DNA of 64,000 bases, taken from positions 124,001-188,000 of the forward strand of contig NZ_VTPS01000001.1 of assembly GCF_008274215.1 (NCBI RefSeq), in the 5' to 3' direction. The DNA is from Calorimonas adulescens (GTDB lineage: Bacteria; Bacillota; Thermoanaerobacteria; Thermoanaerobacterales; UBA4877). A program made the translations under genes and the position numbers. Within the stretch, counting starts at the first letter, position 1; every line of letters begins with the position of its first letter. The notes under the pieces are model-generated. The model was not told the DNA's origin. It did not search any database and was given only the letters and a program-made list of their open reading frames with translations. Of this stretch, positions 1 through 64,000 are shown piece after piece.

Positions 1-1098
1 GCTCAACTTTAATGCATTGTCTAAATACTGTTTTTGAATTTCCCTTATCTCATCGCCAAGTCTACTCAATTCCTCAGTATTGCTCTTTAAGCTTAACAGC
101 TCATTTTCGATTTTATCCTTAAATTTCAGTATGTCTTCTATAGTAACACCATACTTACGTTTCAACTCGTTTATCTGATTTATTCTCTCCTCTATCCATG
201 TAAGTTCGTCAGGATTATATTCAAAGGTATCAAGATAACTCCGTATTTCTCTAGCAGTATCCTCAAGATTATAATAACTGTTGCTCACTGTATTGTAAAA
301 CTCCACAAACTCCTTAAAGTCTTTAATTTTCTCCAATCCATTCATTATAATACCAAGGTTGTCAATAACGGACGCAGTGCCCCCATATAATCTCTCATAA
401 GAATCCTTTAAAGTTTCAAAAATCTTCTTCGAATTTTTTACTATTTTTATCCTCTCTTCTAATTCCTCGTCCTCCCCAATGCGTAAATTGGCAGAACGGA
501 TATCCTTCAATTGATACTCTAAAAGGTCTATAGTACGAGCTTTTTCCCTTTCCTGATTATGTAACTCTGTAAATCTATCATTCTTTTCCTCAAATCTGCT
601 GCAAAGTTCCTGTACATTTTTAACGAGCTGCTTTATTTGATTTTTACCAAAAGAATCCAGCAGCTTTAAGTGATTATTCACATTTAAAAGACTCTGATTC
701 TCGTTTTGCCCAACAATTTCTAATAGATTACTGCTTATATTCTTTATTACATTGAGCGGATATTGTTTACCGTTAATCCTCGAGACGCTCTTTCCGTTCT
801 GATTGAACTCTCTGCTGATAATAAGGACATCACTATCCATTAGACCTATTTCTGTAATTGCTGAATATAGTTCCTCGTTCGCCATCTGTATATCAAAGCT
901 GCCTTCAATGTATGCCGAGTCTGTACCTGTCCTTATGTAGTCCTTATCAGCCCTGCCACCTAAAAGTACATTGACTGCATCTATAATTATAGACTTACCA
1001 GCTCCAGTTTCGCCGGTAAAAATATTTAGGCCGTCTGTAAAATCAACGTCTATCGATTCAATCAAGGCAAAATTCTTTATACTTAAAGATAGCAACAT
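1..1098 (-). CDS. recN: DNA repair protein RecN, N-terminal part (gene runs off the window)
   Basis: Partial gene: the frame is open to the left edge, giving the first 366 codons of a protein that is usually about 560 residues. RecN is an SMC-like ATPase acting early in double-strand break repair. The N-terminus starts MLLSLSIKNFALIES and carries the Walker A motif GETGAGKS at residues 29-36, followed by a charged region expected to form the coiled coil. The signature motif and Walker B lie outside the window. The ATG at 1098 follows a GGTGAT Shine-Dalgarno site and lies 11 nt after the argR stop, so the two genes are probably cotranscribed, as in most Firmicutes. Confidence 0.95.
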   Translation of the reverse strand, partial: MLLSLSIKNFALIESIDVDFTDGLNIFTGETGAGKSIIIDAVNVLLGGRADKDYIRTGTDSAYIEGSFDIQMANEELYSAITEIGLMDSDVLIISREFNQNGKSVSRINGKQYPLNVIKNISSNLLEIVGQNENQSLLNVNNHLKLLDSFGKNQIKQLVKNVQELCSRFEEKNDRFTELHNQEREKARTIDLLEYQLKDIRSANLRIGEDEELEERIKIVKNSKKIFETLKDSYERLYGGTASVIDNLGIIMNGLEKIKDFKEFVEFYNTVSNSYYNLEDTAREIRSYLDTFEYNPDELTWIEERINQINELKRKYGVTIEDILKFKDKIENELLSLKSNTEELSRLGDEIREIQKQYLDNALKLS

Positions 1099-1109
1099 TA
1101 TAGATCACC

Positions 1110-1562
1110 TTATTTGATGTATTTATTAAACCGGTTTGCGACCTCACTGGCGAGAAAACCTTCTCTGATAATGAGAAATATCGTATCATCACCAGCCAGC
1201 GAACCAACAATCTCATTCATGTTGATGGCATCAATAGCTGCTGCTGCCGCCATAGCAGTCCCGGAAAGAGTCTTTAGCACCACTATATTCCCTGAATAAT
1301 CCACTCTTACCAAAGATTCACTTAAAAGTGTGGTGAGTCTGTTCATTATACCCTCATCCTGCTGTTTTAATGGAGCATACCTGTAATGACCATTTTCAGT
1401 TAAAACCTTTACCAGTCTTAATTCCTTTATATCCCTTGACACTGTGGCCTGAGTTACATCTATTCCCTCTTTCTTCAACTCCTCTGCAAGCTCTTCCTGT
1501 GTCTCTATCGGTTTTCTCTCTATCAAATCAAGAATTTTAGCATGACGCGCTATTTTCATCAT
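1110..1562 (-). CDS. argR: Arginine repressor ArgR/AhrC
   Basis: Hexameric arginine-responsive regulator of arginine metabolism. About 150 residues, the usual length. The N-terminal winged helix has the recognition segment [15 protein letters not shown]. The C-terminal oligomerisation and arginine-binding domain contains [13 protein letters not shown] and the acidic [12 protein letters not shown] stretch typical of the family. The longest frame begins with GTG at 1571, but the GAGAGGTG Shine-Dalgarno site fits the ATG at 1562 (or the next ATG at 1559). It lies between nadK and recN, the standard place for argR in sporulating Firmicutes. Confidence 0.93.
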
Positions 1563-1580
1563 GTTTTTCACACCTCTCTA

Positions 1581-2429
1581 TCATTCTTTTAACTTGGTCC
1601 TGAGAACATTAAAAAATGATTTTCCTGAGGTTTTTATCAATTTTGTATCATATTGTGACTTCCTCACAATGACTTCATCTCCTAAATTGAGTTTATACCC
1701 TTGCTGTCCATCTACAGTCAACATTATATCCTGATTCTCATCAAGGATGGTAACCCTTACTGTACTTTCCGGTGAAGCAATGATTGACCGCGAATATAAG
1801 GTATGTGGACATATTGGAGTGATTATTAATAGTTCTATGTTTGGCGTACATATGGGGCCGCCTGCCGATAGTGAATAAGCGGTAGAGCCCGTAGGACTTG
1901 ATATGATCAGCCCATCAGCGGAATATGTGTCGACATAATCATCGTCCACATATGTTTTTAAGTGTATCATCCTGGAAAATGAACCTTTGGTTATACCAAT
2001 GTCATTCAGTGCAGTGTAGCTCTCCATCTCCACCCCATTTTTTAATATCACAGCCTCCAGCATCATTCTCTCGTCAATATAGTAATCATCCATGATACAT
2101 TTATTCAACGCCTTATACATTTCTGCGTACTCCACATCAGTTAAAAAGCCAAGGTGGCCAAGATTTACACCCAGTATAGGCTTACCATAGGGCGCACATT
2201 GCCTTGCTACGCTCAAGAGTGTTCCATCTCCGCCCAATACCACAACAAAATCGCAGTTTTTATATATTTCCCATAGTTTTAAACCCAATTCCTTTCTTCC
2301 AATTTTGTACGCCATAAACTCATTTAAGAGAGGTTTACATTCCATCTCTTCAATGTATTTAACAGCGGAAATGGTGATCTGGAACTCCGTATCTTTCTGT
2401 ATATTGGATATTACACCAATGTTTTTCAT
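1581..2429 (-). CDS. nadK: NAD kinase
   Basis: Phosphorylates NAD to NADP in the cytosol. 282 residues, a normal length. The signature GGDGT occurs in VVLGGDGTLLSVAR. The second conserved block ALNDIGITKG and the glycine-rich DGLIISSPTGSTAYSLSAGGP region (split here only by naming) are also present. Start ATG at 2429 has a strong AGGAGGTAA site and overlaps the tlyA stop by 4 nt, indicating translational coupling. Confidence 0.95.
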   Translation of the reverse strand: MKNIGVISNIQKDTEFQITISAVKYIEEMECKPLLNEFMAYKIGRKELGLKLWEIYKNCDFVVVLGGDGTLLSVARQCAPYGKPILGVNLGHLGFLTDVEYAEMYKALNKCIMDDYYIDERMMLEAVILKNGVEMESYTALNDIGITKGSFSRMIHLKTYVDDDYVDTYSADGLIISSPTGSTAYSLSAGGPICTPNIELLIITPICPHTLYSRSIIASPESTVRVTILDENQDIMLTVDGQQGYKLNLGDEVIVRKSQYDTKLIKTSGKSFFNVLRTKLKE

Positions 2430-3235
2430 AAATTACCTCCTGAAAGTTCCTCATGAGCAGTTTCAACAGTGCAACGTATTTTATCCATGTCCAATAAAGG
2501 CGGAACCTTGCTAAAAAGGGAAAGAAATTCAATGTTACCCTTGGGACCTCTAATAGGTGAGTAGGTAATGTCCTTCATAAAAAGTCCTTCTTTTTGGGCT
2601 GATAAAAGCACATTTTCTATTACCATCAGATGTATATTTCTGTCCTTTACCACCCCTTTTTTCCCTATATGTTCTCTGCCGGCTTCAAACTGTGGCTTTA
2701 TTAATGATATTATAATTCCATCATCTTTTAAGAGTGAGGCTGCCGGTCTGAATATCTTGTCCAGGGAAATAAATGAGACATCAATGGTTATTATATCCAC
2801 TTTCTCTCCTATGTCGTCTTCAGTAAGATATCTGGCATTTTTCCTCTCAACCACCCTTACCCTATCATCTCTTCGCAGTTTTTCGGCTAGCTGGCCATAA
2901 CCTACATCTACAGAATATACCCTTGCTGCTCCTTCCTGCAGAAGACAGTCAGTAAAACCACCAGTGGATGCCCCTATATCTACAGCCACTTTGTTATGTA
3001 CTGAAATGCCAAATTCGTCAATTGCCCTCTTTATTTTAAGTCCACCTCTGCTCACATATGGTAGACCTTCCTTTAATTCTATCTCAGAGTTTACATCAAC
3101 AGACATACCAGGTTTATCCGAGACCTTACCGTTTACAAGCACGCTACCAGCCATTATCAATTTCCTCGCTGCCTCTCTGCTGGTGGCCAGGCCTTTATTA
3201 AAGACAAGCACATCCAGTCTTTCTTTATTGTTCAT
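2426..3235 (-). CDS. tlyA: TlyA family rRNA 2'-O-methyltransferase
   Basis: Predicted S-adenosylmethionine-dependent rRNA ribose methyltransferase of the TlyA (hemolysin A) family, 269 residues. An S4 RNA-binding domain is at the N-terminus (RLDVLVFNKGLATSREAARK). It is followed by an FtsJ-like Rossmann methyltransferase domain with DIGASTGGFTDCLLQ as the SAM-binding motif. It overlaps dxs by 11 nt, with GGTGG upstream of the ATG. In Bacillus the homologue is yqxC, also between dxs and nadK/argR. The exact rRNA target cannot be read from the sequence. Confidence 0.9.
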   Translation of the reverse strand: MNNKERLDVLVFNKGLATSREAARKLIMAGSVLVNGKVSDKPGMSVDVNSEIELKEGLPYVSRGGLKIKRAIDEFGISVHNKVAVDIGASTGGFTDCLLQEGAARVYSVDVGYGQLAEKLRRDDRVRVVERKNARYLTEDDIGEKVDIITIDVSFISLDKIFRPAASLLKDDGIIISLIKPQFEAGREHIGKKGVVKDRNIHLMVIENVLLSAQKEGLFMKDITYSPIRGPKGNIEFLSLFSKVPPLLDMDKIRCTVETAHEELSGGNL

Positions 3236-5099
3236 TATCGTCCACCATTTCCAGAATATGCTTTTTTATTGAGTCAGCATCAAGGCCACATAACTTATAT
3301 AGCTCTTCCTGACTGCCATGGGAAATAAACCTATCTGGTATGCCCAACAATTTTATTTTAACATTTTTTATATTTTTTTCAGCAATAATTTGCAAAATGC
3401 TGCTACCCAGCCCACCCTTAACAACATTATTTTCAACAATAATCACCCTTCCTGTCTTCTTTATAGAAGATACAATCAAATCCTCATCAATAGGCTTAAT
3501 AAATCTAATATTTATAACATCGGGGTGTATACCCAATCTCTTAATCTCTTCCAGTATACTTAAAACCGTATTACACATCATACCTTCGCATATAATAGAG
3601 AGGTCATCCCCTTGTTCAACTAATTCTGCCTTACCGTACTTTATATCATCTACACTTCCTTCATCATTTGTATATCCTCGTGGATACCTTATAGACACAG
3701 GCCCTTCATGCTTTACAGCAAACTTAAGCATAGCCTTAAGTTCTGCGCCATTCCTGGGCGACATTATGGTCATATTTGGTATCATACTTAAATAGGAGAT
3801 ATCAAACACCCCATGATGAGTCTCACCATCATGGCCCACCAGTCCAGCCCTATCTATCGCAAGCACCACATGGAGGTTCTGCATACAGACATCATGTATA
3901 ATCTGGTCAAACCCTCTCTGTAAAAAAGTGGAGTAGACAGCAAAGACAGGGATAAATCCTAGTGAGGCCAGGCCGGCTGCCATGGTTACAGCATGTTGTT
4001 CCGCTATTCCCACATCAAAAAATCTATCAGGAAATTTTTTTGAAAATTCTGCAAGACCTGTGCCATCCTCCATAGCAGCAGTAATAGCAACTATTCTTCT
4101 GTCTTTTTCTGCTATCTGCACCAATTCCTCACCAAAAATTTTCGAAAATGTTTTCCCATTTTTATGTACTATCGTTTCCCCAGTGTTTATATCAAAAGGA
4201 TCCACTCCATGAAATCTAGCGGGACTTTTCTCTGCAGGACCGTATCCATATCCCTTTTTTGTTATAGCATGAACTATTTTAGGTCCTTTTATATCTATAG
4301 AGACCTCAAAAATCTTTATTAAAGAAGAAATATCATGGCCATCCACAGGTCCAAGATACGTATATCCCAAATCCTCAAAAAACATACCAGGAATTATCAG
4401 ATATTTTATACCTTCCTTAGCCCTCTCTATAGTCCTTGTCATTTTGTCGCCTAAAACAGGAACATGCTTCAGCTTTTGCTTAACATCCTCTTTTATCTTA
4501 GAATACACGGGAGCTGCCCTCAACTGGCTTAAATACAGTGAAAGTCCACCAACATTATGGGATATAGACATTTCGTTATCGTTTAATACAATGAGTATAT
4601 CTGTGTTACTTCTTCCGGCATCGTTTAATCCCTCAAGGGCTATGCCTCCAGTGAGAGCTCCATCGCCTATAACTGCCACAACCTGAAAATCCTTGCCTTC
4701 AAGGTCCCTGGCCCTTGCCATCCCAAGTGCAGCAGAGATTGAAGTGCTGGCATGTCCTGTCCCAAACATATCAAATATACTCTCCTGCCTCTTTGGAAAT
4801 CCACTGATACCGCCCATCTGCCTTAGGGTATTAAATCTGTCTCTTCTTCCAGTCAGTATTTTGTACACATAAGACTGGTGCCCCACATCCCAGACTATTT
4901 TATCCTCTGGAAAATCAAATACAGTCAATAGTGCAATAGTAAGCTCTACAACACCTAAATTTGATGCAAGATGTCCACCTGTTTTAGATACATTTTGGAC
5001 AAGGAAATCCCTTATTTCCTTTGCAACGGCATTCAATTCATAAGTTTTCAATCTCTTGATATCAGCAGGTGAGTTTATTTTATCAAGATACTTATACAT
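3225..5099 (-). CDS. dxs: 1-deoxy-D-xylulose-5-phosphate synthase
   Basis: Thiamine-diphosphate enzyme that condenses pyruvate and glyceraldehyde 3-phosphate, the first step of the MEP isoprenoid pathway. The ThDP motif GDGALTGG and the following NDNEMSI are present, and the transketolase pyrimidine-binding block VGIAEQHAVTMAAG lies in the middle. The longest frame starts at 5144, but the ATG at 5099 (MYKYLDKINSPADIK) matches the family N-terminus and overlaps the oapA stop, giving 624 residues. It shares the MEP pathway theme with ispA upstream; the OLE RNA and oapA sit between them. Confidence 0.95.
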   Translation of the reverse strand: MYKYLDKINSPADIKRLKTYELNAVAKEIRDFLVQNVSKTGGHLASNLGVVELTIALLTVFDFPEDKIVWDVGHQSYVYKILTGRRDRFNTLRQMGGISGFPKRQESIFDMFGTGHASTSISAALGMARARDLEGKDFQVVAVIGDGALTGGIALEGLNDAGRSNTDILIVLNDNEMSISHNVGGLSLYLSQLRAAPVYSKIKEDVKQKLKHVPVLGDKMTRTIERAKEGIKYLIIPGMFFEDLGYTYLGPVDGHDISSLIKIFEVSIDIKGPKIVHAITKKGYGYGPAEKSPARFHGVDPFDINTGETIVHKNGKTFSKIFGEELVQIAEKDRRIVAITAAMEDGTGLAEFSKKFPDRFFDVGIAEQHAVTMAAGLASLGFIPVFAVYSTFLQRGFDQIIHDVCMQNLHVVLAIDRAGLVGHDGETHHGVFDISYLSMIPNMTIMSPRNGAELKAMLKFAVKHEGPVSIRYPRGYTNDEGSVDDIKYGKAELVEQGDDLSIICEGMMCNTVLSILEEIKRLGIHPDVINIRFIKPIDEDLIVSSIKKTGRVIIVENNVVKGGLGSSILQIIAEKNIKNVKIKLLGIPDRFISHGSQEELYKLCGLDADSIKKHILEMVDDNEQ

Positions 5100-5700
5100 C
5101 TCTATCTGCCTTCCTGTTCCTTTTAGATTTATTTTTCTTATCATTGAAAAAATCTATACCTGTTCTATCGGATATCAGGTTCAAAATTTTACCAACCCAT
5201 AGGCAAATGAAAAGACTATTATCTATCGCTACAGACTTTCCAATGGCCTTTCCCCCTATAGTTAAGGTAGACACAACTGCACTCATTATAATGCTCATGT
5301 ATGACATCTTAAAAAAATTAAAAATCATCCCAAATCTTGCAAGGATTATAGCCATAGATACGCCACTGACCACTCCACAAATATCGCCAACCACATCATT
5401 GCAAAAATTGGATACCATATCAGCATTCCTTATAAGTTTAATGGCATATTTTGCGCCAAAAACCCTATCGGAAGCCATCGCATGAAAAGGCTCTTCATCC
5501 GCCGATGTTACCGCAACTCCTATTATGTCAAATATTATGCCAATCAAAATTATCACAAGGAGAATTAATAACGCTATTATGAGGGTTACATCTTCAAGCA
5601 ACAGACTGGATAAACTGCTTATCAGAATTGACAATATGAAACTTAAAATGCAAACATACAGCACCCATCGGTAATTTATATGTATATCCCTTTTACCCAT
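5092..5700 (-). CDS. oapA: OLE-associated protein A (membrane protein)
   Basis: 202-residue integral membrane protein directly downstream of the OLE RNA, in the position defining OapA. Hydrophobic helices are visible near residues 12-33, 37-62, 104-125 and 128-150, and the tail is rich in Lys and Arg. The family is known to bind OLE RNA and recruit it to the membrane, where the complex affects tolerance to cold, alcohols, Mg2+ and poor carbon sources in Halalkalibacterium halodurans. Start ATG at 5700 follows GGAGG; an ATG 5 nt upstream of it is out of frame and stops at once. Its stop overlaps the dxs start, so it is coupled to isoprenoid synthesis. Confidence 0.88.
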   Translation of the reverse strand: MGKRDIHINYRWVLYVCILSFILSILISSLSSLLLEDVTLIIALLILLVIILIGIIFDIIGVAVTSADEEPFHAMASDRVFGAKYAIKLIRNADMVSNFCNDVVGDICGVVSGVSMAIILARFGMIFNFFKMSYMSIIMSAVVSTLTIGGKAIGKSVAIDNSLFICLWVGKILNLISDRTGIDFFNDKKNKSKRNRKADRDV

Positions 5701-5711
5701 TCATAGTCCTC

Positions 5712-6278
5712 CAGAATAAACCGTAGGTGGCAATGCACTGAGTAAATTTTGCAGCTTCAGGTCCAGTAGGATTTCCCATCAGGATACTGCCTGTCGCCAG
5801 GTCAGCAGTTTCCTTTTAAATCCTGATCTGCCTGGTCACCCATGACAGAACTGGATCGCCACTAAGACTGCACCGTAATCCCCAATGCATCTCCTTGCAC
5901 GATTAGTCTAGGGGCTTTCCCCGACAGCTTTCCCAACCTATAGCCTCTTTTGCAAAATTGGTTTCAAGGACTATCCTCTCTCCCAATTCCACTTCAAGGC
6001 AGGCTACACTATTTGCGGTTGCCCACAAATAGGTTACACCCAGGTCCTTGGCACGTGAACAACTCACGTTGCATGAGGACCTCAGGTCTCCGCGAGATGA
6101 GGGTCAACGCCTGCATGCCATTGCAGATCGCCCCCATCCCTTACTCCCTGCACAGGCCCCTAACTGGGCGTTAAAAGCCCATACAAGGAACTTCATCGAT
6201 GTGCCCTTTGACGGATTTTTAGGCCCGTCCTCAAGGTTGGCTCAGCTGACTAGAATACTACGCCACCTACGCTTTGGA
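5712..6278 (-). ncRNA. ole: OLE RNA (ornate, large, extremophilic)
   Basis: About 565 nt of GC-rich, non-coding, highly structured sequence between ispA and oapA. The ends pair exactly: CGTAGGTGGC (minus strand, 6271 to 6262) with GCCACCTACG (5731 to 5722), forming the long-range closing stem. Many local hairpins are visible inside, for example around the Watson-Crick arms of CTATTTGTGGGCAACCGCAAATAG. Length, terminal pairing and neighbours (ispA, oapA, dxs) agree with the OLE class, which is restricted to extremophilic or anaerobic Firmicutes. Small open frames on the plus strand across it look like chance. The 3' stem ends about 20 nt before the oapA start, so RNA and mRNA are probably one transcript. 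A covariance-model search would settle the exact ends. Confidence 0.93.
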
Positions 6279-6283
6279 TTTAA

Positions 6284-6312
6284 ATTATAGCATATATCCT
6301 CACTTTATACAA
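6284..6312 (-). promoter_or_regulatory. SigA-type promoter for OLE RNA
   Basis: TTGTAT (6307-6312) and TATAAT (6284-6289) are separated by 17 nt, and the -10 is preceded by TGC (extended -10). The predicted start near 6278 is only a few bases ahead of the closing stem of the OLE RNA. It lies in the gap after ispA, so OLE and oapA need not depend on readthrough. Confidence 0.7.
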
Positions 6313-6417
6313 TGTCATTATCAGCCTGATTTGCCTGATAATAATACATTTTTTATGGGTATGGAATTTCTTGTAGAACAATCACCATATAGATATATCA
6401 GTTTTGGTCATACTCAT

Positions 6418-7278
6418 TTATGCTTTCCTGTCAATAAGACTCATGGTAAGATTCCTTAAAAATGCAGCTTTATCACCAAATATGTTTAATGAATCTATTG
6501 CATCCTTTGAAAGCTTTTTTACATACTCCCTGGCACCCTCAATACCCAAAATGGATGTGTATGTGGGTTTATCAGGGAATATTTCATTCTCCTTATAATC
6601 CAATATGTCATCCTGCACCTGAAAGGCCAGGCCCAACTTTTCACCAAATGTATTAAGATATAATATATCACTACTTCCAGCACCGCCAATTATAGCTCCT
6701 GCCACCACGCTGGCTCTGATCAGGCATCCAGTTTTTCTAATGTCCATATCCATTAACTTTTCAGAGGTATCTATTATGGATACAGAGTTAATATCTATGA
6801 CCTGTCCACCTACAAGGCCTTTGCTGTCACATGCCTCTGCTATCTCTTTACCAGCCAACACATAAAGCTTCATTCGCTCACTATATGTAAGTGCCGACTC
6901 ATATATCACATTAAAAGCATGAGTGAGCAGTGCATCACCTGCCAGTATAGCTATTGCCTCGCCAAATACCCTGTGAGATGTTGGCTTTCCACGCCTGAAG
7001 TCATCATTATCCATTGCAGGGAGGTCGTCATGAATAAGTGAATAGGTGTGTATATATTCTATGGCACACGCTACCGGGAGTATATACTTAACGTCCCTAT
7101 CAAACATCTCATAGGTTGCCATGGCCAGTATTGGCCTGATTCTCTTGCCACCAGAAGAGACACTGTATCTCATGGCCTGATGAATTATTTCGGGTTTTTC
7201 ATCTTCGTGTGGAAGATAAGTTTTAAGACCATCCTCTATTATAGATAACTTTTTTTGAAATTCCTCTTTAAAATCCAA
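6418..7278 (-). CDS. ispA: Farnesyl/geranyl diphosphate synthase
   Basis: Trans-isoprenyl diphosphate synthase, about 286 residues. The first aspartate-rich motif is in LIHDDLPAMDND and the second in LAFQVQDDILDY. The FQ motif before the second Asp cluster is that of short-chain (C15) synthases. The longest frame starts at 7326, deep inside xseB. Family N-termini (LDFKEEFQKKL) suggest the TTG at 7278 after GGAGAG, although a GTG at 7296 cannot be excluded. It is coupled to xseB, and dxs of the same pathway lies beyond OLE-oapA. Confidence 0.92.
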   Translation of the reverse strand: MDFKEEFQKKLSIIEDGLKTYLPHEDEKPEIIHQAMRYSVSSGGKRIRPILAMATYEMFDRDVKYILPVACAIEYIHTYSLIHDDLPAMDNDDFRRGKPTSHRVFGEAIAILAGDALLTHAFNVIYESALTYSERMKLYVLAGKEIAEACDSKGLVGGQVIDINSVSIIDTSEKLMDMDIRKTGCLIRASVVAGAIIGGAGSSDILYLNTFGEKLGLAFQVQDDILDYKENEIFPDKPTYTSILGIEGAREYVKKLSKDAIDSLNIFGDKAAFLRNLTMSLIDRKA

Positions 7279-7510
7279 GTTTCTCTCCGTTACCACCCTC
7301 GTATTTGACCTCCTTATATAAACCATTTTCTTCCATCAGGATATTTACCCTCATCCTTGCTCTTACCAATGCATCCCTGCAATAATTTGAAAGTCTAATA
7401 CCCTCTTCAAATAGATTTACAGACTCCTCCAAGCCTAGGTTCCCCTGTTGAAGAATATTTACGATATCTTCTAGTCGCTTCATCGCACCCTCAAAATCCA
7501 TCTCATTCAA
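7268..7510 (-). CDS. xseB: Exodeoxyribonuclease VII small subunit
   Basis: 80-residue helical subunit of exonuclease VII. It contains the family signature FEGAMKRLEDIVNILQQGNLGLEESVNLFEEG. The TTG at 7510, which overlaps the xseA stop, has a GAGGTG site 7 nt upstream; the ATG at 7501 is too far from it. It overlaps both xseA and ispA, giving a tightly coupled trio. Confidence 0.93.
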   Translation of the reverse strand: MNEMDFEGAMKRLEDIVNILQQGNLGLEESVNLFEEGIRLSNYCRDALVRARMRVNILMEENGLYKEVKYEGGNGEKLGF

Positions 7511-8714
7511 TCTGGTTCACCTCTTCCACACGGCAATTGATAATGCCATTGTAAAGCCTTATTGTTATCTCATCATCCACTTTTATCATGTCAACATCCG
7601 TGATTAAACTCTTGTTCTCATCGTAAAGAACCGCAAAACCCCGTTTTAGAACACTCAAAGGATTTAATGTGCCAAGCCTTTTATCCAAAGATTCTACATC
7701 CATCCATCTTTTATTTATAAATTGGATGATATGATAGATCAAAAACTCTCTTTGCTGGGTTAGTTTCACATTGTATCTCTCAAAAAACATATCAGGTTCT
7801 AACAGCGGTGAAGATCTCATAACAAACTCCAGATGTCTGCTGTTTACTGTTATCAAATCATTTATATACCCCGTCATATAATCCTCCAACTTTTCTATCC
7901 TTTCCATAATGGAATTCATATCAGGCACAGCCATGGCAGCAGCCTCGGTAGGCGTGGCTGCCCGTGCATCCGCTACAAAGTCTGCAATGGTAAAATCAGT
8001 CTCATGACCTACTGCAGATATAACAGGATATCTCGAGGAATATATTGCCCGTGCAACTTTTTCTTCATTAAAGGGCCAGAGGTCCTCTACAGAGCCTCCA
8101 CCGCGTGCCAGTATGATGAGGTCAATGTTTTCCAAGTCATTCATTATCTCAAAGGCCGTGCATATATCATCTGCAGCCCTGTCACCCTGCACAGTAATTG
8201 GATATATGTCTATATCCACACATGGATATCTATCTGAAATAATTTTCAATATATCGTGAATAACAGCACCGTTTATAGAGGTGATGATGCCTATCTTTCT
8301 AGGGTATTCGGGTATCTGACGCTTGTGCTCCCTGTCAAATAGGCCTTCTGACCTCAGTTTTTCCTTTAAATTGTTAAGTGCAATATAATAGGCCCCAACA
8401 CCACATGGTTCCATGTTATCAACATTTATACTGTAACTTCCATTTCTCTCATAAAGCGAAATCTTCCCATGCACGGCCACCTCCATGCCGTCTGAGGGTA
8501 TAAATTTTAAATTATCCACAACATCCATGAACATAATGCACTGTATGGCAGCATAGCTATCCTTCAAGTTAAAAAAGTATGCATTGCTTTGCTGCACAAG
8601 CCTCAGGTTTGATATTTCTCCACGTACACTCAGGTTGTTGAGTATAATATCCCCTGACAATATATTTTTTATATACCTGTTGACCTCACTTACTGATAAA
8701 GTTTTTATGCGCAT
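7503..8714 (-). CDS. xseA: Exodeoxyribonuclease VII large subunit
   Basis: Catalytic subunit of exonuclease VII, 403 residues, within the family range. An N-terminal OB-fold (RGEISNLRLVQQSNAYFFNLKD) is followed by the nuclease domain with RGGGSVEDLWPFNEE and AVGHETDFTIADFVADARAATPTEAA in adjacent blocks, then a coiled region. The start ATG at 8714 uses GGGAGGC, which lies inside the folD remnant upstream, so xseA may depend on translation of that stub for coupling. Confidence 0.95.
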   Translation of the reverse strand: MRIKTLSVSEVNRYIKNILSGDIILNNLSVRGEISNLRLVQQSNAYFFNLKDSYAAIQCIMFMDVVDNLKFIPSDGMEVAVHGKISLYERNGSYSINVDNMEPCGVGAYYIALNNLKEKLRSEGLFDREHKRQIPEYPRKIGIITSINGAVIHDILKIISDRYPCVDIDIYPITVQGDRAADDICTAFEIMNDLENIDLIILARGGGSVEDLWPFNEEKVARAIYSSRYPVISAVGHETDFTIADFVADARAATPTEAAAMAVPDMNSIMERIEKLEDYMTGYINDLITVNSRHLEFVMRSSPLLEPDMFFERYNVKLTQQREFLIYHIIQFINKRWMDVESLDKRLGTLNPLSVLKRGFAVLYDENKSLITDVDMIKVDDEITIRLYNGIINCRVEEVNQIE

Positions 8715-8811
8715 TTTTAAATGCCTCCCGAGTGTTTTCCAAAAACATTGCAGCCGTTATAGGCCCGACACCACCTGGTACCGGTGTAATTTGAGTTATA
8801 TAAGAGCTCAT
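8686..8811 (-). pseudogene. folD: folD remnant: C-terminal stub of methylenetetrahydrofolate dehydrogenase/cyclohydrolase
   Basis: A 41-codon frame between nusB and xseA, where folD usually sits in Clostridia. It begins ATG inside the nusB stop (ATGA overlap) and encodes [20 protein letters not shown] and then AMFLENTREAF. ITPVPGGVGPxT followed by a short helix is the conserved C-terminal end of FolD (normally about 280-290 residues); the catalytic domains are gone. The frame closes 29 nt inside xseA. It appears to be an in-operon deletion that kept the reading frame and the xseA ribosome site. A functional FolD, if present, must be encoded elsewhere. This is a recognition by motif, not by alignment. 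Confidence 0.8.
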
Positions 8812-9212
8812 TCTACTCCTTCTTCCTTGCCAAATACATCTCCAAGCACTCCATTAATGAATGAGCCCGAATTTTCCGTACTATATTTTTTTGCGATCTC
8901 TACAGCCTCATTTATAGCAACTTTTTTTGGAATATTACCATATATTACCTCGTAGATCGCGCATCTTAAAATCGCCTGGTCTACCTTGGCAAGCCTCTCC
9001 AGCTTCCAGCCTTTAAGATTGTTCCTTATTACATTGTCAATATCATTCAAATGGCTGAATATACCAAAAAAAGTTGAGGTAATATAATCCCTCTGATTTT
9101 CATCTATGACCCCACCATAAAATTTCTGCATTATAGACTTGGGGTCATCACCTGTAATCTCGTATTCGTAGAGCATCTTCATTATATCTTCCCTGGCTGT
9201 CCTCCTGTTCAT
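8808..9212 (-). CDS. nusB: Transcription antitermination factor NusB
   Basis: 134-residue all-helical RNA-binding factor for rRNA antitermination. The N-terminus [18 protein letters not shown] and the C-terminal [29 protein letters not shown] (conserved across the family) are clear. The upstream GTG at 9230 merely contains the GGAGGG site that serves the ATG at 9212. It follows the Asp23-AmaP-DUF2273 group, the standard order in Firmicutes. Confidence 0.95.
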
Positions 9213-9226
9213 ACATTCCCTCCTGG

Positions 9227-9445
9227 TCACATTTTACCTGGTGGTAAAATTCTATCTAAAAAACTCCTCAGATCCTCGTGGTTATCTATAATCTTGCCAA
9301 AAAAATACCCCAGTAAAATACAAAACAGTACAAATACAGTCTTCCAAAAACCAACTGCAATTACAAGAACTGCAAAAAGTAGACCTAAAATCATACCCAC
9401 TATTTTTCCAAAATGTTTTTCAAGTATATCGTAAAACCTATCCAT
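9227..9445 (-). CDS. DUF2273 small membrane protein
   Basis: 72 residues with two hydrophobic helices (about 15-32 and 35-50) separated by a tight turn, ending [15 protein letters not shown]2273 proteins are almost always found beside AmaP and Asp23, as here. A role in anchoring or organising the Asp23 envelope complex is inferred from context; its biochemical role is unknown. AGGAGTGAG precedes the ATG. Confidence 0.85.
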
Positions 9446-9457
9446 ATAAACTCACTC

Positions 9458-9994
9458 CTATTCTACCCTTGGTTTAAGATTTACAGTAACATTATCAATA
9501 TATACCTTAACCTCAGCCACATTTATGCCTGTGATTGCCTCAACCTGTTCCTTCACAAGTTTCTGTATCTTTACCACAAGTTCCGGTATCTTTATTTCTG
9601 TAGCAACTATGAGATTTAACACAATAACAGCACCGTCATTTATAAAAAGTGCTTTAGTCTTAACCTCTCTAACTCCGTCTATGCCCTTTACCACCTTCTC
9701 TGATATGTTCTCCAGAGTTACAAGAGATATCCTTACCTCACCAAGCTGGGTCTGCCTTGCAATATTTTTTATGTTATTTTCACCTCTCACACCTGAGAGT
9801 AAAAACTTTATGCTTACTATTAAAAAGAGCAACCCAACAATGCCTATGATATAGCCATAGTCGTACAACAAGCCTGCATAACTTTCTATAATATGTACTG
9901 GTATGATGTGAAAACCCGAAAATATTACTAAAATTGATGCAACAGCAAGCAAAAAAGAATATATGGTAAGTACAATCCTATCAAACAAACTCAT
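9458..9994 (-). CDS. amaP: Alkaline shock response membrane anchor protein AmaP
   Basis: Membrane anchor that holds Asp23 at the envelope in Firmicutes. The two N-terminal helices (about residues 8-30 and 48-70) are followed by an Asp23-like domain (VRISLVTLENISEKVVKGIDG). The longest frame begins at 10111 inside the upstream gene, but AAGGAGG selects the ATG at 9994 (MSLFDRIVLTIYS), giving 178 residues. It sits between Asp23 and DUF2273. Confidence 0.87.
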   Translation of the reverse strand: MSLFDRIVLTIYSFLLAVASILVIFSGFHIIPVHIIESYAGLLYDYGYIIGIVGLLFLIVSIKFLLSGVRGENNIKNIARQTQLGEVRISLVTLENISEKVVKGIDGVREVKTKALFINDGAVIVLNLIVATEIKIPELVVKIQKLVKEQVEAITGINVAEVKVYIDNVTVNLKPRVE

Positions 9995-10027
9995 CAGCAG
10001 TGCCTCCTTATCTATACTTAATTCTAT

Positions 10028-10062
10028 GATATAACCCTCTGAATTACTCAGAGGGTTATATC
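10028..10062 (-). promoter_or_regulatory. Perfect 15-bp hairpin between asp23 and amaP
   Basis: GATATAACCCTCTGA and its exact reverse complement are separated by 5 nt, starting at the asp23 stop codon. No U-run follows (CATAGAATT on the RNA side), so it is not a standard intrinsic terminator. An mRNA stability or processing element that gives asp23 more transcript than amaP is a reasonable inference. Confidence 0.6.
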
Positions 10063-10463
10063 TACTTGGCTTTTTGAGACTGGCTTTCCTCCTCTTTTTC
10101 CTCTTTTGCAAAGTTCACTCCCTGCACATGTATATTTACTTCCACCACCCTCAACCCGGTCATTGTCTCCACAGCCTTTTTGACGTTTTCTTGTACTTTC
10201 CATGCTATCTCCGGTATTCTTGCCCCATATTCTACAATGATATACAAATCGATGACAGACTCCTTTTCTCCTACCTCTACCTTTACACCTTTGCTCAAAT
10301 TTTTGCGACCAAGCATTTCAGTAATACCATTTACCACACCACCACTCATGCCTGCAACACCATCGACTTCAGTGGCAGCAATACCTGCTATAATGCTTAC
10401 AACCTCATCAGATATCTTGATATTGCCCATCTCACCATTTGTGGCATTTATTTCTTCTTCCAT
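10062..10463 (-). CDS. Asp23/Gls24 family envelope stress response protein
   Basis: 133-residue Asp23 family protein. Conserved features: GNIKISDEVVSIIAGIAATEVDGV at the N-terminus (split naming), IVEYGARIPEIAWKVQENVKKAVE and LRVVEVNIHVQGVNF in the core. The tail is highly charged (KEEKEEESQSQK). In Staphylococcus, Asp23 is membrane-tethered through AmaP and counteracts cell-wall stress. Start ATG after GGAGGTG. Confidence 0.92.
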   Translation of the reverse strand: MEEEINATNGEMGNIKISDEVVSIIAGIAATEVDGVAGMSGGVVNGITEMLGRKNLSKGVKVEVGEKESVIDLYIIVEYGARIPEIAWKVQENVKKAVETMTGLRVVEVNIHVQGVNFAKEEKEEESQSQKAK

Positions 10464-10491
10464 ATGTACACCTCCAAATTCTCTCTATAAC

Positions 10492-10520
10492 ATTATACCA
10501 ATTTATTGCAATTGATGCAA
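10492..10520 (-). promoter_or_regulatory. SigA-type promoter of the asp23-amaP-nusB operon
   Basis: TTGCAT (10515-10520), 17-nt spacer and TATAAT (10492-10497) in the only gap between spoIIIAH and asp23. The start point would give a leader of about 20 nt before the GGAGGTG site. It separates vegetative genes from the sporulation operon upstream. Confidence 0.7.
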
Positions 10521-10567
10521 ATCTTAATAAAAATTTGACCTTCCATAAGTGGAAGGCTGATCCAATT

Positions 10568-11116
10568 TTATTGCCTTTTCATTATCTTTATGTTTTCTAT
10601 TGCAGTGCCAGTCTCCCGGTTTACTATATCTGTTATCTGTGCAACATCGGCTGGAGTAAGGTCCTTAGATGACTCGATTATAACATTAACTGAATCATCG
10701 TCTATGAACACCAAGGCATCTTCAAAGCCTTTAGCCTTTATAAGGTTTTCAATTATGGTCTCCTTCTCCGTCTCCTTCAAAAGTTCCATCATTTGTTTTT
10801 GAGCCTCATCTCTTGTCTGATCAGTTGTCTTTTCGTTTCCTACAATCTCCTTGAGTGTTTCTATGGATTCACTGCGCATCTTGTCTCTTTCCAATTTATA
10901 GGCTATAAATGAGTCTGTTGTCTTGGAAACCTCTTCTGTATTTGTATTATCGTTGCCTGATGTTTCCTCAAGGTTAACAGCTCCCTGCTGTTCATTATCC
11001 GCCTCTTTTGAAACAGCCCTATCAGAATTTACATTATACTGATAGTTTAAAAGTGCCGCTATACCTATCAATATAATCAGACTCCAAAGGGCAACAGACT
11101 TTTTCTTTAAAAACAT
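10568..11116 (-). CDS. spoIIIAH: Stage III sporulation protein AH
   Basis: Mother-cell half of the zipper-like channel that meets SpoIIQ in the forespore during engulfment. One N-terminal membrane helix (about residues 9-25) precedes an acidic linker and the C-terminal EscJ/FliF-like ring domain (SVNVIIESSKDLTPADVAQITDIV). 182 residues. It is the last gene of the spoIIIA operon. Confidence 0.93.
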   Translation of the reverse strand: MFLKKKSVALWSLIILIGIAALLNYQYNVNSDRAVSKEADNEQQGAVNLEETSGNDNTNTEEVSKTTDSFIAYKLERDKMRSESIETLKEIVGNEKTTDQTRDEAQKQMMELLKETEKETIIENLIKAKGFEDALVFIDDDSVNVIIESSKDLTPADVAQITDIVNRETGTAIENIKIMKRQ

Positions 11117-11128
11117 TAAAATCCCTCC

Positions 11129-11719
11129 TCAATTATGTGATAAGACCTCAATCCTATACAGTGGTACATTCAAAGCTGCTTCAACGGTCCTGCTGATGAC
11201 ATACCTTATCTGAGGATCGTCTGCCCCATCGGCCACGATCACCACCCCTCTTATTGTCGGATAGATTTTCTTGACTATAACTGGACTATTGTTGCCACCA
11301 CTCTGTATGGTAACCACCTGGCTGTTTATGTCTTTCTGATTTGTTGTCCGTATACCACCACCTGAATCCTTTTCATCTATTGTCTGATTGGACTCTTGAG
11401 TGTTCATTGCTGGAACCAGTTCCTCTTGGGATTCAAGCGTCACCATTACCTCTACACGGCCTATCCCATCCACCTTTGAAAGTATTTCTGTGAGCTTATC
11501 CTCCAACTGTTTTTCATATGACATCCCTTGGTCACTGACCTCTTTAACAACCTCTTTCGTATTTGTAGTTTCTGTACTACTGGATGTAAATAACGAACCT
11601 CCTATCATGAGAATCACACCCAAACCACAAATAATCATGAGATCATACTTTAATTTTTTTGAGTCTTTATTGTTAAACCATTCTCTCATTCTTCCAAACA
11701 CTTTATCCAATCTTCTCAT
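11129..11719 (-). CDS. spoIIIAG: Stage III sporulation protein AG
   Basis: Ring-forming component of the feeding-tube secretion complex. A single helix (about residues 30-46) precedes the periplasmic-side domain with VEVMVTLESQEELVPAMN and the end IRYVISRTVEAALNVPLYRIEVL. The frame opens with GTG at 11731, but AGGGG favours the ATG at 11719; the spacing is short, so the start is uncertain by a few codons. Confidence 0.92.
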   Translation of the reverse strand: MRRLDKVFGRMREWFNNKDSKKLKYDLMIICGLGVILMIGGSLFTSSSTETTNTKEVVKEVSDQGMSYEKQLEDKLTEILSKVDGIGRVEVMVTLESQEELVPAMNTQESNQTIDEKDSGGGIRTTNQKDINSQVVTIQSGGNNSPVIVKKIYPTIRGVVIVADGADDPQIRYVISRTVEAALNVPLYRIEVLSHN

Positions 11720-11723
11720 TCCC

Positions 11724-12239
11724 CTATCCACTTATAGTTATATTCGCTTTATCCACGTTATAGAATGAGGAAATGTCTTCTATTATTTTAGCCTTCAAGT
11801 CTTCGCTGACGTCATCAAGTTGTATCTCCACTCTTTTTATATATCCAAAGTGTTCTGTATCCCCAATGTCAGAATTGTAGTCTATTGACACTTTTTTTAT
11901 ATCTGCATCATATTTTTTACTCAGCCACTGTTGTATATTATCCTCCATATTCTTTTTGTATTGACTCTTAAACACCTCCTCATATACTTTTAAATACTTG
12001 TTGTCATTTGAAAACTCCTCTGACTTTAATCCTATCGTATTGGATAATACCTCTTTCTGTATAAAATCCTCACCCTTTATAAAATTTATGACAGGACTTA
12101 AAATGGTAATTATTATAATAAGTCCAGTTACCATATCTATATATTTTTTAAAGTTCGAGCCGGGCATTATTGCATCCAGTATAGTTATAAATATCATGAC
12201 AACAAATATGTTGATTATCCAACTCTTTAAAAAATTCAT
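11724..12239 (-). CDS. spoIIIAF: Stage III sporulation protein AF
   Basis: 171 residues with two N-terminal membrane helices (about 5-22 and 34-52) and an extracytoplasmic ferredoxin-like domain ending FYNVDKANITIS. It is an accessory part of the SpoIIIA-SpoIIQ channel. Start ATG follows GGAGGAAG; the stop overlaps the spoIIIAG frame. Confidence 0.92.
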   Translation of the reverse strand: MNFLKSWIINIFVVMIFITILDAIMPGSNFKKYIDMVTGLIIIITILSPVINFIKGEDFIQKEVLSNTIGLKSEEFSNDNKYLKVYEEVFKSQYKKNMEDNIQQWLSKKYDADIKKVSIDYNSDIGDTEHFGYIKRVEIQLDDVSEDLKAKIIEDISSFYNVDKANITISG

Positions 12240-12251
12240 ACCTGCTTCCTC

Positions 12252-13442
12252 CTATACCCCAGGATATGATGCCCCGATAAACATGGTAAGTGATATATAA
12301 AACATTACTCCAACACATATTACAGCCGTCAGGAGTACAGTCAATGAGTCACCTACACCGTCTAATGCGTCGACCAATTTTTTATCCGCAATTGGTTGTA
12401 TAACTGCAGCAGTGAATTTATAAAGCAGTATAAGGACTACAATCTTGGATATCGGCAAGGATATGATCATGAATAATGCTACAATACTTATCATCCTCAG
12501 TGCAGAGTTTATTACCATAGAAGAACTGAACATGACGTCAATGGTATCTGTAAGGACATGCCCTATTATGGGTATAAAGCTCCCTGCCGTGAATTTCATT
12601 GCGGTTACCATAAGGTTGTCTGCCGAATTTGACGTTACTCCTTCAATAGTGGCAATCCCTACAAATATGGTGAAGCATAGTCCCACCAGCACAACAGCAA
12701 CCTTTTGCACAAGTTTTGCAAGATATGATATCTGAACGCTTTCGCTTATGCTGTTTACAAGGTATATGATGGCCATTATAATTATGAGAGGCATTACTAC
12801 CTCCATAATAATCTGGGAAATAATCTCGACAGAACCAATCACCATCGGCTTAAACAGTGCTGCACCTGTAAGTGAACCGGTAGATGCCATTACTGTGATC
12901 AAAACTGGAAGCATAGCCTGCATAAAGTTTGTCATCTGGGTTATAGCATCTTTTCCGATTCCCAGTGCCATATTCAGATTCCGTGTTATTAGGATAGTAA
13001 TCATAACATATACAGACATTGAGGCAATATTATTTATTGATTCACTGTTAAAAGCGCCATGTATGGTTTTAAGTATTGCGGCAACCACACCAAGTACGAG
13101 GATCTCACCTAAAAAAAATAGGTTGCCAGCAACTTCTCTGAAGATGTACTTAATAAAACCAGTAAAAACATCTTTAAAACTTATGTACTCTTTACCATCA
13201 AGAATAGAATCCAAGAATTCCTTGAAGCTTATTTCAGGCATGAAGCCTTGCGATTCTTTATTTATGTCCTCTATCATTTGGTTAACCTCTGTCATGTCAA
13301 GAGCTTCAACGGTCTGGTCTATAACCTCATTAATACTTTTTGTGTCAATATTTTCTGTATCGCCAATGCTGGCCCGAACTTTTGGGGTAAAGGACAAAAT
13401 CAAAAGGGTTATAATAAACAATATAAGGTATATCTTTTTCAT
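12252..13442 (-). CDS. spoIIIAE: Stage III sporulation protein AE
   Basis: 396-residue polytopic protein with an N-terminal signal peptide (KKIYLILFIITLLILSFTP) and about seven membrane helices. It is the predicted export-gate-like membrane core of the SpoIIIA complex. Conserved blocks include PIIGHVLTDTIDVMFSSS and the C-terminal GDSLTVLLTAV segment. Gene order AE-AF-AG-AH is canonical. Confidence 0.94.
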   Translation of the reverse strand: MKKIYLILFIITLLILSFTPKVRASIGDTENIDTKSINEVIDQTVEALDMTEVNQMIEDINKESQGFMPEISFKEFLDSILDGKEYISFKDVFTGFIKYIFREVAGNLFFLGEILVLGVVAAILKTIHGAFNSESINNIASMSVYVMITILITRNLNMALGIGKDAITQMTNFMQAMLPVLITVMASTGSLTGAALFKPMVIGSVEIISQIIMEVVMPLIIIMAIIYLVNSISESVQISYLAKLVQKVAVVLVGLCFTIFVGIATIEGVTSNSADNLMVTAMKFTAGSFIPIIGHVLTDTIDVMFSSSMVINSALRMISIVALFMIISLPISKIVVLILLYKFTAAVIQPIADKKLVDALDGVGDSLTVLLTAVICVGVMFYISLTMFIGASYPGV

Positions 13443-13460
13443 TTTATCCCGCCTTACGCC

Positions 13461-13847
13461 CTATGGCATGATAGAAACCACCACATTTAAAAGGGCAAGT
13501 ATTATTGGGATGGCCTCAATTAAGATAAAGATTTTACCTGCCAGCTCAACCTTTGCTGAAAGATTCCCTTCTCCCACATCCTTACATACCTGAGAACTAA
13601 ATTCTGTCACATAGGCTATGCCGATTATCTTTAATATGTTATTTAAATAAATGAGATCGATGTTTGTCCTTGCCGTCAGTTGATTGAAAACATTTATTAC
13701 AGCGGATATTTTCGATACCACAAAGATTAATATGGTTACGCCTGCAGCCACACTTATGAGCATGGCAATTTCAGGCCGCTCGGATCGTATTGAAACCATG
13801 AGAATGGCAGCTATTATTGCGAATATTGCTATCTGAAAAATGCTCAT
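13461..13847 (-). CDS. spoIIIAD: Stage III sporulation protein AD
   Basis: 128-residue membrane protein with four hydrophobic segments, family start MSIFQIAIFAIIAAILM. GAGGTG chooses the ATG at 13847 over a TTG at 13862. A SpoIIIAC/AD family signature (YVTEFSSQVCKDVGEGNLSA) is present. It is part of the mother-cell membrane complex. Confidence 0.93.
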   Translation of the reverse strand: MSIFQIAIFAIIAAILMVSIRSERPEIAMLISVAAGVTILIFVVSKISAVINVFNQLTARTNIDLIYLNNILKIIGIAYVTEFSSQVCKDVGEGNLSAKVELAGKIFILIEAIPIILALLNVVVSIMP

Positions 13848-13858
13848 AGATTGGCACC

Positions 13859-14056
13859 TCAATATAGCTGAAACATTGTCTTAACGGCATTAAAAAGATT
13901 ACTGACCATGGTTATTACCATCATCAAGACTACCACCAGGCCTACAAGGGTTACCATCATGGCTTGTTCTTTCCTATCAGAGCTGACAAGAACCATATTT
14001 AAGACAGCTACAAGTATACCAATGGCAGCAATTTTGAATATTATGTCAACATTCAT
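13859..14056 (-). CDS. spoIIIAC: Stage III sporulation protein AC
   Basis: 65-residue two-helix membrane protein (MNVDIIFKIAAIGILVAVL at the start), resembling one half of SpoIIIAD. Length and position match spoIIIAC. A short gap of about 12 nt separates it from spoIIIAD, consistent with tight coupling. Confidence 0.93.
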   Translation of the reverse strand: MNVDIIFKIAAIGILVAVLNMVLVSSDRKEQAMMVTLVGLVVVLMMVITMVSNLFNAVKTMFQLY

Positions 14057-14071
14057 CTGTTTTCCCCTTTC

Positions 14072-14593
14072 TCAGATCAATAGTATGGCCAGGCCAAGTC
14101 CACCCAGCAGGCCAAGATTCCTATACATTTTTACGTTTTTATCCTTTTCTGCCGCTGCTTTTTCTACAAGCATATCAAGCTGTTTTGAAAGAAGGGTCAA
14201 GCTTTTCTCCTGGTTTACCGTGTCGCTTGTGCCAATCACGTCTCCCAGTGTTTTTACAAGTTCAATCTCCTCATCATTAAAATCAAGCCACTCCAAATTC
14301 TTGTTTAACGCTTCCTCCCATGCTATATGCGCTGTATAACCTTTTTTCAGGTTTAAAATACATGAAAATTCTGTAAAGATGTCGGCCACAGGACCGTCGG
14401 TCTTCTGCCCGATTATACTCGATGCCTCAGAAAGGGTCATATGTGTGTATGCTATCTCACTTCTTAACATTTCCAGACATATACTGAAAGCCTTAAGATT
14501 TTCAAGGCGATTTATATATATGTTGCTATACAGTGCGCCTCCCATGCTGCAGGACGCTACTATGAGTATAGCCCCAGTTATCTTAAATATCAT
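14072..14593 (-). CDS. spoIIIAB: Stage III sporulation protein AB
   Basis: Relative of type II secretion protein F, with one helix at each end and a helical cytoplasmic domain between (LEMLRSEIAYTHMTLSEA). It ends GLLGGLGLAILLI. GGAG selects the ATG at 14593 rather than the TTG at 14599. It overlaps spoIIIAA by 4 nt. Confidence 0.93.
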   Translation of the reverse strand: MIFKITGAILIVASCSMGGALYSNIYINRLENLKAFSICLEMLRSEIAYTHMTLSEASSIIGQKTDGPVADIFTEFSCILNLKKGYTAHIAWEEALNKNLEWLDFNDEEIELVKTLGDVIGTSDTVNQEKSLTLLSKQLDMLVEKAAAEKDKNVKMYRNLGLLGGLGLAILLI

Positions 14594-15570
14594 TGGCAAT
14601 CACTCCTCATAGGAGCATCTATAAGGCTATTTAACATCCCATCGTATATAGCCTCAATGGTACCCCTGCCCATTGATGTGCCCAGAACTATATATCTATC
14701 AAAAAGCCTTTCTTCTATTAGCGGGGCAATGTTAGACTTCCTTTTCAATTCCTCAATATCAGAGGCGTGGACAGTGGTGATGATATTGACACCTGCGTTA
14801 CATGCCTCCTCTATTGCGTCAATATCACTTTTTCTGCCAATTTCGTCAGTGCATATCACCTCAGGTGACATCGATCGTATAAGAAGGATTATTCCCAGAG
14901 CTTTTGGACAGCAGTCCAGTACATCCGTCCTTACACCTACGTCATTCTGCGGTATGCCGTTGTAACAACCAGCTATCTCAGACCTCTCATCTACAACGCC
15001 AACCTTAAGTCCTGGCCTACCCGGCCCTCCATTGCTTATATTCCTCACCATATCCCTTAACAGCGTTGTCTTTCCTGCCATGGGCGGGGATAGTATCATG
15101 GTGTTATATACCCCTCTTGGTGGTCTGTATATGTAGTCAATCGCTTTATCTGAAACTCCTTTTAGTTCCCTGGTTATCCTTATATTTATTCCTGTGACAT
15201 TTTTAAGTGTCTTTATATCCCCATTTTCCATTACCACTCTTCCGGCCAGGCCTACCCTGTGCCCTCCACGAAGGGTTATAAATCCATTTTTTAACTCATC
15301 CTGAAAAGCATAGATTGAGCTTTCACTTATAAGCTCCAATGTTTCAACCATATCTTTATGGCTTACAGTATACGCTCGTTTATTGTCCTGTGTTGTAAAT
15401 CCCTTTGATGTAAGCATCATATCAGTACCTCTGTTTATTATCATTAATGGCCTGCCCTCTCTTATGCGAATTTCCTCCAGACCTCCCCAGGTACTGGTGT
15501 CAACATATTTTTTTATTATTTCCCTTAAGCTTATTGAAAGTCCATTTAAAATATCCTCATAGGTATCCAT
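14590..15570 (-). CDS. spoIIIAA: Stage III sporulation protein AA (ATPase)
   Basis: Secretion-type ATPase that energises the SpoIIIA channel. The Walker A motif is SPPMAGKTTLLRDM, and the downstream ICTDEIGRKSDIDAIEEA block holds the Walker B acidic residues. About 326 residues. Three in-frame ATG codons occur; AGGGAGG is best spaced for the one at 15570 (MDTYEDILNGL). First gene of the operon, transcribed in the mother cell. Confidence 0.94.
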   Translation of the reverse strand: MDTYEDILNGLSISLREIIKKYVDTSTWGGLEEIRIREGRPLMIINRGTDMMLTSKGFTTQDNKRAYTVSHKDMVETLELISESSIYAFQDELKNGFITLRGGHRVGLAGRVVMENGDIKTLKNVTGINIRITRELKGVSDKAIDYIYRPPRGVYNTMILSPPMAGKTTLLRDMVRNISNGGPGRPGLKVGVVDERSEIAGCYNGIPQNDVGVRTDVLDCCPKALGIILLIRSMSPEVICTDEIGRKSDIDAIEEACNAGVNIITTVHASDIEELKRKSNIAPLIEERLFDRYIVLGTSMGRGTIEAIYDGMLNSLIDAPMRSDCQ

Positions 15571-15629
15571 ATACATGTCCTCCCTTTTCTGTAACATTTA
15601 TATTTTCATACCTTCAGAATTATGCCAAT

Positions 15630-15660
15630 AAAAAAAGATGGGCTCAAAACCCATCTTTTA
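15630..15660 (-). terminator. Intrinsic terminator upstream of spoIIIAA
   Basis: AAGATGGG and CCCATCTT form a stem around a 7-nt loop, followed on the minus strand by a run of seven T. It closes the efp-CD1247-like unit and insulates the sporulation operon. Confidence 0.88.
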
Positions 15661-15668
15661 TAATCCAT

Positions 15669-16058
15669 TCAGTCTTCATCTTGACTGTCATCATTTATCT
15701 CATTAAGGTCAATATTCTCATGGCATTTGGGACATTCTATCTGATCATTGTCGTAATAGGTATCCTCATCCAAGAATAAAGTCTCATGGCAGTGAGGACA
15801 CTCTATCTCCACATAATCATCTTCGTCCTCTTCCTCTCCATAGTAGTCATCCTCAAGGTCAGACAGGTCATCATCCATGTCTTCAAGATAATCATTGAGT
15901 TCCGCCTGAGCCTCATCCAGGTCATTTATAGCATCAGCAAATTCTTCCAAGGTATCTATTATTGCCAAAATAACTCTACCTTCTTTAGTATCGTCCTTTA
16001 CGCCCAAACCCTCCGCCAAGCCCTTCAGGTATGAGACTTTTTCATTTAAATACTGCAT
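15669..16058 (-). CDS. CD1247 N-terminal domain-containing protein with zinc-ribbon-like tail
   Basis: 129 residues. The N-terminal helical part (YLNEKVSYLKGLAEGLGV) matches the family named after Clostridioides difficile CD1247. A very acidic linker follows (SDLEDDYYGEEEDEDDY), then two CxxC pairs in CPHCHETLFLD and CPKCHENIDL that should bind one zinc ion. It lies between efp and spoIIIA in many Clostridia. Function is not known; a regulatory or nucleic-acid-related role is only a guess from the ribbon. Confidence 0.8.
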   Translation of the reverse strand: MQYLNEKVSYLKGLAEGLGVKDDTKEGRVILAIIDTLEEFADAINDLDEAQAELNDYLEDMDDDLSDLEDDYYGEEEDEDDYVEIECPHCHETLFLDEDTYYDNDQIECPKCHENIDLNEINDDSQDED

Positions 16059-16106
16059 CTCTATTCCTCCTTTTCACTTTTAGATTTTACCCACTTGGTA
16101 CACTGT

Positions 16107-16664
16107 TTATACCCTCTCCATGTATTCCCCAGTCCTGGTATCTATCCTGATAACATCTCCCTGATTGACAAACAGAGGCACCTGGATGACAGCTCCTGTC
16201 TCTACCTTGGCTGGTTTTGTGCTACCCGATACTGTATTGCCTCTCACACCAGGTTCAGTCTCAACCACCTGAAGCTCCACGAAGGTAGGCGGAGAAACTG
16301 ATATGACTTCGCCCTTGTAGAATTCCAGCGTTGCAATCATGTTCTCTTTTAAATAGGGTATGGCATCCTCAACTTTATCGCTGCCTATAGCATACTGTTC
16401 ATAGGTATCCATGTCCATAAAGTAATAAAGATTGCCATCATTGTAAAGGTATTGCATATCTCTTCTCTCGATATGTACCTCTTCAAACTTTTCTGTAGGA
16501 TTAAACGTTCTTTCTACTACTGCACCAGTTATAACATTTTTATACTTTGTCCTTACAAAAGCGGCACCCTTCCCAGGCTTGACGTGCTGAAAGTCTACTA
16601 TAAGACACACCTGTCCATCTATCTCTACAGTCATACCTTTTCTGAAATCTCCTGCTGTAACCAT
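16107..16664 (-). CDS. efp: Elongation factor P
   Basis: 185-residue factor that relieves ribosome stalling at polyproline stretches. Domain I has [10 protein letters not shown] with Lys32 at the loop tip, the residue that is modified in Bacillus. Domain III ends [17 protein letters not shown], as usual. Start ATG after GGAGGGG. It lies just downstream of pepP, a frequent pairing in Firmicutes. Confidence 0.96.
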
Positions 16665-16682
16665 CTATGACCCCTCCAAAAC

Positions 16683-17762
16683 TTATAGTATCTCCAATTT
16701 TTTGTCGATATGTGTAAGGTTTAATATACCGTTATTCTTTACAACCAACAGGTCTTCGATACGTACACCGCCCAATCCGGGTATATATATGCCAGGTTCA
16801 CACGTAACTACACTGTTCTCCTTCAATGGTTTGTCGCCCCGCTTATTAACCTGGGGAGGTTCATGTACCTGAAGACCTACACCATGGCCCAGTCCATGAC
16901 CAAAATATTCACCAAAGCCGTATCTCTCAATTACATCCCTGGCAAGCTTATCAGCTTCAATTCCCGTCATTCCAGCCTTCATTCCCTCTAAAGCTGCCAT
17001 TTGTGCCTCCAATACGACGCTGTATATATCTTTTTGTTTTTCACTGGCATGACCTACAATGTATGTTCTGGTCATATCAGAACAATACCAGTCCCACATA
17101 ATGCCAAAATCTATCGTTACAAAGTCTCCATCCTCTATAACCTTATCAGTAGCTCTACCATGGGGTAAGGAAGACCTCCAACCGCTGGCAACTATTGTCT
17201 CAAAAGAAAGTCCCGCTGCTCCCCCTTTTTTTATGTACATCTCCAGTTCTATCGCTACCTCTTTTTCAGTCATCCCTGGTCTAATCAGACCTTTTACATA
17301 TCCTAAAGCCTCCTCAGCCAGAGACTGTGCCTTGGATATCCTCTCTATTTCACCTTCGTCTTTCACCTGTCTGATATCTTTTATAAGGTCACCCAAGGGA
17401 ATCAGTTCAATGCCATCCAAATTTTCCTTTAAATCGCTATAGAGCTTGTAGTTTATAAACTCCTCTTCAAAACATGCCGTTTTTATTCCAATGCTGTTTA
17501 TGAACGCCGGCAGTTCCTTCGCCTGATTGTCTGCCCTTACCACCTCAAAATTAGGCGATTCATTTTCTGCCTGTTCTATATACCTGAAATCAGTCACAAG
17601 ATAAGTCTTATCATGGGTAATAACTGCGCAGCCCTCACCACCGGTAAAACCTGTCATATAATACATGTTATGAGGTTCAAAGATCAATACAGCGTCTACA
17701 CCCTTTTCTTCGAGTCCTTTCCTTAATTTCCCAATCCTGTCCGTATTAAAACCTCCTTTCAT
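16683..17762 (-). CDS. pepP: Xaa-Pro aminopeptidase (M24 family)
   Basis: 359-residue pita-bread metallopeptidase removing N-terminal residues before proline. The dinuclear metal site is visible as [16 protein letters not shown] (two Asp), [14 protein letters not shown] (His) and [10 protein letters not shown] plus GVRIED (two Glu). An N-terminal creatinase-like domain precedes it. AAGGTGAT upstream supports ATG 17762; the AAGGAGGT inside codons 2-4 has no suitable start after it. Confidence 0.92.
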
Positions 17763-17818
17763 AGCTGTGAATCACCTTATATATATTAACATATATTTTG
17801 ACTGTTGAATAGAGTTCT

Positions 17819-18679
17819 TCATACAGCCTTCTTAATTTTCAGGTATATATCCTTCATAGTCCTTGCATCCTCTGCCATCATAGTCGGAGACTCACAAATT
17901 ATGGTTGGTCCAAGGTTGCGCTCAACCATAAGCTCAGCAAAAGGCTCAAAGTCAGGGCCGAATCCTTCATCCTTGAAGTCACAGTGTTTCTTTTCCCCTT
18001 GTTTGGTGTACTCAATATGGCTGAAATGAACATGAAATTTTCTGGCCCTCTCGTCAGCCAGACCTTCCTCCATCATGTCCAGTATCCTTTTATAGTCATC
18101 CTTTGACTTAATACCACCTACAGTTCTTGCATGTAGATGCCCAAAATCAATAGCAGGAATTACATTCCTATTGAGACTACATAACCTTAATACCTCTTCC
18201 ACACTGCCCAATTGATTTATCTTGCCAAGTGTCTCAGGACACAGTCGCACCTCTTCATATCCAAGAGACTCTACCTCATGTATTATCTCACTAAAAAACT
18301 CCAATGCCCTTCCAAAGGCTGTCTCCCTTTCCTCTTTACCCACAGCCCCAGGATGAAATATTACCCTTGTGGCTCCCATCCAGTGAGCTGCTGTCACGCT
18401 TTCAGTAAAATACCTTATAGTGTTTTTCTTTTTTTTTTCATCAGTAGATGCAAGATTGATATAATAAGGTGCATGTACACTTAAAGTGATTCCTTCCTTC
18501 ACAAATGCATTTCCTATTTCCCTTGCAGTACCTTCCCTTATCCTAACTCCCCTTCCAAAGGAATATTCAAAAGCATCAAGACCTCTTTTTTTTAGCCATT
18601 CTGGTGCCTCAGTTGTAGATTTGTGGCCTTCATCATAAAAGCTCTGAGAGTTACCCGATGGACCAAACAGGGCTGTCAT
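17819..18679 (-). CDS. DNase IV-like TIM-barrel protein (AP endonuclease family 2)
   Basis: 286-residue xylose-isomerase-like barrel resembling endonuclease IV. Likely metal ligands occur in LSVHAPYYINLAS, VIFHPGA, CPETLGKINQLGS, AIDFGHLHAR and FHVHFSHIEY. Endonuclease IV cleaves abasic sites using three zinc ions. The family is close to deoxyribonuclease IV of Clostridia, but sugar isomerases share the fold, so the call rests on the ligand pattern. AAGGTG fits the ATG at 18679 better than the GTG at 18688. It heads the pepP-efp group. Confidence 0.75.
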   Translation of the reverse strand: MTALFGPSGNSQSFYDEGHKSTTEAPEWLKKRGLDAFEYSFGRGVRIREGTAREIGNAFVKEGITLSVHAPYYINLASTDEKKKKNTIRYFTESVTAAHWMGATRVIFHPGAVGKEERETAFGRALEFFSEIIHEVESLGYEEVRLCPETLGKINQLGSVEEVLRLCSLNRNVIPAIDFGHLHARTVGGIKSKDDYKRILDMMEEGLADERARKFHVHFSHIEYTKQGEKKHCDFKDEGFGPDFEPFAELMVERNLGPTIICESPTMMAEDARTMKDIYLKIKKAV

Positions 18680-18912
18680 AAACATCACCTTCTATTAGAT
18701 TTTTATAAATATACCGATATAAGCATGTCAATTACATTTCAGTGCATTATGGTTAGCTTTAAAGCCGCCTTTTTGATATTATTTGCTATGTTTGAAAAAA
18801 TTCACCGTAGAACCTTTGTTGAATTCTTATATTACCTATCGATTGATAATTGACTCTTATCCAGATTCTATAATCATTCTAACATAGTTTCTCCTGCAAT
18901 GACAACATAAAG

Positions 18913-18936
18913 CAAAAAAGCAGGTAAAACCTGCCT
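18913..18936 (-). terminator. Intrinsic terminator after pilO
   Basis: GCAGGT/ACCTGC stem with a short A/T loop and a following T6 on the minus strand, directly after the pilO stop. It ends the pilus operon. The remaining 230 bp up to the DNase IV-like gene show no frame or clear promoter to me. Confidence 0.85.
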
Positions 18937-18946
18937 TAATCTTGCA

Positions 18947-19813
18947 CTATTGGCCTTGATTATTCTGTATATCCTGCTGCACCTGCACTCCCTGGTTTTC
19001 ACTGCTTTTACTCTGCTGAATATTTTGACTTTCAGGGGCTTGCGGATTTGCCTCACCGTTTTTTGGGATTATATTTTGAAACATAGACTCAAACAATTTT
19101 TTAAACTCCTGATTCAATGTTTCATCAATGCCTTGAGGTGCCTTGCCACCATTAGTATCTTGCGTAGCTGTTTCAGGCTTCATCAATGGCTCAAAGGGGT
19201 TTTCTTTGCCACTACCCTCAATCTTTTCAGAATCTACCTCCATATTTTTACCCATGCTGTAGTATTCTAATGACAGGTTGATATCAATGTCGCCATTTTC
19301 ATCAACATTCATCCTGACGTTTTTGTAGTTGAAAAGTCTCTTCGAACCTTCCAAAAGGGCAAGAATGTTTATTGCCTGTCTGTAATTCCCTTTCAGATCC
19401 ACAGTAACAGGTATTATGGTGTATTGAGAGGCTCTTGACTCCATATTCTTACCTTCATCATTTCCATCGGTTTCTGTAATCTTATTCTCCTCGCCGAACT
19501 GTATGTTTTGCTGCTGCAGTCCACTAGCTGTAATCATGCTATCCAAGGACTTTAAAAGTGACTCAGTATCCTTAGTATATGGTATAACTTCAAGCATGTC
19601 CGAAATTTCCATCTGTGCTTTTGCTATCTTTTGTTTTACATCAGGAGAGTTGGAAAGCAACTTTCTTATGGTATCTTCTTTCTGGGCAATATCGGACTGG
19701 AGTTGCTGTATTTTCCTGTATTGCGGAATTAGCACATAGTTACCATAAAGCAAGAGTGTGCAGAATATAACAGCAAATATAAGGAGGTTTCTTTCCCTGA
19801 TGGTGAGCTTCAT
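18947..19813 (-). CDS. pilO: Type IV pilus inner-membrane protein PilO
   Basis: 288 residues: one membrane helix (about 10-28), a coiled-coil (QLQSDIAQKEDTIRKLLSN), then a ferredoxin-like domain (QYTIIPVTVDLKGNYRQAIN). The C-terminal third is a Gln-, Asn- and Ser-rich tail (ESQNIQQSKSSENQGVQVQQ), longer than in most PilO. PilO pairs with PilN to link the motor to the pilus. It overlaps pilN by 4 nt. Confidence 0.85.
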   Translation of the reverse strand: MKLTIRERNLLIFAVIFCTLLLYGNYVLIPQYRKIQQLQSDIAQKEDTIRKLLSNSPDVKQKIAKAQMEISDMLEVIPYTKDTESLLKSLDSMITASGLQQQNIQFGEENKITETDGNDEGKNMESRASQYTIIPVTVDLKGNYRQAINILALLEGSKRLFNYKNVRMNVDENGDIDINLSLEYYSMGKNMEVDSEKIEGSGKENPFEPLMKPETATQDTNGGKAPQGIDETLNQEFKKLFESMFQNIIPKNGEANPQAPESQNIQQSKSSENQGVQVQQDIQNNQGQ

Positions 19814-20352
19814 TTAGTCTCGCCTCCACCTTTTAATGTTACCTCTATATGAAAGCTTAATAACCCGCTTTCGTCTGCAGTAGAGGATTTTATAGATACA
19901 TCCTTTACCTGCTTTATACTCCGCAGGTTCAGGGCAAAAATAACTATGCTGCTATTGTCTCTGGCCAGGCCTTCCAATGAGATGTTTTTCTCATTGAGTG
20001 TGAGCGACTTTATGGAAAGGTTTGTAGGTACACAACCCCCTATATCCTCAATTAATCCCGAGGCCGAGACCCTGTCTTTGCTCAGCAACCTTACCACATC
20101 ATTATGGACTTTTATCTCATTTTCCATCTGAGTCAATGTGTCTATGTCTTTCTGTACAGGCTCAAGGGACTTTACCTGTGACTCAAGGCTCTTATCCAGT
20201 GAACTTAAGCTGAATATCATGTAATATGGCAAACTCAAAAGCACTACCAATAATATAATCCCTACTATAATACATGTACCCCAGGCAGCAAGCTCTCTGC
20301 TTCTCCTCTTTTTCCTCATGTACTCTGCAGGTATCAGGTTTATATCCTTCAT
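19810..20352 (-). CDS. pilN: Type IV pilus assembly protein PilN
   Basis: 180 residues beginning MKDINLIPAEYMRKK, the short cytoplasmic INLxP motif that docks into PilM. A membrane helix follows (about 24-46), then a coiled coil and a ferredoxin-like domain. Overlaps pilM by 4 nt. Confidence 0.9.
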   Translation of the reverse strand: MKDINLIPAEYMRKKRRSRELAAWGTCIIVGIILLVVLLSLPYYMIFSLSSLDKSLESQVKSLEPVQKDIDTLTQMENEIKVHNDVVRLLSKDRVSASGLIEDIGGCVPTNLSIKSLTLNEKNISLEGLARDNSSIVIFALNLRSIKQVKDVSIKSSTADESGLLSFHIEVTLKGGGETK

Positions 20353-21350
20353 ACTTTTCCCTCTCTAATAGAAGCACCAAACGCATTTAAAATAAACACA
20401 TAAGGATCGGGTAAAAAATTGTTTATAGGCATTACCTCAACGTTAAGACTCTCAGAAATATATTCTAACAACGGAGCAAAACGTGAACCGCCGCCGGTAA
20501 TTACCACATTCTCTATTCCATCTGTCCTGTACCTTGAAATATAATAGTCCAAATATCTGGCGAGATCCCCAACAAAACCCTCAAACATAAGGGATGAATC
20601 AATACCTATTTCTTCTGAAGGATGATTTATCTTAAGGTCTTCAGCCTCATCTAAAGAGATATTGTGGAAATTAGAAATAAGCTGTGTAATGTTATTACCG
20701 CCAAAATCAAAAATCCTACTGAAAACAAAGTGCCCGCTATAAAAGAAGGAGGCCACGGTTTTCTTTCCACCAACATCTAAAATAAGATAGTCTTTATAAT
20801 TAAAATTTCTCATGTACTCTGCAGCTTTTATAATGCAGTTTTGATAAACATCTATAGCGGATAGCCTAAGGTTTAAGCTATCCGCCAACTTGAGATAGCC
20901 GTCTATCAAAGGCAAAGGTGCAGCAAACAAAAGTATCTTTTGCATCTTTTCCCTTCCCTCACCGGTTACCTCCATTTGCTTGAAATCGATAATATACTCA
21001 TCCAGCGATGTGGGGATATACTCATCAGCTATATTGTTTACAAGCGGCGGAAGCTCTTTGGGTGGCACTACAGGTACCTCTATATCCCTTATAATCACTG
21101 CAGAGCTCAATATAGAAAATACAACATTGGAACTTCCAAAACGGCTTTTCCCTTTAAAGCATGTGGCCATGGCCTCACGCAGTGCATTACCATTTTTAAT
21201 ATATCCATCCTCAACTGCCCCTTCTGGCGTCTTTATTGTCCTGAACAGGGGATTGGATATATCCCTTGGGGTACTGACTATCTTTACACTGTCATTCCCT
21301 ATGTCTATACCAATGTATTTGCCACGAAGCTTTTTACTTCTATTAGCCAT
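20349..21350 (-). CDS. pilM: Type IV pilus assembly ATPase-like protein PilM
   Basis: Actin-like cytoplasmic protein, 333 residues. Nucleotide-binding blocks are KYIGIDIGNDSVKIV, YLILDVGGKKTVASFF and NVVITGGGSRFAPLL. It forms a cytoplasmic ring with PilN. GAGGTG selects ATG 21350 (MANRSKKLRG); the longer frame to 21383 would lie inside comFB. Confidence 0.92.
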   Translation of the reverse strand: MANRSKKLRGKYIGIDIGNDSVKIVSTPRDISNPLFRTIKTPEGAVEDGYIKNGNALREAMATCFKGKSRFGSSNVVFSILSSAVIIRDIEVPVVPPKELPPLVNNIADEYIPTSLDEYIIDFKQMEVTGEGREKMQKILLFAAPLPLIDGYLKLADSLNLRLSAIDVYQNCIIKAAEYMRNFNYKDYLILDVGGKKTVASFFYSGHFVFSRIFDFGGNNITQLISNFHNISLDEAEDLKINHPSEEIGIDSSLMFEGFVGDLARYLDYYISRYRTDGIENVVITGGGSRFAPLLEYISESLNVEVMPINNFLPDPYVFILNAFGASIREGKV

Positions 21351-21618
21351 TTCGCACCTCATGCCTTGGATTTTTTGATACAATCTCTGCAGCCCGTGTT
21401 ATTGCTGTGGCAACGTCAACATCAAACTGGGTTGTCAGTTCATTTGTTCTGCTATAGACTTCCCCCTCTTCTGTGACCACATATTTTGGTGGTAGACTGT
21501 TAAGAGCAATGGCTGCCACATCGTACCTGCATTTATCACACATACATACACCCATTTTCACCATAACCTTGTCAAGCATTTCAAACACAACCTCTTCCAT
21601 GTAATTTTTAAGCTGCAT
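21343..21618 (-). CDS. comFB: ComFB family protein
   Basis: 91-residue late-competence family protein with the conserved block MGVCMCDKCRYDVAAIALNS and LPPKYV. The three Cys (CxCxxC) are typical. Some ComFB members in cyanobacteria have been described as cyclic dinucleotide binders linked to pili and natural competence. Its place inside the pilus operon, overlapping pilM, suggests it controls pilus activity; that is inference. AGGAGG precedes the ATG. Confidence 0.85.
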   Translation of the reverse strand: MQLKNYMEEVVFEMLDKVMVKMGVCMCDKCRYDVAAIALNSLPPKYVVTEEGEVYSRTNELTTQFDVDVATAITRAAEIVSKNPRHEVRNG

Positions 21619-21630
21619 CCATCTTTCCTC

Positions 21631-22278
21631 CTACTCTATTTTCCATCCATTAATAGTCGTTATATTATCCGGATCAGTCTGGCTAAAATCAAATGTAATA
21701 TCCGCTGTACCATTTCGTGTAATTTTCTTATATATACCTTCCGACTCTATATGAACTGTAAACTTATAATAATTGTTGTGATCCGTACCATCTTTTAGTA
21801 CATTTTGCTCCAGCCAACCAAACGGCCATATTCCGTGATATACGTCCACATAGTTATTGTCTGTCTTATTTTTATCTATGATATCATCGAACGTAACATC
21901 TATTACTATAGTGCTACCACTTGTAGATGGTAGTGAATGAATTCCGTTTATAAAATCTTTTATTGCTTTGTTGGCTGAGCTAATTTTTGCCTCAACCCAT
22001 TCTTTATCCGTGTTGTAACCATTTCTTTTAATTTTCCCAATTTCCATATCAATACTTTTCTTTATTTTATATTCACCATCCGCATTTTTTTCTTCAAACG
22101 CATACCTTACGGCATTTAACCCAGACTCTGCAAGATATTGGGCTCTTGGTATATCGCTATATGCCATGCTTATCCTATACTCAGAAAGTGATAAACCAAG
22201 AAGTGAGATGCCCAGTATAAAGAGGAGCGATGTTATCATCAAGACAAACACCATGGCAAATCCTTTTTTATCTGACAT
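21631..22278 (-). CDS. PilX-like pilus accessory protein
   Basis: 215 residues with an N-terminal DKKGFAMVFVLMITSLLFIL helix. The Gly-Phe start resembles a prepilin cleavage site, but Glu5 is absent, as in PilX/GspK-type N-terminal methylation variants. The segment AQYLAESGLNAVRYAFEE is the common PilX-like continuation. AGGTG fits ATG 22278. Probably a minor pilus component; its length and lack of Glu5 resemble GspK, the tip pseudopilin. Confidence 0.7.
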   Translation of the reverse strand: MSDKKGFAMVFVLMITSLLFILGISLLGLSLSEYRISMAYSDIPRAQYLAESGLNAVRYAFEEKNADGEYKIKKSIDMEIGKIKRNGYNTDKEWVEAKISSANKAIKDFINGIHSLPSTSGSTIVIDVTFDDIIDKNKTDNNYVDVYHGIWPFGWLEQNVLKDGTDHNNYYKFTVHIESEGIYKKITRNGTADITFDFSQTDPDNITTINGWKIE

Positions 22279-22287
22279 CTCCATCAC

Positions 22288-22731
22288 CTACTTTGGTAGA
22301 AAAACCACATTGTTCAGTGTAAATCCATCAGTTCCCGTGATAATAACTGTAATTTTTCTTCCATCAATAGAAAAAGTAAAACTGTCTATCTCATTGGCCA
22401 GTTCCTGACCATTATTATTATTCATGCATATACTTTTTTTACTGTCGTCGTAATAGTATACATTGTCACCAACATACAACGCTTTATAAGTTTTTCCACT
22501 GCGTGTAATATCTTTAACATATATCTTTGAGGCATCTCCAGTCCTTTTTATGTCACTTGTGATGGCTTCCATAGCAGACCTCACATTTTGCTTTATTTCC
22601 ATACTTTTTTCGCTTTTGATATAGGTATTTGATCCTGTATAGAATAATGATGTGGCCACTATTGCAACTACAGACATTATTGCCACAACAGCTAGGATCT
22701 CAATAAGCGTAAAACCATCTCTTCTTTTCAT
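22288..22731 (-). CDS. Minor prepilin (PilW/GspJ-like)
   Basis: 147 residues with a class III signal: MKRRDGFTLIEILAVVAI, cut expected between Gly6 and Phe7, with Glu at mature position 5. The C-terminal domain is beta-rich and small. GGGGG fits ATG 22731; it overlaps the preceding prepilin by 4 nt. Likely part of the initiating tip complex. Confidence 0.82.
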   Translation of the reverse strand: MKRRDGFTLIEILAVVAIMSVVAIVATSLFYTGSNTYIKSEKSMEIKQNVRSAMEAITSDIKRTGDASKIYVKDITRSGKTYKALYVGDNVYYYDDSKKSICMNNNNGQELANEIDSFTFSIDGRKITVIITGTDGFTLNNVVFLPK

Positions 22732-23453
22732 TTTAGCCCCCATACCCATTTAAAAAATCTTGAGGGATTGAAACCATACTTACTGTGGAGTTTATCATAA
22801 AGTGTCTGCCTTGTAATTGACTGATTTTCCGCATTCAGTTCATTCAGGCAGATTGCTATCCTCCTTAGTGTAGTGATTGGACCCCATTCAAAAGCCATAT
22901 AAATAACCACTGCGGCAATAAACAATATAACAAGAAGATATTCTACTATTCTCTTTATAATAGCCCACAGGCTATCCTCATCATCAGGTAAGTCACCCTC
23001 ACCTCCCCCATTATTGCCACCATTTCCGGGATTTCCTCCATTATTGCCTCCGCCTCCCGGATTTCCTCCGTCATCGCCTCCGCCTGGTTCTCCAGAAAGA
23101 ACACCAGGTTTATAATAAAACGAGAGAAGATAGGGATTGTTGTTTCTATCTCTTAAATTGACCTCAATATCATATCTTGATACGCCATTAGTCTGTCCGC
23201 TTTCTGTAATGTCAACCGAGTAGGTTCTACCATTAAAAGGATAGTCGTCAATATGCGCCTCGGTTATGTCACCTGATTTAATCCCCTCCACTATATTCTG
23301 AGCAATGATACTCTCTTCAGTCATAATTGTGGATGAATAATCTGTATCAAGCGAGGTATATATAGATCCAAATATGGCTATCGAAGTCACGGCAAGTATA
23401 GCCATAGCAACTATAACTTCTATGAGTGTAAAGCCCCTCTCCCACCTGAGCAC
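22728..23453 (-). CDS. Prepilin-like protein with Gly-rich hinge and second membrane helix
   Basis: 241 residues. The N-terminus is a normal class III prepilin (RGFTLIEVIVAMAILAVTSI), followed by a pilin-like globular part up to about residue 125. It then has a Gly/Asn/Asp-rich stretch (about 126-152, repeats of GGNPG), an unexpected hydrophobic helix (about 165-185, VEYLLVILFIAAVVIYMAF), and a basic, helical C-terminal tail (about 190-241). Normal minor pilins end after the globular domain. Start is GTG 23453 after GAGGTG. A fusion or a membrane-retained pilin is possible. Confidence 0.75.
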   Translation of the reverse strand: MLRWERGFTLIEVIVAMAILAVTSIAIFGSIYTSLDTDYSSTIMTEESIIAQNIVEGIKSGDITEAHIDDYPFNGRTYSVDITESGQTNGVSRYDIEVNLRDRNNNPYLLSFYYKPGVLSGEPGGGDDGGNPGGGGNNGGNPGNGGNNGGGEGDLPDDEDSLWAIIKRIVEYLLVILFIAAVVIYMAFEWGPITTLRRIAICLNELNAENQSITRQTLYDKLHSKYGFNPSRFFKWVWGLK

Positions 23454-23471
23454 AATATCACCTCTTATGGG

Positions 23472-23939
23472 TCATTTTCTCTTTATGGCTGACCTACCTG
23501 TCGATGGCTGTATGGTTATGTAATAGCAATCTTTGCCCTTGTTTATGTATATCGTGCCAGCACTGCTTGGCGCACCAGTGGCCGTAAAGTAAATCCCATC
23601 AGTTTTTATTTTGCTGATATTCGAAGTAAATGTAATCCCTTGAGTGGCTGTGAATGTCTTTAGTGTCACAGGGATACCTGTGCCGCTTCTTTTAACGGTA
23701 TATGAGTTATCATAGATATAAATTGTGTATTTCACATCAGGCTCACTTATATTTTTCTGTCTCACATCCCTTATGTCAAACAAGAGCTGCTGGGCTGTTA
23801 TTTGCATGTCAAGATTGGCCTTTGTATTTATATATCCGCTGATGGATGGATAGGATATGGCCATTATAACTCCCATTACGGCAACAATACATATAAGCTC
23901 GAAAAGTGTAAAACCCCTGTTGTCAGATGTGCGCCTCAT
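23472..23939 (-). CDS. Minor prepilin (GspH/FimT-like)
   Basis: 155 residues, signal RGFTLFELICIVAVMG with Glu at mature position 5. The globular part (YTIYIYDNSYTVKRSG, GTIYINKGKDCYYITI) resembles GspH/FimT. It abuts pilD, sharing one base. Expected in the tip complex of the pilus. Confidence 0.85.
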   Translation of the reverse strand: MRRTSDNRGFTLFELICIVAVMGVIMAISYPSISGYINTKANLDMQITAQQLLFDIRDVRQKNISEPDVKYTIYIYDNSYTVKRSGTGIPVTLKTFTATQGITFTSNISKIKTDGIYFTATGAPSSAGTIYINKGKDCYYITIQPSTGRSAIKRK

Positions 23940-24682
23940 TATATCAGCATATTTAAATAGAAGTTTATGATACTGTTGCCGTAAAACACTGATATAAAAC
24001 TGCCAATGGCTAAGAACGGACCAAAAGCTATCACATCCTTCATGTTTCTTTTCCTATATGCTATGAGTAGAAGCCCAACCACAGCACCAATTATAAAACT
24101 CAAGAAGAGGGAGAGTATTGTCGGCCAGGCCCCTAGATACCACCCACAGGCAGCCATAAGTTTAACGTCACCCATTCCCATACCTTCAGGAACAATAAGT
24201 ACCAGCAGAAGCAGGAAGCCTCCACCTATAGCAAGTCCTATAAAGTTATTGAGTAAATTCTCTTTAAATATTATGCTTATAATAATTCCTGGTATAAAGA
24301 CTGCTAAAAGAACTGCATCAGGTATTATCTGCACATCCAAGTCAGTAAAAAATATAATAATAAGTCCGGAAAACAGGATGATGTATTTAATCGTCAGGTA
24401 TGTAAAGCCAAAATAGATAAATGTAAATAAATATATAAGGCCGGTAGCAAGCTCTACTAAAGGATATCTTATACTGATATGAAAGCCACAGTATCTGCAC
24501 CTGCCCTTTAGAAAAATATAGCTCAGCACAGGTATCATGTCAATGGGCTTTAGCTTAGTATTGCATGAAGTACAGTGGGAATGGGGAGAGATGATAGACT
24601 CTCCCCTCGGCAGCCTGTATATGCAGACATTGAAGAAACTCCCCATGGCCAGGCCAAGGAGAAAGACAATGAGGTATAACAT
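23939..24682 (-). CDS. pilD: Prepilin peptidase / N-methyltransferase PilD (A24 family)
   Basis: 247-residue membrane aspartyl protease cutting the Gly-Phe bond of prepilins and methylating the new N-terminus. The N-terminal zinc loop has two CxxC pairs (HCTSCNTK and CRYCGFH). Catalytic Asp residues are in FFTDLDVQIIPD and the GxGD motif GMGDVKLMA. About seven further helices. It carries two copies of the GGCCWGGCC nonamer. Confidence 0.94.
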   Translation of the reverse strand: MLYLIVFLLGLAMGSFFNVCIYRLPRGESIISPHSHCTSCNTKLKPIDMIPVLSYIFLKGRCRYCGFHISIRYPLVELATGLIYLFTFIYFGFTYLTIKYIILFSGLIIIFFTDLDVQIIPDAVLLAVFIPGIIISIIFKENLLNNFIGLAIGGGFLLLLVLIVPEGMGMGDVKLMAACGWYLGAWPTILSLFLSFIIGAVVGLLLIAYRKRNMKDVIAFGPFLAIGSFISVFYGNSIINFYLNMLI

Positions 24683-24811
24683 AGGACAATGTAATCCTTT
24701 CTGTATAATTTCTCATTGATATAACGTCTAATTCCATGCAGATAAAACTCCATAAAACGCAAATATATTTTAGTCTCTTCCTTTTTCTATTATGCTTTTT
24801 TATATTTTGGA

Positions 24812-25228
24812 TTATGGATATAATTCCTCTCCTTTAGTGCTTCCTCCATTACCTGTACCATAGTACACTTCTACACCTAAGGGATTGCTCCCACTTCTAC
24901 TAACAACTTCGACTATGAAACTTTTATTTGTGCTTGTATTATACTGAGGAGTTGGTATTTTATCAATATATCCCCATGATAATAGATCATCAAGATCTAC
25001 ATTGCCCGTTCCTGTAATTTTCCCATCTATTATTGCTCTTTGAGTGGCTTCCGCCAATATGGTGGCACTTGATTTATCAGCATTTTCTCTTGCATTGTTC
25101 ATTGAACCTGTCACATTGGGTATTGCTATAGCAGCTAATATTCCCAGTATTGCTATGACGACAATGAGTTCGATGAGTGTAAAGCCTCTCTGATTCCTTT
25201 TCATCCTCTTTCTTATCCAGTTTAACAT
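24812..25228 (-). CDS. pilA: Major type IV pilin PilA
   Basis: 138 residues. The basic leader MLNWIRKRMKRNQRG is followed by FTLIELIVVIAILGILAAIA, the classical class III motif with Glu5. The mature part is a short beta domain (about 110 residues) without a disulfide pair. The start ATG uses GGGAAAGGGG. It is set apart from neighbours by 188 and 129 bp gaps, suggesting separate expression of the major subunit. Confidence 0.92.
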   Translation of the reverse strand: MLNWIRKRMKRNQRGFTLIELIVVIAILGILAAIAIPNVTGSMNNARENADKSSATILAEATQRAIIDGKITGTGNVDLDDLLSWGYIDKIPTPQYNTSTNKSFIVEVVSRSGSNPLGVEVYYGTGNGGSTKGEELYP

Positions 25229-25270
25229 TTCAATTACCCCTTTCCCAATTATTTTTTAAAGTTGTTTCCT

Positions 25271-25294
25271 TTATTCTTGTATGTACTGTTCCAT
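25271..25294 (-). other. Seven-codon leader ORF in front of pilA
   Basis: In the 188-bp gap between pilC and pilA a near-perfect site (GTGGAGGTGG) precedes an ATG, giving MEQYIQE and a stop, 43 nt upstream of pilA. It could be a translated leader controlling pilA or a chance ATG. No riboswitch of the c-di-GMP type was recognised here. Confidence 0.35.
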
Positions 25295-25416
25295 AAACCA
25301 CCTCCACGGGAAAACCAGTATTTTATTAACGAGTACCATCTTAATTACATAATACCATAGTTTGATACATAATGCTACGAAAAGTTACTGATTCTGACAC
25401 TAATTTTATCCTGGTC

Positions 25417-26628
25417 TCAATATCCTACATAGTTCATCATCTGGAACATGGGCAGTGCTATAGATATTACTATAAAGCCTATTATTATAGCCATGAAGAG
25501 TATTATGGCTGGTTCTAACATAGTGGTGAGCTGGGTAGTCCCTGTCTCTACCTCCTGGTCAAAAAAGTCTGCAATGCGAAGTAGCATATCATCCAGTGTA
25601 CCTGAGTTTTCCCCCACCTCTATCATCTGGTAGACCATAGGCGGGAATATACCCGAGGCCTTCAATGGTCCTGATAGGCCAGAACCTTTAGAGAGTGCTT
25701 CAGAGACCTCAGAGAGTGCCTTTGATACTACAGAGTTGCCTATAACCCTATCCGTCACCTCAATAGAACGCAGCACCGGCACGCCGCTTTGTATGAGTAT
25801 GCCCAGTGTCCTTGTAAATCTGGCAGTTATTATCTTCCTGTTCAATGAGCCTATGATAGGGATATTCAACTTTAATCTGTCTATCCTATTTCTCCCTTCC
25901 TTCGACGAGGCATAAGAGTGAATAGCAACATACATACCTCCCCCTGCGATGATTAATATATACCAGTAGCTACGCAGTATATTGTTTAAGCCTATGAGTA
26001 TCCTGGTTGGCAGTGGGAGCACAGCTCCTGCAGACTGAAAGAGTCCTATAAATGTAGGAAGCACAAAGGTTATGAGGAATATAACAACACCCAAGGCCAC
26101 ACAAGCAACAACTATGGGGTATGTCAGGGCTGACCTTATCTTCTGGTTTATCCTGTTCTGATTTTCAAAATGCACAGCCATCCTATCCATTATGGTATCC
26201 AAAGTACCGCTGACCTCCCCTGCTTCCACCATGTTGGTTAAAAGCGGCGGAAAGACGTCAGGATATTTGCCCATGGTATCAGAAAGCGTCTTACCCTTTT
26301 GCACATCATCATATATCTCCATGAGCGTATCTCTAAGCCTCTTATTCTCTGTCTGCCCTCTCAAGATATCTATGCATGTCACTACCGACACACCGGCCCT
26401 TATGAGGGCAGCAAACTGCCTGCAAAATATAGCTATATCCCTCACTCTCACCTTAGTCTTTAATAGGGTAAGAGATACATCATTCTTTGCAATCTTTTCC
26501 TTTATATCCACAGGGTATAGTTTCTTCTCCCTCAGGTTCGCCTTTACAGAAGCACTGCTGTCACCTTCCAATATACCTGTAATAAGTTTACCAGCTTCAT
26601 CCCTGGCTCTATATTCATATGAAGGCAC
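25417..26628 (-). CDS. pilC: Type IV pilus platform protein PilC
   Basis: 403 residues, two T2SSF domains (about 70-195 and 272-395), each with FARTLGTL-like motifs such as AIFCRQFAALIRAGVSV and TARFTRTLGILIQSGVPV, and three helices. Membrane platform on which PilB and PilT act. It lies 5 nt after pilT. Confidence 0.94.
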   Translation of the reverse strand: MPSYEYRARDEAGKLITGILEGDSSASVKANLREKKLYPVDIKEKIAKNDVSLTLLKTKVRVRDIAIFCRQFAALIRAGVSVVTCIDILRGQTENKRLRDTLMEIYDDVQKGKTLSDTMGKYPDVFPPLLTNMVEAGEVSGTLDTIMDRMAVHFENQNRINQKIRSALTYPIVVACVALGVVIFLITFVLPTFIGLFQSAGAVLPLPTRILIGLNNILRSYWYILIIAGGGMYVAIHSYASSKEGRNRIDRLKLNIPIIGSLNRKIITARFTRTLGILIQSGVPVLRSIEVTDRVIGNSVVSKALSEVSEALSKGSGLSGPLKASGIFPPMVYQMIEVGENSGTLDDMLLRIADFFDQEVETGTTQLTTMLEPAIILFMAIIIGFIVISIALPMFQMMNYVGY

Positions 26629-26632
26629 ACTA

Positions 26633-27715
26633 TCACCTACTTACCGACAAAATCCTGTTTAAACTCTCTGACTCCATTGCATACATAACTGCCTCTTCTT
26701 TGCTTATTTTACCTTTTCTATAAAGTTCTGCTATGGAACTATCCATAGATATCATGCCATACTTTGCTCCTGTCTGTATAATAGACTGAATCTGATGGGT
26801 CTTATCCTCCCTTATCAGGTTGGATATGGCAGTGGTATTTATCATTACCTCTACAGCCACTACCCTTCCCTTTTCATCTGCAGTTGTCAAGAGCTGCTGG
26901 GATATGATGCCCTGCAGCACATTGGCCAGCTGTATCCTTATCTGCTGCTGTTGATGGGGTGGAAACACATCTATTATCCTGTCTATGGTCTTTGCAGCTC
27001 CTATGGTATGCAGGGTGGACATGACAAGATGACCCGTCTCTGCTGCCGTTATAGCTGTAGATATGGTCTCTAAGTCCCTCATCTCACCTACGAGTATCAC
27101 ATCCGGGTCTTCTCTCAGAGCAGCCCTGAGGCCGCTGGCAAACGATCTGGTGTCGCTTCCTACTTCTCTCTGTACTATGATGCTTTTATCATGCCTGTGG
27201 AGGTACTCTATGGGGTCCTCTAAGGTTATTATATGTGCATCCCTCTCATGGTTTATCCTGTCTATCATTGAAGCCAAGGTGGTGGATTTGCCGCTGCCCG
27301 TGGGGCCGGTCACCAGAATAAGTCCCCTTGACTTCATGGCCAGGTCTCCTACCACAGGCGGCAAGCCAAGCTCTTCTATGGAAGGTATCCTCAATGATAC
27401 CAGCCTTATAGCAAAGCTATATGTACCCCGCTGCCTGAATATGTTTATCCTGTATCTGGCCACACCGGTAATGGAATACGCCAGGTCTATCTCCCCCACC
27501 TCTTCTAAAAGTTCAAACTGCCTGTCATCCAGTATTTCTTTTGCATACCTTAAGGTATCATCAGACCTCAATATAGGCAGATCAATCTTTTTTAAAAGAC
27601 CATTTACTCTCAGCACAGGCGGAATACCTACAGATAGGTGAAGGTCAGAGGCTCCTATATCAACCATATACCTTAAAAGTTCTTCTATCTCCATATTCTC
27701 TTCATCAGTCCTCAT
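26633..27715 (-). CDS. pilT: Type IV pilus retraction ATPase PilT
   Basis: 360-residue hexameric ATPase that depolymerises the pilus. Walker A GPTGSGKSTTLASM, Asp box HIITLEDPIEYLH, Walker B ILVGEMRD and His box TGHLVMSTLHT. The PilT-specific block SIEELGLPPVV is present. Start ATG 27715 overlaps pilB; the ATG at 27694 (MEIEELLRYMV) is a plausible alternative. Its presence argues for retractile pili, as in twitching or DNA uptake. Confidence 0.94.
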   Translation of the reverse strand: MRTDEENMEIEELLRYMVDIGASDLHLSVGIPPVLRVNGLLKKIDLPILRSDDTLRYAKEILDDRQFELLEEVGEIDLAYSITGVARYRINIFRQRGTYSFAIRLVSLRIPSIEELGLPPVVGDLAMKSRGLILVTGPTGSGKSTTLASMIDRINHERDAHIITLEDPIEYLHRHDKSIIVQREVGSDTRSFASGLRAALREDPDVILVGEMRDLETISTAITAAETGHLVMSTLHTIGAAKTIDRIIDVFPPHQQQQIRIQLANVLQGIISQQLLTTADEKGRVVAVEVMINTTAISNLIREDKTHQIQSIIQTGAKYGMISMDSSIAELYRKGKISKEEAVMYAMESESLNRILSVSR

Positions 27716-29372
27716 ATGTTAATCTTTCCATTTCTTCCAGTGTTGTAACCCCCTTTAAGACAAGCTCTCTCGCACTGTCCCTCAGGGCATGGTTACCCTC
27801 TCTCATAGCTTCCGCTTTTATCTCGTCGTCAGAAGCCCTCATGTTTATAAGTCTCTTTATTTGCTTTGTTATCGGAAGCATTTCAAATATTCCCTGCCTC
27901 CCTCTGTAACCTGTTTTGTTGCAGGCTGCACACCCCCTGCCTCTATATAGCTTTAAATTGGTATTTTCCGGTAATCCCAAGAGTCTCTTCTCTGCTTCAT
28001 CCGCATCATATGAAACCTTGCAGCTCGGACATATGGTCCTTACAAGCCTCTGGGCAATAACCCCAACAAGGGATGAAGATAAGAGATATGGCTCAATCCC
28101 CATGTCCATAAGCCTTGTGACAGCACCTGCAGCGTCATTGGTATGCAGTGTAGACAGAACGAGATGTCCAGTTATCGCTGCCCTTATGGCTATCTCCGCA
28201 GTTTCACTGTCCCTTATTTCTCCCACCATTATTATATCCGGGTCCTGTCTTAACACAAACCTTAAGACACTGGCAAAGTCAAGTCCTATCTTTTCATTTA
28301 CCTGTATCTGGTTTACTCCTGCTATGGTATACTCTACAGGGTCTTCTACTGTTATTATGTTTTTATCTTCATTATTCAGTTCCTGAAGCATGGTGTACAG
28401 AGTTGTGGTCTTGCCGCTTCCTGTAGGACCAGTAACCAGTATTATTCCATGGGGGTGTTTTAAAAATGATGCGTATACATTCATTTCGTCCTGAGTTAAA
28501 CCAAGTTTATCCCTCGAAATTAAAAAATTTTGTTTATCTAAAAGCCTTAGTACCGCTTTTTCGCCATTGATTGTCGGCAATATGGACACCCTTATATCCA
28601 GTTTCTTACCGTTCACTACGGTCTCTATCCTTCCGTCCTGAGGTAACCTCTGCTCTGCTATATTGAGATTGGACATTATTTTTATTCTCGTAACTATCGG
28701 CCCCAGAGTGTCTTTACCAGGTCTCATTATCTCGTGGAGCTTCCCATCTATACGGAATCTTATCCTGACGTCTTCCTCAGTTGGTTCTATATGAATATCG
28801 CTGGCCCTGCTCTCTATACCCTGCTCTATGATGAGATTTACAAGCCTCACTGCAGGTGCATTGACCACATCCTCTGAAACCTCTACTGCCTCATGGTTGC
28901 TTCCATACTCTTTTCTAAAATCCTGAGCTGTCCTCTCAGCCTCCTGTCTGCCGTAATATCTGTTAATGGCTTTTTCTATATCATTTTCAGTAGCTATATA
29001 CGGTTTTACATTCATCCCGGTAGCTATAGAGACATCATCTATGGCAAAGATGTCAAGAGGGTCAGCCATAGCAACACAGAGGCCATCAGGATCCTTTCTT
29101 ATGGGTATGAGTTTATGCCTTCTTGCTAAATTTTCCGATATGAGCCTTGGTATATCAGGATCTATATAAAAACGAGAGAGCTCAACATGAGGTATACCCA
29201 ACTGAAACTCAAGAACCTCTATTATCTGCTCAGGGGTTACATATTTAAGGCGAGTCAATACCTCACCTAATCTCTCCCCTGTCTTTTTCTGTTCTTCCAA
29301 TGCTTTATTAAGTTGATCTTGCGTAATGAGTCCAGCAAAAAGCAATATATCTCCAAGCTTTCGTTTAATCAT
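27705..29372 (-). CDS. pilB: Type IV pilus extension ATPase PilB
   Basis: 555 residues. N-terminal GSPII_E domain (LGDILLFAGLITQDQLNKAL), then Walker A VTGPTGSGKTTTLYTM, Asp box TVEDPVEYTI, Walker B IMVGEIRD. A zinc-binding module with two CxxC pairs (CPSCKVSY and CAACNKTGY) sits near residues 455-490. First gene of the operon; a TATAAT at 29400-29405 lies about 30 nt upstream but its -35 is poor. Confidence 0.95.
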   Translation of the reverse strand: MIKRKLGDILLFAGLITQDQLNKALEEQKKTGERLGEVLTRLKYVTPEQIIEVLEFQLGIPHVELSRFYIDPDIPRLISENLARRHKLIPIRKDPDGLCVAMADPLDIFAIDDVSIATGMNVKPYIATENDIEKAINRYYGRQEAERTAQDFRKEYGSNHEAVEVSEDVVNAPAVRLVNLIIEQGIESRASDIHIEPTEEDVRIRFRIDGKLHEIMRPGKDTLGPIVTRIKIMSNLNIAEQRLPQDGRIETVVNGKKLDIRVSILPTINGEKAVLRLLDKQNFLISRDKLGLTQDEMNVYASFLKHPHGIILVTGPTGSGKTTTLYTMLQELNNEDKNIITVEDPVEYTIAGVNQIQVNEKIGLDFASVLRFVLRQDPDIIMVGEIRDSETAEIAIRAAITGHLVLSTLHTNDAAGAVTRLMDMGIEPYLLSSSLVGVIAQRLVRTICPSCKVSYDADEAEKRLLGLPENTNLKLYRGRGCAACNKTGYRGRQGIFEMLPITKQIKRLINMRASDDEIKAEAMREGNHALRDSARELVLKGVTTLEEMERLTYED

Positions 29373-29469
29373 GGCTTCTCCTTTTGGGAAATTAGTCCTA
29401 TTATATGCATGTATTCGACATAAATTGGAATTATCCTTTATTTATTAACTATCTTACTAAAAAATTTTC

Positions 29470-29961
29470 TCATGTCCGTCTATTGTACCTGTCCAGTACA
29501 ATTCCCTCAAATTTTCTCATGAATCTTGTCCACTTCGCCTCCTTGGTTGAAATTGGTTTTACCAGTATGGTATACATCCCTAGTCTGTTACCACCCAAAA
29601 CATCAGTAAATATCTGGTCTCCTATGGCTGCAACCTCTTCAGGTTTGACACCCAAGAGTCTTAAGGCTTTTCTATATGGACTCTTTCGCGGTTTACCGGC
29701 ATTGTATACATATGGTACATTCAGGGCATTGGCAAAATCTATCACTCTCTTCCTTGTCCCATTTGAAAGCAGACAAACCTTTAAGCCTGCCGCTTTTGCT
29801 TCATTTATAACCCTTCTTGCCCTTTCGTCTGGTACCGTCACATTCCACTCTATAATGGTATTGTCTATATCTATTATAAGAGCTCTAATCCCCCTATCTT
29901 TTAATTGCCATATATCAAGCTCATCTATAGAATCTATGTACGCATCAGGAAAAAGTATCAT
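29470..29961 (-). CDS. YqeG family HAD IIIA-type phosphatase
   Basis: 163 residues. HAD motif I is ALIIDIDNTIIEW (DxDxT), motif II CLLSNGT, and a Lys plus IGDQIFTDVLGGNRLG complete the active site, matching YqeG/phosphatidylglycerophosphate phosphatase-like proteins. The longest frame runs back through sigK, but GAGGGAGGG chooses the ATG at 29961 (or 29964). Substrate is not certain; some members hydrolyse phosphatidylglycerol phosphate. Confidence 0.85.
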   Translation of the reverse strand: MILFPDAYIDSIDELDIWQLKDRGIRALIIDIDNTIIEWNVTVPDERARRVINEAKAAGLKVCLLSNGTRKRVIDFANALNVPYVYNAGKPRKSPYRKALRLLGVKPEEVAAIGDQIFTDVLGGNRLGMYTILVKPISTKEAKWTRFMRKFEGIVLDRYNRRT

Positions 29962-30008
29962 CATATCCCTCCCTCTTAATATTATATCAAAAAAGAAAGC
30001 CCCTGAAA

Positions 30009-30704
30009 CTAATTGCTCAATTCCTTTGATAGTTTCATCAGAGCTTTCTTTTCTATTCTGGAAACATATGACCTGGATATACCAAGCATCTTTGCTATCT
30101 CCATTTGCGTCTTGCTGGCGCAATTATTAAGGCCGTATCGGAGCTCTATTATCTGCTTTTCCCTTCCTTTAAGGCATTTGTTAAGCTTTTCATAAAGTTT
30201 TTTTATTTGCATTTTCTCTTCAACCTTGTCATCAATCTCATTACCATCTGTACCCAGTACATCCATAAGTGATATTTCATTGCCTTCTTTGTCTACTCCT
30301 ATGGGGTCCTGCAGATATACCTCGTTTTTAGTCTTTTTGTTTGACCTTATAGCCATAAGTATTTCATTATCTATACATCGTGCTGCATATGTGGCAAGTC
30401 TCGTGCCTTTCGATTCGTCATAGGTGTTTATAGCCTTTATCAGTCCAATGGTTCCGATTGATATGAGGTCGTCTATATCTTTATTGTTGGCAGAATATTT
30501 TTTTACTACATGAGCCACAAGACGCAGGTTTCTTTCTATAAGTATATTTCTTGCTTCTTCATCACCATTCTCCATTTTTTCAAGATATTGTTTTTCTTCC
30601 TCTGCAGATAGCACTTTTGGAAATGAGTTATTATTGGTAATATAGCCCGAAGCATAGGATATCAAAAATAAAGGTAATATGCTGAAAAGCCCAAATGGTA
30701 TCAA
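30009..30704 (-). CDS. sigK: RNA polymerase sporulation sigma factor SigK (uninterrupted)
   Basis: 231 residues, full-length, with a hydrophobic pro-sequence of about 20 residues ([20 protein letters not shown]) that is normally removed by SpoIVFB. The motif [16 protein letters not shown] follows. Region 2 ([14 protein letters not shown]) and region 4 ([20 protein letters not shown]) are intact. There is no skin element. The start is TTG 30704 after GGGGGTG. Late mother-cell sigma factor. Confidence 0.92.
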
Positions 30705-30716
30705 CGAGGATACACC

Positions 30717-30755
30717 CCCTGACTGGATAATAAAATTTTATGTGTCCAGCCAGGG
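30717..30755 (-). repeat. Interrupted 39-nt inverted repeat in front of sigK
   Basis: CCCTG-N-CTGGA arms flank a self-complementary core ATAAAATTTTAT with small internal loops. It starts 22 bp after the PBP stop and ends in the sigK ribosome-binding site region. There is no T-run, so it is unlikely to be a simple terminator of the PBP gene. It might shape sigK translation or bind a regulator. Confidence 0.55.
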
Positions 30756-30777
30756 ATTTGTGCATGTCTAATAATTA

Positions 30778-32406
30778 TTATTCGTTTATTTTTATAATAT
30801 AGTCCGCAATATCATGGAATATCTCGGCAGCCTTACCTCCTCCTACACCACCGCCCTCTACCACCACTGTCATTGCATAGTGTGGACTGTAATAGGGGAA
30901 AAAACCCGTGAACCATGAATGAGATATACCTTTCCCCTTGTTAAATTCTGCTGTACCTGTTTTCCCGGCCACCATACCTCCGACATCTGCTTTCTTGCCT
31001 GTACCGTTTGATACTACAAGCCTCATCATTTCCTGTATCTTTCTCGCTGTATTTTCATCTATAACCCTGTAACCATCGGTAATTCCAACGCTACGCAGTA
31101 TTTTGCCATCATCGTCCACTATGGAATCTATTAACTTTGGCTTATTCCTGTACCCGTCATTGGCTATGGTTGATGTTATATCAGCCACCTGCAATGGGGA
31201 TACCAACAGACTCCCCTGCCCTAAAGAGATATTTCCTATCCCCGTTCCTACCGTTTCTTCCCTCTGTGGCAGGTTTATGCTCTGGTTAACAGATATGCCT
31301 ATAGACTCTGGTTGGCCAAGACCAAACCTTTTAGCCATTTCCAGTATATTTTCCCCTCCAATCCTCATACCTATCTGTATAAAGACCACATTACATGACT
31401 CTGCATAGGCGTTCTTAAAGTCTATTTCTCCATGACCCTCTCTTTCAAAGCACCTGTATACAGTACCATTAACATTTATACTGCCTGTACAGTTAAATGT
31501 TTCATTATCCTCTACTTTATTTTCTTCTATAGCGGCTGCGGCAACTATTGTTTTAAAGACAGAACCAGGCGGATATCCAATTAACGCCCGGTTTATAAAA
31601 GGAGCATCGTCACTTTCCAGGCTTTCGCTTACATTGTTCTGGTCAAACTGTGGCCTACTTGCCATTGCCAGGATATCACCCGTTTTTGGATCTAATACGA
31701 CTACTGCTCCCTTCGCCTGATATTTATCCATTGTTTCCTCAACGAGTCTTTGTATATTATAATCCAGCGTCGTCTTTACATTTAACCTCGGCTTATTGAT
31801 CTTATTGACAAACTCTGCCTTCATACCTGGAAGTATCCTCTTTGTCCTGTCTGTGTATATACGTATAGATGTACTACCCGCGTCCTTTAGGTCTTGATTA
31901 TAGTCTTTTTCTATGCCCATCATGCCTTGGCCATCTCCGTCCAGATAACCGATCAAGTGCCTGGCCAGGCCATTTTTCGCATATCTTAATGTGTCATGGT
32001 ATGTGTAAATCCCATGAGGTAGTGAATCCTTAATCAGACTGAAAAGTTCCACATCCTTTATATAATATGTAAGTATATTAGATCCCTTATCATTTATATG
32101 TGTTGCCACCTCATCCTGATCCATACTGCAGAGTTTTGATACTATACCTGCAGCCAGGTCTTTATCTTTTATCTGGGCCGGTACCATTACAAGTAGGTCT
32201 GCATCCTGAATATCCGTAAAAGACCTGCCGTTTCTGTCCAGAATGGAACCACGTTGAGGCTTTAATATCACCTCTTCAGTCATCTGTTTCTCAGCCATTT
32301 CTCTGTATTGTTGCCCTCTGAACACCTGAATATATAAAAGTCGTGAAACCAAAAAAGCAAATCCAACCAGCATAAAGCCTCTTAAAATACGTATCCTTAC
32401 AGGCAT
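30778..32406 (-). CDS. Class B penicillin-binding protein (PBP2-like transpeptidase)
   Basis: 542 residues with one N-terminal membrane helix (about 8-25), a dimerisation domain and a transpeptidase domain. Active-site motifs: SVFK in GYPPGSVFKTIVAAA, SCN in YAESCNVVFIQ, KTGT in AGKTGTAEF. Cross-links septal or lateral peptidoglycan. No PASTA domain, which argues against SpoVD or PBP2x. AGGGGG fits ATG 32406; the frame back to 32436 crosses a hairpin. Preceding tRNA genes are unrelated; sigK follows. Confidence 0.9.
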   Translation of the reverse strand: MPVRIRILRGFMLVGFAFLVSRLLYIQVFRGQQYREMAEKQMTEEVILKPQRGSILDRNGRSFTDIQDADLLVMVPAQIKDKDLAAGIVSKLCSMDQDEVATHINDKGSNILTYYIKDVELFSLIKDSLPHGIYTYHDTLRYAKNGLARHLIGYLDGDGQGMMGIEKDYNQDLKDAGSTSIRIYTDRTKRILPGMKAEFVNKINKPRLNVKTTLDYNIQRLVEETMDKYQAKGAVVVLDPKTGDILAMASRPQFDQNNVSESLESDDAPFINRALIGYPPGSVFKTIVAAAAIEENKVEDNETFNCTGSINVNGTVYRCFEREGHGEIDFKNAYAESCNVVFIQIGMRIGGENILEMAKRFGLGQPESIGISVNQSINLPQREETVGTGIGNISLGQGSLLVSPLQVADITSTIANDGYRNKPKLIDSIVDDDGKILRSVGITDGYRVIDENTARKIQEMMRLVVSNGTGKKADVGGMVAGKTGTAEFNKGKGISHSWFTGFFPYYSPHYAMTVVVEGGGVGGGKAAEIFHDIADYIIKINE

Positions 32407-32460
32407 AAAAATAACCCCCTCTCGGATCTTACTCATATTGTTTCCGATCGGGGTATTTTT
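32407..32460 (-). terminator. Hairpin between trhP and the PBP gene
   Basis: AAAAATA-CCCC-TCGGA arms pair with TCCGA-GGGG-TATTTTT with small bulges, ending in TTATTTTT on the minus strand immediately before the PBP ATG. It resembles an intrinsic terminator for trhP, yet its 3' arm contains the PBP ribosome-binding site (AGGGGG), so folding would also hide that site. Confidence 0.6.
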
Positions 32461-33682
32461 ATACTCTTTTTCTCCTTAATACGTCAAATTCAGCAAACTC
32501 CTTTTCCGACTTCATCCATACTGTTTGCTGAGCATGGGGGGCACAGTCAATCTCATTAAAATCCGCATCATACAGCGTCCCAGTATTAAATGGGTATACC
32601 CCATGTGGAGTAAGCACTTCTACCTCCTCATTGGCAAACAACCTATTCCGCTGTTCTACCTTTATCAACTTTTTATCTCTGTCATACCCTCTGATGATAC
32701 CAATAAAGTCATGGCTTGTCCTGCAAATATCCTTGTTATAGTTATGCTCTTCAGGGCCTGGCCTTCCAAAGTAAAAACCTGTTGTAAAATCTCTGGTACT
32801 GGCCTCACTCAACTCTTCCAGCAGACTCTTATCAAATCTGTAGCTTTCCAGGTCTTTCATATAGCTGTTCAGTGCCTTTCTATAAGCATTTACTGTGACA
32901 GCCACATAATAGATACCCTTGCTCCTGCCCTCAATTTTTAAGCTGGAAACACCTGCATCAATAAGTTCCGGCAGATGTTCTATCATGCAAAGGTCTTTAG
33001 AGTTCATTATATAGCTTCCCCTATCGTCCTCAAATACTGGAAAATACTCACCCTGCCTTTTTTCTTCCACAAGATAGTATTTCCACCTGCATGGGTGGGT
33101 ACACTCGCCTTTGTTTGCATCTCTCCCCGTTAGAAAATTGCTTAAAAGGCAGCGCCCAGAATATGAAATACACATTGCTCCATGGACAAACGCCTCCAGT
33201 TCTAAAGTATCCGGCACATTTCTCCTTATCTCTTTAATCTCTGAAATAGACAACTCTCTTGCCAGGACCACCCTTTTTGCTCCCATATTATGCCAGAATA
33301 GTGCACTCATCCAGTTGGTGTTGTTGGCCTGTGTGCTTATGTGGATTTCAGCCTTCGGTGCGACCTTTTTAACAAGTGTAAATATGCCGGGATCCGAGAC
33401 TATATAGGCATCTATACCCAAATCATGTGTAGCTGCTATATATTCATCGAGACCTACAAGGTCTTCATTGTGAGGTATTATATTGAGAGTAAGGTACACC
33501 CTCTTCCCCCTGGCGTGGGCATACCTTACACCCTCTTTAATCTCATCTATTGTAAAATTGTTGGTGCCGGCTCTAAGGCCATACCTCTTTCCACCTATGT
33601 ATACAGCATCAGCCCCATAGTATATGGCTGCCTTAAGTCTTTCCAGGTCTCCTGCTGGCGCTAAAAGTTCAATATCTCTCAT
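32459..33682 (-). CDS. trhP: U32 family protein TrhP (tRNA U34 hydroxylation)
   Basis: 407-residue peptidase-U32 family protein. Conserved starts: ELLAPAGDLERLKAAIYYGADAVYIGG, then AMCISYSGRCLLSNFLTGRDANKGECTHPCRW with the Cys set expected for an Fe-S cluster, and SLKIEGRSKGIYYV. TrhP proteins (yrrN/yrrO) introduce the hydroxyl group of 5-hydroxyuridine at tRNA position 34, using prephenate. It overlaps trmR, the methylating enzyme. Bacillus has two paralogues; only one is seen here. Confidence 0.85.
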   Translation of the reverse strand: MRDIELLAPAGDLERLKAAIYYGADAVYIGGKRYGLRAGTNNFTIDEIKEGVRYAHARGKRVYLTLNIIPHNEDLVGLDEYIAATHDLGIDAYIVSDPGIFTLVKKVAPKAEIHISTQANNTNWMSALFWHNMGAKRVVLARELSISEIKEIRRNVPDTLELEAFVHGAMCISYSGRCLLSNFLTGRDANKGECTHPCRWKYYLVEEKRQGEYFPVFEDDRGSYIMNSKDLCMIEHLPELIDAGVSSLKIEGRSKGIYYVAVTVNAYRKALNSYMKDLESYRFDKSLLEELSEASTRDFTTGFYFGRPGPEEHNYNKDICRTSHDFIGIIRGYDRDKKLIKVEQRNRLFANEEVEVLTPHGVYPFNTGTLYDADFNEIDCAPHAQQTVWMKSEKEFAEFDVLRRKRV

Positions 33683-34325
33683 CTGTCGCTCTCCCTTTGT
33701 ATCTTATTACGGCCAGACCGTCTCCCAGCGGAATTATACATGAGGATAGCTGCCTGTCATTCATAATCCTGTCTATAAACTGCCGCATCCGCATCACAAT
33801 AGTCCTGTGTTTATGTGGCACAGGCCCCTCTTTTACTATACGACCTCCAAAAAGGACATTGTCAGCAATGATGATGCCATCCTTACTTATCAGGTCAAGA
33901 CAGAGGTCAAGATACTCATTGTAGTGCCCCTTGGAGGCATCAATAAAGACAAAGTCATATTTTTCATTTAAGAATCGAAGCACATCAAGTGCATCCCCAT
34001 AAATCAGTCTTATATTTTTTAACCCACTCTTTTCCACATTGGCTCTGGCACTTACAAAATTTTTCTCATTCACCTCTATGGATGTAACCTCAGCCCATGG
34101 AGCGTAACTTGCCATGAGTATTGATGAATATCCAACGAAAGCACCAATCTCCAGTATTCTTTTTGGTCTTTTAAGCTCGAGCATAAAACATATAAAGCGA
34201 TCAACACCAGGCCTTATAATGGGCGAGTATCCATTTATCTGTCCTTTGATATCTTTGAGTATATCATCATCCATAAGGGATACTCTGTTGATGTATTCTA
34301 TAATATCACTATCTATTTCTATCAT
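33669..34325 (-). CDS. trmR: tRNA 5-hydroxyuridine methyltransferase TrmR
   Basis: 218-residue O-methyltransferase family 3 protein. SAM-binding motif ILEIGAFVGYSSILMA, acidic EVNEKNFVSARANV, catalytic-metal Asp in FIDASKGHYNEYLDL and IIADNVLFGGRI. TrmR (yrrM) makes 5-methoxyuridine at tRNA wobble position 34; the adjacent trhP makes its substrate. Start ATG after AAGGAG. It overlaps trhP by 14 nt. Confidence 0.87.
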   Translation of the reverse strand: MIEIDSDIIEYINRVSLMDDDILKDIKGQINGYSPIIRPGVDRFICFMLELKRPKRILEIGAFVGYSSILMASYAPWAEVTSIEVNEKNFVSARANVEKSGLKNIRLIYGDALDVLRFLNEKYDFVFIDASKGHYNEYLDLCLDLISKDGIIIADNVLFGGRIVKEGPVPHKHRTIVMRMRQFIDRIMNDRQLSSCIIPLGDGLAVIRYKGRATDERY

Positions 34326-34441
34326 CAGTCTCCTTCCTTAAAATATCTTTTATTTCCATGCCACAACCAGCATACACCTCAATAGAACCCATAACCTGAC
34401 GCCCATCTTTACAACCATCTCTGGATTCAAATACACTATAC

Positions 34442-35437
34442 TCAATTATAACTGTTTTTAGCCTTCAGAAATTCATTATAATCATCGGTGAAATAATGAG
34501 AACCATCCCCCTTTGCCACGTAATATATATAATTGGTATCAGCTGGCTTTAAGGCAGCCGTTATTGATTTCAGGCCAGGGTTAGAAATTGGTCCTTCCGG
34601 AAGTCCAATAATCCTATAGGTATTGTAAGGAGAGTCTATTTCCAGGTCCTTTATAGAAAGCTTCTCCTTGTGTTTACCCAATGCATATTGAACCGTTGCA
34701 TCAATCTGGAGTCTCATGCCTTTCCGGAGTCTGTTGTAAATAACAGAAGCTATTTTAGGCCTGTCTGTATCAACAACTGCCTCTTTCTCTATCATGGATG
34801 CAATCTTTATAATATCATCTAAGCTTCTGCCATTCAGGTTTTCCTTTATATTGTTTTCATAGATCACATTAAATCTGGTGAGCATGGTATTGATTATATC
34901 CTCTGAGTCAGCATCAAGCTTGAATGTATAGGTATCAGGATAAAGATATCCCTCCAGTTTGACTGGCCTGTTTTCTGGTATCATTTTTAAAAACTCATAC
35001 TTTGAAATATCATATGTTTCTACAGCCTTGAGAAAATCCTCCTGAGATACCAATCCAATATCATCAAGTCTTCTGGCTATTTCTTTTACGGTAAATCCTT
35101 CAGGAAATGTCACTTTTACAGTATCATCTACAATATCTCCTCTTTCAAGTTTATCTATTATCTCGTCTAAGTTCATATTAGGGCTCATGACATATTTACC
35201 GGCCTTCAGAACCCTGCTCTTCCCCTCAACCCTTGCACGTAGCTCAAATGCCGTCGGCGAACGAATTATTCCTTTTTCTTTCAATATCCCGCTGATCTCT
35301 CTTATACCAACATTTTGAGGTATAACAACCACAATATACTCATCACTCGGTGACGCTGGCTGCATTGAATAATAAATATATCCAAAAACCATAGCAACTA
35401 TAAAAATCAGCATAATGAGGGTAAAACTCCTCTTCAT
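34442..35437 (-). CDS. mltG: Endolytic transglycosylase MltG
   Basis: 331 residues: one N-terminal membrane helix (about 5-22), a LysM-like domain, and the YceG catalytic domain with GYLYPDTYTFKLDADSEDI and the Glu in ASMIEKEAVVDTDRPKIASV. Cuts nascent glycan strands at the membrane. It precedes trmR and trhP as in Bacillus (yrrL-M-N-O). Confidence 0.93.
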   Translation of the reverse strand: MKRSFTLIMLIFIVAMVFGYIYYSMQPASPSDEYIVVVIPQNVGIREISGILKEKGIIRSPTAFELRARVEGKSRVLKAGKYVMSPNMNLDEIIDKLERGDIVDDTVKVTFPEGFTVKEIARRLDDIGLVSQEDFLKAVETYDISKYEFLKMIPENRPVKLEGYLYPDTYTFKLDADSEDIINTMLTRFNVIYENNIKENLNGRSLDDIIKIASMIEKEAVVDTDRPKIASVIYNRLRKGMRLQIDATVQYALGKHKEKLSIKDLEIDSPYNTYRIIGLPEGPISNPGLKSITAALKPADTNYIYYVAKGDGSHYFTDDYNEFLKAKNSYN

Positions 35438-35468
35438 TCATCATCCCCCCCCTTAAGCTGATTATATC

Positions 35469-35493
35469 AAAAAATATCTATTTCAAATAGATA
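35469..35493 (-). terminator. Intrinsic terminator at the queT end
   Basis: TATCTATTT/AAATAGATA stem around a tiny loop, followed by T6 on the minus strand, overlapping the last codons of queT. Separates it from mltG. Confidence 0.65.
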
Positions 35494-35945
35494 CGGGCTA
35501 TATTTTTGTATATATTGTAGATAATGTAGCCAAAGAGGACTACTGAGATACCCTCGCCAAGGGCTATGCCACCCATCGTAACAATATACGGTACCTTCGT
35601 AAAGTAACTTACCCATATGGAAACAAAAACGGAATTTAAAATTATCGGGGGGAGTGCTCCCATCCAAAAACTTTTAGCTTTGCTCGTAAGGTATGCAGCA
35701 ACCAATGTCACCAGGCTACCTCCCAATATATCTATGATTCCAAAGGGGCTTTGCAGATTCGCAAAAAGGCAACCTATAAAAAGTCCTGGTATAGCTGCAG
35801 GCTCTAAAAGCGGCAAAATAGTAAGTCCTTCAGACAATCTGAGCTGAAGCGGATTAAAACTCAATAACCCCATCACATATGTGAGGACTATATAGAGTAC
35901 AGCAATTATTGCAGCCTTTGTTATGTATTTAACATTCATGTTCAA
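35478..35945 (-). CDS. QueT transporter family protein
   Basis: 155 residues, about five hydrophobic segments. Family blocks PLQLRLSEGLTILPLLEPAA and GLFIGCLFANLQSPFG are clear. QueT is the substrate-binding S-component of an ECF transporter for queuosine precursors. No preQ1 riboswitch is visible, because it overlaps the ylbF stop. Start is either ATG 35945 or 35939. Confidence 0.85.
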   Translation of the reverse strand: MNMNVKYITKAAIIAVLYIVLTYVMGLLSFNPLQLRLSEGLTILPLLEPAAIPGLFIGCLFANLQSPFGIIDILGGSLVTLVAAYLTSKAKSFWMGALPPIILNSVFVSIWVSYFTKVPYIVTMGGIALGEGISVVLFGYIIYNIYKNIARIYLK

Positions 35946-36271
35946 ACTCCTCCAATCTCATCATTAATTATTTTAAACACATCTGCAACCATGGTGGAAA
36001 ATCTCATTTCTTTTTCAAGAAATTCCTTAACTGTTGGATTTAATGTTATCAGCTGATACATATCATTAATTTTTTTCATTTCATCCTCAGAAAGCTGCTG
36101 GCCCATGGCCTGTTTAGCACTCAGTTCCATTTCCATCTTATGAAAATCATTTACCATATTAGAATTTGTCTCATCGGCTTCTACAGCTTTCTTTGCTTCA
36201 ACATAGCTCCTGTACTCATCAGATTCGGCCATGGCTCTTGCGAGCTGATGAGCCAAATCATATACGTTCAT
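35942..36271 (-). CDS. YlbF/YmcA family protein
   Basis: 109 residues, almost entirely helical, of the DUF964 family (VYDLAHQLARAMAESDEYR; FHKMEMELSAKQAMGQQL). Bacillus YlbF, YmcA and YaaT form a complex that helps RNase Y processing and sporulation/competence choices. Which paralogue this is cannot be decided. It lies between lysO and queT. Confidence 0.85.
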   Translation of the reverse strand: MNVYDLAHQLARAMAESDEYRSYVEAKKAVEADETNSNMVNDFHKMEMELSAKQAMGQQLSEDEMKKINDMYQLITLNPTVKEFLEKEMRFSTMVADVFKIINDEIGGV

Positions 36272-36297
36272 TTATACCCCTCCTTGTACTGTACATT

Positions 36298-36891
36298 TTA
36301 AAAATTTAATATAATAGGTATCAATAATGGAACAAACAGTGTGAGTATTAATCCAGACAAGAAAGAAAATATAACCATATCCGACGAAGTATATTTAACT
36401 ATAACAGGTAAAGATGTATCCATAGCAGTAGCCCCTGCAATCCCTATAGCCTCCATACTACCTACATATTTTGAAACAAATGGTATAATAAGAAGGGCTA
36501 TAACCTCCCTTACCACATTTGATATAAATGCCATTGTACCCAGCTCTACACTATAAAGCTGGGTTATCAACACACCTGAAAGTGAATACCAGCCAAAACC
36601 TGCCCCTACTGCCACAGATTCTTTAACTGGCATGCTCAATATTATGCCGGCAACCAGTGAACCTACAATTGTACCAATTATTGTACCCATAGGTATAATA
36701 AACAATCTAAGCCTATTCTCTTTTATACTATTTAAGATTTCTCTGTTTTTACCAAAGTCAATCCCCACAGAGAAAAGCAACATAAGTAGTCCCAGTGTGA
36801 CAATATGATTAGATAAACCACTTGAGGATATCCCTGAGAAATATCCACATATCATGCCACCTATCAGGCAGATAACAATTATATACATCAA
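36298..36891 (-). CDS. lysO: Lysine exporter LysO, C-terminal half as a separate gene
   Basis: 197 residues, about five to six membrane helices (DUF340). The block LFSVGIDFGKNREIL and GFGWYSLSGVLITQLY are family features. LysO in Escherichia coli is one protein; here the N- and C-terminal halves are two overlapping genes. Predicted inner-membrane exporter of L-lysine or its toxic analogue. Confidence 0.85.
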   Translation of the reverse strand: MMYIIVICLIGGMICGYFSGISSSGLSNHIVTLGLLMLLFSVGIDFGKNREILNSIKENRLRLFIIPMGTIIGTIVGSLVAGIILSMPVKESVAVGAGFGWYSLSGVLITQLYSVELGTMAFISNVVREVIALLIIPFVSKYVGSMEAIGIAGATAMDTSLPVIVKYTSSDMVIFSFLSGLILTLFVPLLIPIILNF

Positions 36892-37205
36892 GAGCTCCTC
36901 ACCCTCTCACTGCCTAAAAGCCTGGCGGTTATATTTATAAAAATTACAGTGCCTATAACAGACATAATTGAAATAAATGCAGCCTTTATCCCTATAGGGC
37001 CAAGAGTCATAAGCAGTCTGTGATCGTTTCCTATCTCATATCCTATGGCAAAAAGCAGTATACCGAGACATACTGTCTGTATCCTGCCATTATATTTTTT
37101 AAATACACCCGATACACGCCCACAGTAGCCAAGAAGCGTACCTGTTAGCATAAAAACAATGTAAAAATACATGTTGTATTCAGTTAAAAAATTCAGGATA
37201 CTCAT
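36888..37205 (-). CDS. LysO family transporter, N-terminal half
   Basis: 105 residues with three to four membrane helices and the LLFAIGYEIGNDHRLL motif of the DUF340 N-terminal half. Its stop overlaps the start of the second half by 4 nt, so the two should be made together and presumably assemble as a heteromer. Split lysO pairs are common in Clostridia. Confidence 0.82.
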   Translation of the reverse strand: MSILNFLTEYNMYFYIVFMLTGTLLGYCGRVSGVFKKYNGRIQTVCLGILLFAIGYEIGNDHRLLMTLGPIGIKAAFISIMSVIGTVIFINITARLLGSERVRSS

Positions 37206-37240
37206 ATGAAACCTCCAGTAAATGGAGATATAACATAATG

Positions 37241-38908
37241 CTATATCTCCATTATTATTGGCAAAATCATAGGCTTACGCATCGTCTTTTCGTAAAGGAA
37301 TCCCCTTAAAGAATCTTTTATCACTGATTTTAAGGTTGACCACTCAGTAACCCCATCTTTCTCACAAGTAGCAAGTGAGTCCTTGACTATTTTTCTTGCC
37401 TCTTCCATCAAATCTTCTGATTCTCTTACATATACAAAGCCACGGGATATAATGTCAGGGCCAGCAACAATAGACCCATTTTCCTTCGAAATTGTCAGTA
37501 CAACCACCATCAAGCCATCTTGCGCCAGATGTTTTCTATCCCTCAATACTATATTGCCGACATCTCCAACCCCAAGCCCATCCACCAGGATCTTGCCTGC
37601 CGTCACTGTGCCTGCAATTTTACCGGTATCTTTTGTGAACTCCAACACTGTACCAATATCCACAAGAAAGATATTTTCTGGTGGCATCCCAAGGGACTCA
37701 GCCAGTTTGGAATGCTGGCGTAAATGTCTGTACTCTCCATGGACTGGTACAAAAAACTTTGGCCTTGTAAGCTGGTGTAATAGCTTCATTTCCTCCTGAC
37801 AACCATGTCCCGAAACATGAACATCCTGAAAAGGCTCATATATCACATCTGCGCCTCGTTTAAACAGTTGGTTTATTATCCTTGAAACTGTCTTTTCATT
37901 GCCTGGTATAGCTGAAGCAGATATGATGATGAGGTCACCCTTTCTTATCTCAACAACCTTGTGTTCGTTATATGCCATCCTGGCCAGTGCCGACATTGGC
38001 TCACCCTGGCTGCCGGTAGTTATAATGACCAGCTTATCGTCATCATAGTCATTGACAGCATCCAAGTCAATCATGGTATCCCCTGGTATATCCAGATAGC
38101 CCAGTTCCCTCGCAACGCTGACTACGTTTACCATGCTCCTGCCTGATATGGCCACCTTTCGACCATATTTAAAGGCAGCATTAAAAATTTGCTGCAATCT
38201 GTGAACGTTCGATGCAAATGTAGCTATAATTATCCTCTTCTCTGTAGATTGAAATATCCTGTTGAACGTTTCTTCGACGATTTTCTCAGAAGGGGTATAT
38301 CCAGGCCTTTCCACATTGGTGCTGTCTGCCATAAGCACAAGTACGCCTTCTTCGCCCAGCTGGGCAAGCCTTGCAAGGTCTACAACCTGTCCGTCTACAG
38401 GCGTATAATCAATTTTAAAATCCCCCGTGTGAAGTATCACCCCCATTGGAGTGTGTATTGCAATTGCAGCAGAATCAGGGATACTATGGCCTGTCCTTAT
38501 AAACTCTACATTAAATGGTCCGATATCTATCCTCTGGTTAAACCCAACCTCTACCAGTGTAGTGTCCTTCAAGATACCATGTTCTTTCAGTTTGTTACTG
38601 ATAAGCCCCAGGGTTAATTTCGTACCGTATACAGGCACATTTATCTGTTTCAAAAAATATGGTAGACTGCCAATATGGTCTTCATGACCGTGGGTAATAA
38701 CCACACCACATACCTTGTCGGCATTTTTAATGAGATATGAGATATCAGGGATGACCATATCTACACCCAACATTTCGTCATCCGGGAAAGCCATCCCACA
38801 GTCAAGGACAAGAATTTTATCCCTGTACTCGATAGCGTTCATATTTTTTCCAATCTCATTTAATCCGCCCAATGGTATAATCCTAATCTTAGAAGTCTTA
38901 TGCGTCAC
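37241..38908 (-). CDS. rnjA: Ribonuclease J
   Basis: 555 residues, the typical length. Beta-lactamase fold with THGHEDHIGSLPYF metal motif, then beta-CASP and C-terminal domains (VPVHGEYRHLRQHSKLAESL). Acts as 5'-3' exo- and endonuclease in mRNA decay and rRNA maturation. The frame is open back to 39049, into fur; the GTG at 38908 with GGGGAAAG is the best normal start. A stronger GGAGGTGG at about 38979-38986 is followed only by ATA codons in this frame (see findings). Confidence 0.92.
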   Translation of the reverse strand: MTHKTSKIRIIPLGGLNEIGKNMNAIEYRDKILVLDCGMAFPDDEMLGVDMVIPDISYLIKNADKVCGVVITHGHEDHIGSLPYFLKQINVPVYGTKLTLGLISNKLKEHGILKDTTLVEVGFNQRIDIGPFNVEFIRTGHSIPDSAAIAIHTPMGVILHTGDFKIDYTPVDGQVVDLARLAQLGEEGVLVLMADSTNVERPGYTPSEKIVEETFNRIFQSTEKRIIIATFASNVHRLQQIFNAAFKYGRKVAISGRSMVNVVSVARELGYLDIPGDTMIDLDAVNDYDDDKLVIITTGSQGEPMSALARMAYNEHKVVEIRKGDLIIISASAIPGNEKTVSRIINQLFKRGADVIYEPFQDVHVSGHGCQEEMKLLHQLTRPKFFVPVHGEYRHLRQHSKLAESLGMPPENIFLVDIGTVLEFTKDTGKIAGTVTAGKILVDGLGVGDVGNIVLRDRKHLAQDGLMVVVLTISKENGSIVAGPDIISRGFVYVRESEDLMEEARKIVKDSLATCEKDGVTEWSTLKSVIKDSLRGFLYEKTMRKPMILPIIMEI

Positions 38909-38999
38909 ATTCTTTCCCCTTTCATCACTCTCGTCTCCATCAATATTTAGTTTTAAATTTTCTGATTTAACTATTATTCGCCACCTCCAAATATTTTTA

Positions 39000-39032
39000 T
39001 ATAAAAATACCCTGTATCTCAGGCTACAGGGT
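39000..39032 (-). terminator. Intrinsic terminator at the end of fur
   Basis: ACCCTGTA/TACAGGGT stem, 8-nt loop, then TATTTTTAT on the minus strand. It includes the last codons of fur, so fur and rnjA are partly insulated. Confidence 0.8.
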
Positions 39033-39474
39033 GATTTTTCGACCTGCACTTGCTACAGTATCCAAAGAATTTTACATTGTGATCGACAATCTCAAAATCT
39101 TTGACCTCTGTAATGTGTTTCTCCATATCGTCCAGTAGGTCTTCTTCAACCTCTATGACGGCTCCACACCCTATACATATCAGATGATGATGTTGATGGT
39201 CACTGGTACCATTATATACATCGTACCTGACCCTCCCATCGTTAAAATCCAATTTATATATTAATCCCAGTTCTTCAAAAATCTGTAATGTTCTATACAC
39301 AGTTGCTAATCCAATTTCCGGGCATTTCTTTCGTACAAGGTCATATATATCCTCACTGGATAGATGTTTGTCACTATTCTCCATTATCGTATCCAATATA
39401 GCTCTCCGTTGTGTAGTTAACTTATAACCTCTTTCCTGCAACTGATATTTTACATCATTCTTCTCTATATTCAA
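39019..39474 (-). CDS. fur: Fur family transcriptional regulator
   Basis: 151 residues. Winged helix at the N-terminus (LTTQRRAILDTIMENSDKHL) and a C-terminal metal/dimer domain with HQHHHLICIGCGAVIEVEE and FGYCSKCRSK; two CxxC pairs bind structural zinc. Fur, PerR and Zur share these features; feoA-feoB with Fur-like boxes upstream suggests the iron sensor. Start TTG 39474 after AAGGTGAT. Confidence 0.85.
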   Translation of the reverse strand: MNIEKNDVKYQLQERGYKLTTQRRAILDTIMENSDKHLSSEDIYDLVRKKCPEIGLATVYRTLQIFEELGLIYKLDFNDGRVRYDVYNGTSDHQHHHLICIGCGAVIEVEEDLLDDMEKHITEVKDFEIVDHNVKFFGYCSKCRSKNHPVA

Positions 39475-39512
39475 AATATCACCTTCATATTTGAAAAAAT
39501 ACTCATGTTAAT

Positions 39513-39541
39513 AGTTTATTACTTAAGTTTTTTCGTGTCAA
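39513..39541 (-). promoter_or_regulatory. SigA-type promoter of fur
   Basis: TTGACA (39536-39541), 17-nt spacer and TAAACT (39513-39518), about 40 nt ahead of the fur start. The 135 bp between here and the upstream terminator are AT-rich and show nothing else. Confidence 0.6.
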
Positions 39542-39676
39542 CCAAAATCAGAAAGATATAAATAAAAAATTCCAACATCTCACAATAAAAGCTAATGTCT
39601 TTTTGTATGCCATCTGCTCATTATAATGTTTGAAAAACAGATTGGCAAATTTTATCTAACATATCTCTATTATACC

Positions 39677-39707
39677 AAAAAATCATGAGAATTTCTCATG
39701 ATTTTTT
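39677..39707 (-). terminator. Bidirectional-looking terminator after the feoB-linked zinc ribbon
   Basis: A near-perfect palindrome, AAAAAATCATGAGAA and its complement, ends in T6 on both strands. It contains the last codon of the small zinc ribbon gene. Confidence 0.85.
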
Positions 39708-39833
39708 GACCAGACCACATGCTTTACAGTTACCCGTACATCCAAAGCAGCTCAAGAGGCTTGCATTGCAGCGTGGGCAACGAAAAGTCTTATCATCCTT
39801 TATGACAAAACCACAAACCGGGCACTTTCTCAT
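39696..39833 (-). CDS. Small zinc-ribbon protein downstream of feoB
   Basis: 45 residues, too short for usual ORF filters: MRKCPVCGFVIKDD, then CPRCNASLLSC and FGCTGNCKACG. Eight Cys arranged in CxxC-type pairs suggest two metal sites. Start ATG 39833 has GAGGTGAT 5 nt upstream and begins just 8 nt after the feoB stop, so it is the third gene of the feo operon. It resembles neither FeoC helix-turn-helix proteins nor the membrane FeoB-associated Cys-rich protein; function unknown. Confidence 0.8.
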   Translation of the reverse strand: MRKCPVCGFVIKDDKTFRCPRCNASLLSCFGCTGNCKACGLVKKS

Positions 39834-39843
39834 GATATCACCT

Positions 39844-41697
39844 CTATATAATTACATGGGAGACAATACCGCCTACAAGAAAAGCTATAACAAGGCTACC
39901 CACCCATATAAATATGCCCTCATTTCTACTTCTCTCTTTAAAGATCACCATGGTAGCAGCAATACACGGTACAAACAAAGTAATGGTAATTAAAGCTACA
40001 AGTACCTGCTTTGGAGTCATGGGTATGGCATAAAGTCCTGCTGCACCAAAATCTCTCCTGACAAACCCCATTATGAAAGCTGTAGCCGTCTCTTTTGGCA
40101 ACTGTAGCCAGCCTACAGTTAAAGGTTTTATAAGCTCTATGATATAGTCAAGTATATGGAAGTATTTCAACACGCTAAGGCCAATAGCACCATAAGCAAA
40201 CAATGGGGTAGCCTCTGTGATAAACGTCTTGGACTTTGCCATTGTCTTCTTTAATACATTTATCGGTTCTGGCATCCTCAGTGTTGGAAGATCTAATAAA
40301 AGGTCACTGGATTCGCCCGGCAAGACCTTATTCAAAAGATATCCAACAACTGCAAACACAGCAGATATTACAAAAACATAAACAAAAAAGTAGACAGGAC
40401 CTACCCTGGATATCATACCAGCTATAACCCCAAGCTGTGCCGAACACGGTATAGCCAATCCAAGAAGCATTGTGGCTATTACCCTCTCTCTTCTGGTACC
40501 CAGTATCCTTGTAGTAATGGTAGCCATGGTAACACATCCAAACCCTAGTATCATAGGTATTATAGCCTTACCATTCAACCCTATACCTGTAAGAGCCTTG
40601 TCCACCAGGGTGGCAATCCTCGGTAAATATCCAGAATCCTCAAGAATAGATAAAAACAAGTAAAAACCTATAACCAATGGCAGTAAAAGTCCAACCACAT
40701 AGTTTAGTGTCATGGTCAAGAGGCCAAATTCACCTATTAATACCGTACCTATCAGTGAATCAGGTGATACAAATCTTGAAACTGTATCTATTATAAATGG
40801 ACTCACTATTCCTCCCATAAAGTAATCTTCAGTTATACCAACAAGTTTTTGAGCTATCCCCACACCTAACAGATAATACATAATACCAAGTACAACGAGA
40901 AGTATAGGGATCCCTGTGGCCGGCCTTATCATCCAGCTGCTCAGCCTGCTTACAAAGGTAGCTTTACTTAAATCCTCATATATGACATCCTTTAGCATAC
41001 TGTTAATATAATTGCGCCTGAGGCTATATATCTTATCCCGCAGTCCCGGAAGTTCATCAATGCCGGCTTCCTCTGCCACATAATGGTCATCTTCCAGAAT
41101 CATCAGTGCATCTTCTTCGCTAACATAAGGATGTTGTCTCATAAAATCAGATATATACTTATCAATGCCAGGTGTCTTTTTCCCTGTACGGGCATTCTGG
41201 AGGTTCTCTGCAACCTCTTGGAGCCCCTTCCCCTTAATCGCAACAGTTGGAATCACTTTTACACCCAGTATCTCAGATAATTTCGCTACATCTATATAAA
41301 TACCATTGGCTTCTGCCTCATCCATCATATTTAAGGCCACAATTACGGGCTTACCCATGTCAATAATCTGCTGTGTCAGAAACAGGTCTCTCTCCATGTG
41401 GAGTGAGTCTACCACGTTAAGTACAATATCCGCATTTAATATTACATCCCGGGCTACACGCTCTTCATCGTTAAAAGAAGAAACTCCGTATACACCCGGC
41501 GTATCCAGTACCACATCATCATGATACTTTCCATGATTTATGTCTACTGTCGTACCTGGGAAATTAGACACATCCACATATACTCCGGTCAGGTAATTAA
41601 AGAACACAGACTTACCAACATTCGGGTTGCCAGCCAGTACAATTGCCTTTGAGCCTTCGGGGATATCCACTTTGACTCCAATATCACAGCAGCTCAT
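39844..41697 (-). CDS. feoB: Ferrous iron transporter FeoB
   Basis: 617 residues. N-terminal G domain with GNPNVGKSVFFNYL (G1), DTPGVYG (G3) and NMMDEA (G4), then a helical GDI region and about eight to nine membrane helices with conserved Cys in GFGCVTMATITT and IPCSAQLGVIAG. GTP-gated uptake of Fe2+. AGGAGGGG precedes the ATG; feoA lies 12 bp upstream. Confidence 0.95.
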   Translation of the reverse strand: MSCCDIGVKVDIPEGSKAIVLAGNPNVGKSVFFNYLTGVYVDVSNFPGTTVDINHGKYHDDVVLDTPGVYGVSSFNDEERVARDVILNADIVLNVVDSLHMERDLFLTQQIIDMGKPVIVALNMMDEAEANGIYIDVAKLSEILGVKVIPTVAIKGKGLQEVAENLQNARTGKKTPGIDKYISDFMRQHPYVSEEDALMILEDDHYVAEEAGIDELPGLRDKIYSLRRNYINSMLKDVIYEDLSKATFVSRLSSWMIRPATGIPILLVVLGIMYYLLGVGIAQKLVGITEDYFMGGIVSPFIIDTVSRFVSPDSLIGTVLIGEFGLLTMTLNYVVGLLLPLVIGFYLFLSILEDSGYLPRIATLVDKALTGIGLNGKAIIPMILGFGCVTMATITTRILGTRRERVIATMLLGLAIPCSAQLGVIAGMISRVGPVYFFVYVFVISAVFAVVGYLLNKVLPGESSDLLLDLPTLRMPEPINVLKKTMAKSKTFITEATPLFAYGAIGLSVLKYFHILDYIIELIKPLTVGWLQLPKETATAFIMGFVRRDFGAAGLYAIPMTPKQVLVALITITLFVPCIAATMVIFKERSRNEGIFIWVGSLVIAFLVGGIVSHVII

Positions 41698-41709
41698 ATA
41701 AAGCCCCTC

Positions 41710-41931
41710 CTACTCCACAGGTTTTATCACTATCTTTTCAGCTAACTTCTTACCAACAGCCAGTTCTTGCATTCTGCTTCTTATCACAACTGGTCCATTG
41801 GAAATTTTTTCTACGCATTTTATCTTTGAACCTTCACCTATGCCCAATCTCAATGTTTTTATCTTAGCATCACTGTCCATAATATCAACTATCTCAACGG
41901 TTTGCCCAACCTTTGCATTGGCCAGAATCAT
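41710..41931 (-). CDS. feoA: FeoA family protein
   Basis: 73-residue SH3-like cytoplasmic partner of FeoB. Core LANAKVGQTVEIVDIMDSDA, LRLGIGEGSKIKCVEKI and GPVVIRSRMQELAVGKKLAEKI fit FeoA. The frame continues to 41985, but that would start inside the operator; GGGGG fits ATG 41931. First gene of feoA-feoB-zinc ribbon. Confidence 0.93.
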   Translation of the reverse strand: MILANAKVGQTVEIVDIMDSDAKIKTLRLGIGEGSKIKCVEKISNGPVVIRSRMQELAVGKKLAEKIVIKPVE

Positions 41932-41946
41932 TGTAACATGCCCCCT

Positions 41947-41965
41947 GTAAATGAATTTCATTCTC
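41947..41965 (-). promoter_or_regulatory. Fur box 2 (feoA)
   Basis: GAGAATGAAATTCATTTAC on the minus strand matches the canonical 19-bp Fur box at 14 of 19 positions and contains the perfect palindrome AATGAA-A-TTCATT. It covers the expected start of transcription. Confidence 0.7.
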
Positions 41966-41971
41966 GATTTA

Positions 41972-42000
41972 ATATTAACATACATTTAAACTGCTGTCAA
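41972..42000 (-). promoter_or_regulatory. SigA-type promoter of the feo operon
   Basis: TTGACA (41995-42000), 17-nt spacer, TAATAT (41972-41977). The -35 hexamer overlaps Fur box 1; Fur box 2 begins 6 nt downstream of the -10. Confidence 0.7.
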
Positions 42001-42014
42001 TGAGTCTCATTCTC
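41996..42014 (-). promoter_or_regulatory. Fur box 1 (feoA)
   Basis: GAGAATGAGACTCATTGAC on the minus strand, 14 of 19 matches to the Fur box, with the palindrome AATGAG-A-CTCATT. It repeats box 2 at 15 of 19 positions and overlaps the -35. Confidence 0.7.
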
Positions 42015-42092
42015 AAATATAATAGGGCCATCGTCTCCTCTTCTCACACCGGCCGCCTTCAAGGTATCACGCGGATATACATATATTGACAT
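41997..42092 (-). CDS. Possible 31-residue protein upstream of feoA
   Basis: An ATG-started frame encoding MSIYVYPRDTLKAAGVRRGD and DGPIIFENETH fills the gap between the DUF1292 terminator and the feo promoter. Its GC content and codons look like the surrounding coding regions, but the ribosome site is weak (GGAT) and its end coincides with Fur box 1. It may be a real small gene, a decayed remnant or chance. I do not recognise it. Confidence 0.3.
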   Translation of the reverse strand: MSIYVYPRDTLKAAGVRRGDDGPIIFENETH

Positions 42093-42129
42093 AATTAATA
42101 TCCATATATACATAATATACTATATAAAA

Positions 42130-42156
42130 TTAAAAAGGTACTCTAAAAAGAGTACC
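42130..42156 (-). terminator. Intrinsic terminator after the DUF1292 gene
   Basis: GGTACTC/GAGTACC stem with a 6-nt loop and TTTTTAATTTT on the minus strand, starting at the stop codon. Confidence 0.88.
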
Positions 42157-42506
42157 TAATCTTCATCATCATAGTCTTCAAAATCATCCTCGTCAAACTC
42201 ATCCTCATCGTCAAACTCTTCATCATATTCCTCATCATCATAATCATAGTCTTCATCATATTCATCCACCAGTTCATTGTATGCCTCAACTACAGTATCA
42301 AACTCTTCATCATCTTCTACACCTACAAATACGTCATCACCATTTTCATCCTTTTCCACCCTCAATATATAACCGTCTTCAGAATCCTCTTCTTCCATCG
42401 GTCTTACAACTACATAATCTCTGTCGTCTACGGTCAGTGATGCTATTAGCTCGAACTCCTGCTCTTCACCGTTCTCATCGTACAAAACTATGGTCTCGTC
42501 TTCCAT
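42156..42506 (-). CDS. DUF1292 domain-containing protein
   Basis: 116 residues. The first 80 residues are the DUF1292 fold (ETIVLYDENGEEQEFELIAS, DRDYVVVRPMEEEDSEDGYI). The last 40 residues are almost only Asp, Glu and Tyr (YDEDYDYDDEEYDEEFDDED). DUF1292 usually accompanies alaS-ireB-ruvX; its role is unknown. ATG 42506 after GAGGTG replaces the longer open frame to 42608. Confidence 0.87.
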   Translation of the reverse strand: MEDETIVLYDENGEEQEFELIASLTVDDRDYVVVRPMEEEDSEDGYILRVEKDENGDDVFVGVEDDEEFDTVVEAYNELVDEYDEDYDYDDEEYDEEFDDEDEFDEDDFEDYDDED

Positions 42507-42591
42507 TGGTTTACACCTCACTCTTATTAGGATATTGTTATTGTATAATACATAGTAATATATGTCAATATTGAAATTTCTATTCAAAATT

Positions 42592-43002
42592 CTATTTCCT
42601 GCTGTCAAGGTAGCTCTGCAATATTATAGATGCAGCAATGCTGTCAATCACTTCTCTCCGCCTTTTTCTGCTCATGTCGGCCTCCAATAATGCCCTCTCA
42701 GCAGCAACAGTTGTAAGCCTTTCATCCCATAAGTCAACGTTCAACCCAGTCTCTTTTTTCAATACATCTGCAAACTCCATACTCTTTTCCGACTGAGGTC
42801 CAAGACTACCATTCATATTTTTGGGTAGTCCAATGACTATCTTCTCTATACAATATTCCTCAATAATCTTTTTTATAGCATCAATGTCTTTTTTGGTCCA
42901 CGTTCGTGGAAGTGTCTTTACCGGTTGGGAAAATAACCCCGTGGGATCGCTTACCGCTAAGCCTATAGTCTTATCCCCCAGATCTAAGCCAAGTATCCTC
43001 AA
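42592..43002 (-). CDS. ruvX: Holliday junction resolvase-like protein RuvX/YqgF
   Basis: 136-residue RNase H-like nuclease. Active-site acidic residues are in ILGLDLGDKTIGLAVSDPTG, GLPKNMNGSLG and WDERLTTVAAERAL. Proposed roles are Holliday junction resolution and 16S pre-rRNA 5'-end processing. AAGGTGG fits the TTG at 43002 (MRILGLDLG). Confidence 0.92.
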   Translation of the reverse strand: MRILGLDLGDKTIGLAVSDPTGLFSQPVKTLPRTWTKKDIDAIKKIIEEYCIEKIVIGLPKNMNGSLGPQSEKSMEFADVLKKETGLNVDLWDERLTTVAAERALLEADMSRKRRREVIDSIAASIILQSYLDSRK

Positions 43003-43004
43003 AA

Positions 43005-43955
43005 TCACACCACCTTAATGTAAAAATGCGGGCATGCGCCAACACAATAGCTGCACAGGGTACACCTATCCATATCAACCACAACAGCATCACCATCTAC
43101 CTTCAATGCCCCCTGTACGCACCTATCAATGCAGGCACCACACAAATCACACCACTCCTCTATTACAAGTCTACGCACCCTCCTGTTGAGGCGAGCGGAA
43201 ATATCTTCGGGCACATCTTCACCATTAATCATGCACACGTCTGCTATAACCTCATCCTCTGACTGCATACCAATGGCGATTGAGCTTATCTCCTTAATGG
43301 AGCTTACAAAATCAATAGCTGGCCTGGCCTCACCAATAAGGTGTCCCCCTCCAAGTACCTTCATGGCATAAATGCCCTTGCCCAATCTATGCACCCTTTG
43401 GATAGCATGGAGCATGTCATCCCTGCTGCCACCCAGAATGCCTATACCACCCACATTTATTATAGGATGAATTACCTCTATCTCATTCATACCGGCCACA
43501 GCTCTGACTGCATCTACTGTATGAGTTGAAATGCCAAATGCCCTGATATAGCCATTTTCCTTCGCCTTTATAAAGTATTCAATAGCCTCGGCATGACCCT
43601 TCAATGTGTAAATACTCTCCTGCTCATGAAGCAAAAAAATATCTATATATTCACGTTTCAGTTCCTTTAATGCCCTTATAAGGCTTTTTTCGGCCATATC
43701 AGCCGTATACGCATAACACTTCGTAGCTATTACTAAATCATCCGGATAATAGCTGTTTATGAATTCTGCTATCACATCATAGTTATCATATATTTCTGCC
43801 GTATCTATAAAGTTAACACCATGATCGAAGGCGCAAGAGAGTACCTTTACAGCCTCATTTTTAGTAATAGAGGTCTGTAAAGGGCTAATAGAAAGGGAAC
43901 CGAAACATACCTTTGACACACGTATACCCGTGTTGCCCAGTAGATTATATATCAT
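43005..43955 (-). CDS. Aldo/keto reductase with C-terminal ferredoxin domain
   Basis: 316 residues. An AKR barrel (RVSKVCFGSLSISPLQ; FIDTAEIYDNYDVIAEF with catalytic Tyr; TKCYAY with Lys; IDIFLLHEQE with His) is joined to a 2[4Fe-4S]-type module with CDLCGACIDRC and CTLCSYCVGACPH. Such fusions are common in anaerobes and presumably pass electrons from ferredoxin to the reductase; substrate unknown. Inserted between ireB and ruvX, overlapping both. Confidence 0.87.
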   Translation of the reverse strand: MIYNLLGNTGIRVSKVCFGSLSISPLQTSITKNEAVKVLSCAFDHGVNFIDTAEIYDNYDVIAEFINSYYPDDLVIATKCYAYTADMAEKSLIRALKELKREYIDIFLLHEQESIYTLKGHAEAIEYFIKAKENGYIRAFGISTHTVDAVRAVAGMNEIEVIHPIINVGGIGILGGSRDDMLHAIQRVHRLGKGIYAMKVLGGGHLIGEARPAIDFVSSIKEISSIAIGMQSEDEVIADVCMINGEDVPEDISARLNRRVRRLVIEEWCDLCGACIDRCVQGALKVDGDAVVVDMDRCTLCSYCVGACPHFYIKVV

Positions 43956-44213
43956 TTAGTCCTTCACCTGAAGATAGTATTTTACAAGCTCCTCTACCAG
44001 CTCGTCCCGCTCCAGTTTTTTTATAAGACCTCTTGCATTTTTGTGACTGGTGATATACGTTGGGTCTCCTGAAAGCAGATAACCTACAATCTGGTTTACA
44101 GGGTTGTAGCCTTTTTCCTTCAGTGCATCGTATACCTCTCTTAATATTCCCCTGGCCTGGTCCGCTTTCATTTTTTCCATACTATATTTCATGGTATCCT
44201 GATTATCCGGCAT
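43956..44213 (-). CDS. IreB family regulatory phosphoprotein
   Basis: 85 residues (DUF965): [39 protein letters not shown] and the helical end. IreB is a substrate of the Ser/Thr kinase IreK in Enterococcus and lowers cephalosporin resistance. GGAGGTG fits ATG 44213. alaS-ireB-ruvX-DUF1292 is a conserved string in Firmicutes. Confidence 0.92.
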
Positions 44214-44302
44214 ATATAAGCACCTCCAATCTGCCTTCATTTTATCACATTTTACTATCAAACGACAGGGTTATATCATAAAATTTTACTTTTTAATTGT
44301 AT

Positions 44303-44333
44303 TAAAAGTAAAGAGGGTACTCACCCTCTTTAC
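44303..44333 (-). terminator. Intrinsic terminator after alaS
   Basis: An 11-bp stem GTAAAGAGGGT/ACCCTCTTTAC with a GAGT-type loop and TTTTAAT tail on the minus strand, starting in the last alaS codon. Confidence 0.85.
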
Positions 44334-46963
44334 TGCATCTTATCTTCTATATATCTCCGGCACGCCAGGAATGCCTCATCTAACCTTGAACTGTCTTTCC
44401 CACCGCCTTGTGCCATGTCTGGCCTACCTCCACCACTTCCATTCAGTATGGCGGAGACCTCTTTTATAATCTCCCCGGCCTTAAGTCCTTTTTCAATAAT
44501 ATCCTGTGTAACACTTGCCACCAGATTTACCTTACCATCCTCTACACCCGCCAACAGTAATACGCCAGATTTTAATTTTGATTTGAGCAGGTCGTTTAAG
44601 TCTCTAAGGTCCTTATTCGTATAGGAATTCAGTTTAAGTGTCAGCAGTCTTACACCTTTTACATCAATAGTTCCTTTAAGGTATTCATCGACAGACATGT
44701 TCATTATTTTTTGTTTCAAGGTTTCTATCTCTCTATCCTTATCTTTGATAAGGCTTAACATTTCAATTACCCTGTTTTCTAAGTCATTCTCATTTATCTT
44801 AAGATAATCTGCAATACTGGATACAAGCTTCTTATATCCGCTCAGATATTCATAAGCCCCCGGTCCGGTACGAGCCTCTATCCTACGCAGTCCTGCACCA
44901 ACCGCACCCTCAGAAACAATCTTGAACACACCTATCTCTGAAGTATTCTTCAGGTGGGTACCACCACAGAGCTCCATACTGTAGTCCCCAGCCTTTACTA
45001 TCCTTACCCTGTCACCATATTTTTCTGTGAAAAGTGCCATCGCTCCAATCTTTTGAGCTTCTTCAAGAGTTGTCACACTAATTTCAACTGGAAGGGATTC
45101 ATAGATCTTTTCATTTACCCTTCTTTCAATTTCATCAAGCTGTTCCTGGGATAGCCCTTGATAATGAGAGAAATCGAACCTTAAATACTCCGGAGTCACA
45201 AGAGAACCTGCCTGATGTACGTGTTCACCCAGTATTTCTCTCAATGCCTTGTGTAGCAGGTGTGTTGCAGTGTGATTTCTTGCTGTATTCATTCTAATGC
45301 CCTTATCCACCTCAGCATTCACCACATCTCCAACACTGATAATTCCTCGTCTTATTTTACCGATATGGATATGTTTATTTAACACTTTTTTACAGTCAAA
45401 TACAATAATATTTACATTATTGTTGTAAATTGTGCCCTTGTCACCTACCTGTCCACCGCTTTCAGCATAAAACGGGGTTGTATCTAAGATTATACCTACC
45501 TCTTCTCCCTCTGATGCACTGGATACCAGTTCTCTGTCTTTTAATATGGCAAGAACCTTGCTCTTGGACTCCAATCTTTCATATCCTACAAATTCTGTAC
45601 TGTAGGCCCTTAGTTCCTCCATAAGAGCATCATTAGCCCAAAGTGAGTTGTCCTCTATCTTATTCGCTCTCGCTCTCTCCTTCTGAATACTCATTTCTCT
45701 ATTAAAGCCTTCCTCATCTACCTCTATACCTTGCTCCTCTAGTATCTCCTTTGTCAGGTCGAGAGGGAAACCGTAAGTATCATAAAGCTTAAAGGCATCC
45801 TCTCCTGATAAAACTGCTTTACCTTCTGCCTTCAGCCCATCTATATAAACCTGAAGTTTGCTTATACCCTGGTCTATAGTCTCATTAAACCTCTCCTCTT
45901 CAAGCTTAACAACCTCTTTAATATAATCAAGTCTATCTGTAAGTTCTGGATATGCACTTATGTAGGTCCCAGCTACACTATCGACCAGTTTATAAAGGAA
46001 CGGCTCATTCAATCCAAGCAGTTTGCCATGTCTTGCAGCCCTTCTCAAAATCCTCCTTAACACATAACCTCTACCCTCATTGGATGGTAGTATGCCGTCA
46101 CCTATCATAAAGGTTATCCCTCTTATATGATCTGTTATTACCCTTATACTGACATCCCTCTTGCGGTCTTCATTATATTTAGTGCCGCTCATCTTTAATA
46201 CATCATCCATTATCCTTTTTACCACATCCACTTCAAAAATATTGTCCACTCCCTGCATTATTGCAGCCATTCTCTCAAGGCCCATACCTGTGTCTATATT
46301 TGGGTTGGCTAATCTGTTATAGTTTCCTGCCTCATCTTTGTCGAACTGTGTAAAGACGAGATTCCAAAATTCCATAAATCTGTCACAGTCACAGCCCGGT
46401 GCACAGTCTGGTTTACCACATCCCTTTTCAACCCCTCTATCAAAATACAACTCTGAACATGGGCCACATGGCCCTAATCCTATCTCCCAAAAATTGTCCT
46501 CTTTTCCCATCCTTATTATTCTTTCATCAGGTACACCAACGACCTTGTTCCATATTTCAAAGGCCTCATCATCATTTTGATATATTGTAACCCATAGCTT
46601 ATCTTCAGGAAGTTTGAGCCACTGTGTGGCAAACTCCCATGCCCACGGTATTGCGCTCTCTTTAAAATAATCCCCAAAGGAAAAATTGCCCAGCATTTCA
46701 AAAAATGTAGCATGTCTTGCAGTCTTGCCTACCCTTTCGATATCAGGAGTTCTGATACATTTCTGACAGGTGGTCACCCTCTTGCGCGGTGGTACCTCTT
46801 TGCCAGTAAAATAAGGTTTTAACGGAGCCATACCTGAATTTATCAGGAGAAGGCTTTTATCATTATGTGGTATTAAAGGAAAACTTTTTAACCTCAGGTG
46901 TCCTTTGCTCTCAAAAAAACTCAAAAATTTCTCTCGTATTTCGTCCATTGACATCCATTCCAT
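44330..46963 (-). CDS. alaS: Alanyl-tRNA synthetase
   Basis: 877 residues, full length. Catalytic class II core ([20 protein letters not shown]), tRNA-binding domain, editing domain with [11 protein letters not shown] and [13 protein letters not shown], and the C-terminal DHHA1 part with [20 protein letters not shown] before ATG 46963. The long leader is a T-box. Confidence 0.97.
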
Positions 46964-46989
46964 AATTTAATCCTCCTTTTGCCTTTCGA

Positions 46990-47227
46990 TAATAATAAAA
47001 AAACCCTAAAACTTTATCGTTTTAGGGGCGAGGTTTCCCGTGGTACCACCCTATTTGCCATACGGCCTCTCATTGGTTAACGGATATTTCCGGCACCAGT
47101 TACTGCAGGTTCTCCGGTGCAGCTCCGAGGTGGCGTTCGATAGGTATGCCAGAAGCTTCCACCAACCGCTTCCTCTCTGAAAGGTCATACACCTATCTAC
47201 TCTTCCTCTTCATAACTTTTAGTAGTG
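46990..47227 (-). promoter_or_regulatory. T-box riboswitch of alaS (specifier GCC, Ala)
   Basis: The leader contains the T-box core GGGTGGTACCACGG (47038-47051), the stem I distal sequences and a terminator hairpin CCCTAAAAC/GTTTTAGGG with T7 (46996-47027). In the specifier bulge GAAC-GCC-ACC (47132-47134 for GCC), the codon GCC is that of alanine. Uncharged tRNA-Ala would stabilise the antiterminator and switch alaS on. Confidence 0.95.
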
Positions 47228-47233
47228 ATTTCA

Positions 47234-47262
47234 ATTATACAAAATATGTTGAAATCTGTCAA
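47234..47262 (-). promoter_or_regulatory. Consensus SigA promoter of alaS
   Basis: TTGACA (47257-47262), 17-nt spacer, TATAAT (47234-47239): a perfect match. The -35 overlaps by one base the 18-bp repeat bounding the neighbouring insert, so the promoter was left intact. Confidence 0.88.
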
Positions 47263-47279
47263 TGCAAATTTATTTATAA
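47262..47279 (+). repeat. 18-bp direct repeat, alaS side of the insert
   Basis: ATGCAAATTTATTTATAA, identical to 49177-49194. The pair bounds a 1.9 kb insert and is expected to be a target-site duplication. Confidence 0.75.
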
Positions 47280-47358
47280 GCTTTTTGCGTTGTGGACAAT
47301 TTTAGTAAATTATCCTTCCAATAATTGCTAATATATACCATTATTGAATGGATATACA

Positions 47359-47613
47359 TGATTTGGGCATATATCAGGAGTACAGGTGGAATACAAGGGG
47401 GCGGTCTATGAAACGGAACTATTTATTAAGCCTAACAAGGTTGCGGATAGTGCTCCAAAGGAACGGAAGTCTACTGCTTATACACCACCAGATACCCACT
47501 ACTATAAATACGGTCAAAGTCTGTTTAAGCAAGTTACATTTGAAGGCTGCGACCAAGACATACTTGAGATGCTCTGTGAGATATCTCTTGGTAAATACAA
47601 AAAGATGGCTTGA
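47359..47613 (+). pseudogene. Unrecognised remnant ORF in the insert
   Basis: A plus-strand frame (unusual here) of about 84 codons with no good start: after a stop at 47356 it reads FGHISGVQVEYKGAVYETEL, then KPNKVADSAPKERKSTAY, TPPDTHYYKYGQSLFKQ and DILEMLCEISLGKYKKMA. A GTG at 47386 lacks a ribosome site. It looks like the C-terminal end of a mobile-element protein, but I cannot name the family. The next 240 bp (47614-47859) hold no frame I can support. Confidence 0.4.
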
Positions 47614-47859
47614 TATTTAAGTTTTCAGTTAAAGTTCTCCATTCCCATGTTGTCAAGGCACCGTGGAATAAATGGGAGGTGCCTGCATTACAGGAAGGAA
47701 ACTGTTTATGCCGCTTGCCTTTTTACGGGCAAATTTTAACCTCTTCTCCTGCCTTCCGATGAGGATGTGGTCATGGAGGCATAACCCATTAAGTTTGTTT
47801 TATTAAGTTACATTTTCAAAACGGTCTGGCAAAACATACCCCCCCACTTTTAAAATTAT

Positions 47860-48852
47860 TTAGGGTTTCTGAGTAAGGCTGCTTTTGTCTTTTACCGTCC
47901 ATCTGCCATTCTCTTTTACCAAAACAAAATTGATTTTGGAAATATACTCTCCATACCTCCCCGGCTGAGTCACAATAACAGTTTCCCCTGATTTATTCTT
48001 GTATTTATGCTCAGGTATATTAACATGGGTATGCGCGGCAACAATAGCATCGATACCATCCGTACTTTGAGCCAGTTCTTTAATCCTGTTACCAGTATCC
48101 TTTGACTTTAGTGATTCTTCACCAGAGTGGACAACGGCAATGACAATGTCTGCCCCGTTGTACCTCAGCAACTCAGGCCATCGCTTGCTATTGACTTCCT
48201 GGACGATATCCTTTAATTCCAAAGTCCCTTTGTATTGCAGTAAGTCTTTCAGCTCCCGTGGGCCATTAGATTCACCCACCTCCTTGATAGTGAGGCCCAA
48301 GATACCTACTTTTACAATACCTTGTTCCGTTTCGATTTCTTTAATGATATAGGGATTGACATAGTGGGCATGGTAATTCGAGGTCTCATATAGATTAGCT
48401 GACAGAACTGGTATACCATAATCGGTAAAATCTAAAACCAGCTCATCTAAAGAATCCTTGTCGTTAGATACAAACTCATGATTTCCCAGCACCACGGCAT
48501 CATAACCTAGTTTGCCCATTTCACGCACGATGGGCGGTGTCCTTCTCTGGTGGTTTGAGTTAGGACCGGACAACCTGAACCATTGGGTCATCAATACGCT
48601 ATTAGTAGAGTCGAAAAAATCCCCCGCATCTACCAGAATAAGGTTTTTATCTTTTTTTCTCTCTTCTTGTACGTATTCAACAAGTTTAGTGGGGATCGCA
48701 CCATGCAAATCAGCAGTTGCTAAAATAGTTAGCTTAACTTCCCTATTTGGAACAAATGTGTTAACTGGCTTTACGATATCAAACTTAGTCAGCACAATTA
48801 GAAAAACAATAACCATTGTTAAAATAAGACCCCAGATTTTCCTGTTGCTCAT
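47860..48852 (-). CDS. Metallophosphoesterase, 5'-nucleotidase-like
   Basis: 330 residues: an N-terminal membrane anchor or uncleaved signal (about 8-25) then a calcineurin-like domain. Metal motifs: ATADLHGAIP (DxH), VDAGDFFDST, VLGNHEFVS (GNHE), VVHSGEES and AAHTHVNIPE. The C-terminal substrate domain of 5'-nucleotidases is missing, so the substrate is open; it probably acts outside the membrane. Start ATG after AAGGAG. It is the only intact gene of the insert. Confidence 0.8.
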   Translation of the reverse strand: MSNRKIWGLILTMVIVFLIVLTKFDIVKPVNTFVPNREVKLTILATADLHGAIPTKLVEYVQEERKKDKNLILVDAGDFFDSTNSVLMTQWFRLSGPNSNHQRRTPPIVREMGKLGYDAVVLGNHEFVSNDKDSLDELVLDFTDYGIPVLSANLYETSNYHAHYVNPYIIKEIETEQGIVKVGILGLTIKEVGESNGPRELKDLLQYKGTLELKDIVQEVNSKRWPELLRYNGADIVIAVVHSGEESLKSKDTGNRIKELAQSTDGIDAIVAAHTHVNIPEHKYKNKSGETVIVTQPGRYGEYISKINFVLVKENGRWTVKDKSSLTQKP

Positions 48853-48959
48853 TGATTCATTACTCCTTTCAGATATAGGCCCCCATGAGGTCGTATAATA
48901 TTAATATTACTTTAATTGTACTACCCTTTTTACTTTGTGTGTATTATACTCCACTGCTG

Positions 48960-49176
48960 CTCCCTTGTTATACTGACAGACACACTATTTTTGTATCTCC
49001 TAATAAGGACAAGCTCTCTATTGAAGAACAGTTAGAAGGTAAAATAGTAAATCAAACTCAGTTTGAAAGGGCTATGGGTGAATTGGGCATCACCATCATA
49101 AATGCTAGATCCCCTCAAGCTAAAGGCCGTATCGAAAGGCTGTGGGAAACGTTTCAGGATAGACTAAAAGTGGAAC
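48960..49176 (+). pseudogene. Transposase fragment (rve/DDE domain)
   Basis: The frame reads YTDRHTIFVSPNKDKLSIEE and then ARSPQAKGRIERLWETFQD, ending RLKVE at the repeat. YTDRH holds the second catalytic Asp and GRIERLW the Glu of the DDE triad of an IS481/IS1202-like (formerly ISNCY) transposase. The N-terminal DNA-binding domain, first Asp and C-terminal third are missing. The upstream 75 nt of frame (from 48885) are probably not part of it. Confidence 0.75.
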
Positions 49177-49194
49177 ATGCAAATTTATTTATAA
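49177..49194 (+). repeat. 18-bp direct repeat, permease side of the insert
   Basis: ATGCAAATTTATTTATAA, identical to 47262-47279. It includes the stop codon of the AI-2E permease gene on the opposite strand. Confidence 0.75.
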
Positions 49195-50205
49195 CTGAGC
49201 TAAACGTATCAACACTCTCCTGATCACCGCAGCCAGTGGCACTGATACAAGCATACCTATTATTCCGAAAAACTCCTGACCTAAAAGCAAGAGAAACATA
49301 ACCATTAATGGATGCAATCCTAAATTTTCACTTAAAATCCTGGGAGCTAAAATGCCGCTTTCTATTTGCTGTACAACCAGATATATAATTAAGGCATAGA
49401 TAGCCTTCTGAGGCGAGTCTAATAAAGCCATCATGACTGTGGGTATTGCAGCTAATATTGGCCCAAAATAGGGAATAAAATTTAATATACCCGTTAATAT
49501 GCCCAATATTATAGCTAGTTTAACCCCTATTATAGCAAGTCCCACTGCAGTAAATGTCGCTACAAACAGGTTTATATAGAACTGGCCTCTTATATATCCA
49601 TTTATAATACCTTCAACGTCTCTCATTATAAATTCCAATGTCTGCCTGTCTTTTTCAGGTATTAAAAGATAAAAGTTTGCATATATTTTCTCACCATCCA
49701 TAAGTATATAAAAAGAAATTATAGGAGCCAGTATGATATTTAAAAGCGACGAAAATATAGAACCAACCCTATCAGGCAGCCCCTCCAGAAGACTTATAAA
49801 TGACTCGTTTGCCCTATCATAAAATTCAGAAATTGCCTCATCTACACCAGGTATAGACCTTAACCGTTCCTCTAAAACATTTAATTTTTCTTCTGCACTG
49901 TATCTGATGTTGGGTAGTTCACTAATGAATTCGTTAATTTCTGAGGTTATATGCGGTGTTAAAAACAAAAACAACAGCAAGATTACGATCAAAATTGCAA
50001 AAAAAATTATAAGTATACTATAGCTGCGTCTCACTCCTTTATTCTCTAGATAATTAATCAAAGGATAAACCAGGTAGGCAATTATTCCACCTATCATAAA
50101 TGGCATTAAAACATTTAATAAATTGTTTCTGTAAATATATATTAAAATAATTAATAAAATGATTATTAAATATCTTGCTGTTATTTTTATAACATCGTGT
50201 TTCAC
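49189..50205 (-). CDS. AI-2E family transporter (YdiK/YrrI-like permease)
   Basis: 338 residues and about seven to eight helices: paired helices at the N-terminus, an amphipathic middle (LNVLEERLRSIPGVDEAIS), then four to five helices with IGVKLAIILGILTGILNFIPYFGP, a strong family mark. Often called AI-2 exporters, but many family members move ions or other solutes. GAGGAG fits GTG 50205. It is the usual upstream neighbour of alaS. Confidence 0.85.
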   Translation of the reverse strand: MKHDVIKITARYLIIILLIILIYIYRNNLLNVLMPFMIGGIIAYLVYPLINYLENKGVRRSYSILIIFFAILIVILLLFLFLTPHITSEINEFISELPNIRYSAEEKLNVLEERLRSIPGVDEAISEFYDRANESFISLLEGLPDRVGSIFSSLLNIILAPIISFYILMDGEKIYANFYLLIPEKDRQTLEFIMRDVEGIINGYIRGQFYINLFVATFTAVGLAIIGVKLAIILGILTGILNFIPYFGPILAAIPTVMMALLDSPQKAIYALIIYLVVQQIESGILAPRILSENLGLHPLMVMFLLLLGQEFFGIIGMLVSVPLAAVIRRVLIRLAQL

Positions 50206-50296
50206 ATATATTCTCCTCACCAGGTCGTTTTAAACGTCTTAAATATATCAGAAAAAGGTGCATAAAAAGTATTCTTTTTATGCACCGATAAAAAAT

Positions 50297-50449
50297 TTAA
50301 TCCATAATATCCACTATTCTGTGATATAACCTCTTGCCTCTCCTCATAAGTCTTTTCTTTTCCCTTTTGCATATCAATGGCATTACCTTTTTAGCAGCTA
50401 TTGCCCCAACAACCATCCCCAGAAGAAGACCCTTGGCAATCCTCTTCAT
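50297..50449 (-). CDS. Small membrane-associated protein, 50 residues
   Basis: Below common ORF cut-offs. MKRIAKGLLLGMVVGAIAAK (one glycine-rich helix) is followed by KKVMPLICKREKKRLMRRGK and LYHRIVDIMD, a strongly basic tail. Start ATG 50449 after AGGGAGGGG; it follows the PRC-barrel gene by 3 bp. It recalls YtxH-like or DUF-type single-helix proteins but I cannot assign it. Confidence 0.75.
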   Translation of the reverse strand: MKRIAKGLLLGMVVGAIAAKKVMPLICKREKKRLMRRGKRLYHRIVDIMD

Positions 50450-50452
50450 CTT

Positions 50453-50962
50453 TTACCCCTCCCTATTTATTATATTTTTTATACCGCCTTTATATACTTC
50501 TAACCCATTCCGGGAATGACAAACGATATATCCATCTTTAAACAAAATATCCTCAAAAAGAATTATCTGCATCCCATTACAGACATCCATTAAAAAACCT
50601 CTGCTTATTTCAAACCCTATAATGCTCCTGTGTCGCAGGTCGAGGTGTACATCTTCCACCATTCCCACAATCTTATCCTCAGATTTTACCATTCTACCTA
50701 AGATATTAATAATAGATTGGGCATCACCATCAGCTCTCAACTCACGCCTTGCTTCATCTTTAATCTCAATTGCATTTTTTGTAAAACTTTTGACATTGTG
50801 GATTCCATATATCCAGTTGCCATTAAAAATATTGCCTGTATTAACTACAATATAACGCATGTGCCCCTTATTATCAACCAAAATATCTCTAAGGCTACCT
50901 ACTATTCTTTTACTCTTTAATGAATATACTTCCTTCTTACAGAGGGCCTTAAAACGCCTCAA
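50453..50962 (-). CDS. PRC-barrel domain protein
   Basis: 169 residues with two PRC barrels: one near residues 10-80 (KSKRIVGSLRDILVDNKGHM) and one near 90-160 (EDKIVGMVEDVHLDLRHRSI). PRC barrels bind RNA or proteins, as in RimM. The gene is commonly found between mnmA and alaS in anaerobic thermophiles. Start TTG 50962 after AAGGGG. Confidence 0.82.
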   Translation of the reverse strand: MRRFKALCKKEVYSLKSKRIVGSLRDILVDNKGHMRYIVVNTGNIFNGNWIYGIHNVKSFTKNAIEIKDEARRELRADGDAQSIINILGRMVKSEDKIVGMVEDVHLDLRHRSIIGFEISRGFLMDVCNGMQIILFEDILFKDGYIVCHSRNGLEVYKGGIKNIINREG

Positions 50963-51017
50963 GCTAATTTCCCCTTTTATTTTTTATATGAATTATTTTC
51001 TCTTCATTTTGCAGAGT

Positions 51018-52118
51018 TCATACATGAGAAGGGAGATTTTTTATTATTGTACCTCCACCTACCATAATATCACCATCGTAAAAAACAATTGCCTGGCCTG
51101 GCGTGATTGCCCTCTGTCTTTTGAAAAATTTTACAATTACATTGCCATCCTCCGAAGGGGAAATTGTGGCGGGACTCTCCTCACTTTTGTAACGTATTTT
51201 AGCATTTACTTGAATTTCTTTATCAAGCCTATCAAATGGTATAAAATTAAGGTCATCAGCAATCAGGGTATCACCCATCAGGTCTTCCTTATCGCCTACA
51301 ATAACAAGATTTTTTTCAGGGTCTATATCTATCACATACAGTGGGCGTCCCACTGCAATGCCCAAACCCTTCCTCTGGCCTATAGTATAATAGGCTATGC
51401 CCTTGTGTCTGCCAAGTATATGACCATCCTTATCAACTATGTCCCCTTCAATTAACCTTTGCCCCGCCTCTTTTTCTACAAATCCAGTATAATCATTGTC
51501 TTCCACGAAGCATATCTCCTGGCTGTCAGGCTTCTCTGCCACCTGAAGTCCTATGCTTCTTGCAATGTCCCTTATCTCGCTCTTTTCATAGTTACCCAGT
51601 GGGAACAGTGTATGTTCCAACTGAAACTGAGTAAGGTTATACAGGACATATGTCTGATCTTTATTTTTATCCTTTGCTTTTCTGACTATATATCTACCAA
51701 TTGACTCGTCATATTCAAGCTTTGCATAATGCCCTGTAGCCACATAAAAGGCATCCAGCTCAAATGCCTTCTGCATTAATGCATCAAATTTTATATACCT
51801 GTTGCAGGCTATGCATGGATTCGGGGTGCGTCCTCTTATATATTCATCCACAAAATAGTCAATAACCTTTCCCTTAAAAATATCCTTAAAATTCAAGACA
51901 TAGTGCCTTATACCAAGGTTTGATGCGACTCGCCTTGCATCTTCTGCAGCAGAAAGCGAACAGCACCCGCCCTCTCTTTCTACTATCTCTCCCGGCATAT
52001 CCGGCCATATTTGCATGGTTACACCTATAACTTCATAGCCATGTTTCTTTAAAAGGTAGGCGGCTACAGAACTGTCTACGCCACCGCTCATACCCAGCAC
52101 AACCCTCTTCTTGTCCAT
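51018..52118 (-). CDS. mnmA: tRNA 2-thiouridine synthase MnmA
   Basis: 366 residues. PP-loop [20 protein letters not shown], catalytic Cys in [12 protein letters not shown] and SQEICFV, and the C-terminal beta barrel. Uses persulfide sulfur to thiolate U34 in tRNA-Lys, -Glu and -Gln; the desulfurase upstream is the likely donor. 16 bp separates it from iscS. Confidence 0.96.
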
Positions 52119-52134
52119 ATCTCACCTCGTATTT

Positions 52135-53271
52135 TTAATTCTTTCTTAGCCTCGTAACTAATTCAGTAAATTTTTCAACCACTTCATCAATCTCATCAAT
52201 TCTATTATACCGCCCCAGTGAAAACCTTATAGAGGTCTTTGCCTCCTCTTTAGTTTGTCCCATAGCAAGAAGGACATGGGATGGATCTAACGAGCCGGCT
52301 GTACAGGCAGATCCACCGGATACATATATGCCTGCCATATCTAAGTTCAAAAGTAAAGTATCACTGCTCACACCATTTACACCAATGTTTATTATGTTGG
52401 GCAATCTGCTTTCAGGATGCCCGTTTAACCTGATATCGGGGAGAGATGAAATAATCCTATCTATCAATGTATCCCTCATATTTGAAACCCTTTTATACTC
52501 GCCTTCAATTTCTTCTGCCGCAAGCTCAATAGCCTTGCCCATACCTACTATACCGGGCACGTTTTCTGTTCCTGCTCGGCGGTTTCTCTCCTGGCTTCCA
52601 CCATGAATAAGTGGAAAAATCTTCGTACCCTCCCTTATATACAAAGCGCCAACTCCCTTGGGCCCATAGAACTTATGCGCCGACATGGAGAGAAGGTCTA
52701 CCATCAATTCTTCCACATCTGTAGGGATGTGGCCAACTGCCTGTACAGCATCTGTGTGGAAGTATATACCATTTTCACGAGCAATCCTGCCTATCTCTTT
52801 GATGGGTTCTATAGTTCCAACCTCATTATTGGCATACATTACAGAAATTAAGATTGTGTCCTTGGTTATTGCATTTTTGACATCATCGGGGTTTATCATA
52901 CCATATTTATCTACCGGTAGGTATGTGACCCTGTAGCCCATCTCTTCAAGAAAATGAGCCGCATTTAACACGGCATGGTGTTCAATGGATGTCGTTATTA
53001 TATGATTGCCATTTTCTCTTAATGCCAGTGCTGTGCCTTTTATGGCCCAGTTATCGGCTTCACTGCCGCCGCTGGTAAAAAAGATTTCAGATGGCCTGGC
53101 CTTGATAGCCCTTGCAGTCCTCTGCCTTGCCTTATCAATTGCATCCCTGGATGAAGCCGAAAAATAATATATGCTGGATGGATTGCCATAATACTCCTCA
53201 TAATATGGCAACATCTCCTTTAAGACCTCAGGCCTTACCTTAGTTGTTGCAGCATTATCAAGATATATCAT
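52135..53271 (-). CDS. iscS: Cysteine desulfurase
   Basis: 378 residues. PLP lysine in SMSAHKFYGPKGVGALY, N-terminus MIYLDNAATTKVRPEV, catalytic Cys in GGSACTAGSLDPSHVLLAMG. Together with iscR and mnmA it can supply sulfur to Fe-S clusters and tRNA. No iscU is present next to it. Confidence 0.94.
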   Translation of the reverse strand: MIYLDNAATTKVRPEVLKEMLPYYEEYYGNPSSIYYFSASSRDAIDKARQRTARAIKARPSEIFFTSGGSEADNWAIKGTALALRENGNHIITTSIEHHAVLNAAHFLEEMGYRVTYLPVDKYGMINPDDVKNAITKDTILISVMYANNEVGTIEPIKEIGRIARENGIYFHTDAVQAVGHIPTDVEELMVDLLSMSAHKFYGPKGVGALYIREGTKIFPLIHGGSQERNRRAGTENVPGIVGMGKAIELAAEEIEGEYKRVSNMRDTLIDRIISSLPDIRLNGHPESRLPNIINIGVNGVSSDTLLLNLDMAGIYVSGGSACTAGSLDPSHVLLAMGQTKEEAKTSIRFSLGRYNRIDEIDEVVEKFTELVTRLRKN

Positions 53272-53289
53272 GATATAAATACCACCAAC

Positions 53290-53739
53290 CTATATATAAA
53301 ACATATAGGACTCATCGGGATGTAATCTTCTGTAATCGTCCACCATGTCTTGCAGAGTTATAGAGTCTACCACCTGATTTATGCTGTCTCTTACTTTTTT
53401 CCATACTATCCTGGTTGGGCAGTACCCCGATCTGTCGCAGACATTTTCTTCATCATCAATCACGCATTCAACTGGAGCCAGAGGCCCTTCCAGTACACGT
53501 ATCACCTGACCGACCGTTATCTCTTCTGGAGATCTTGAAAGTACATATCCACCCTGTGCGCCTCTTGTACTGCTTACCAGTCCAGCTTTCCTCAGAGTAG
53601 CAATAAGCTGTTCAAGATAATGCTCTGATATATACTGTCTGTCTGCGATTGTTTTAAGCGATAAAGGTCCCTCTCCATAATTTATTGCCAGTTCAAACAT
53701 AGCCCGAAGGCCATACTGACCTTTTGTCGATAATCTCAT
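53290..53739 (-). CDS. iscR: Rrf2 family regulator, IscR-like
   Basis: 149 residues. Winged helix MRLSTKGQYGLRAMFELAIN, then YISEHYLEQLIATLRKAGL and the wing STRGAQGGYVLSR. Three Cys (VECVIDDEENVCDRSGYC, spacing C-x8-C-x5-C) could hold a [2Fe-2S] cluster; CymR, which answers to cysteine, lacks them. Directly controls iscS-mnmA by position. AAAGGTGG precedes the ATG. Confidence 0.88.
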   Translation of the reverse strand: MRLSTKGQYGLRAMFELAINYGEGPLSLKTIADRQYISEHYLEQLIATLRKAGLVSSTRGAQGGYVLSRSPEEITVGQVIRVLEGPLAPVECVIDDEENVCDRSGYCPTRIVWKKVRDSINQVVDSITLQDMVDDYRRLHPDESYMFYI

Positions 53740-53788
53740 GAGAACACCACCTTTAAATACCTACTAATATACTCGGAATTACACATTA

Positions 53789-53817
53789 AAAATAACATAT
53801 ATATTTGTTATAGTCAA
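53789..53817 (-). promoter_or_regulatory. iscR promoter with 20-bp operator palindrome
   Basis: TTGACT (53812-53817), 17-nt spacer, TATTTT (53789-53794). Positions 53792-53811 form ATAACAAATATATATGTTAT, self-complementary at 9 of 10 pairs. A regulator bound there would block polymerase, as expected for autorepression by IscR. Confidence 0.65.
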
Positions 53818-55136
53818 CAGTTTGACCTTAAGAATTCAAGCCATTGTTTTATTTTTGCTTCATATCCCTGCTCTGTTGGATTATAATATTTCTTATCCTC
53901 AAAACCTCTGGGCAGATACTGTTGTTTTACATAATGGTTTGGGAAATCATGAGCATATTTATACCCCACACCATGGCCTAATTTACCCGCACCATCATAG
54001 TGGGCGTCTTTGAGATGGGCAGGTACCTCTCCTCCTGCACTTCTCTTTACATCCTCAAGGGCCATATCAATACCAATAATAGTGGAATTGCTCTTTGGAG
54101 CACAGGCCACGTAAAGGGCTGCCTGGGCCAGTATAATCCTTCCTTCAGGCATCCCAATCCTTTCTACAGCCTGTGAAGCCGCAGTTGCTATTATAATAGC
54201 CCTCGGGTCTGCATTACCCACATCCTCCGATGCACATATCATTATTCTCCTGGCAATAAATTTTGGGTCTTCTCCTGCTTCTATCATCCTGGCCAACCAG
54301 TATAAGACTGCATCGGGGTCAGAACCTCTCATACTCTTAATAAAAGCAGATATTATATCATAATGGTTATCCCCATCCTTATCGTACTTTAATACCTTAT
54401 GCTGCGCAGAGTCTGCTATGGTGTTTACATCCAAATTTATTACGCCATTGCTATCGGGAGGCGTTGTGAGGTAAGCCAGTTCCAGTGCATTTAGTGCTAC
54501 TCTGGCATCACCATCTGCTATCTCACAGAGATATTTTATGGCAGCATCATCAATTTTAATTTTTGACCTGCCCAACCCTTTATTTTCATCCTTAATAGCC
54601 TTTAATATAATGGCTAAAATATCGTCCCTTGTGAGCTTTTTCAGTTCCACCACGAGAGAGCGCGAAATCAAGGCGCTGTTTACCTCAAAATAGGGATTTT
54701 CTGTGGTTGCGCCAATAAGTATTATTGTGCCATCCTCTACAGCAGGTAAAAGAGCATCCTGTTGAGCTTTATTAAAACGATGTATTTCATCAATAAAAAC
54801 AATGGTCTTTTTGTTATACATTCCCAGCCTATCACTGGCCTCCTGTATAACCCTCTTTATGTCAGCTACTCCAGATGTAACTGCATTTATCCTTTCAAAG
54901 TGCGATTTAGTTGTATTGGCTATTATATGGGCAAGACTCGTCTTACCCGTACCAGGAGGGCCATAAAGTATAAGGGATGTGAGCCTATCAGCCTCTATAG
55001 CTCTGCGCAGGACTTTCCCTTTTCCAAGTATATGTCCCTGCCCAACAAACTCATCAAGGGTGTCAGGCCGCATCCTCATAGCCAATGGCATCGTAGACCT
55101 TGAATTTTTCTGTCTTGAATACTCAAAGAGGTCCAT
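53814..55136 (-). CDS. rarA: Replication-associated recombination protein RarA (MgsA)
   Basis: 440-residue AAA+ ATPase acting at stalled forks. Walker A GPPGTGKTSLAHIIANTTKS, Walker B IDEIHRFNKAQQDALLPAVE, sensor TTENPYFEVNSAL, and the tetramerisation domain (YKYAHDFPNHYVKQQYLP). Its stop overlaps the -35 of iscR. Confidence 0.95.
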   Translation of the reverse strand: MDLFEYSRQKNSRSTMPLAMRMRPDTLDEFVGQGHILGKGKVLRRAIEADRLTSLILYGPPGTGKTSLAHIIANTTKSHFERINAVTSGVADIKRVIQEASDRLGMYNKKTIVFIDEIHRFNKAQQDALLPAVEDGTIILIGATTENPYFEVNSALISRSLVVELKKLTRDDILAIILKAIKDENKGLGRSKIKIDDAAIKYLCEIADGDARVALNALELAYLTTPPDSNGVINLDVNTIADSAQHKVLKYDKDGDNHYDIISAFIKSMRGSDPDAVLYWLARMIEAGEDPKFIARRIMICASEDVGNADPRAIIIATAASQAVERIGMPEGRIILAQAALYVACAPKSNSTIIGIDMALEDVKRSAGGEVPAHLKDAHYDGAGKLGHGVGYKYAHDFPNHYVKQQYLPRGFEDKKYYNPTEQGYEAKIKQWLEFLRSNC

Positions 55137-55151
55137 AAGAATATTCCCTCC

Positions 55152-56198
55152 CTAAATACCAACTAATTCTCGCGATATCTCCTGCACTGCCTTTAAAACT
55201 GTCTGTATATCCTCCCTTGTCACATCTTTGTGCGTGACAAACCTCATACCGTAGTCGGGTGACCCGTTAGCTTTAATTCCTCTGTCATACAACATGGAGG
55301 CGAACCTGTCACCATTTATACCAAGGCCTTCTATGCTAAAGACTATTATGTTAGTCTGCACAGTTTCCATATTTATGTCTATACCCTTTATATTGGCCAG
55401 GCCTTCAGCTAAAACTCTAGCATTTTCATGATCTTCTGCCAATCTGTCTACCATCTCCGTAAGTGCGACAATACCTGCCGCTGCAAGAAAACCAGATTGC
55501 CTCAGACCCCCTCCAAGCATTTTACGGTATTTCCTTGCCTTTTTTATAAAATCCTCTGAACCCACCAGTAGAGAGCCAACTGGTGCACAAAGCCCCTTAG
55601 AGAGACAAAACTGCACGCTATCCGCATACCTTGCAATCTCTTTTGCAGGCACGCCAAGGTATATGGCTGCATTAAATATCCTTGCACCATCCAGGTGTAC
55701 TGGTATATTGTGCCTGTGAGCCATTTCATATATATCCCTCATGTGTTCTACTGGTGTCACAGTGCCTCCTGCCCTATTGTGGGTATTTTCAAGGCATATC
55801 AGGGCAGTTTTAGGATAGTGAATGTTTTCAGGCCTTATGGCCTTTTCTATATCCTCCACCTGCATTATTCCGTTATGGCCTCTTACGGCCTTTACCTGTA
55901 CACCAGATAAAAATGCCGTACCTGCAACCTCATGGGTAAATATATGCGCCGTCTCTTCTAATATTATTTCATCGCCACGATTTGTATGTGAAAGAACGGC
56001 TGTCTGGTTACCCTGGGTACCGCTGGTAACAAAAAGTGCTGCTTCCTTACCCATTATCTCGGCAGCCATTTCCTCAAGTTTATTTACTGTAGGGTCTTCA
56101 CCATATACGTCATCGCCTACCTCTGCCCTGTACATAGCGTCCCTCATGGCTTGCGTTGGCTGTGTAACAGTATCGCTTCTGATGTCAATATACCTCAT
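55152..56198 (-). CDS. ltaE: Low-specificity L-threonine aldolase
   Basis: 348-residue PLP enzyme, fold type I, cleaving threonine and allo-threonine to glycine and acetaldehyde. Start YIDIRSDTVTQPTQAMRDAM, active-site PLP Lys in CLSKGLCAPVGSLL, and HLDGARIFNAA binding the cofactor ring. GGAGGAA precedes the ATG. 15 bp upstream of rarA. Confidence 0.93.
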   Translation of the reverse strand: MRYIDIRSDTVTQPTQAMRDAMYRAEVGDDVYGEDPTVNKLEEMAAEIMGKEAALFVTSGTQGNQTAVLSHTNRGDEIILEETAHIFTHEVAGTAFLSGVQVKAVRGHNGIMQVEDIEKAIRPENIHYPKTALICLENTHNRAGGTVTPVEHMRDIYEMAHRHNIPVHLDGARIFNAAIYLGVPAKEIARYADSVQFCLSKGLCAPVGSLLVGSEDFIKKARKYRKMLGGGLRQSGFLAAAGIVALTEMVDRLAEDHENARVLAEGLANIKGIDINMETVQTNIIVFSIEGLGINGDRFASMLYDRGIKANGSPDYGMRFVTHKDVTREDIQTVLKAVQEISRELVGI

Positions 56199-56233
56199 AT
56201 AAATTCCTCCTCACCTATTATTAAAAGTTAACA

Positions 56234-57244
56234 TCATTTAATTTTTATATCAAGCTCAGAAGGTACAATATTCACCCATGTCTTCCCTGGATTTAATGCT
56301 ATTTCACTGCCGTTTTCATCATAATACTTCGCCGGAGATGTCTCTCCAGTCCTCATCCACCTGCCCTTAATCTCCTTGCCCCCAGTTACTATTATTGCAC
56401 TGCCACTGCCAGTCATGGTAATTTCCAGCCTTCCTTCTTTATCAAGCACCCTGTGTTTATGAAACTCTACTATTATGTTATCAGCATAAAGCTGTTTGCC
56501 GCTTTCCCTGTCCACATGTTTTTTATCACCTATGTACCTCATATAGTGTCCGGTTTCTTCATCATAAATATACTTTGTATCAAAATCTTTATTGTATGGT
56601 ATGCCAATAGAGTATACCTCTCTGGTATTGCCGTTATCATTAAAATTAAAGTTATAGATATACCCATCAGACACAGGATTGAATTCTGTAAGCTTGTTTA
56701 GGGATATGTAAGTAGCATGAGGGTCTTTCCGTGTCTTATCTTTATAGAATGGCTTATCCATGTGCATTGCGTCAAAATCTCCCAGTTTTAGCCGCTTTAT
56801 ATCTGAGTATGCCTGCGCTGACCCACCCACATGGACAAATTCTGCTCCCCAGCTTTTAGCTATTGCTACAAAATAGGGCCTTGCACTTCTTACCGGTCCT
56901 ACAATCTCTGGATATGTATTGTTATATAGGGCAAGAAATCTGGTTATACCACCCTCAGCCAGTGCTTCATAAACAATGTCTGCGTCTATAAGACCTGACT
57001 GCGGCCTGGCCGCCGGCGTATTCTCAATAATTACAGCAAAAAGCCTATTTCCCGGTGGTGTAGTTGAAATCCCAGTTGTCTTTGATGGATATGTGTTTAA
57101 ATCCCCCTTGTCATCTGTAGCAGAGATTATATTATCAGACTGCTTATTTTCACTGTCAGGCTGCTTGACATCTGTCCCACTTTTACCACTACAACCAGCC
57201 GCTAACACAACAATCAGCATGAGAATAAGGAAAAATCTTTTCAT
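56234..57244 (-). CDS. DUF3048 lipoprotein (YerB family)
   Basis: 336 residues. Signal peptide with lipobox LAAGC at residues 15-19, linker rich in Ser, Asp and Lys, then DUF3048 domains: ENTPAARPQSGLIDADIVYEA, GPVRSARPYFVAIAKSWGAE and the C-terminal part with GSGSAIIVTGGKEIKGRW. Lipid-anchored outside the membrane. YerB is of unknown function; a link to cell-wall metabolism is only suspected. Confidence 0.88.
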   Translation of the reverse strand: MKRFFLILMLIVVLAAGCSGKSGTDVKQPDSENKQSDNIISATDDKGDLNTYPSKTTGISTTPPGNRLFAVIIENTPAARPQSGLIDADIVYEALAEGGITRFLALYNNTYPEIVGPVRSARPYFVAIAKSWGAEFVHVGGSAQAYSDIKRLKLGDFDAMHMDKPFYKDKTRKDPHATYISLNKLTEFNPVSDGYIYNFNFNDNGNTREVYSIGIPYNKDFDTKYIYDEETGHYMRYIGDKKHVDRESGKQLYADNIIVEFHKHRVLDKEGRLEITMTGSGSAIIVTGGKEIKGRWMRTGETSPAKYYDENGSEIALNPGKTWVNIVPSELDIKIK

Positions 57245-57281
57245 CTAAGACATCGTCCCCCGAATGTGGTTGTTTATTCTA

Positions 57282-57310
57282 ATTATCCCTTTACAAAATA
57301 TTGTTGTCAA
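57282..57310 (-). promoter_or_regulatory. SigA-type promoter of the yerB-like gene
   Basis: TTGACA (57305-57310), 17-nt spacer, GATAAT (57282-57287). The -35 directly follows the terminator of the upstream gene. Confidence 0.75.
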
Positions 57311-57311
57311 T

Positions 57312-57335
57312 AAAAAAATAGCGCTCTGCGCTATT
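57312..57335 (-). terminator. Intrinsic terminator after the RseC-like gene
   Basis: AATAGCGC/GCGCTATT stem with a 3-nt loop and T7 on the minus strand, beginning in the last codons. Confidence 0.88.
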
Positions 57336-57753
57336 TGACAACATGCTTTATAATTGGCTTAAACCTGCTGCCCTCTTTGAATCTCGGTTCAAAAAATCTG
57401 ATAACAACATATGAAATTATTGTAAATGTAAACCCAAAAACAGCACCTATTATCTCATTAGGTTTATCAAACCCAAGGTATGGCGAAATAAAATACCCAA
57501 CAAAAATTCCTACGAAGAATGCAACCAATGGTATACCATAGAGGATTAATGAGGCACTTAAAAAGCCATTATTCTCCATCTCAACCTCTACCTCATCTCC
57601 TTCTTTTGCACCAGCCTCATTGTAGACATCAAGAAAGAAGTCCTCACCCCTGCTCACAGGGCACGCATGGCAACTCCCGCACATTTCACTCCGTACAACC
57701 ACAATCTTTGCTATGTTACCATTAGTTTTGACTACCCGGGCCCTCTCAAGCAT
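57331..57753 (-). CDS. SoxR-reducing / RseC family protein
   Basis: 140 residues. Four Cys in SEMCGSCHACPVSRGEDFF near residues 24-34 could bind a metal or cluster, followed by a small beta domain (GDEVEVEMENNG) and two membrane helices. In other bacteria RsxC/RseC proteins link redox power to SoxR or sigma-E. GAGGTG fits ATG 57753. Overlaps the csoR stop, so possibly a copper- or redox-related accessory. Confidence 0.8.
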   Translation of the reverse strand: MLERARVVKTNGNIAKIVVVRSEMCGSCHACPVSRGEDFFLDVYNEAGAKEGDEVEVEMENNGFLSASLILYGIPLVAFFVGIFVGYFISPYLGFDKPNEIIGAVFGFTFTIISYVVIRFFEPRFKEGSRFKPIIKHVVK

Positions 57754-57763
57754 ATGCATCACC

Positions 57764-58063
57764 TCACTTCATAAATTTAAGGACAGTATCGACAAGCTCA
57801 TCCATCATTTCGTCCTGCTTATCCGTATTTAAAGCGTTTTTTACACAACCCATGGCATGACTTCTTAAAAGTATTGCTCCTACCTTCTCTAAAGCAGACT
57901 TTGCTGCTGCAACCTGTATCAGGACATCTACGCAGTACTTGTCGTCTTTAATCATATTCTGTATTCCTTTAATTTGTCCCTCTATCCTGCTAAGCCTTTT
58001 TAACAGGTCATCCTTTTTATCTTCATAAGAATAAGTGTTATGACAATGTTCCATCTCTTCCAT
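57764..58063 (-). CDS. csoR: CsoR-type copper-sensing repressor
   Basis: 99 residues, all-helical DUF156 family. Cys44, His69 and Cys73 give the C-x24-H-x3-C set of the Cu(I) site (KYCVDVLIQV, LLRSHAMGC). The His- and Cys-containing N-terminus (EHCHNT) may also bind metal. FrmR-like sensors share the fold, but lack His at this place. Start ATG after GGGGGGTGA. It has a palindromic operator. Confidence 0.88.
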   Translation of the reverse strand: MEEMEHCHNTYSYEDKKDDLLKRLSRIEGQIKGIQNMIKDDKYCVDVLIQVAAAKSALEKVGAILLRSHAMGCVKNALNTDKQDEMMDELVDTVLKFMK

Positions 58064-58080
58064 TTAAGTCACCCCCCATA

Positions 58081-58097
58081 ATACCCCTTACGGGTAT
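58081..58097 (-). promoter_or_regulatory. Predicted CsoR operator
   Basis: ATACCC-N5-GGGTAT inverted repeat (ATACCCCTTACGGGTAT on the plus strand). It lies at about +2 to +18 of the csoR promoter and agrees in type with the GC-rich palindromes bound by CsoR. Confidence 0.7.
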
Positions 58098-58105
58098 CTA
58101 TGATG

Positions 58106-58134
58106 ATTATATAATTTCTTAACATAAAAGTCAA
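58106..58134 (-). promoter_or_regulatory. SigA promoter of csoR-rseC
   Basis: TTGACT (58129-58134), 17-nt spacer, TATAAT (58106-58111). The -35 lies inside the T-run of the 6S RNA terminator. Confidence 0.85.
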
Positions 58135-58135
58135 T

Positions 58136-58328
58136 AAAAAAGCTCCCCACAGTGCCGCTCATTGAGTGGTTGTTGAACCTGCTCTCTCACAGGTGGGTGC
58201 CCTCCTGACTGCCGCACATTTCCACTCTAAGGAGGCCTATGTTTGCACAGCCAGAGACCGGGCTCCCTTTATATTGGTGTTGGCCCAATATCTCACTCAA
58301 CTCCCGCACACTGCAGGGTTACCTTTCA
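58136..58328 (-). ncRNA. ssrS: 6S RNA
   Basis: About 190 nt between aspS and csoR, the place of bsrA in Bacillus. CCCTGCAGTG at the 5' end pairs fully (allowing G-T) with CACTGTGGGG at the 3' end, forming the closing stem; the middle has long imperfect arms around an open bubble. GGGCACCCACC-type 3' sequences and the final T-run fit. 6S RNA sequesters SigA polymerase in stationary phase. A covariance search would confirm the class. Confidence 0.85.
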
Positions 58329-58334
58329 TTTATT

Positions 58335-58363
58335 ATGATAACACCTTTTTATTATAATTTCAA
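58335..58363 (-). promoter_or_regulatory. SigA-type promoter of 6S RNA
   Basis: TTGAAA (58358-58363), 17-nt spacer, TATCAT (58335-58340), giving a predicted start near 58328, ten bases before the closing stem. Confidence 0.65.
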
Positions 58364-58380
58364 GGGAAAAGGTTTCCTAC

Positions 58381-60162
58381 TTACAGGTCTAATTTTATAT
58401 GAAGTTCTTCCAGCTGCTTTGTATCCACTTCGGAAGGTGCTCCACTTAACAAACATGACGCATTCTGGGTTTTTGGGAATGCAATGACATCCTTTATGCT
58501 CTCACTTCCTGTAAGAAGCATAACCATACGGTCAAACCCATAGGCTATACCCCCATGAGGAGGCACACCATATTTGAAAGCCTCAAGGAAAAATCCAAAC
58601 CTGCTTTGAGCATCTTCATCTGAAAATCCCAGTATGTTAAACATTTTTTTCTGCATCTCTCTGGTATGTATTCTTATGCTTCCACCTCCAAGCTCAGTAC
58701 CGTTCAAAACCATATCATATGCTTTTGCCCTTACCTTACCTGGTTCGCTATCCAATAGAGGTATATCTTCATCTCTAGGGGATGTAAATGGATGATGTTT
58801 TGCAACATATCTATCCTCCTCTTCACTCCACTCCAATAATGGAAAATCTACTACCCAGAGTAGTTCATACTTATCCTTATCGATCATGTTTAATTTGTTA
58901 CCAAGTTCAAGCCTAACATGGCCCATTGCATCACACGTCTTTTCAAATTCACCCGCAGCAATTAATATAAGGTCACCTGGCTTTGCAGATGTAACCTTCA
59001 ATATGCCATCAAGCTCTTCATTGGTCAGGTATTTGGTGAGAGATGATTTAATCTCCCCATCATGGGTATACGTCACCCACAACAGGCCTTTGGCTCCATA
59101 AGTCTTTGCCACCTCGGACAAACTATCTATTTCTTTTCTCGCGAAAACTGAGCATCCTTTTGCATTAATGGCTTTTATACACCCTCCATTGGCCACTGCT
59201 TCTTTAAAAGCATTAAACGACGAATTCTTTAAGACATCAGACAGCTCCAAGAGTTCCATGCCAAACCTTAAATCTGGTTTATCGGAACCATATCTACTCA
59301 TAGCTTCATAATAGCTCATCCTTTTTAATGGAAGTTTTATTTCTATTCCCATTATCTCTTTAAATACAGTGGCAATAAGTTTCTCATTAATATTAAGCAC
59401 ATCATCCATATCGACAAAAGACATCTCTATATCAATTTGTGTAAACTCAGGTTGCCTATCAGCCCTAAGGTCTTCATCCCTAAAACACCGTACTATCTGG
59501 TAATATCTATCAAAACCTGATATCATAAGCAACTGCTTAAAAAGCTGCGGGGATTGTGGCAGAGCATAAAACTTGCCTGGCTGCACACGGCTTGGAACCA
59601 GATAGTCCCTTGCACCCTCAGGTGTGCTTTTGGTAAGCATAGGGGTTTCGATCTCTAAAAAGCCATTATCATACAGAAAGTCTCGAACAACCTTGGCTAT
59701 CCTGTGCCTTGTGATAATGTTCTTTTGCATTACAGGCCTCCTGAGGTCAAGATACCTGTATTTCAACCTGACATTATCTGCAGCTTTTGTGCTGTCATCC
59801 ACTAAGAACGGTGGTGTCTCTGACCTGCTCAATATCTTAAGTTCTTTAACCTTTACCTCTATCTTGCCTGTAGGTATCTTATCATTCACCGCTTCCGGTG
59901 CCCTTTCTACCACAGTACCTGATACAGCTATAACAAACTCGTTCCTCAATTCACCCGCTCTTGAAAAAAGATTTGAATCCCATTCCTCATTGAACACAAT
60001 CTGGACAATTCCAGTTCTATCTCTCAGGTCAATAAATATGAGACTTCCTAAGTCCCTTCTCCTGTTGACCCACCCCATCAGTGTTACTTCTCTCCCAGAA
60101 TCTTTTAAATCAAGTTCACCGCACATATCCGTCCTTTTCATCCCGCTCAGAAGCTCACTCAT
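58381..60162 (-). CDS. aspS: Aspartyl-tRNA synthetase
   Basis: 593 residues. OB-fold anticodon domain (VTLMGWVNRRRDLGSLIFID), class II motifs including SPQLFKQLLMISGFDRYYQI, the bacterial insertion (GAD) domain and motif 3 GIAYGFDRMVML. GGGGGAAGG precedes the ATG; the start overlaps hisS by 8 nt. Confidence 0.96.
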   Translation of the reverse strand: MSELLSGMKRTDMCGELDLKDSGREVTLMGWVNRRRDLGSLIFIDLRDRTGIVQIVFNEEWDSNLFSRAGELRNEFVIAVSGTVVERAPEAVNDKIPTGKIEVKVKELKILSRSETPPFLVDDSTKAADNVRLKYRYLDLRRPVMQKNIITRHRIAKVVRDFLYDNGFLEIETPMLTKSTPEGARDYLVPSRVQPGKFYALPQSPQLFKQLLMISGFDRYYQIVRCFRDEDLRADRQPEFTQIDIEMSFVDMDDVLNINEKLIATVFKEIMGIEIKLPLKRMSYYEAMSRYGSDKPDLRFGMELLELSDVLKNSSFNAFKEAVANGGCIKAINAKGCSVFARKEIDSLSEVAKTYGAKGLLWVTYTHDGEIKSSLTKYLTNEELDGILKVTSAKPGDLILIAAGEFEKTCDAMGHVRLELGNKLNMIDKDKYELLWVVDFPLLEWSEEEDRYVAKHHPFTSPRDEDIPLLDSEPGKVRAKAYDMVLNGTELGGGSIRIHTREMQKKMFNILGFSDEDAQSRFGFFLEAFKYGVPPHGGIAYGFDRMVMLLTGSESIKDVIAFPKTQNASCLLSGAPSEVDTKQLEELHIKLDL

Positions 60163-61429
60163 TATACCTTCCCCCTATTATTTCTTTGACTTTTATAAGT
60201 CCTTCATTGTCAATATTAATCTCTGTCGTAGTTCCATCTGACATATTTTTAATAACTGCTTTTCCGCTTTTTATTTCATCGTCACCTATTACTATTGCAT
60301 ACCTTGCATTAAGCTTACCGGCATATTTCATCTGCGCTTTAAGGCTTCTACCCATATAATCGGTTTCTGCTGCAATGCCAAGATTTCTTAAAAAATAAAG
60401 AATCTTGAGGGCTGTCTTTTTAACTTCATCGCCTACAGGCGCTACATAGACATCAAGAGGTTTAGGTTCGGGTATTTTAATGCCATAAGCATCCAACACA
60501 CTTAAAAGCCTTTCTATTCCAAGCCCAAATCCTATACCAGGTACATCAGGACCTCCACATTCCTTTACAAGTCCATCATACCTTCCACCTCCACACACCG
60601 TACCCTGTGAACCAATGTTTTCTGATATAATCTCAAACGCCGTTTTTGTATAATAATCCAGCCCCCTTACTATTCTCGGATCTATCTCATAACCAATACC
60701 AAGTATATCAAGATATTCTTTGAGCTTATTAAAGTGGGCTTTACAATCATCACACAGGTAATCCAGCATGATAGGCGCATTCTTCAGTCTGTCGCTGTCC
60801 ACCTTGCAGTCTAATACCCTCATAGGGTTTCTTTCATATCTGGACCTGCAATCAGTGCAAAGTTCTTGAAGCTTCGGTTTCAGATATTCCTTTAATGCCG
60901 CATTATATGTCCTCCTGCACTCAGGACATCCCACGCTGTTAATATGGAGTTTCAGATCATTTATGCCAAGCCTGCTGAAGAAATTTACAGCCAGTGATAT
61001 AACCTCTGCATCTATAGCAGGATCACTGCTGCCAAAAGATTCAATGCCAAACTGGTGAAACTCTCTCAATCTGCCTGATTGAGGCCTTTCATACCTGAAG
61101 GCAGGTATTATATAGTAAAATTTTGATGGTTGCTGCTCCGCATATATATTATTTTCTATAAATGCTCTTACCACAGGTGCTGTACCTTCAGGTTTTAATG
61201 TTATACTTCTGCCGCCTTTATCTATAAAGGTATACATCTCTTTTTCTACAATATCTGTTGTTTCCCCAACGCCTCTTTCAAAAAGTTCCGTGTGCTCAAA
61301 GGTTGGTGTCCGTATTTCCTTGTAATTAAAGTCTCTACATATTTCGATAAACTTCTCCTCTACAAACCTCCATCTGTACACGTCTCTGGGCAGTATATCC
61401 TTTGTGCCACGAGGAGCTTTGGTAAGCAC
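60155..61429 (-). CDS. hisS: Histidyl-tRNA synthetase
   Basis: 424 residues. Class II core with KAPRGTKDILPRDV, LKPEGTAPVVRAFIEN, QFGIESFGSSDP, and the His-specific RGLDYYTKTAFE; C-terminal anticodon domain. The ATG at 61450 lies before AGGAGGTG, which instead serves the GTG at 61429 (6-nt spacing). It forms an operon with aspS under one T-box. Confidence 0.96.
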   Translation of the reverse strand: MLTKAPRGTKDILPRDVYRWRFVEEKFIEICRDFNYKEIRTPTFEHTELFERGVGETTDIVEKEMYTFIDKGGRSITLKPEGTAPVVRAFIENNIYAEQQPSKFYYIIPAFRYERPQSGRLREFHQFGIESFGSSDPAIDAEVISLAVNFFSRLGINDLKLHINSVGCPECRRTYNAALKEYLKPKLQELCTDCRSRYERNPMRVLDCKVDSDRLKNAPIMLDYLCDDCKAHFNKLKEYLDILGIGYEIDPRIVRGLDYYTKTAFEIISENIGSQGTVCGGGRYDGLVKECGGPDVPGIGFGLGIERLLSVLDAYGIKIPEPKPLDVYVAPVGDEVKKTALKILYFLRNLGIAAETDYMGRSLKAQMKYAGKLNARYAIVIGDDEIKSGKAVIKNMSDGTTTEINIDNEGLIKVKEIIGGRYNE

Positions 61430-61450
61430 TACAAACACCTCCTGAATCAT

Positions 61451-61760
61451 ATATAAATACCCCCGTCCCTGACTATATGCCAGGGACGGGGGTTACCCGC
61501 GGTGCCACCCTGATTGGTTTTACCCATCTCAGTTAAAATAACGCAGACTATGCGTACAGACCTACTAAAAAATTTCAGTCTGTAAACTCCCAGGTGTCCT
61601 TCACAGGTTCCCTTTCCCTGAAAGGGCTCTCAGTCATGACCCTTTCTCCCTGTAGGAGGCAATCTGCTACTCTCCTGTTCATCATTTTTATCAATATGAA
61701 ATTTTAACGGCAACTTGATATATTTGACGTATAATAATTGCCTCTTATGTGGTGAGTTAC
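61451..61760 (-). promoter_or_regulatory. T-box riboswitch of hisS-aspS with GAC/CAC specifier
   Basis: T-box core GGGTGGCACCGCGG (61497-61510) and a 14-bp GC-rich terminator (61460-61492) with TATTTATAT. In stem I, the position before ACCTGGGAG reads GAC (61596-61598), an Asp codon; two bases further on is CAC (61594-61596), His. Both products of the operon could therefore be sensed, or Asp alone. Confidence 0.93.
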
Positions 61761-61765
61761 TATAT

Positions 61766-61794
61766 ATGATAATGGATAGGTTAAATAATGTCAA
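61766..61794 (-). promoter_or_regulatory. SigA promoter of the hisS-aspS operon
   Basis: TTGACA (61789-61794), 17-nt spacer, TATCAT (61766-61771), in the gap after the MBL gene. Confidence 0.75.
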
Positions 61795-61815
61795 TAAAAA
61801 AATCATCATTATCCA

Positions 61816-62439
61816 CTATTTCATAAATAGATTCAGTTTTTTTTCTTTGCCTATCGTCGTAGAGGGACCATGGCCTGGCCACACCTCCATCTGGTCTGGG
61901 AGTTTTTTAAATACCTCGTCAATTGTTCTTCTAAGGACATAAGGAGATCCTCCTGGAAAATCAGTCCTGCCTACAGAACCAGCAAATAAAGCGTCGCCAC
62001 ATATACACTTGTTGTCAATTATCAGTGAGATACTCCCGGGCGTATGCCCAGGGGTGTGCCTTACAGTAACCATCATATTACCAACACTGATTATGTCGCC
62101 ATCTTCAACCCATTTGTCACCTTTCATGGAGACACTCTGTCCTGATATCCATGGCGAAAGGTTCATCTCTGGATTTTCCAAGACCTCTTCCTCAAGTCTA
62201 TGAAGTATGACTTTATCCACACCAGTTTCTGTCCTAATATCATTAAGTGCCCCCCAGTGGTCATAATGGGCGTGAGTCAGTACAATGTATACAATGTTGC
62301 TGTCGGTCCTGCCTATCAGATCCAATATCTTTTCCGGCTCATCCCCAGGATCTACGACAATGGCATCTCTCGTCTCTTCATCTCCAATTATATAGCAGTT
62401 GGTCATACCAATGCCGACTGCTACTCTTTCAAAAATCAT
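61816..62439 (-). CDS. Metallo-beta-lactamase fold hydrolase (glyoxalase II-like)
   Basis: 207 residues. THAHYDHWGAL (HxHxDH), RHTPGHTPGSISL, CGDALFAGSVGRTDFPGG and VWPGHGPST supply the dinuclear zinc ligands. YqgX-like, often named hydroxyacylglutathione hydrolase, but this host is unlikely to have glutathione, so substrate is unknown. AGGAGG precedes the ATG. Follows dtd by 12 bp. Confidence 0.88.
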   Translation of the reverse strand: MIFERVAVGIGMTNCYIIGDEETRDAIVVDPGDEPEKILDLIGRTDSNIVYIVLTHAHYDHWGALNDIRTETGVDKVILHRLEEEVLENPEMNLSPWISGQSVSMKGDKWVEDGDIISVGNMMVTVRHTPGHTPGSISLIIDNKCICGDALFAGSVGRTDFPGGSPYVLRRTIDEVFKKLPDQMEVWPGHGPSTTIGKEKKLNLFMK

Positions 62440-62451
62440 AGCTACAGCCTC

Positions 62452-62901
62452 CTAAAACTGTTTTTCACTATCCATAAGTATGGTTACAGGCCCATCGTTC
62501 TCTATTTTAACAAGCATCATTGCCTGAAATATTCCATTTTCCACTTTTATACCGTATCCCATACACTTTTCTACAAAATACTCATACATTTCCCTTGCCT
62601 TATCTGCTCCTGCAGCTCTCATGTAATTGGGACGCCTACCTTTTTTGCAGTCACCATACAGGGTAAACTGTGAAACGATAAGTAGTTCTCCTCTTATATC
62701 GAGGAGGGACAGGTTCATCTTACCCTCACTGTCATCAAAAATCCTTAAATTCATTAGTTTGTCTGCAAGATAATCAGCATCATCTTTTGTATCATCAGCT
62801 TTTATACCAAGAAGTGCCACAATCCCCGAACCAATGCTGCCCACTATCCTGCCATCAACCTCAACACTACCTGACCTTACCCTTTGCACAACAAGTCTCA
62901 T
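62452..62901 (-). CDS. dtd: D-aminoacyl-tRNA deacylase
   Basis: 149 residues. [39 protein letters not shown] (one of the two signature motifs) and GPVTILMDS at the end. Removes D-amino acids (and glycine) from mischarged tRNA. The frame can begin at a TTG (62916), but GAGAGGTG chooses ATG 62901, just after the relA stop. The relA-dtd pair is conserved in Firmicutes. Confidence 0.95.
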
Positions 62902-62912
62902 CGCCACACCTC

Positions 62913-64000
62913 TCAAACAGCATTTATCCTGAATACATCCTTTACACCATTTAACCCTTTAAGACGGGTCATTATCTTTTCTAGTTCATCTTTCGTATTT
63001 ATTTCCAGGGTCATGTTAATCACAGCCCTGTTATCCCTACCTGTCCTGGCGTTTACGGCCTTTACTGGAACTTTATTATCCGAAAGCACTCCGGTAATTT
63101 CTGAAAGCAAACCATATCTATCTATAGCATAAACCTGTATGTCAGCCTGATAGGTATCAGTTACTCTGCTACCCCAATCAACTGTTATAAGCTTGCTTTT
63201 ATCTACACTTGGACCGTTTACATTAGGACAATCAACCCTGTGTACAGACACACCTCTTCCCTTAGTGATATAGCCAATTATCTCATCTCCAGGTACAGGG
63301 CTACAGCATTTAGCGATTCTGATAAGAATGTTATCCACACCAGGCACACGTATGCCGTTTTCGGTCTTTTCTCTTCTTTCTTTTTTAGGTCTTGCCTCAG
63401 TTCGGCCCTCTTCTACACCACCCCTTGTTAATTCCTTGCGTTCTTTGTATATTTCCCGTATTCGCGGCATTATCTGAGAAGTGGCCAGGCCACCATATCC
63501 TATAGCAGCATAAAGGTCATCCACGCTTTTTATTCCTATCCTCTTCGCCACTTCTTCCAATATTTCCTCATTGGAAACATCTTTCAATCTGCGTATCCTG
63601 AGAAGCTCATGCTCAATTATATCCTTACCTCTTGCAATATTTTCTTCTCTTCTCTCCTTTTTAAACCACTGCTTTATCTTATTTTTTGCCTGAGAACTTT
63701 TTACGATACTCAGCCAGTCACGGCTTGGACCCCTGTCAGGACTTGTCGAGGTAATGATTGTCACTATATCCCCATTATTTAACCTATAATCCAGTGGTAC
63801 AAGCTTGCCGTTTACCTTTGCCCCGACACACTTATGTCCTATATCAGTATGAATCGTATAAGCAAAATCTATAGGTGTTGAGCCAATTGGCAGGTTTATG
63901 ACATCACCCTTGGGCGTAAACACATAGACCTCATCAGTAAAAAGGTCTATCTTAAGTGTCTCCATAAACTCCCTGGCATCCTTTAGCTCACCTTGCCACT
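62913..64000 (-). CDS. relA: (p)ppGpp synthetase/hydrolase RelA/SpoT, C-terminal part
   Basis: Partial: the frame enters from the right edge ([20 protein letters not shown] at the edge), so the ATG at 63965 is internal. Visible are the TGS domain ([20 protein letters not shown]), the helical and zinc-finger regions ([20 protein letters not shown]), and the ACT domain ([20 protein letters not shown]). The N-terminal hydrolase and synthetase domains lie outside. Stringent-response enzyme. Confidence 0.95.

Follow-up and report, generated by a model that had tools for sequence, protein, structure and literature searches.

A degraded insert between alaS and a permease gene in Calorimonas adulescens, bounded by a direct repeat abutting the alaS promoter, and its likeness to IS1202-type elements

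Introduction

The closest described systems belong to the IS1202 family of insertion sequences, which was defined in 2023 and includes cargo-bearing members termed tIS (PMC10132070). For members with long target duplications no conserved target was found, for want of independent examples (PMC10132070). In the ISAjo2 subgroup, which has a related transposase, duplicates 3-5 bp and uses dif/pdif targets, recruitment by DNA-bound host XerC was proposed (PMC10132070). In the literature searched, which covered a minority of subscription papers and no preprints, nothing equivalent to promoter targeting was met for IS1202 or any other IS element. For Ty3-type elements, eukaryotic retroelements that integrate at Pol III promoters, it is established that recruitment works through protein contact.

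Here, an insert upstream of the alanyl-tRNA synthetase gene (alaS) of Calorimonas adulescens is compared with these systems. "The window" refers to the whole analysed stretch of 64,000 nucleotides.

Results and Discussion

The repeat and its site

ATGCAAATTTATTTATAA was found as an exact direct repeat at 47262-47279 and 49177-49194, as claimed in the first-pass annotation. No other exact direct repeat with copies less than 3 kb apart reaches this length in the window, and no repeat as long as 18 bp was seen in 20 Markov-simulated windows. The DNA between the copies, 1.9 kb in length (47280-49176), separates the alaS promoter from the upstream permease gene. The features around the insert are:

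44330-46963, minus strand: alaS, alanyl-tRNA synthetase (ORF of 877 aa)
47021-47222, minus strand: T-box leader of alaS (Rfam RF00230, 141.5 bits)
47234-47262, minus strand: alaS promoter (12/12 consensus match)
47263-47279, plus strand: left copy of TGCAAATTTATTTATAA, read as a 17-bp target duplication (exact repeat; 17 bp is usual in intact relatives)
49178-49194, plus strand: right copy of the duplication (exact repeat; ORF list)
49189-50220, minus strand: AI-2E-type permease (PF01594, 1.1e-70), ending inside the right duplication copy

The alaS promoter consists of TTGACA (47262-47257), a 17-bp spacer and TATAAT (47239-47234), and its -35 box abuts the duplication. Promoter, T-box, alaS and permease gene are all untouched by the insertion, and the N-terminus encoded by alaS is 95% identical to that of the nearest relative (G001; same family, other genus).

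The preferred reading of the 18-bp repeat is a target duplication of 17 bp with the 18th base shared, since the duplications of intact relatives, described below, are exactly 17 bp in 19 of 29 cases. The left duplication copy plus the A at 47262 gives the 18-bp repeat. On the left, this extra A closes TGTCAA; on the right, where it stands at 49177 before the duplication (GGAACA), it agrees with the A that ends ACA. The idea that the duplication was originally longer and later shortened by deletions was disfavoured because the relatives mostly have 17 bp. The right copy carries the last codon and the stop codon of the permease gene. Removal of one copy together with the insert joins the permease gene to the alaS promoter, as had been noted, and leaves the stop codon 11 bp from the -35 box. 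The corresponding gap is 8-9 bp in the two class relatives counted (L015 and L009), and the 11-bp gap of the reconstructed single-copy site is an ordinary arrangement.

Among 30 relative loci checked, alaS adjoins the permease gene in 27, and one of the three non-adjoining loci is the window's own truncated locus. No comparable insert at the alaS-permease junction was found among the relative loci checked (27 adjoining). The nearest relative has neither insert nor repeat, and its permease-alaS spacer is longer.

Contents of the insert

Four pieces were distinguished between the two copies of the repeat:

47280-47365, no strand: AT-rich piece of 86 bp, 28% GC (composition; profile test not significant)
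47366-47831, plus strand: IS1202-type remnant A, a transposase C-terminus (ORF 47386-47613) and 3' part (protein and DNA matches to G005, G182, G018 and contig C1 of the same genome)
47860-48852, minus strand: intact metallophosphoesterase gene (330 aa; PF00149, 3.1e-14)
48955-49176, start approximate, plus strand: IS1202-type remnant B, a DDE-domain fragment (NF033594, ISNCY_2, 7.4e-26)

Plus-strand transposase debris and an intact metallophosphoesterase gene had been recognized previously, and both are present, the debris as two separate IS1202-type pieces. An ORF formerly listed as unknown (47386-47613) turned out to be the C-terminus of the second transposase. Remnant B shares 81-92% DNA identity with copies in G003 and 77-78% with G011. 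Its homology stops at 49176, one base before the right repeat, in agreement with the earlier remark that the transposase fragment is cut exactly there. In remnant A, a degenerate right terminus was located near 47831 with the right-end profile. C-termini and flanking residues (QDRLKVEL type versus QSRLPVEF type) place remnants A and B in different IS1202-type subgroups, and the duplication can therefore not be traced to a particular element. The difference in subgroup was also the reason for rejecting a circularly permuted single element.

The 86-bp AT-rich piece occupies the expected place of an IS left terminus, and no TGT terminus was recognizable in 47280-47365 with the terminus profile. 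A degenerate left end at 47280 was considered and rejected, as its profile rank was only in the top 8% of positions; TTGTG at positions 11-15 from 47280 is in the right register for a left end, but weak. With the profile test no IS terminus was recognizable at either junction, and the earlier judgement that a simple intact IS is insufficient is upheld. The insert is termed a relic and not a family member, because neither edge resembles a terminus.

The metallophosphoesterase has a 5'-nucleotidase-like N-domain and an N-terminal hydrophobic stretch, and its matches to the NCBIfam models of 2',3'-cyclic nucleotidases are below cut-off. Related proteins with 70-71% identity occur in two MAGs, one of Tepidanaerobacteraceae and one of Syntrophomonadaceae, and the DNA is 74-78% identical to G064 and G105. 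In the Tepidanaerobacteraceae MAG (L079, 4060-4120) the related gene is followed by an apparent tRNA gene 3' end, as at integration sites. A phage or plasmid source was rejected: there was no phage match and no viral contig, and the plasmid matches cover only the metallophosphoesterase stretch, in two Paraclostridium plasmids. The whole composite insert was not found in any other genome searched, and there is no second copy of the insert DNA in its own genome. A search of that genome for a full-length element, which had been suggested as a check, gave no complete IS1202-type transposase.

Intact relatives and their promoters

Element ends in intact relatives were placed by TGT...ACA together with flanking repeats. 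This gave a set of 29 elements from 11 genomes of other Bacillota, 11 of the 29 being supplied by one complete genome (G011). Duplications were 17 bp in 19 elements, 16 bp in four, 18 bp in three and 15, 20 and 25 bp in one each, in a set where the requirement for TGT, ACA and a repeat of at least 12 bp favours long duplications, 31 of the 60 fetched elements having no such repeat. The complete genome holds 12 IS1202-type copies (L189-L200); for the 11 with placed ends the duplications measure 17-18 bp, and almost every one of these copies adjoins promoter-like sequence. The first-pass annotation had pointed to an IS1202-type element with a long target duplication, and this part stood, the right fragment being of ISNCY/IS1202 type and the duplications of relatives mostly 15-18 bp. 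It had overlooked the second transposase remnant and the promoter that the repeat abuts.

The opposite strand of the left flank in intact relatives is a sigma-70-like promoter starting at the duplication edge. When 17 bp was assumed for all elements, positions 1-6 at the edge read T25 T22 G21 A18 C15 A14 of 29, and an AT-rich -10 hexamer was present at positions 24-29 (n=29). Promoters were scored out of 12, by the number of bases agreeing with TTGACA and TATAAT at a spacing of 16-18 bp. At the observed edge the mean score was 9.90/12 without slack (n=29), and with one base of slack 26 of the 29 left flanks scored at least 9. Right flanks had a mean of 5.76, with 2 of 29 reaching 9, and random positions a mean of 5.14, with 0.6% reaching 9. 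Plotted against offset, the score has a sharp peak only at 0 and adjacent offsets. The -35/-10 spacer was 17 bp in 23 elements, 18 bp in four and 16 bp in two (n=29). In all 29 the transposase-start end lies toward the promoter, which points away from the element. Judged by rough criteria for ORFs and ribosome sites, 22 of 29 target promoters are followed by a gene start, against 11 of 29 right flanks.

Since the score was defined after the motif had been seen, a second set of left ends, outside the 29 elements, serves as a check: the same promoter pattern was observed in 19 of 31, a few ends being counted twice. One of these ends, with a score of 11/12, belongs to Paenibacillus cellulosilyticus (L205). 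Among intact elements, the one closest to remnant B lies in G003, and its duplication of 18 bp adjoins TTGACA-16-TATTAT.

From these sequence patterns, the long-duplication IS1202-type elements of this clade target sites that abut sigma-70-like promoters. Such targeting would account for the position of the window repeat beside the alaS -35 box, at offset 0, the register of the intact relatives. Promoter abutment is thereby stronger evidence than length alone that the repeat stems from an IS1202-type insertion.

Compared with the long-duplication subgroup of the IS1202 family (PMC10132070), the insert has an ISNCY/IS1202-type transposase in fragments only (B by NF033594, A by homologous C-termini) and a duplication of 17-18 bp, in the range above 15 bp that marks the subgroup; the intact relatives collected here share the TGT...ACA ends. 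The insert differs in having two truncated pieces in place of a complete transposase gene of about 390-510 aa, and in place of TGT...ACA terminal inverted repeats at its edges it has only the ACA before the right copy. Promoter targeting has not been described for that subgroup. With the promoter-abutting elements it shares a duplication at a -35 box, that of the 12/12 alaS promoter, and a left end facing the promoter, as judged from the plus-strand remnants. The ISAjo2 subgroup is similar in its related transposase and in the fixed distance and orientation to a host protein binding site, but its 3-5 bp duplication at dif-like sites differs from the duplications here, which are mostly 15-18 bp at promoters in the relatives and 17-18 bp at the window site, where likeness to dif was compared by eye.

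Origin of the insert

Probably, an IS1202-family element was inserted upstream of the alaS -35 box, duplicated 17 bp and later lost its interior. An element of the ISNCY, long-duplication kind, with its transposase on the plus strand, would have been inserted directly upstream of the box and would have duplicated 17 bp of target. This step is supported by the relatives, which share the duplication length, promoter register, orientation and ACA before the right copy. Deletion and rearrangement would then have removed its termini and the greater part of its transposase, perhaps when an excision was aborted and the ends rejoined, and what was left would be a mosaic of the metallophosphoesterase gene and two transposase remnants. 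The right junction, GGAAC-A-duplication, would fit a deletion that began in the middle of the transposase gene and stopped at the final bases of the element. Both edges would come to lie at the duplication if excision was aborted and followed by rejoining or capture.

Both edges do coincide exactly with the duplication, and no IS terminus stands at either, as would also be expected if an IS1202-type element was cut out and the break closed with scrap DNA holding IS debris and the metallophosphoesterase gene. The two remnants, being truncated pieces of different elements, fit such a repair event as well. However, the genome yielded no Ku gene, so that classical end joining, for this course as for rejoining after abortive excision, is not at hand, and it has no source copy of the captured DNA; this course is considered rather unlikely. 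Cargo-bearing tIS members are described in the family (PMC10132070), and the two remnants, both on the plus strand, flank the metallophosphoesterase gene, which could suggest that two IS1202-type copies in the same orientation brought the gene in as a unit, made the 17-bp duplication and both decayed. The different subgroups of the remnants speak against this, as a single transposase would need to work on both; the outer termini have gone even though the two copies of the duplication still agree at 18/18 positions, and the composite is absent from all genomes searched. Arrival as a composite transposon is therefore judged improbable.

The left piece could instead be native permease-alaS spacer, with no transposition involved and the second 18-mer copied locally in the course of a rearrangement, for instance through template switching. 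Part of the left piece may indeed be native spacer, as 47262-47336 can be aligned weakly and colinearly with the spacer of the nearest relative (p 0.02-0.3, varying with the anchor). The alignment was, however, not significant in most settings, the length, promoter position and orientation of the repeat match those of intact relatives, and the 11-bp gap from stop codon to -35 box in the single-copy site is near that of two relatives. An origin of the repeat without transposition is thus very unlikely, and insertion of an IS1202-family element followed by loss of its interior is preferred.

Possible recruitment by RNA polymerase

An explanation for the promoter register could be that the transposase is recruited by promoter-bound RNA polymerase. 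This is suggested by the constant position of the duplication edge at the -35 box in spite of a -35/-10 spacer that ranges from 16 to 18 bp, and by the related ISAjo2 group, for which use of XerC has been proposed. Direct recognition of the promoter sequence by the transposase is a possible alternative. On balance, we give about even chances to the proposal that RNA polymerase holoenzyme bound at a promoter recruits the transposases of long-duplication IS1202-family elements, which then integrate in one orientation and at one place just upstream of the -35 box, sparing the target gene, with the window insert as one fossil of this process.

Promoter abutment offers, for this clade, an answer to the target question left by PMC10132070. 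The family may use different DNA-bound host complexes, XerC at dif and perhaps RNA polymerase at promoters. Promoter targeting would explain how such elements spread without gene disruption, and their insertions would mark promoters in unstudied genomes. If true, polymerase-recruited integration of IS1202-type elements would be a bacterial counterpart of promoter-targeting retroelements. Ty3-type integration likewise occurs at a fixed position beside a transcription complex and spares the gene, but the elements are unrelated, and for the IS1202-type ones recruitment is only inferred.

Other IS1202-type copies

Three group-A copies are cut at a near-identical transposase codon: the window copy at 47366, L057 (G018) and L002:1. 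L057, an internally deleted element, has a left end of 46 bp joined on at the group-A cut point, and contig C1 of the window's own genome (L002:1) starts exactly at that point. Perhaps these copies represent a recurrent non-autonomous form. In L060 (G182), most of the DDE domain of an IS1202-type transposase is deleted in frame. Transposase relics were also observed beside short regular repeats resembling CRISPR arrays, in L034/L088 (G000:C2:177463-178236) and L049 (G003:C8); in translation these repeats read LAYLQGIET and QFHNGPIET.
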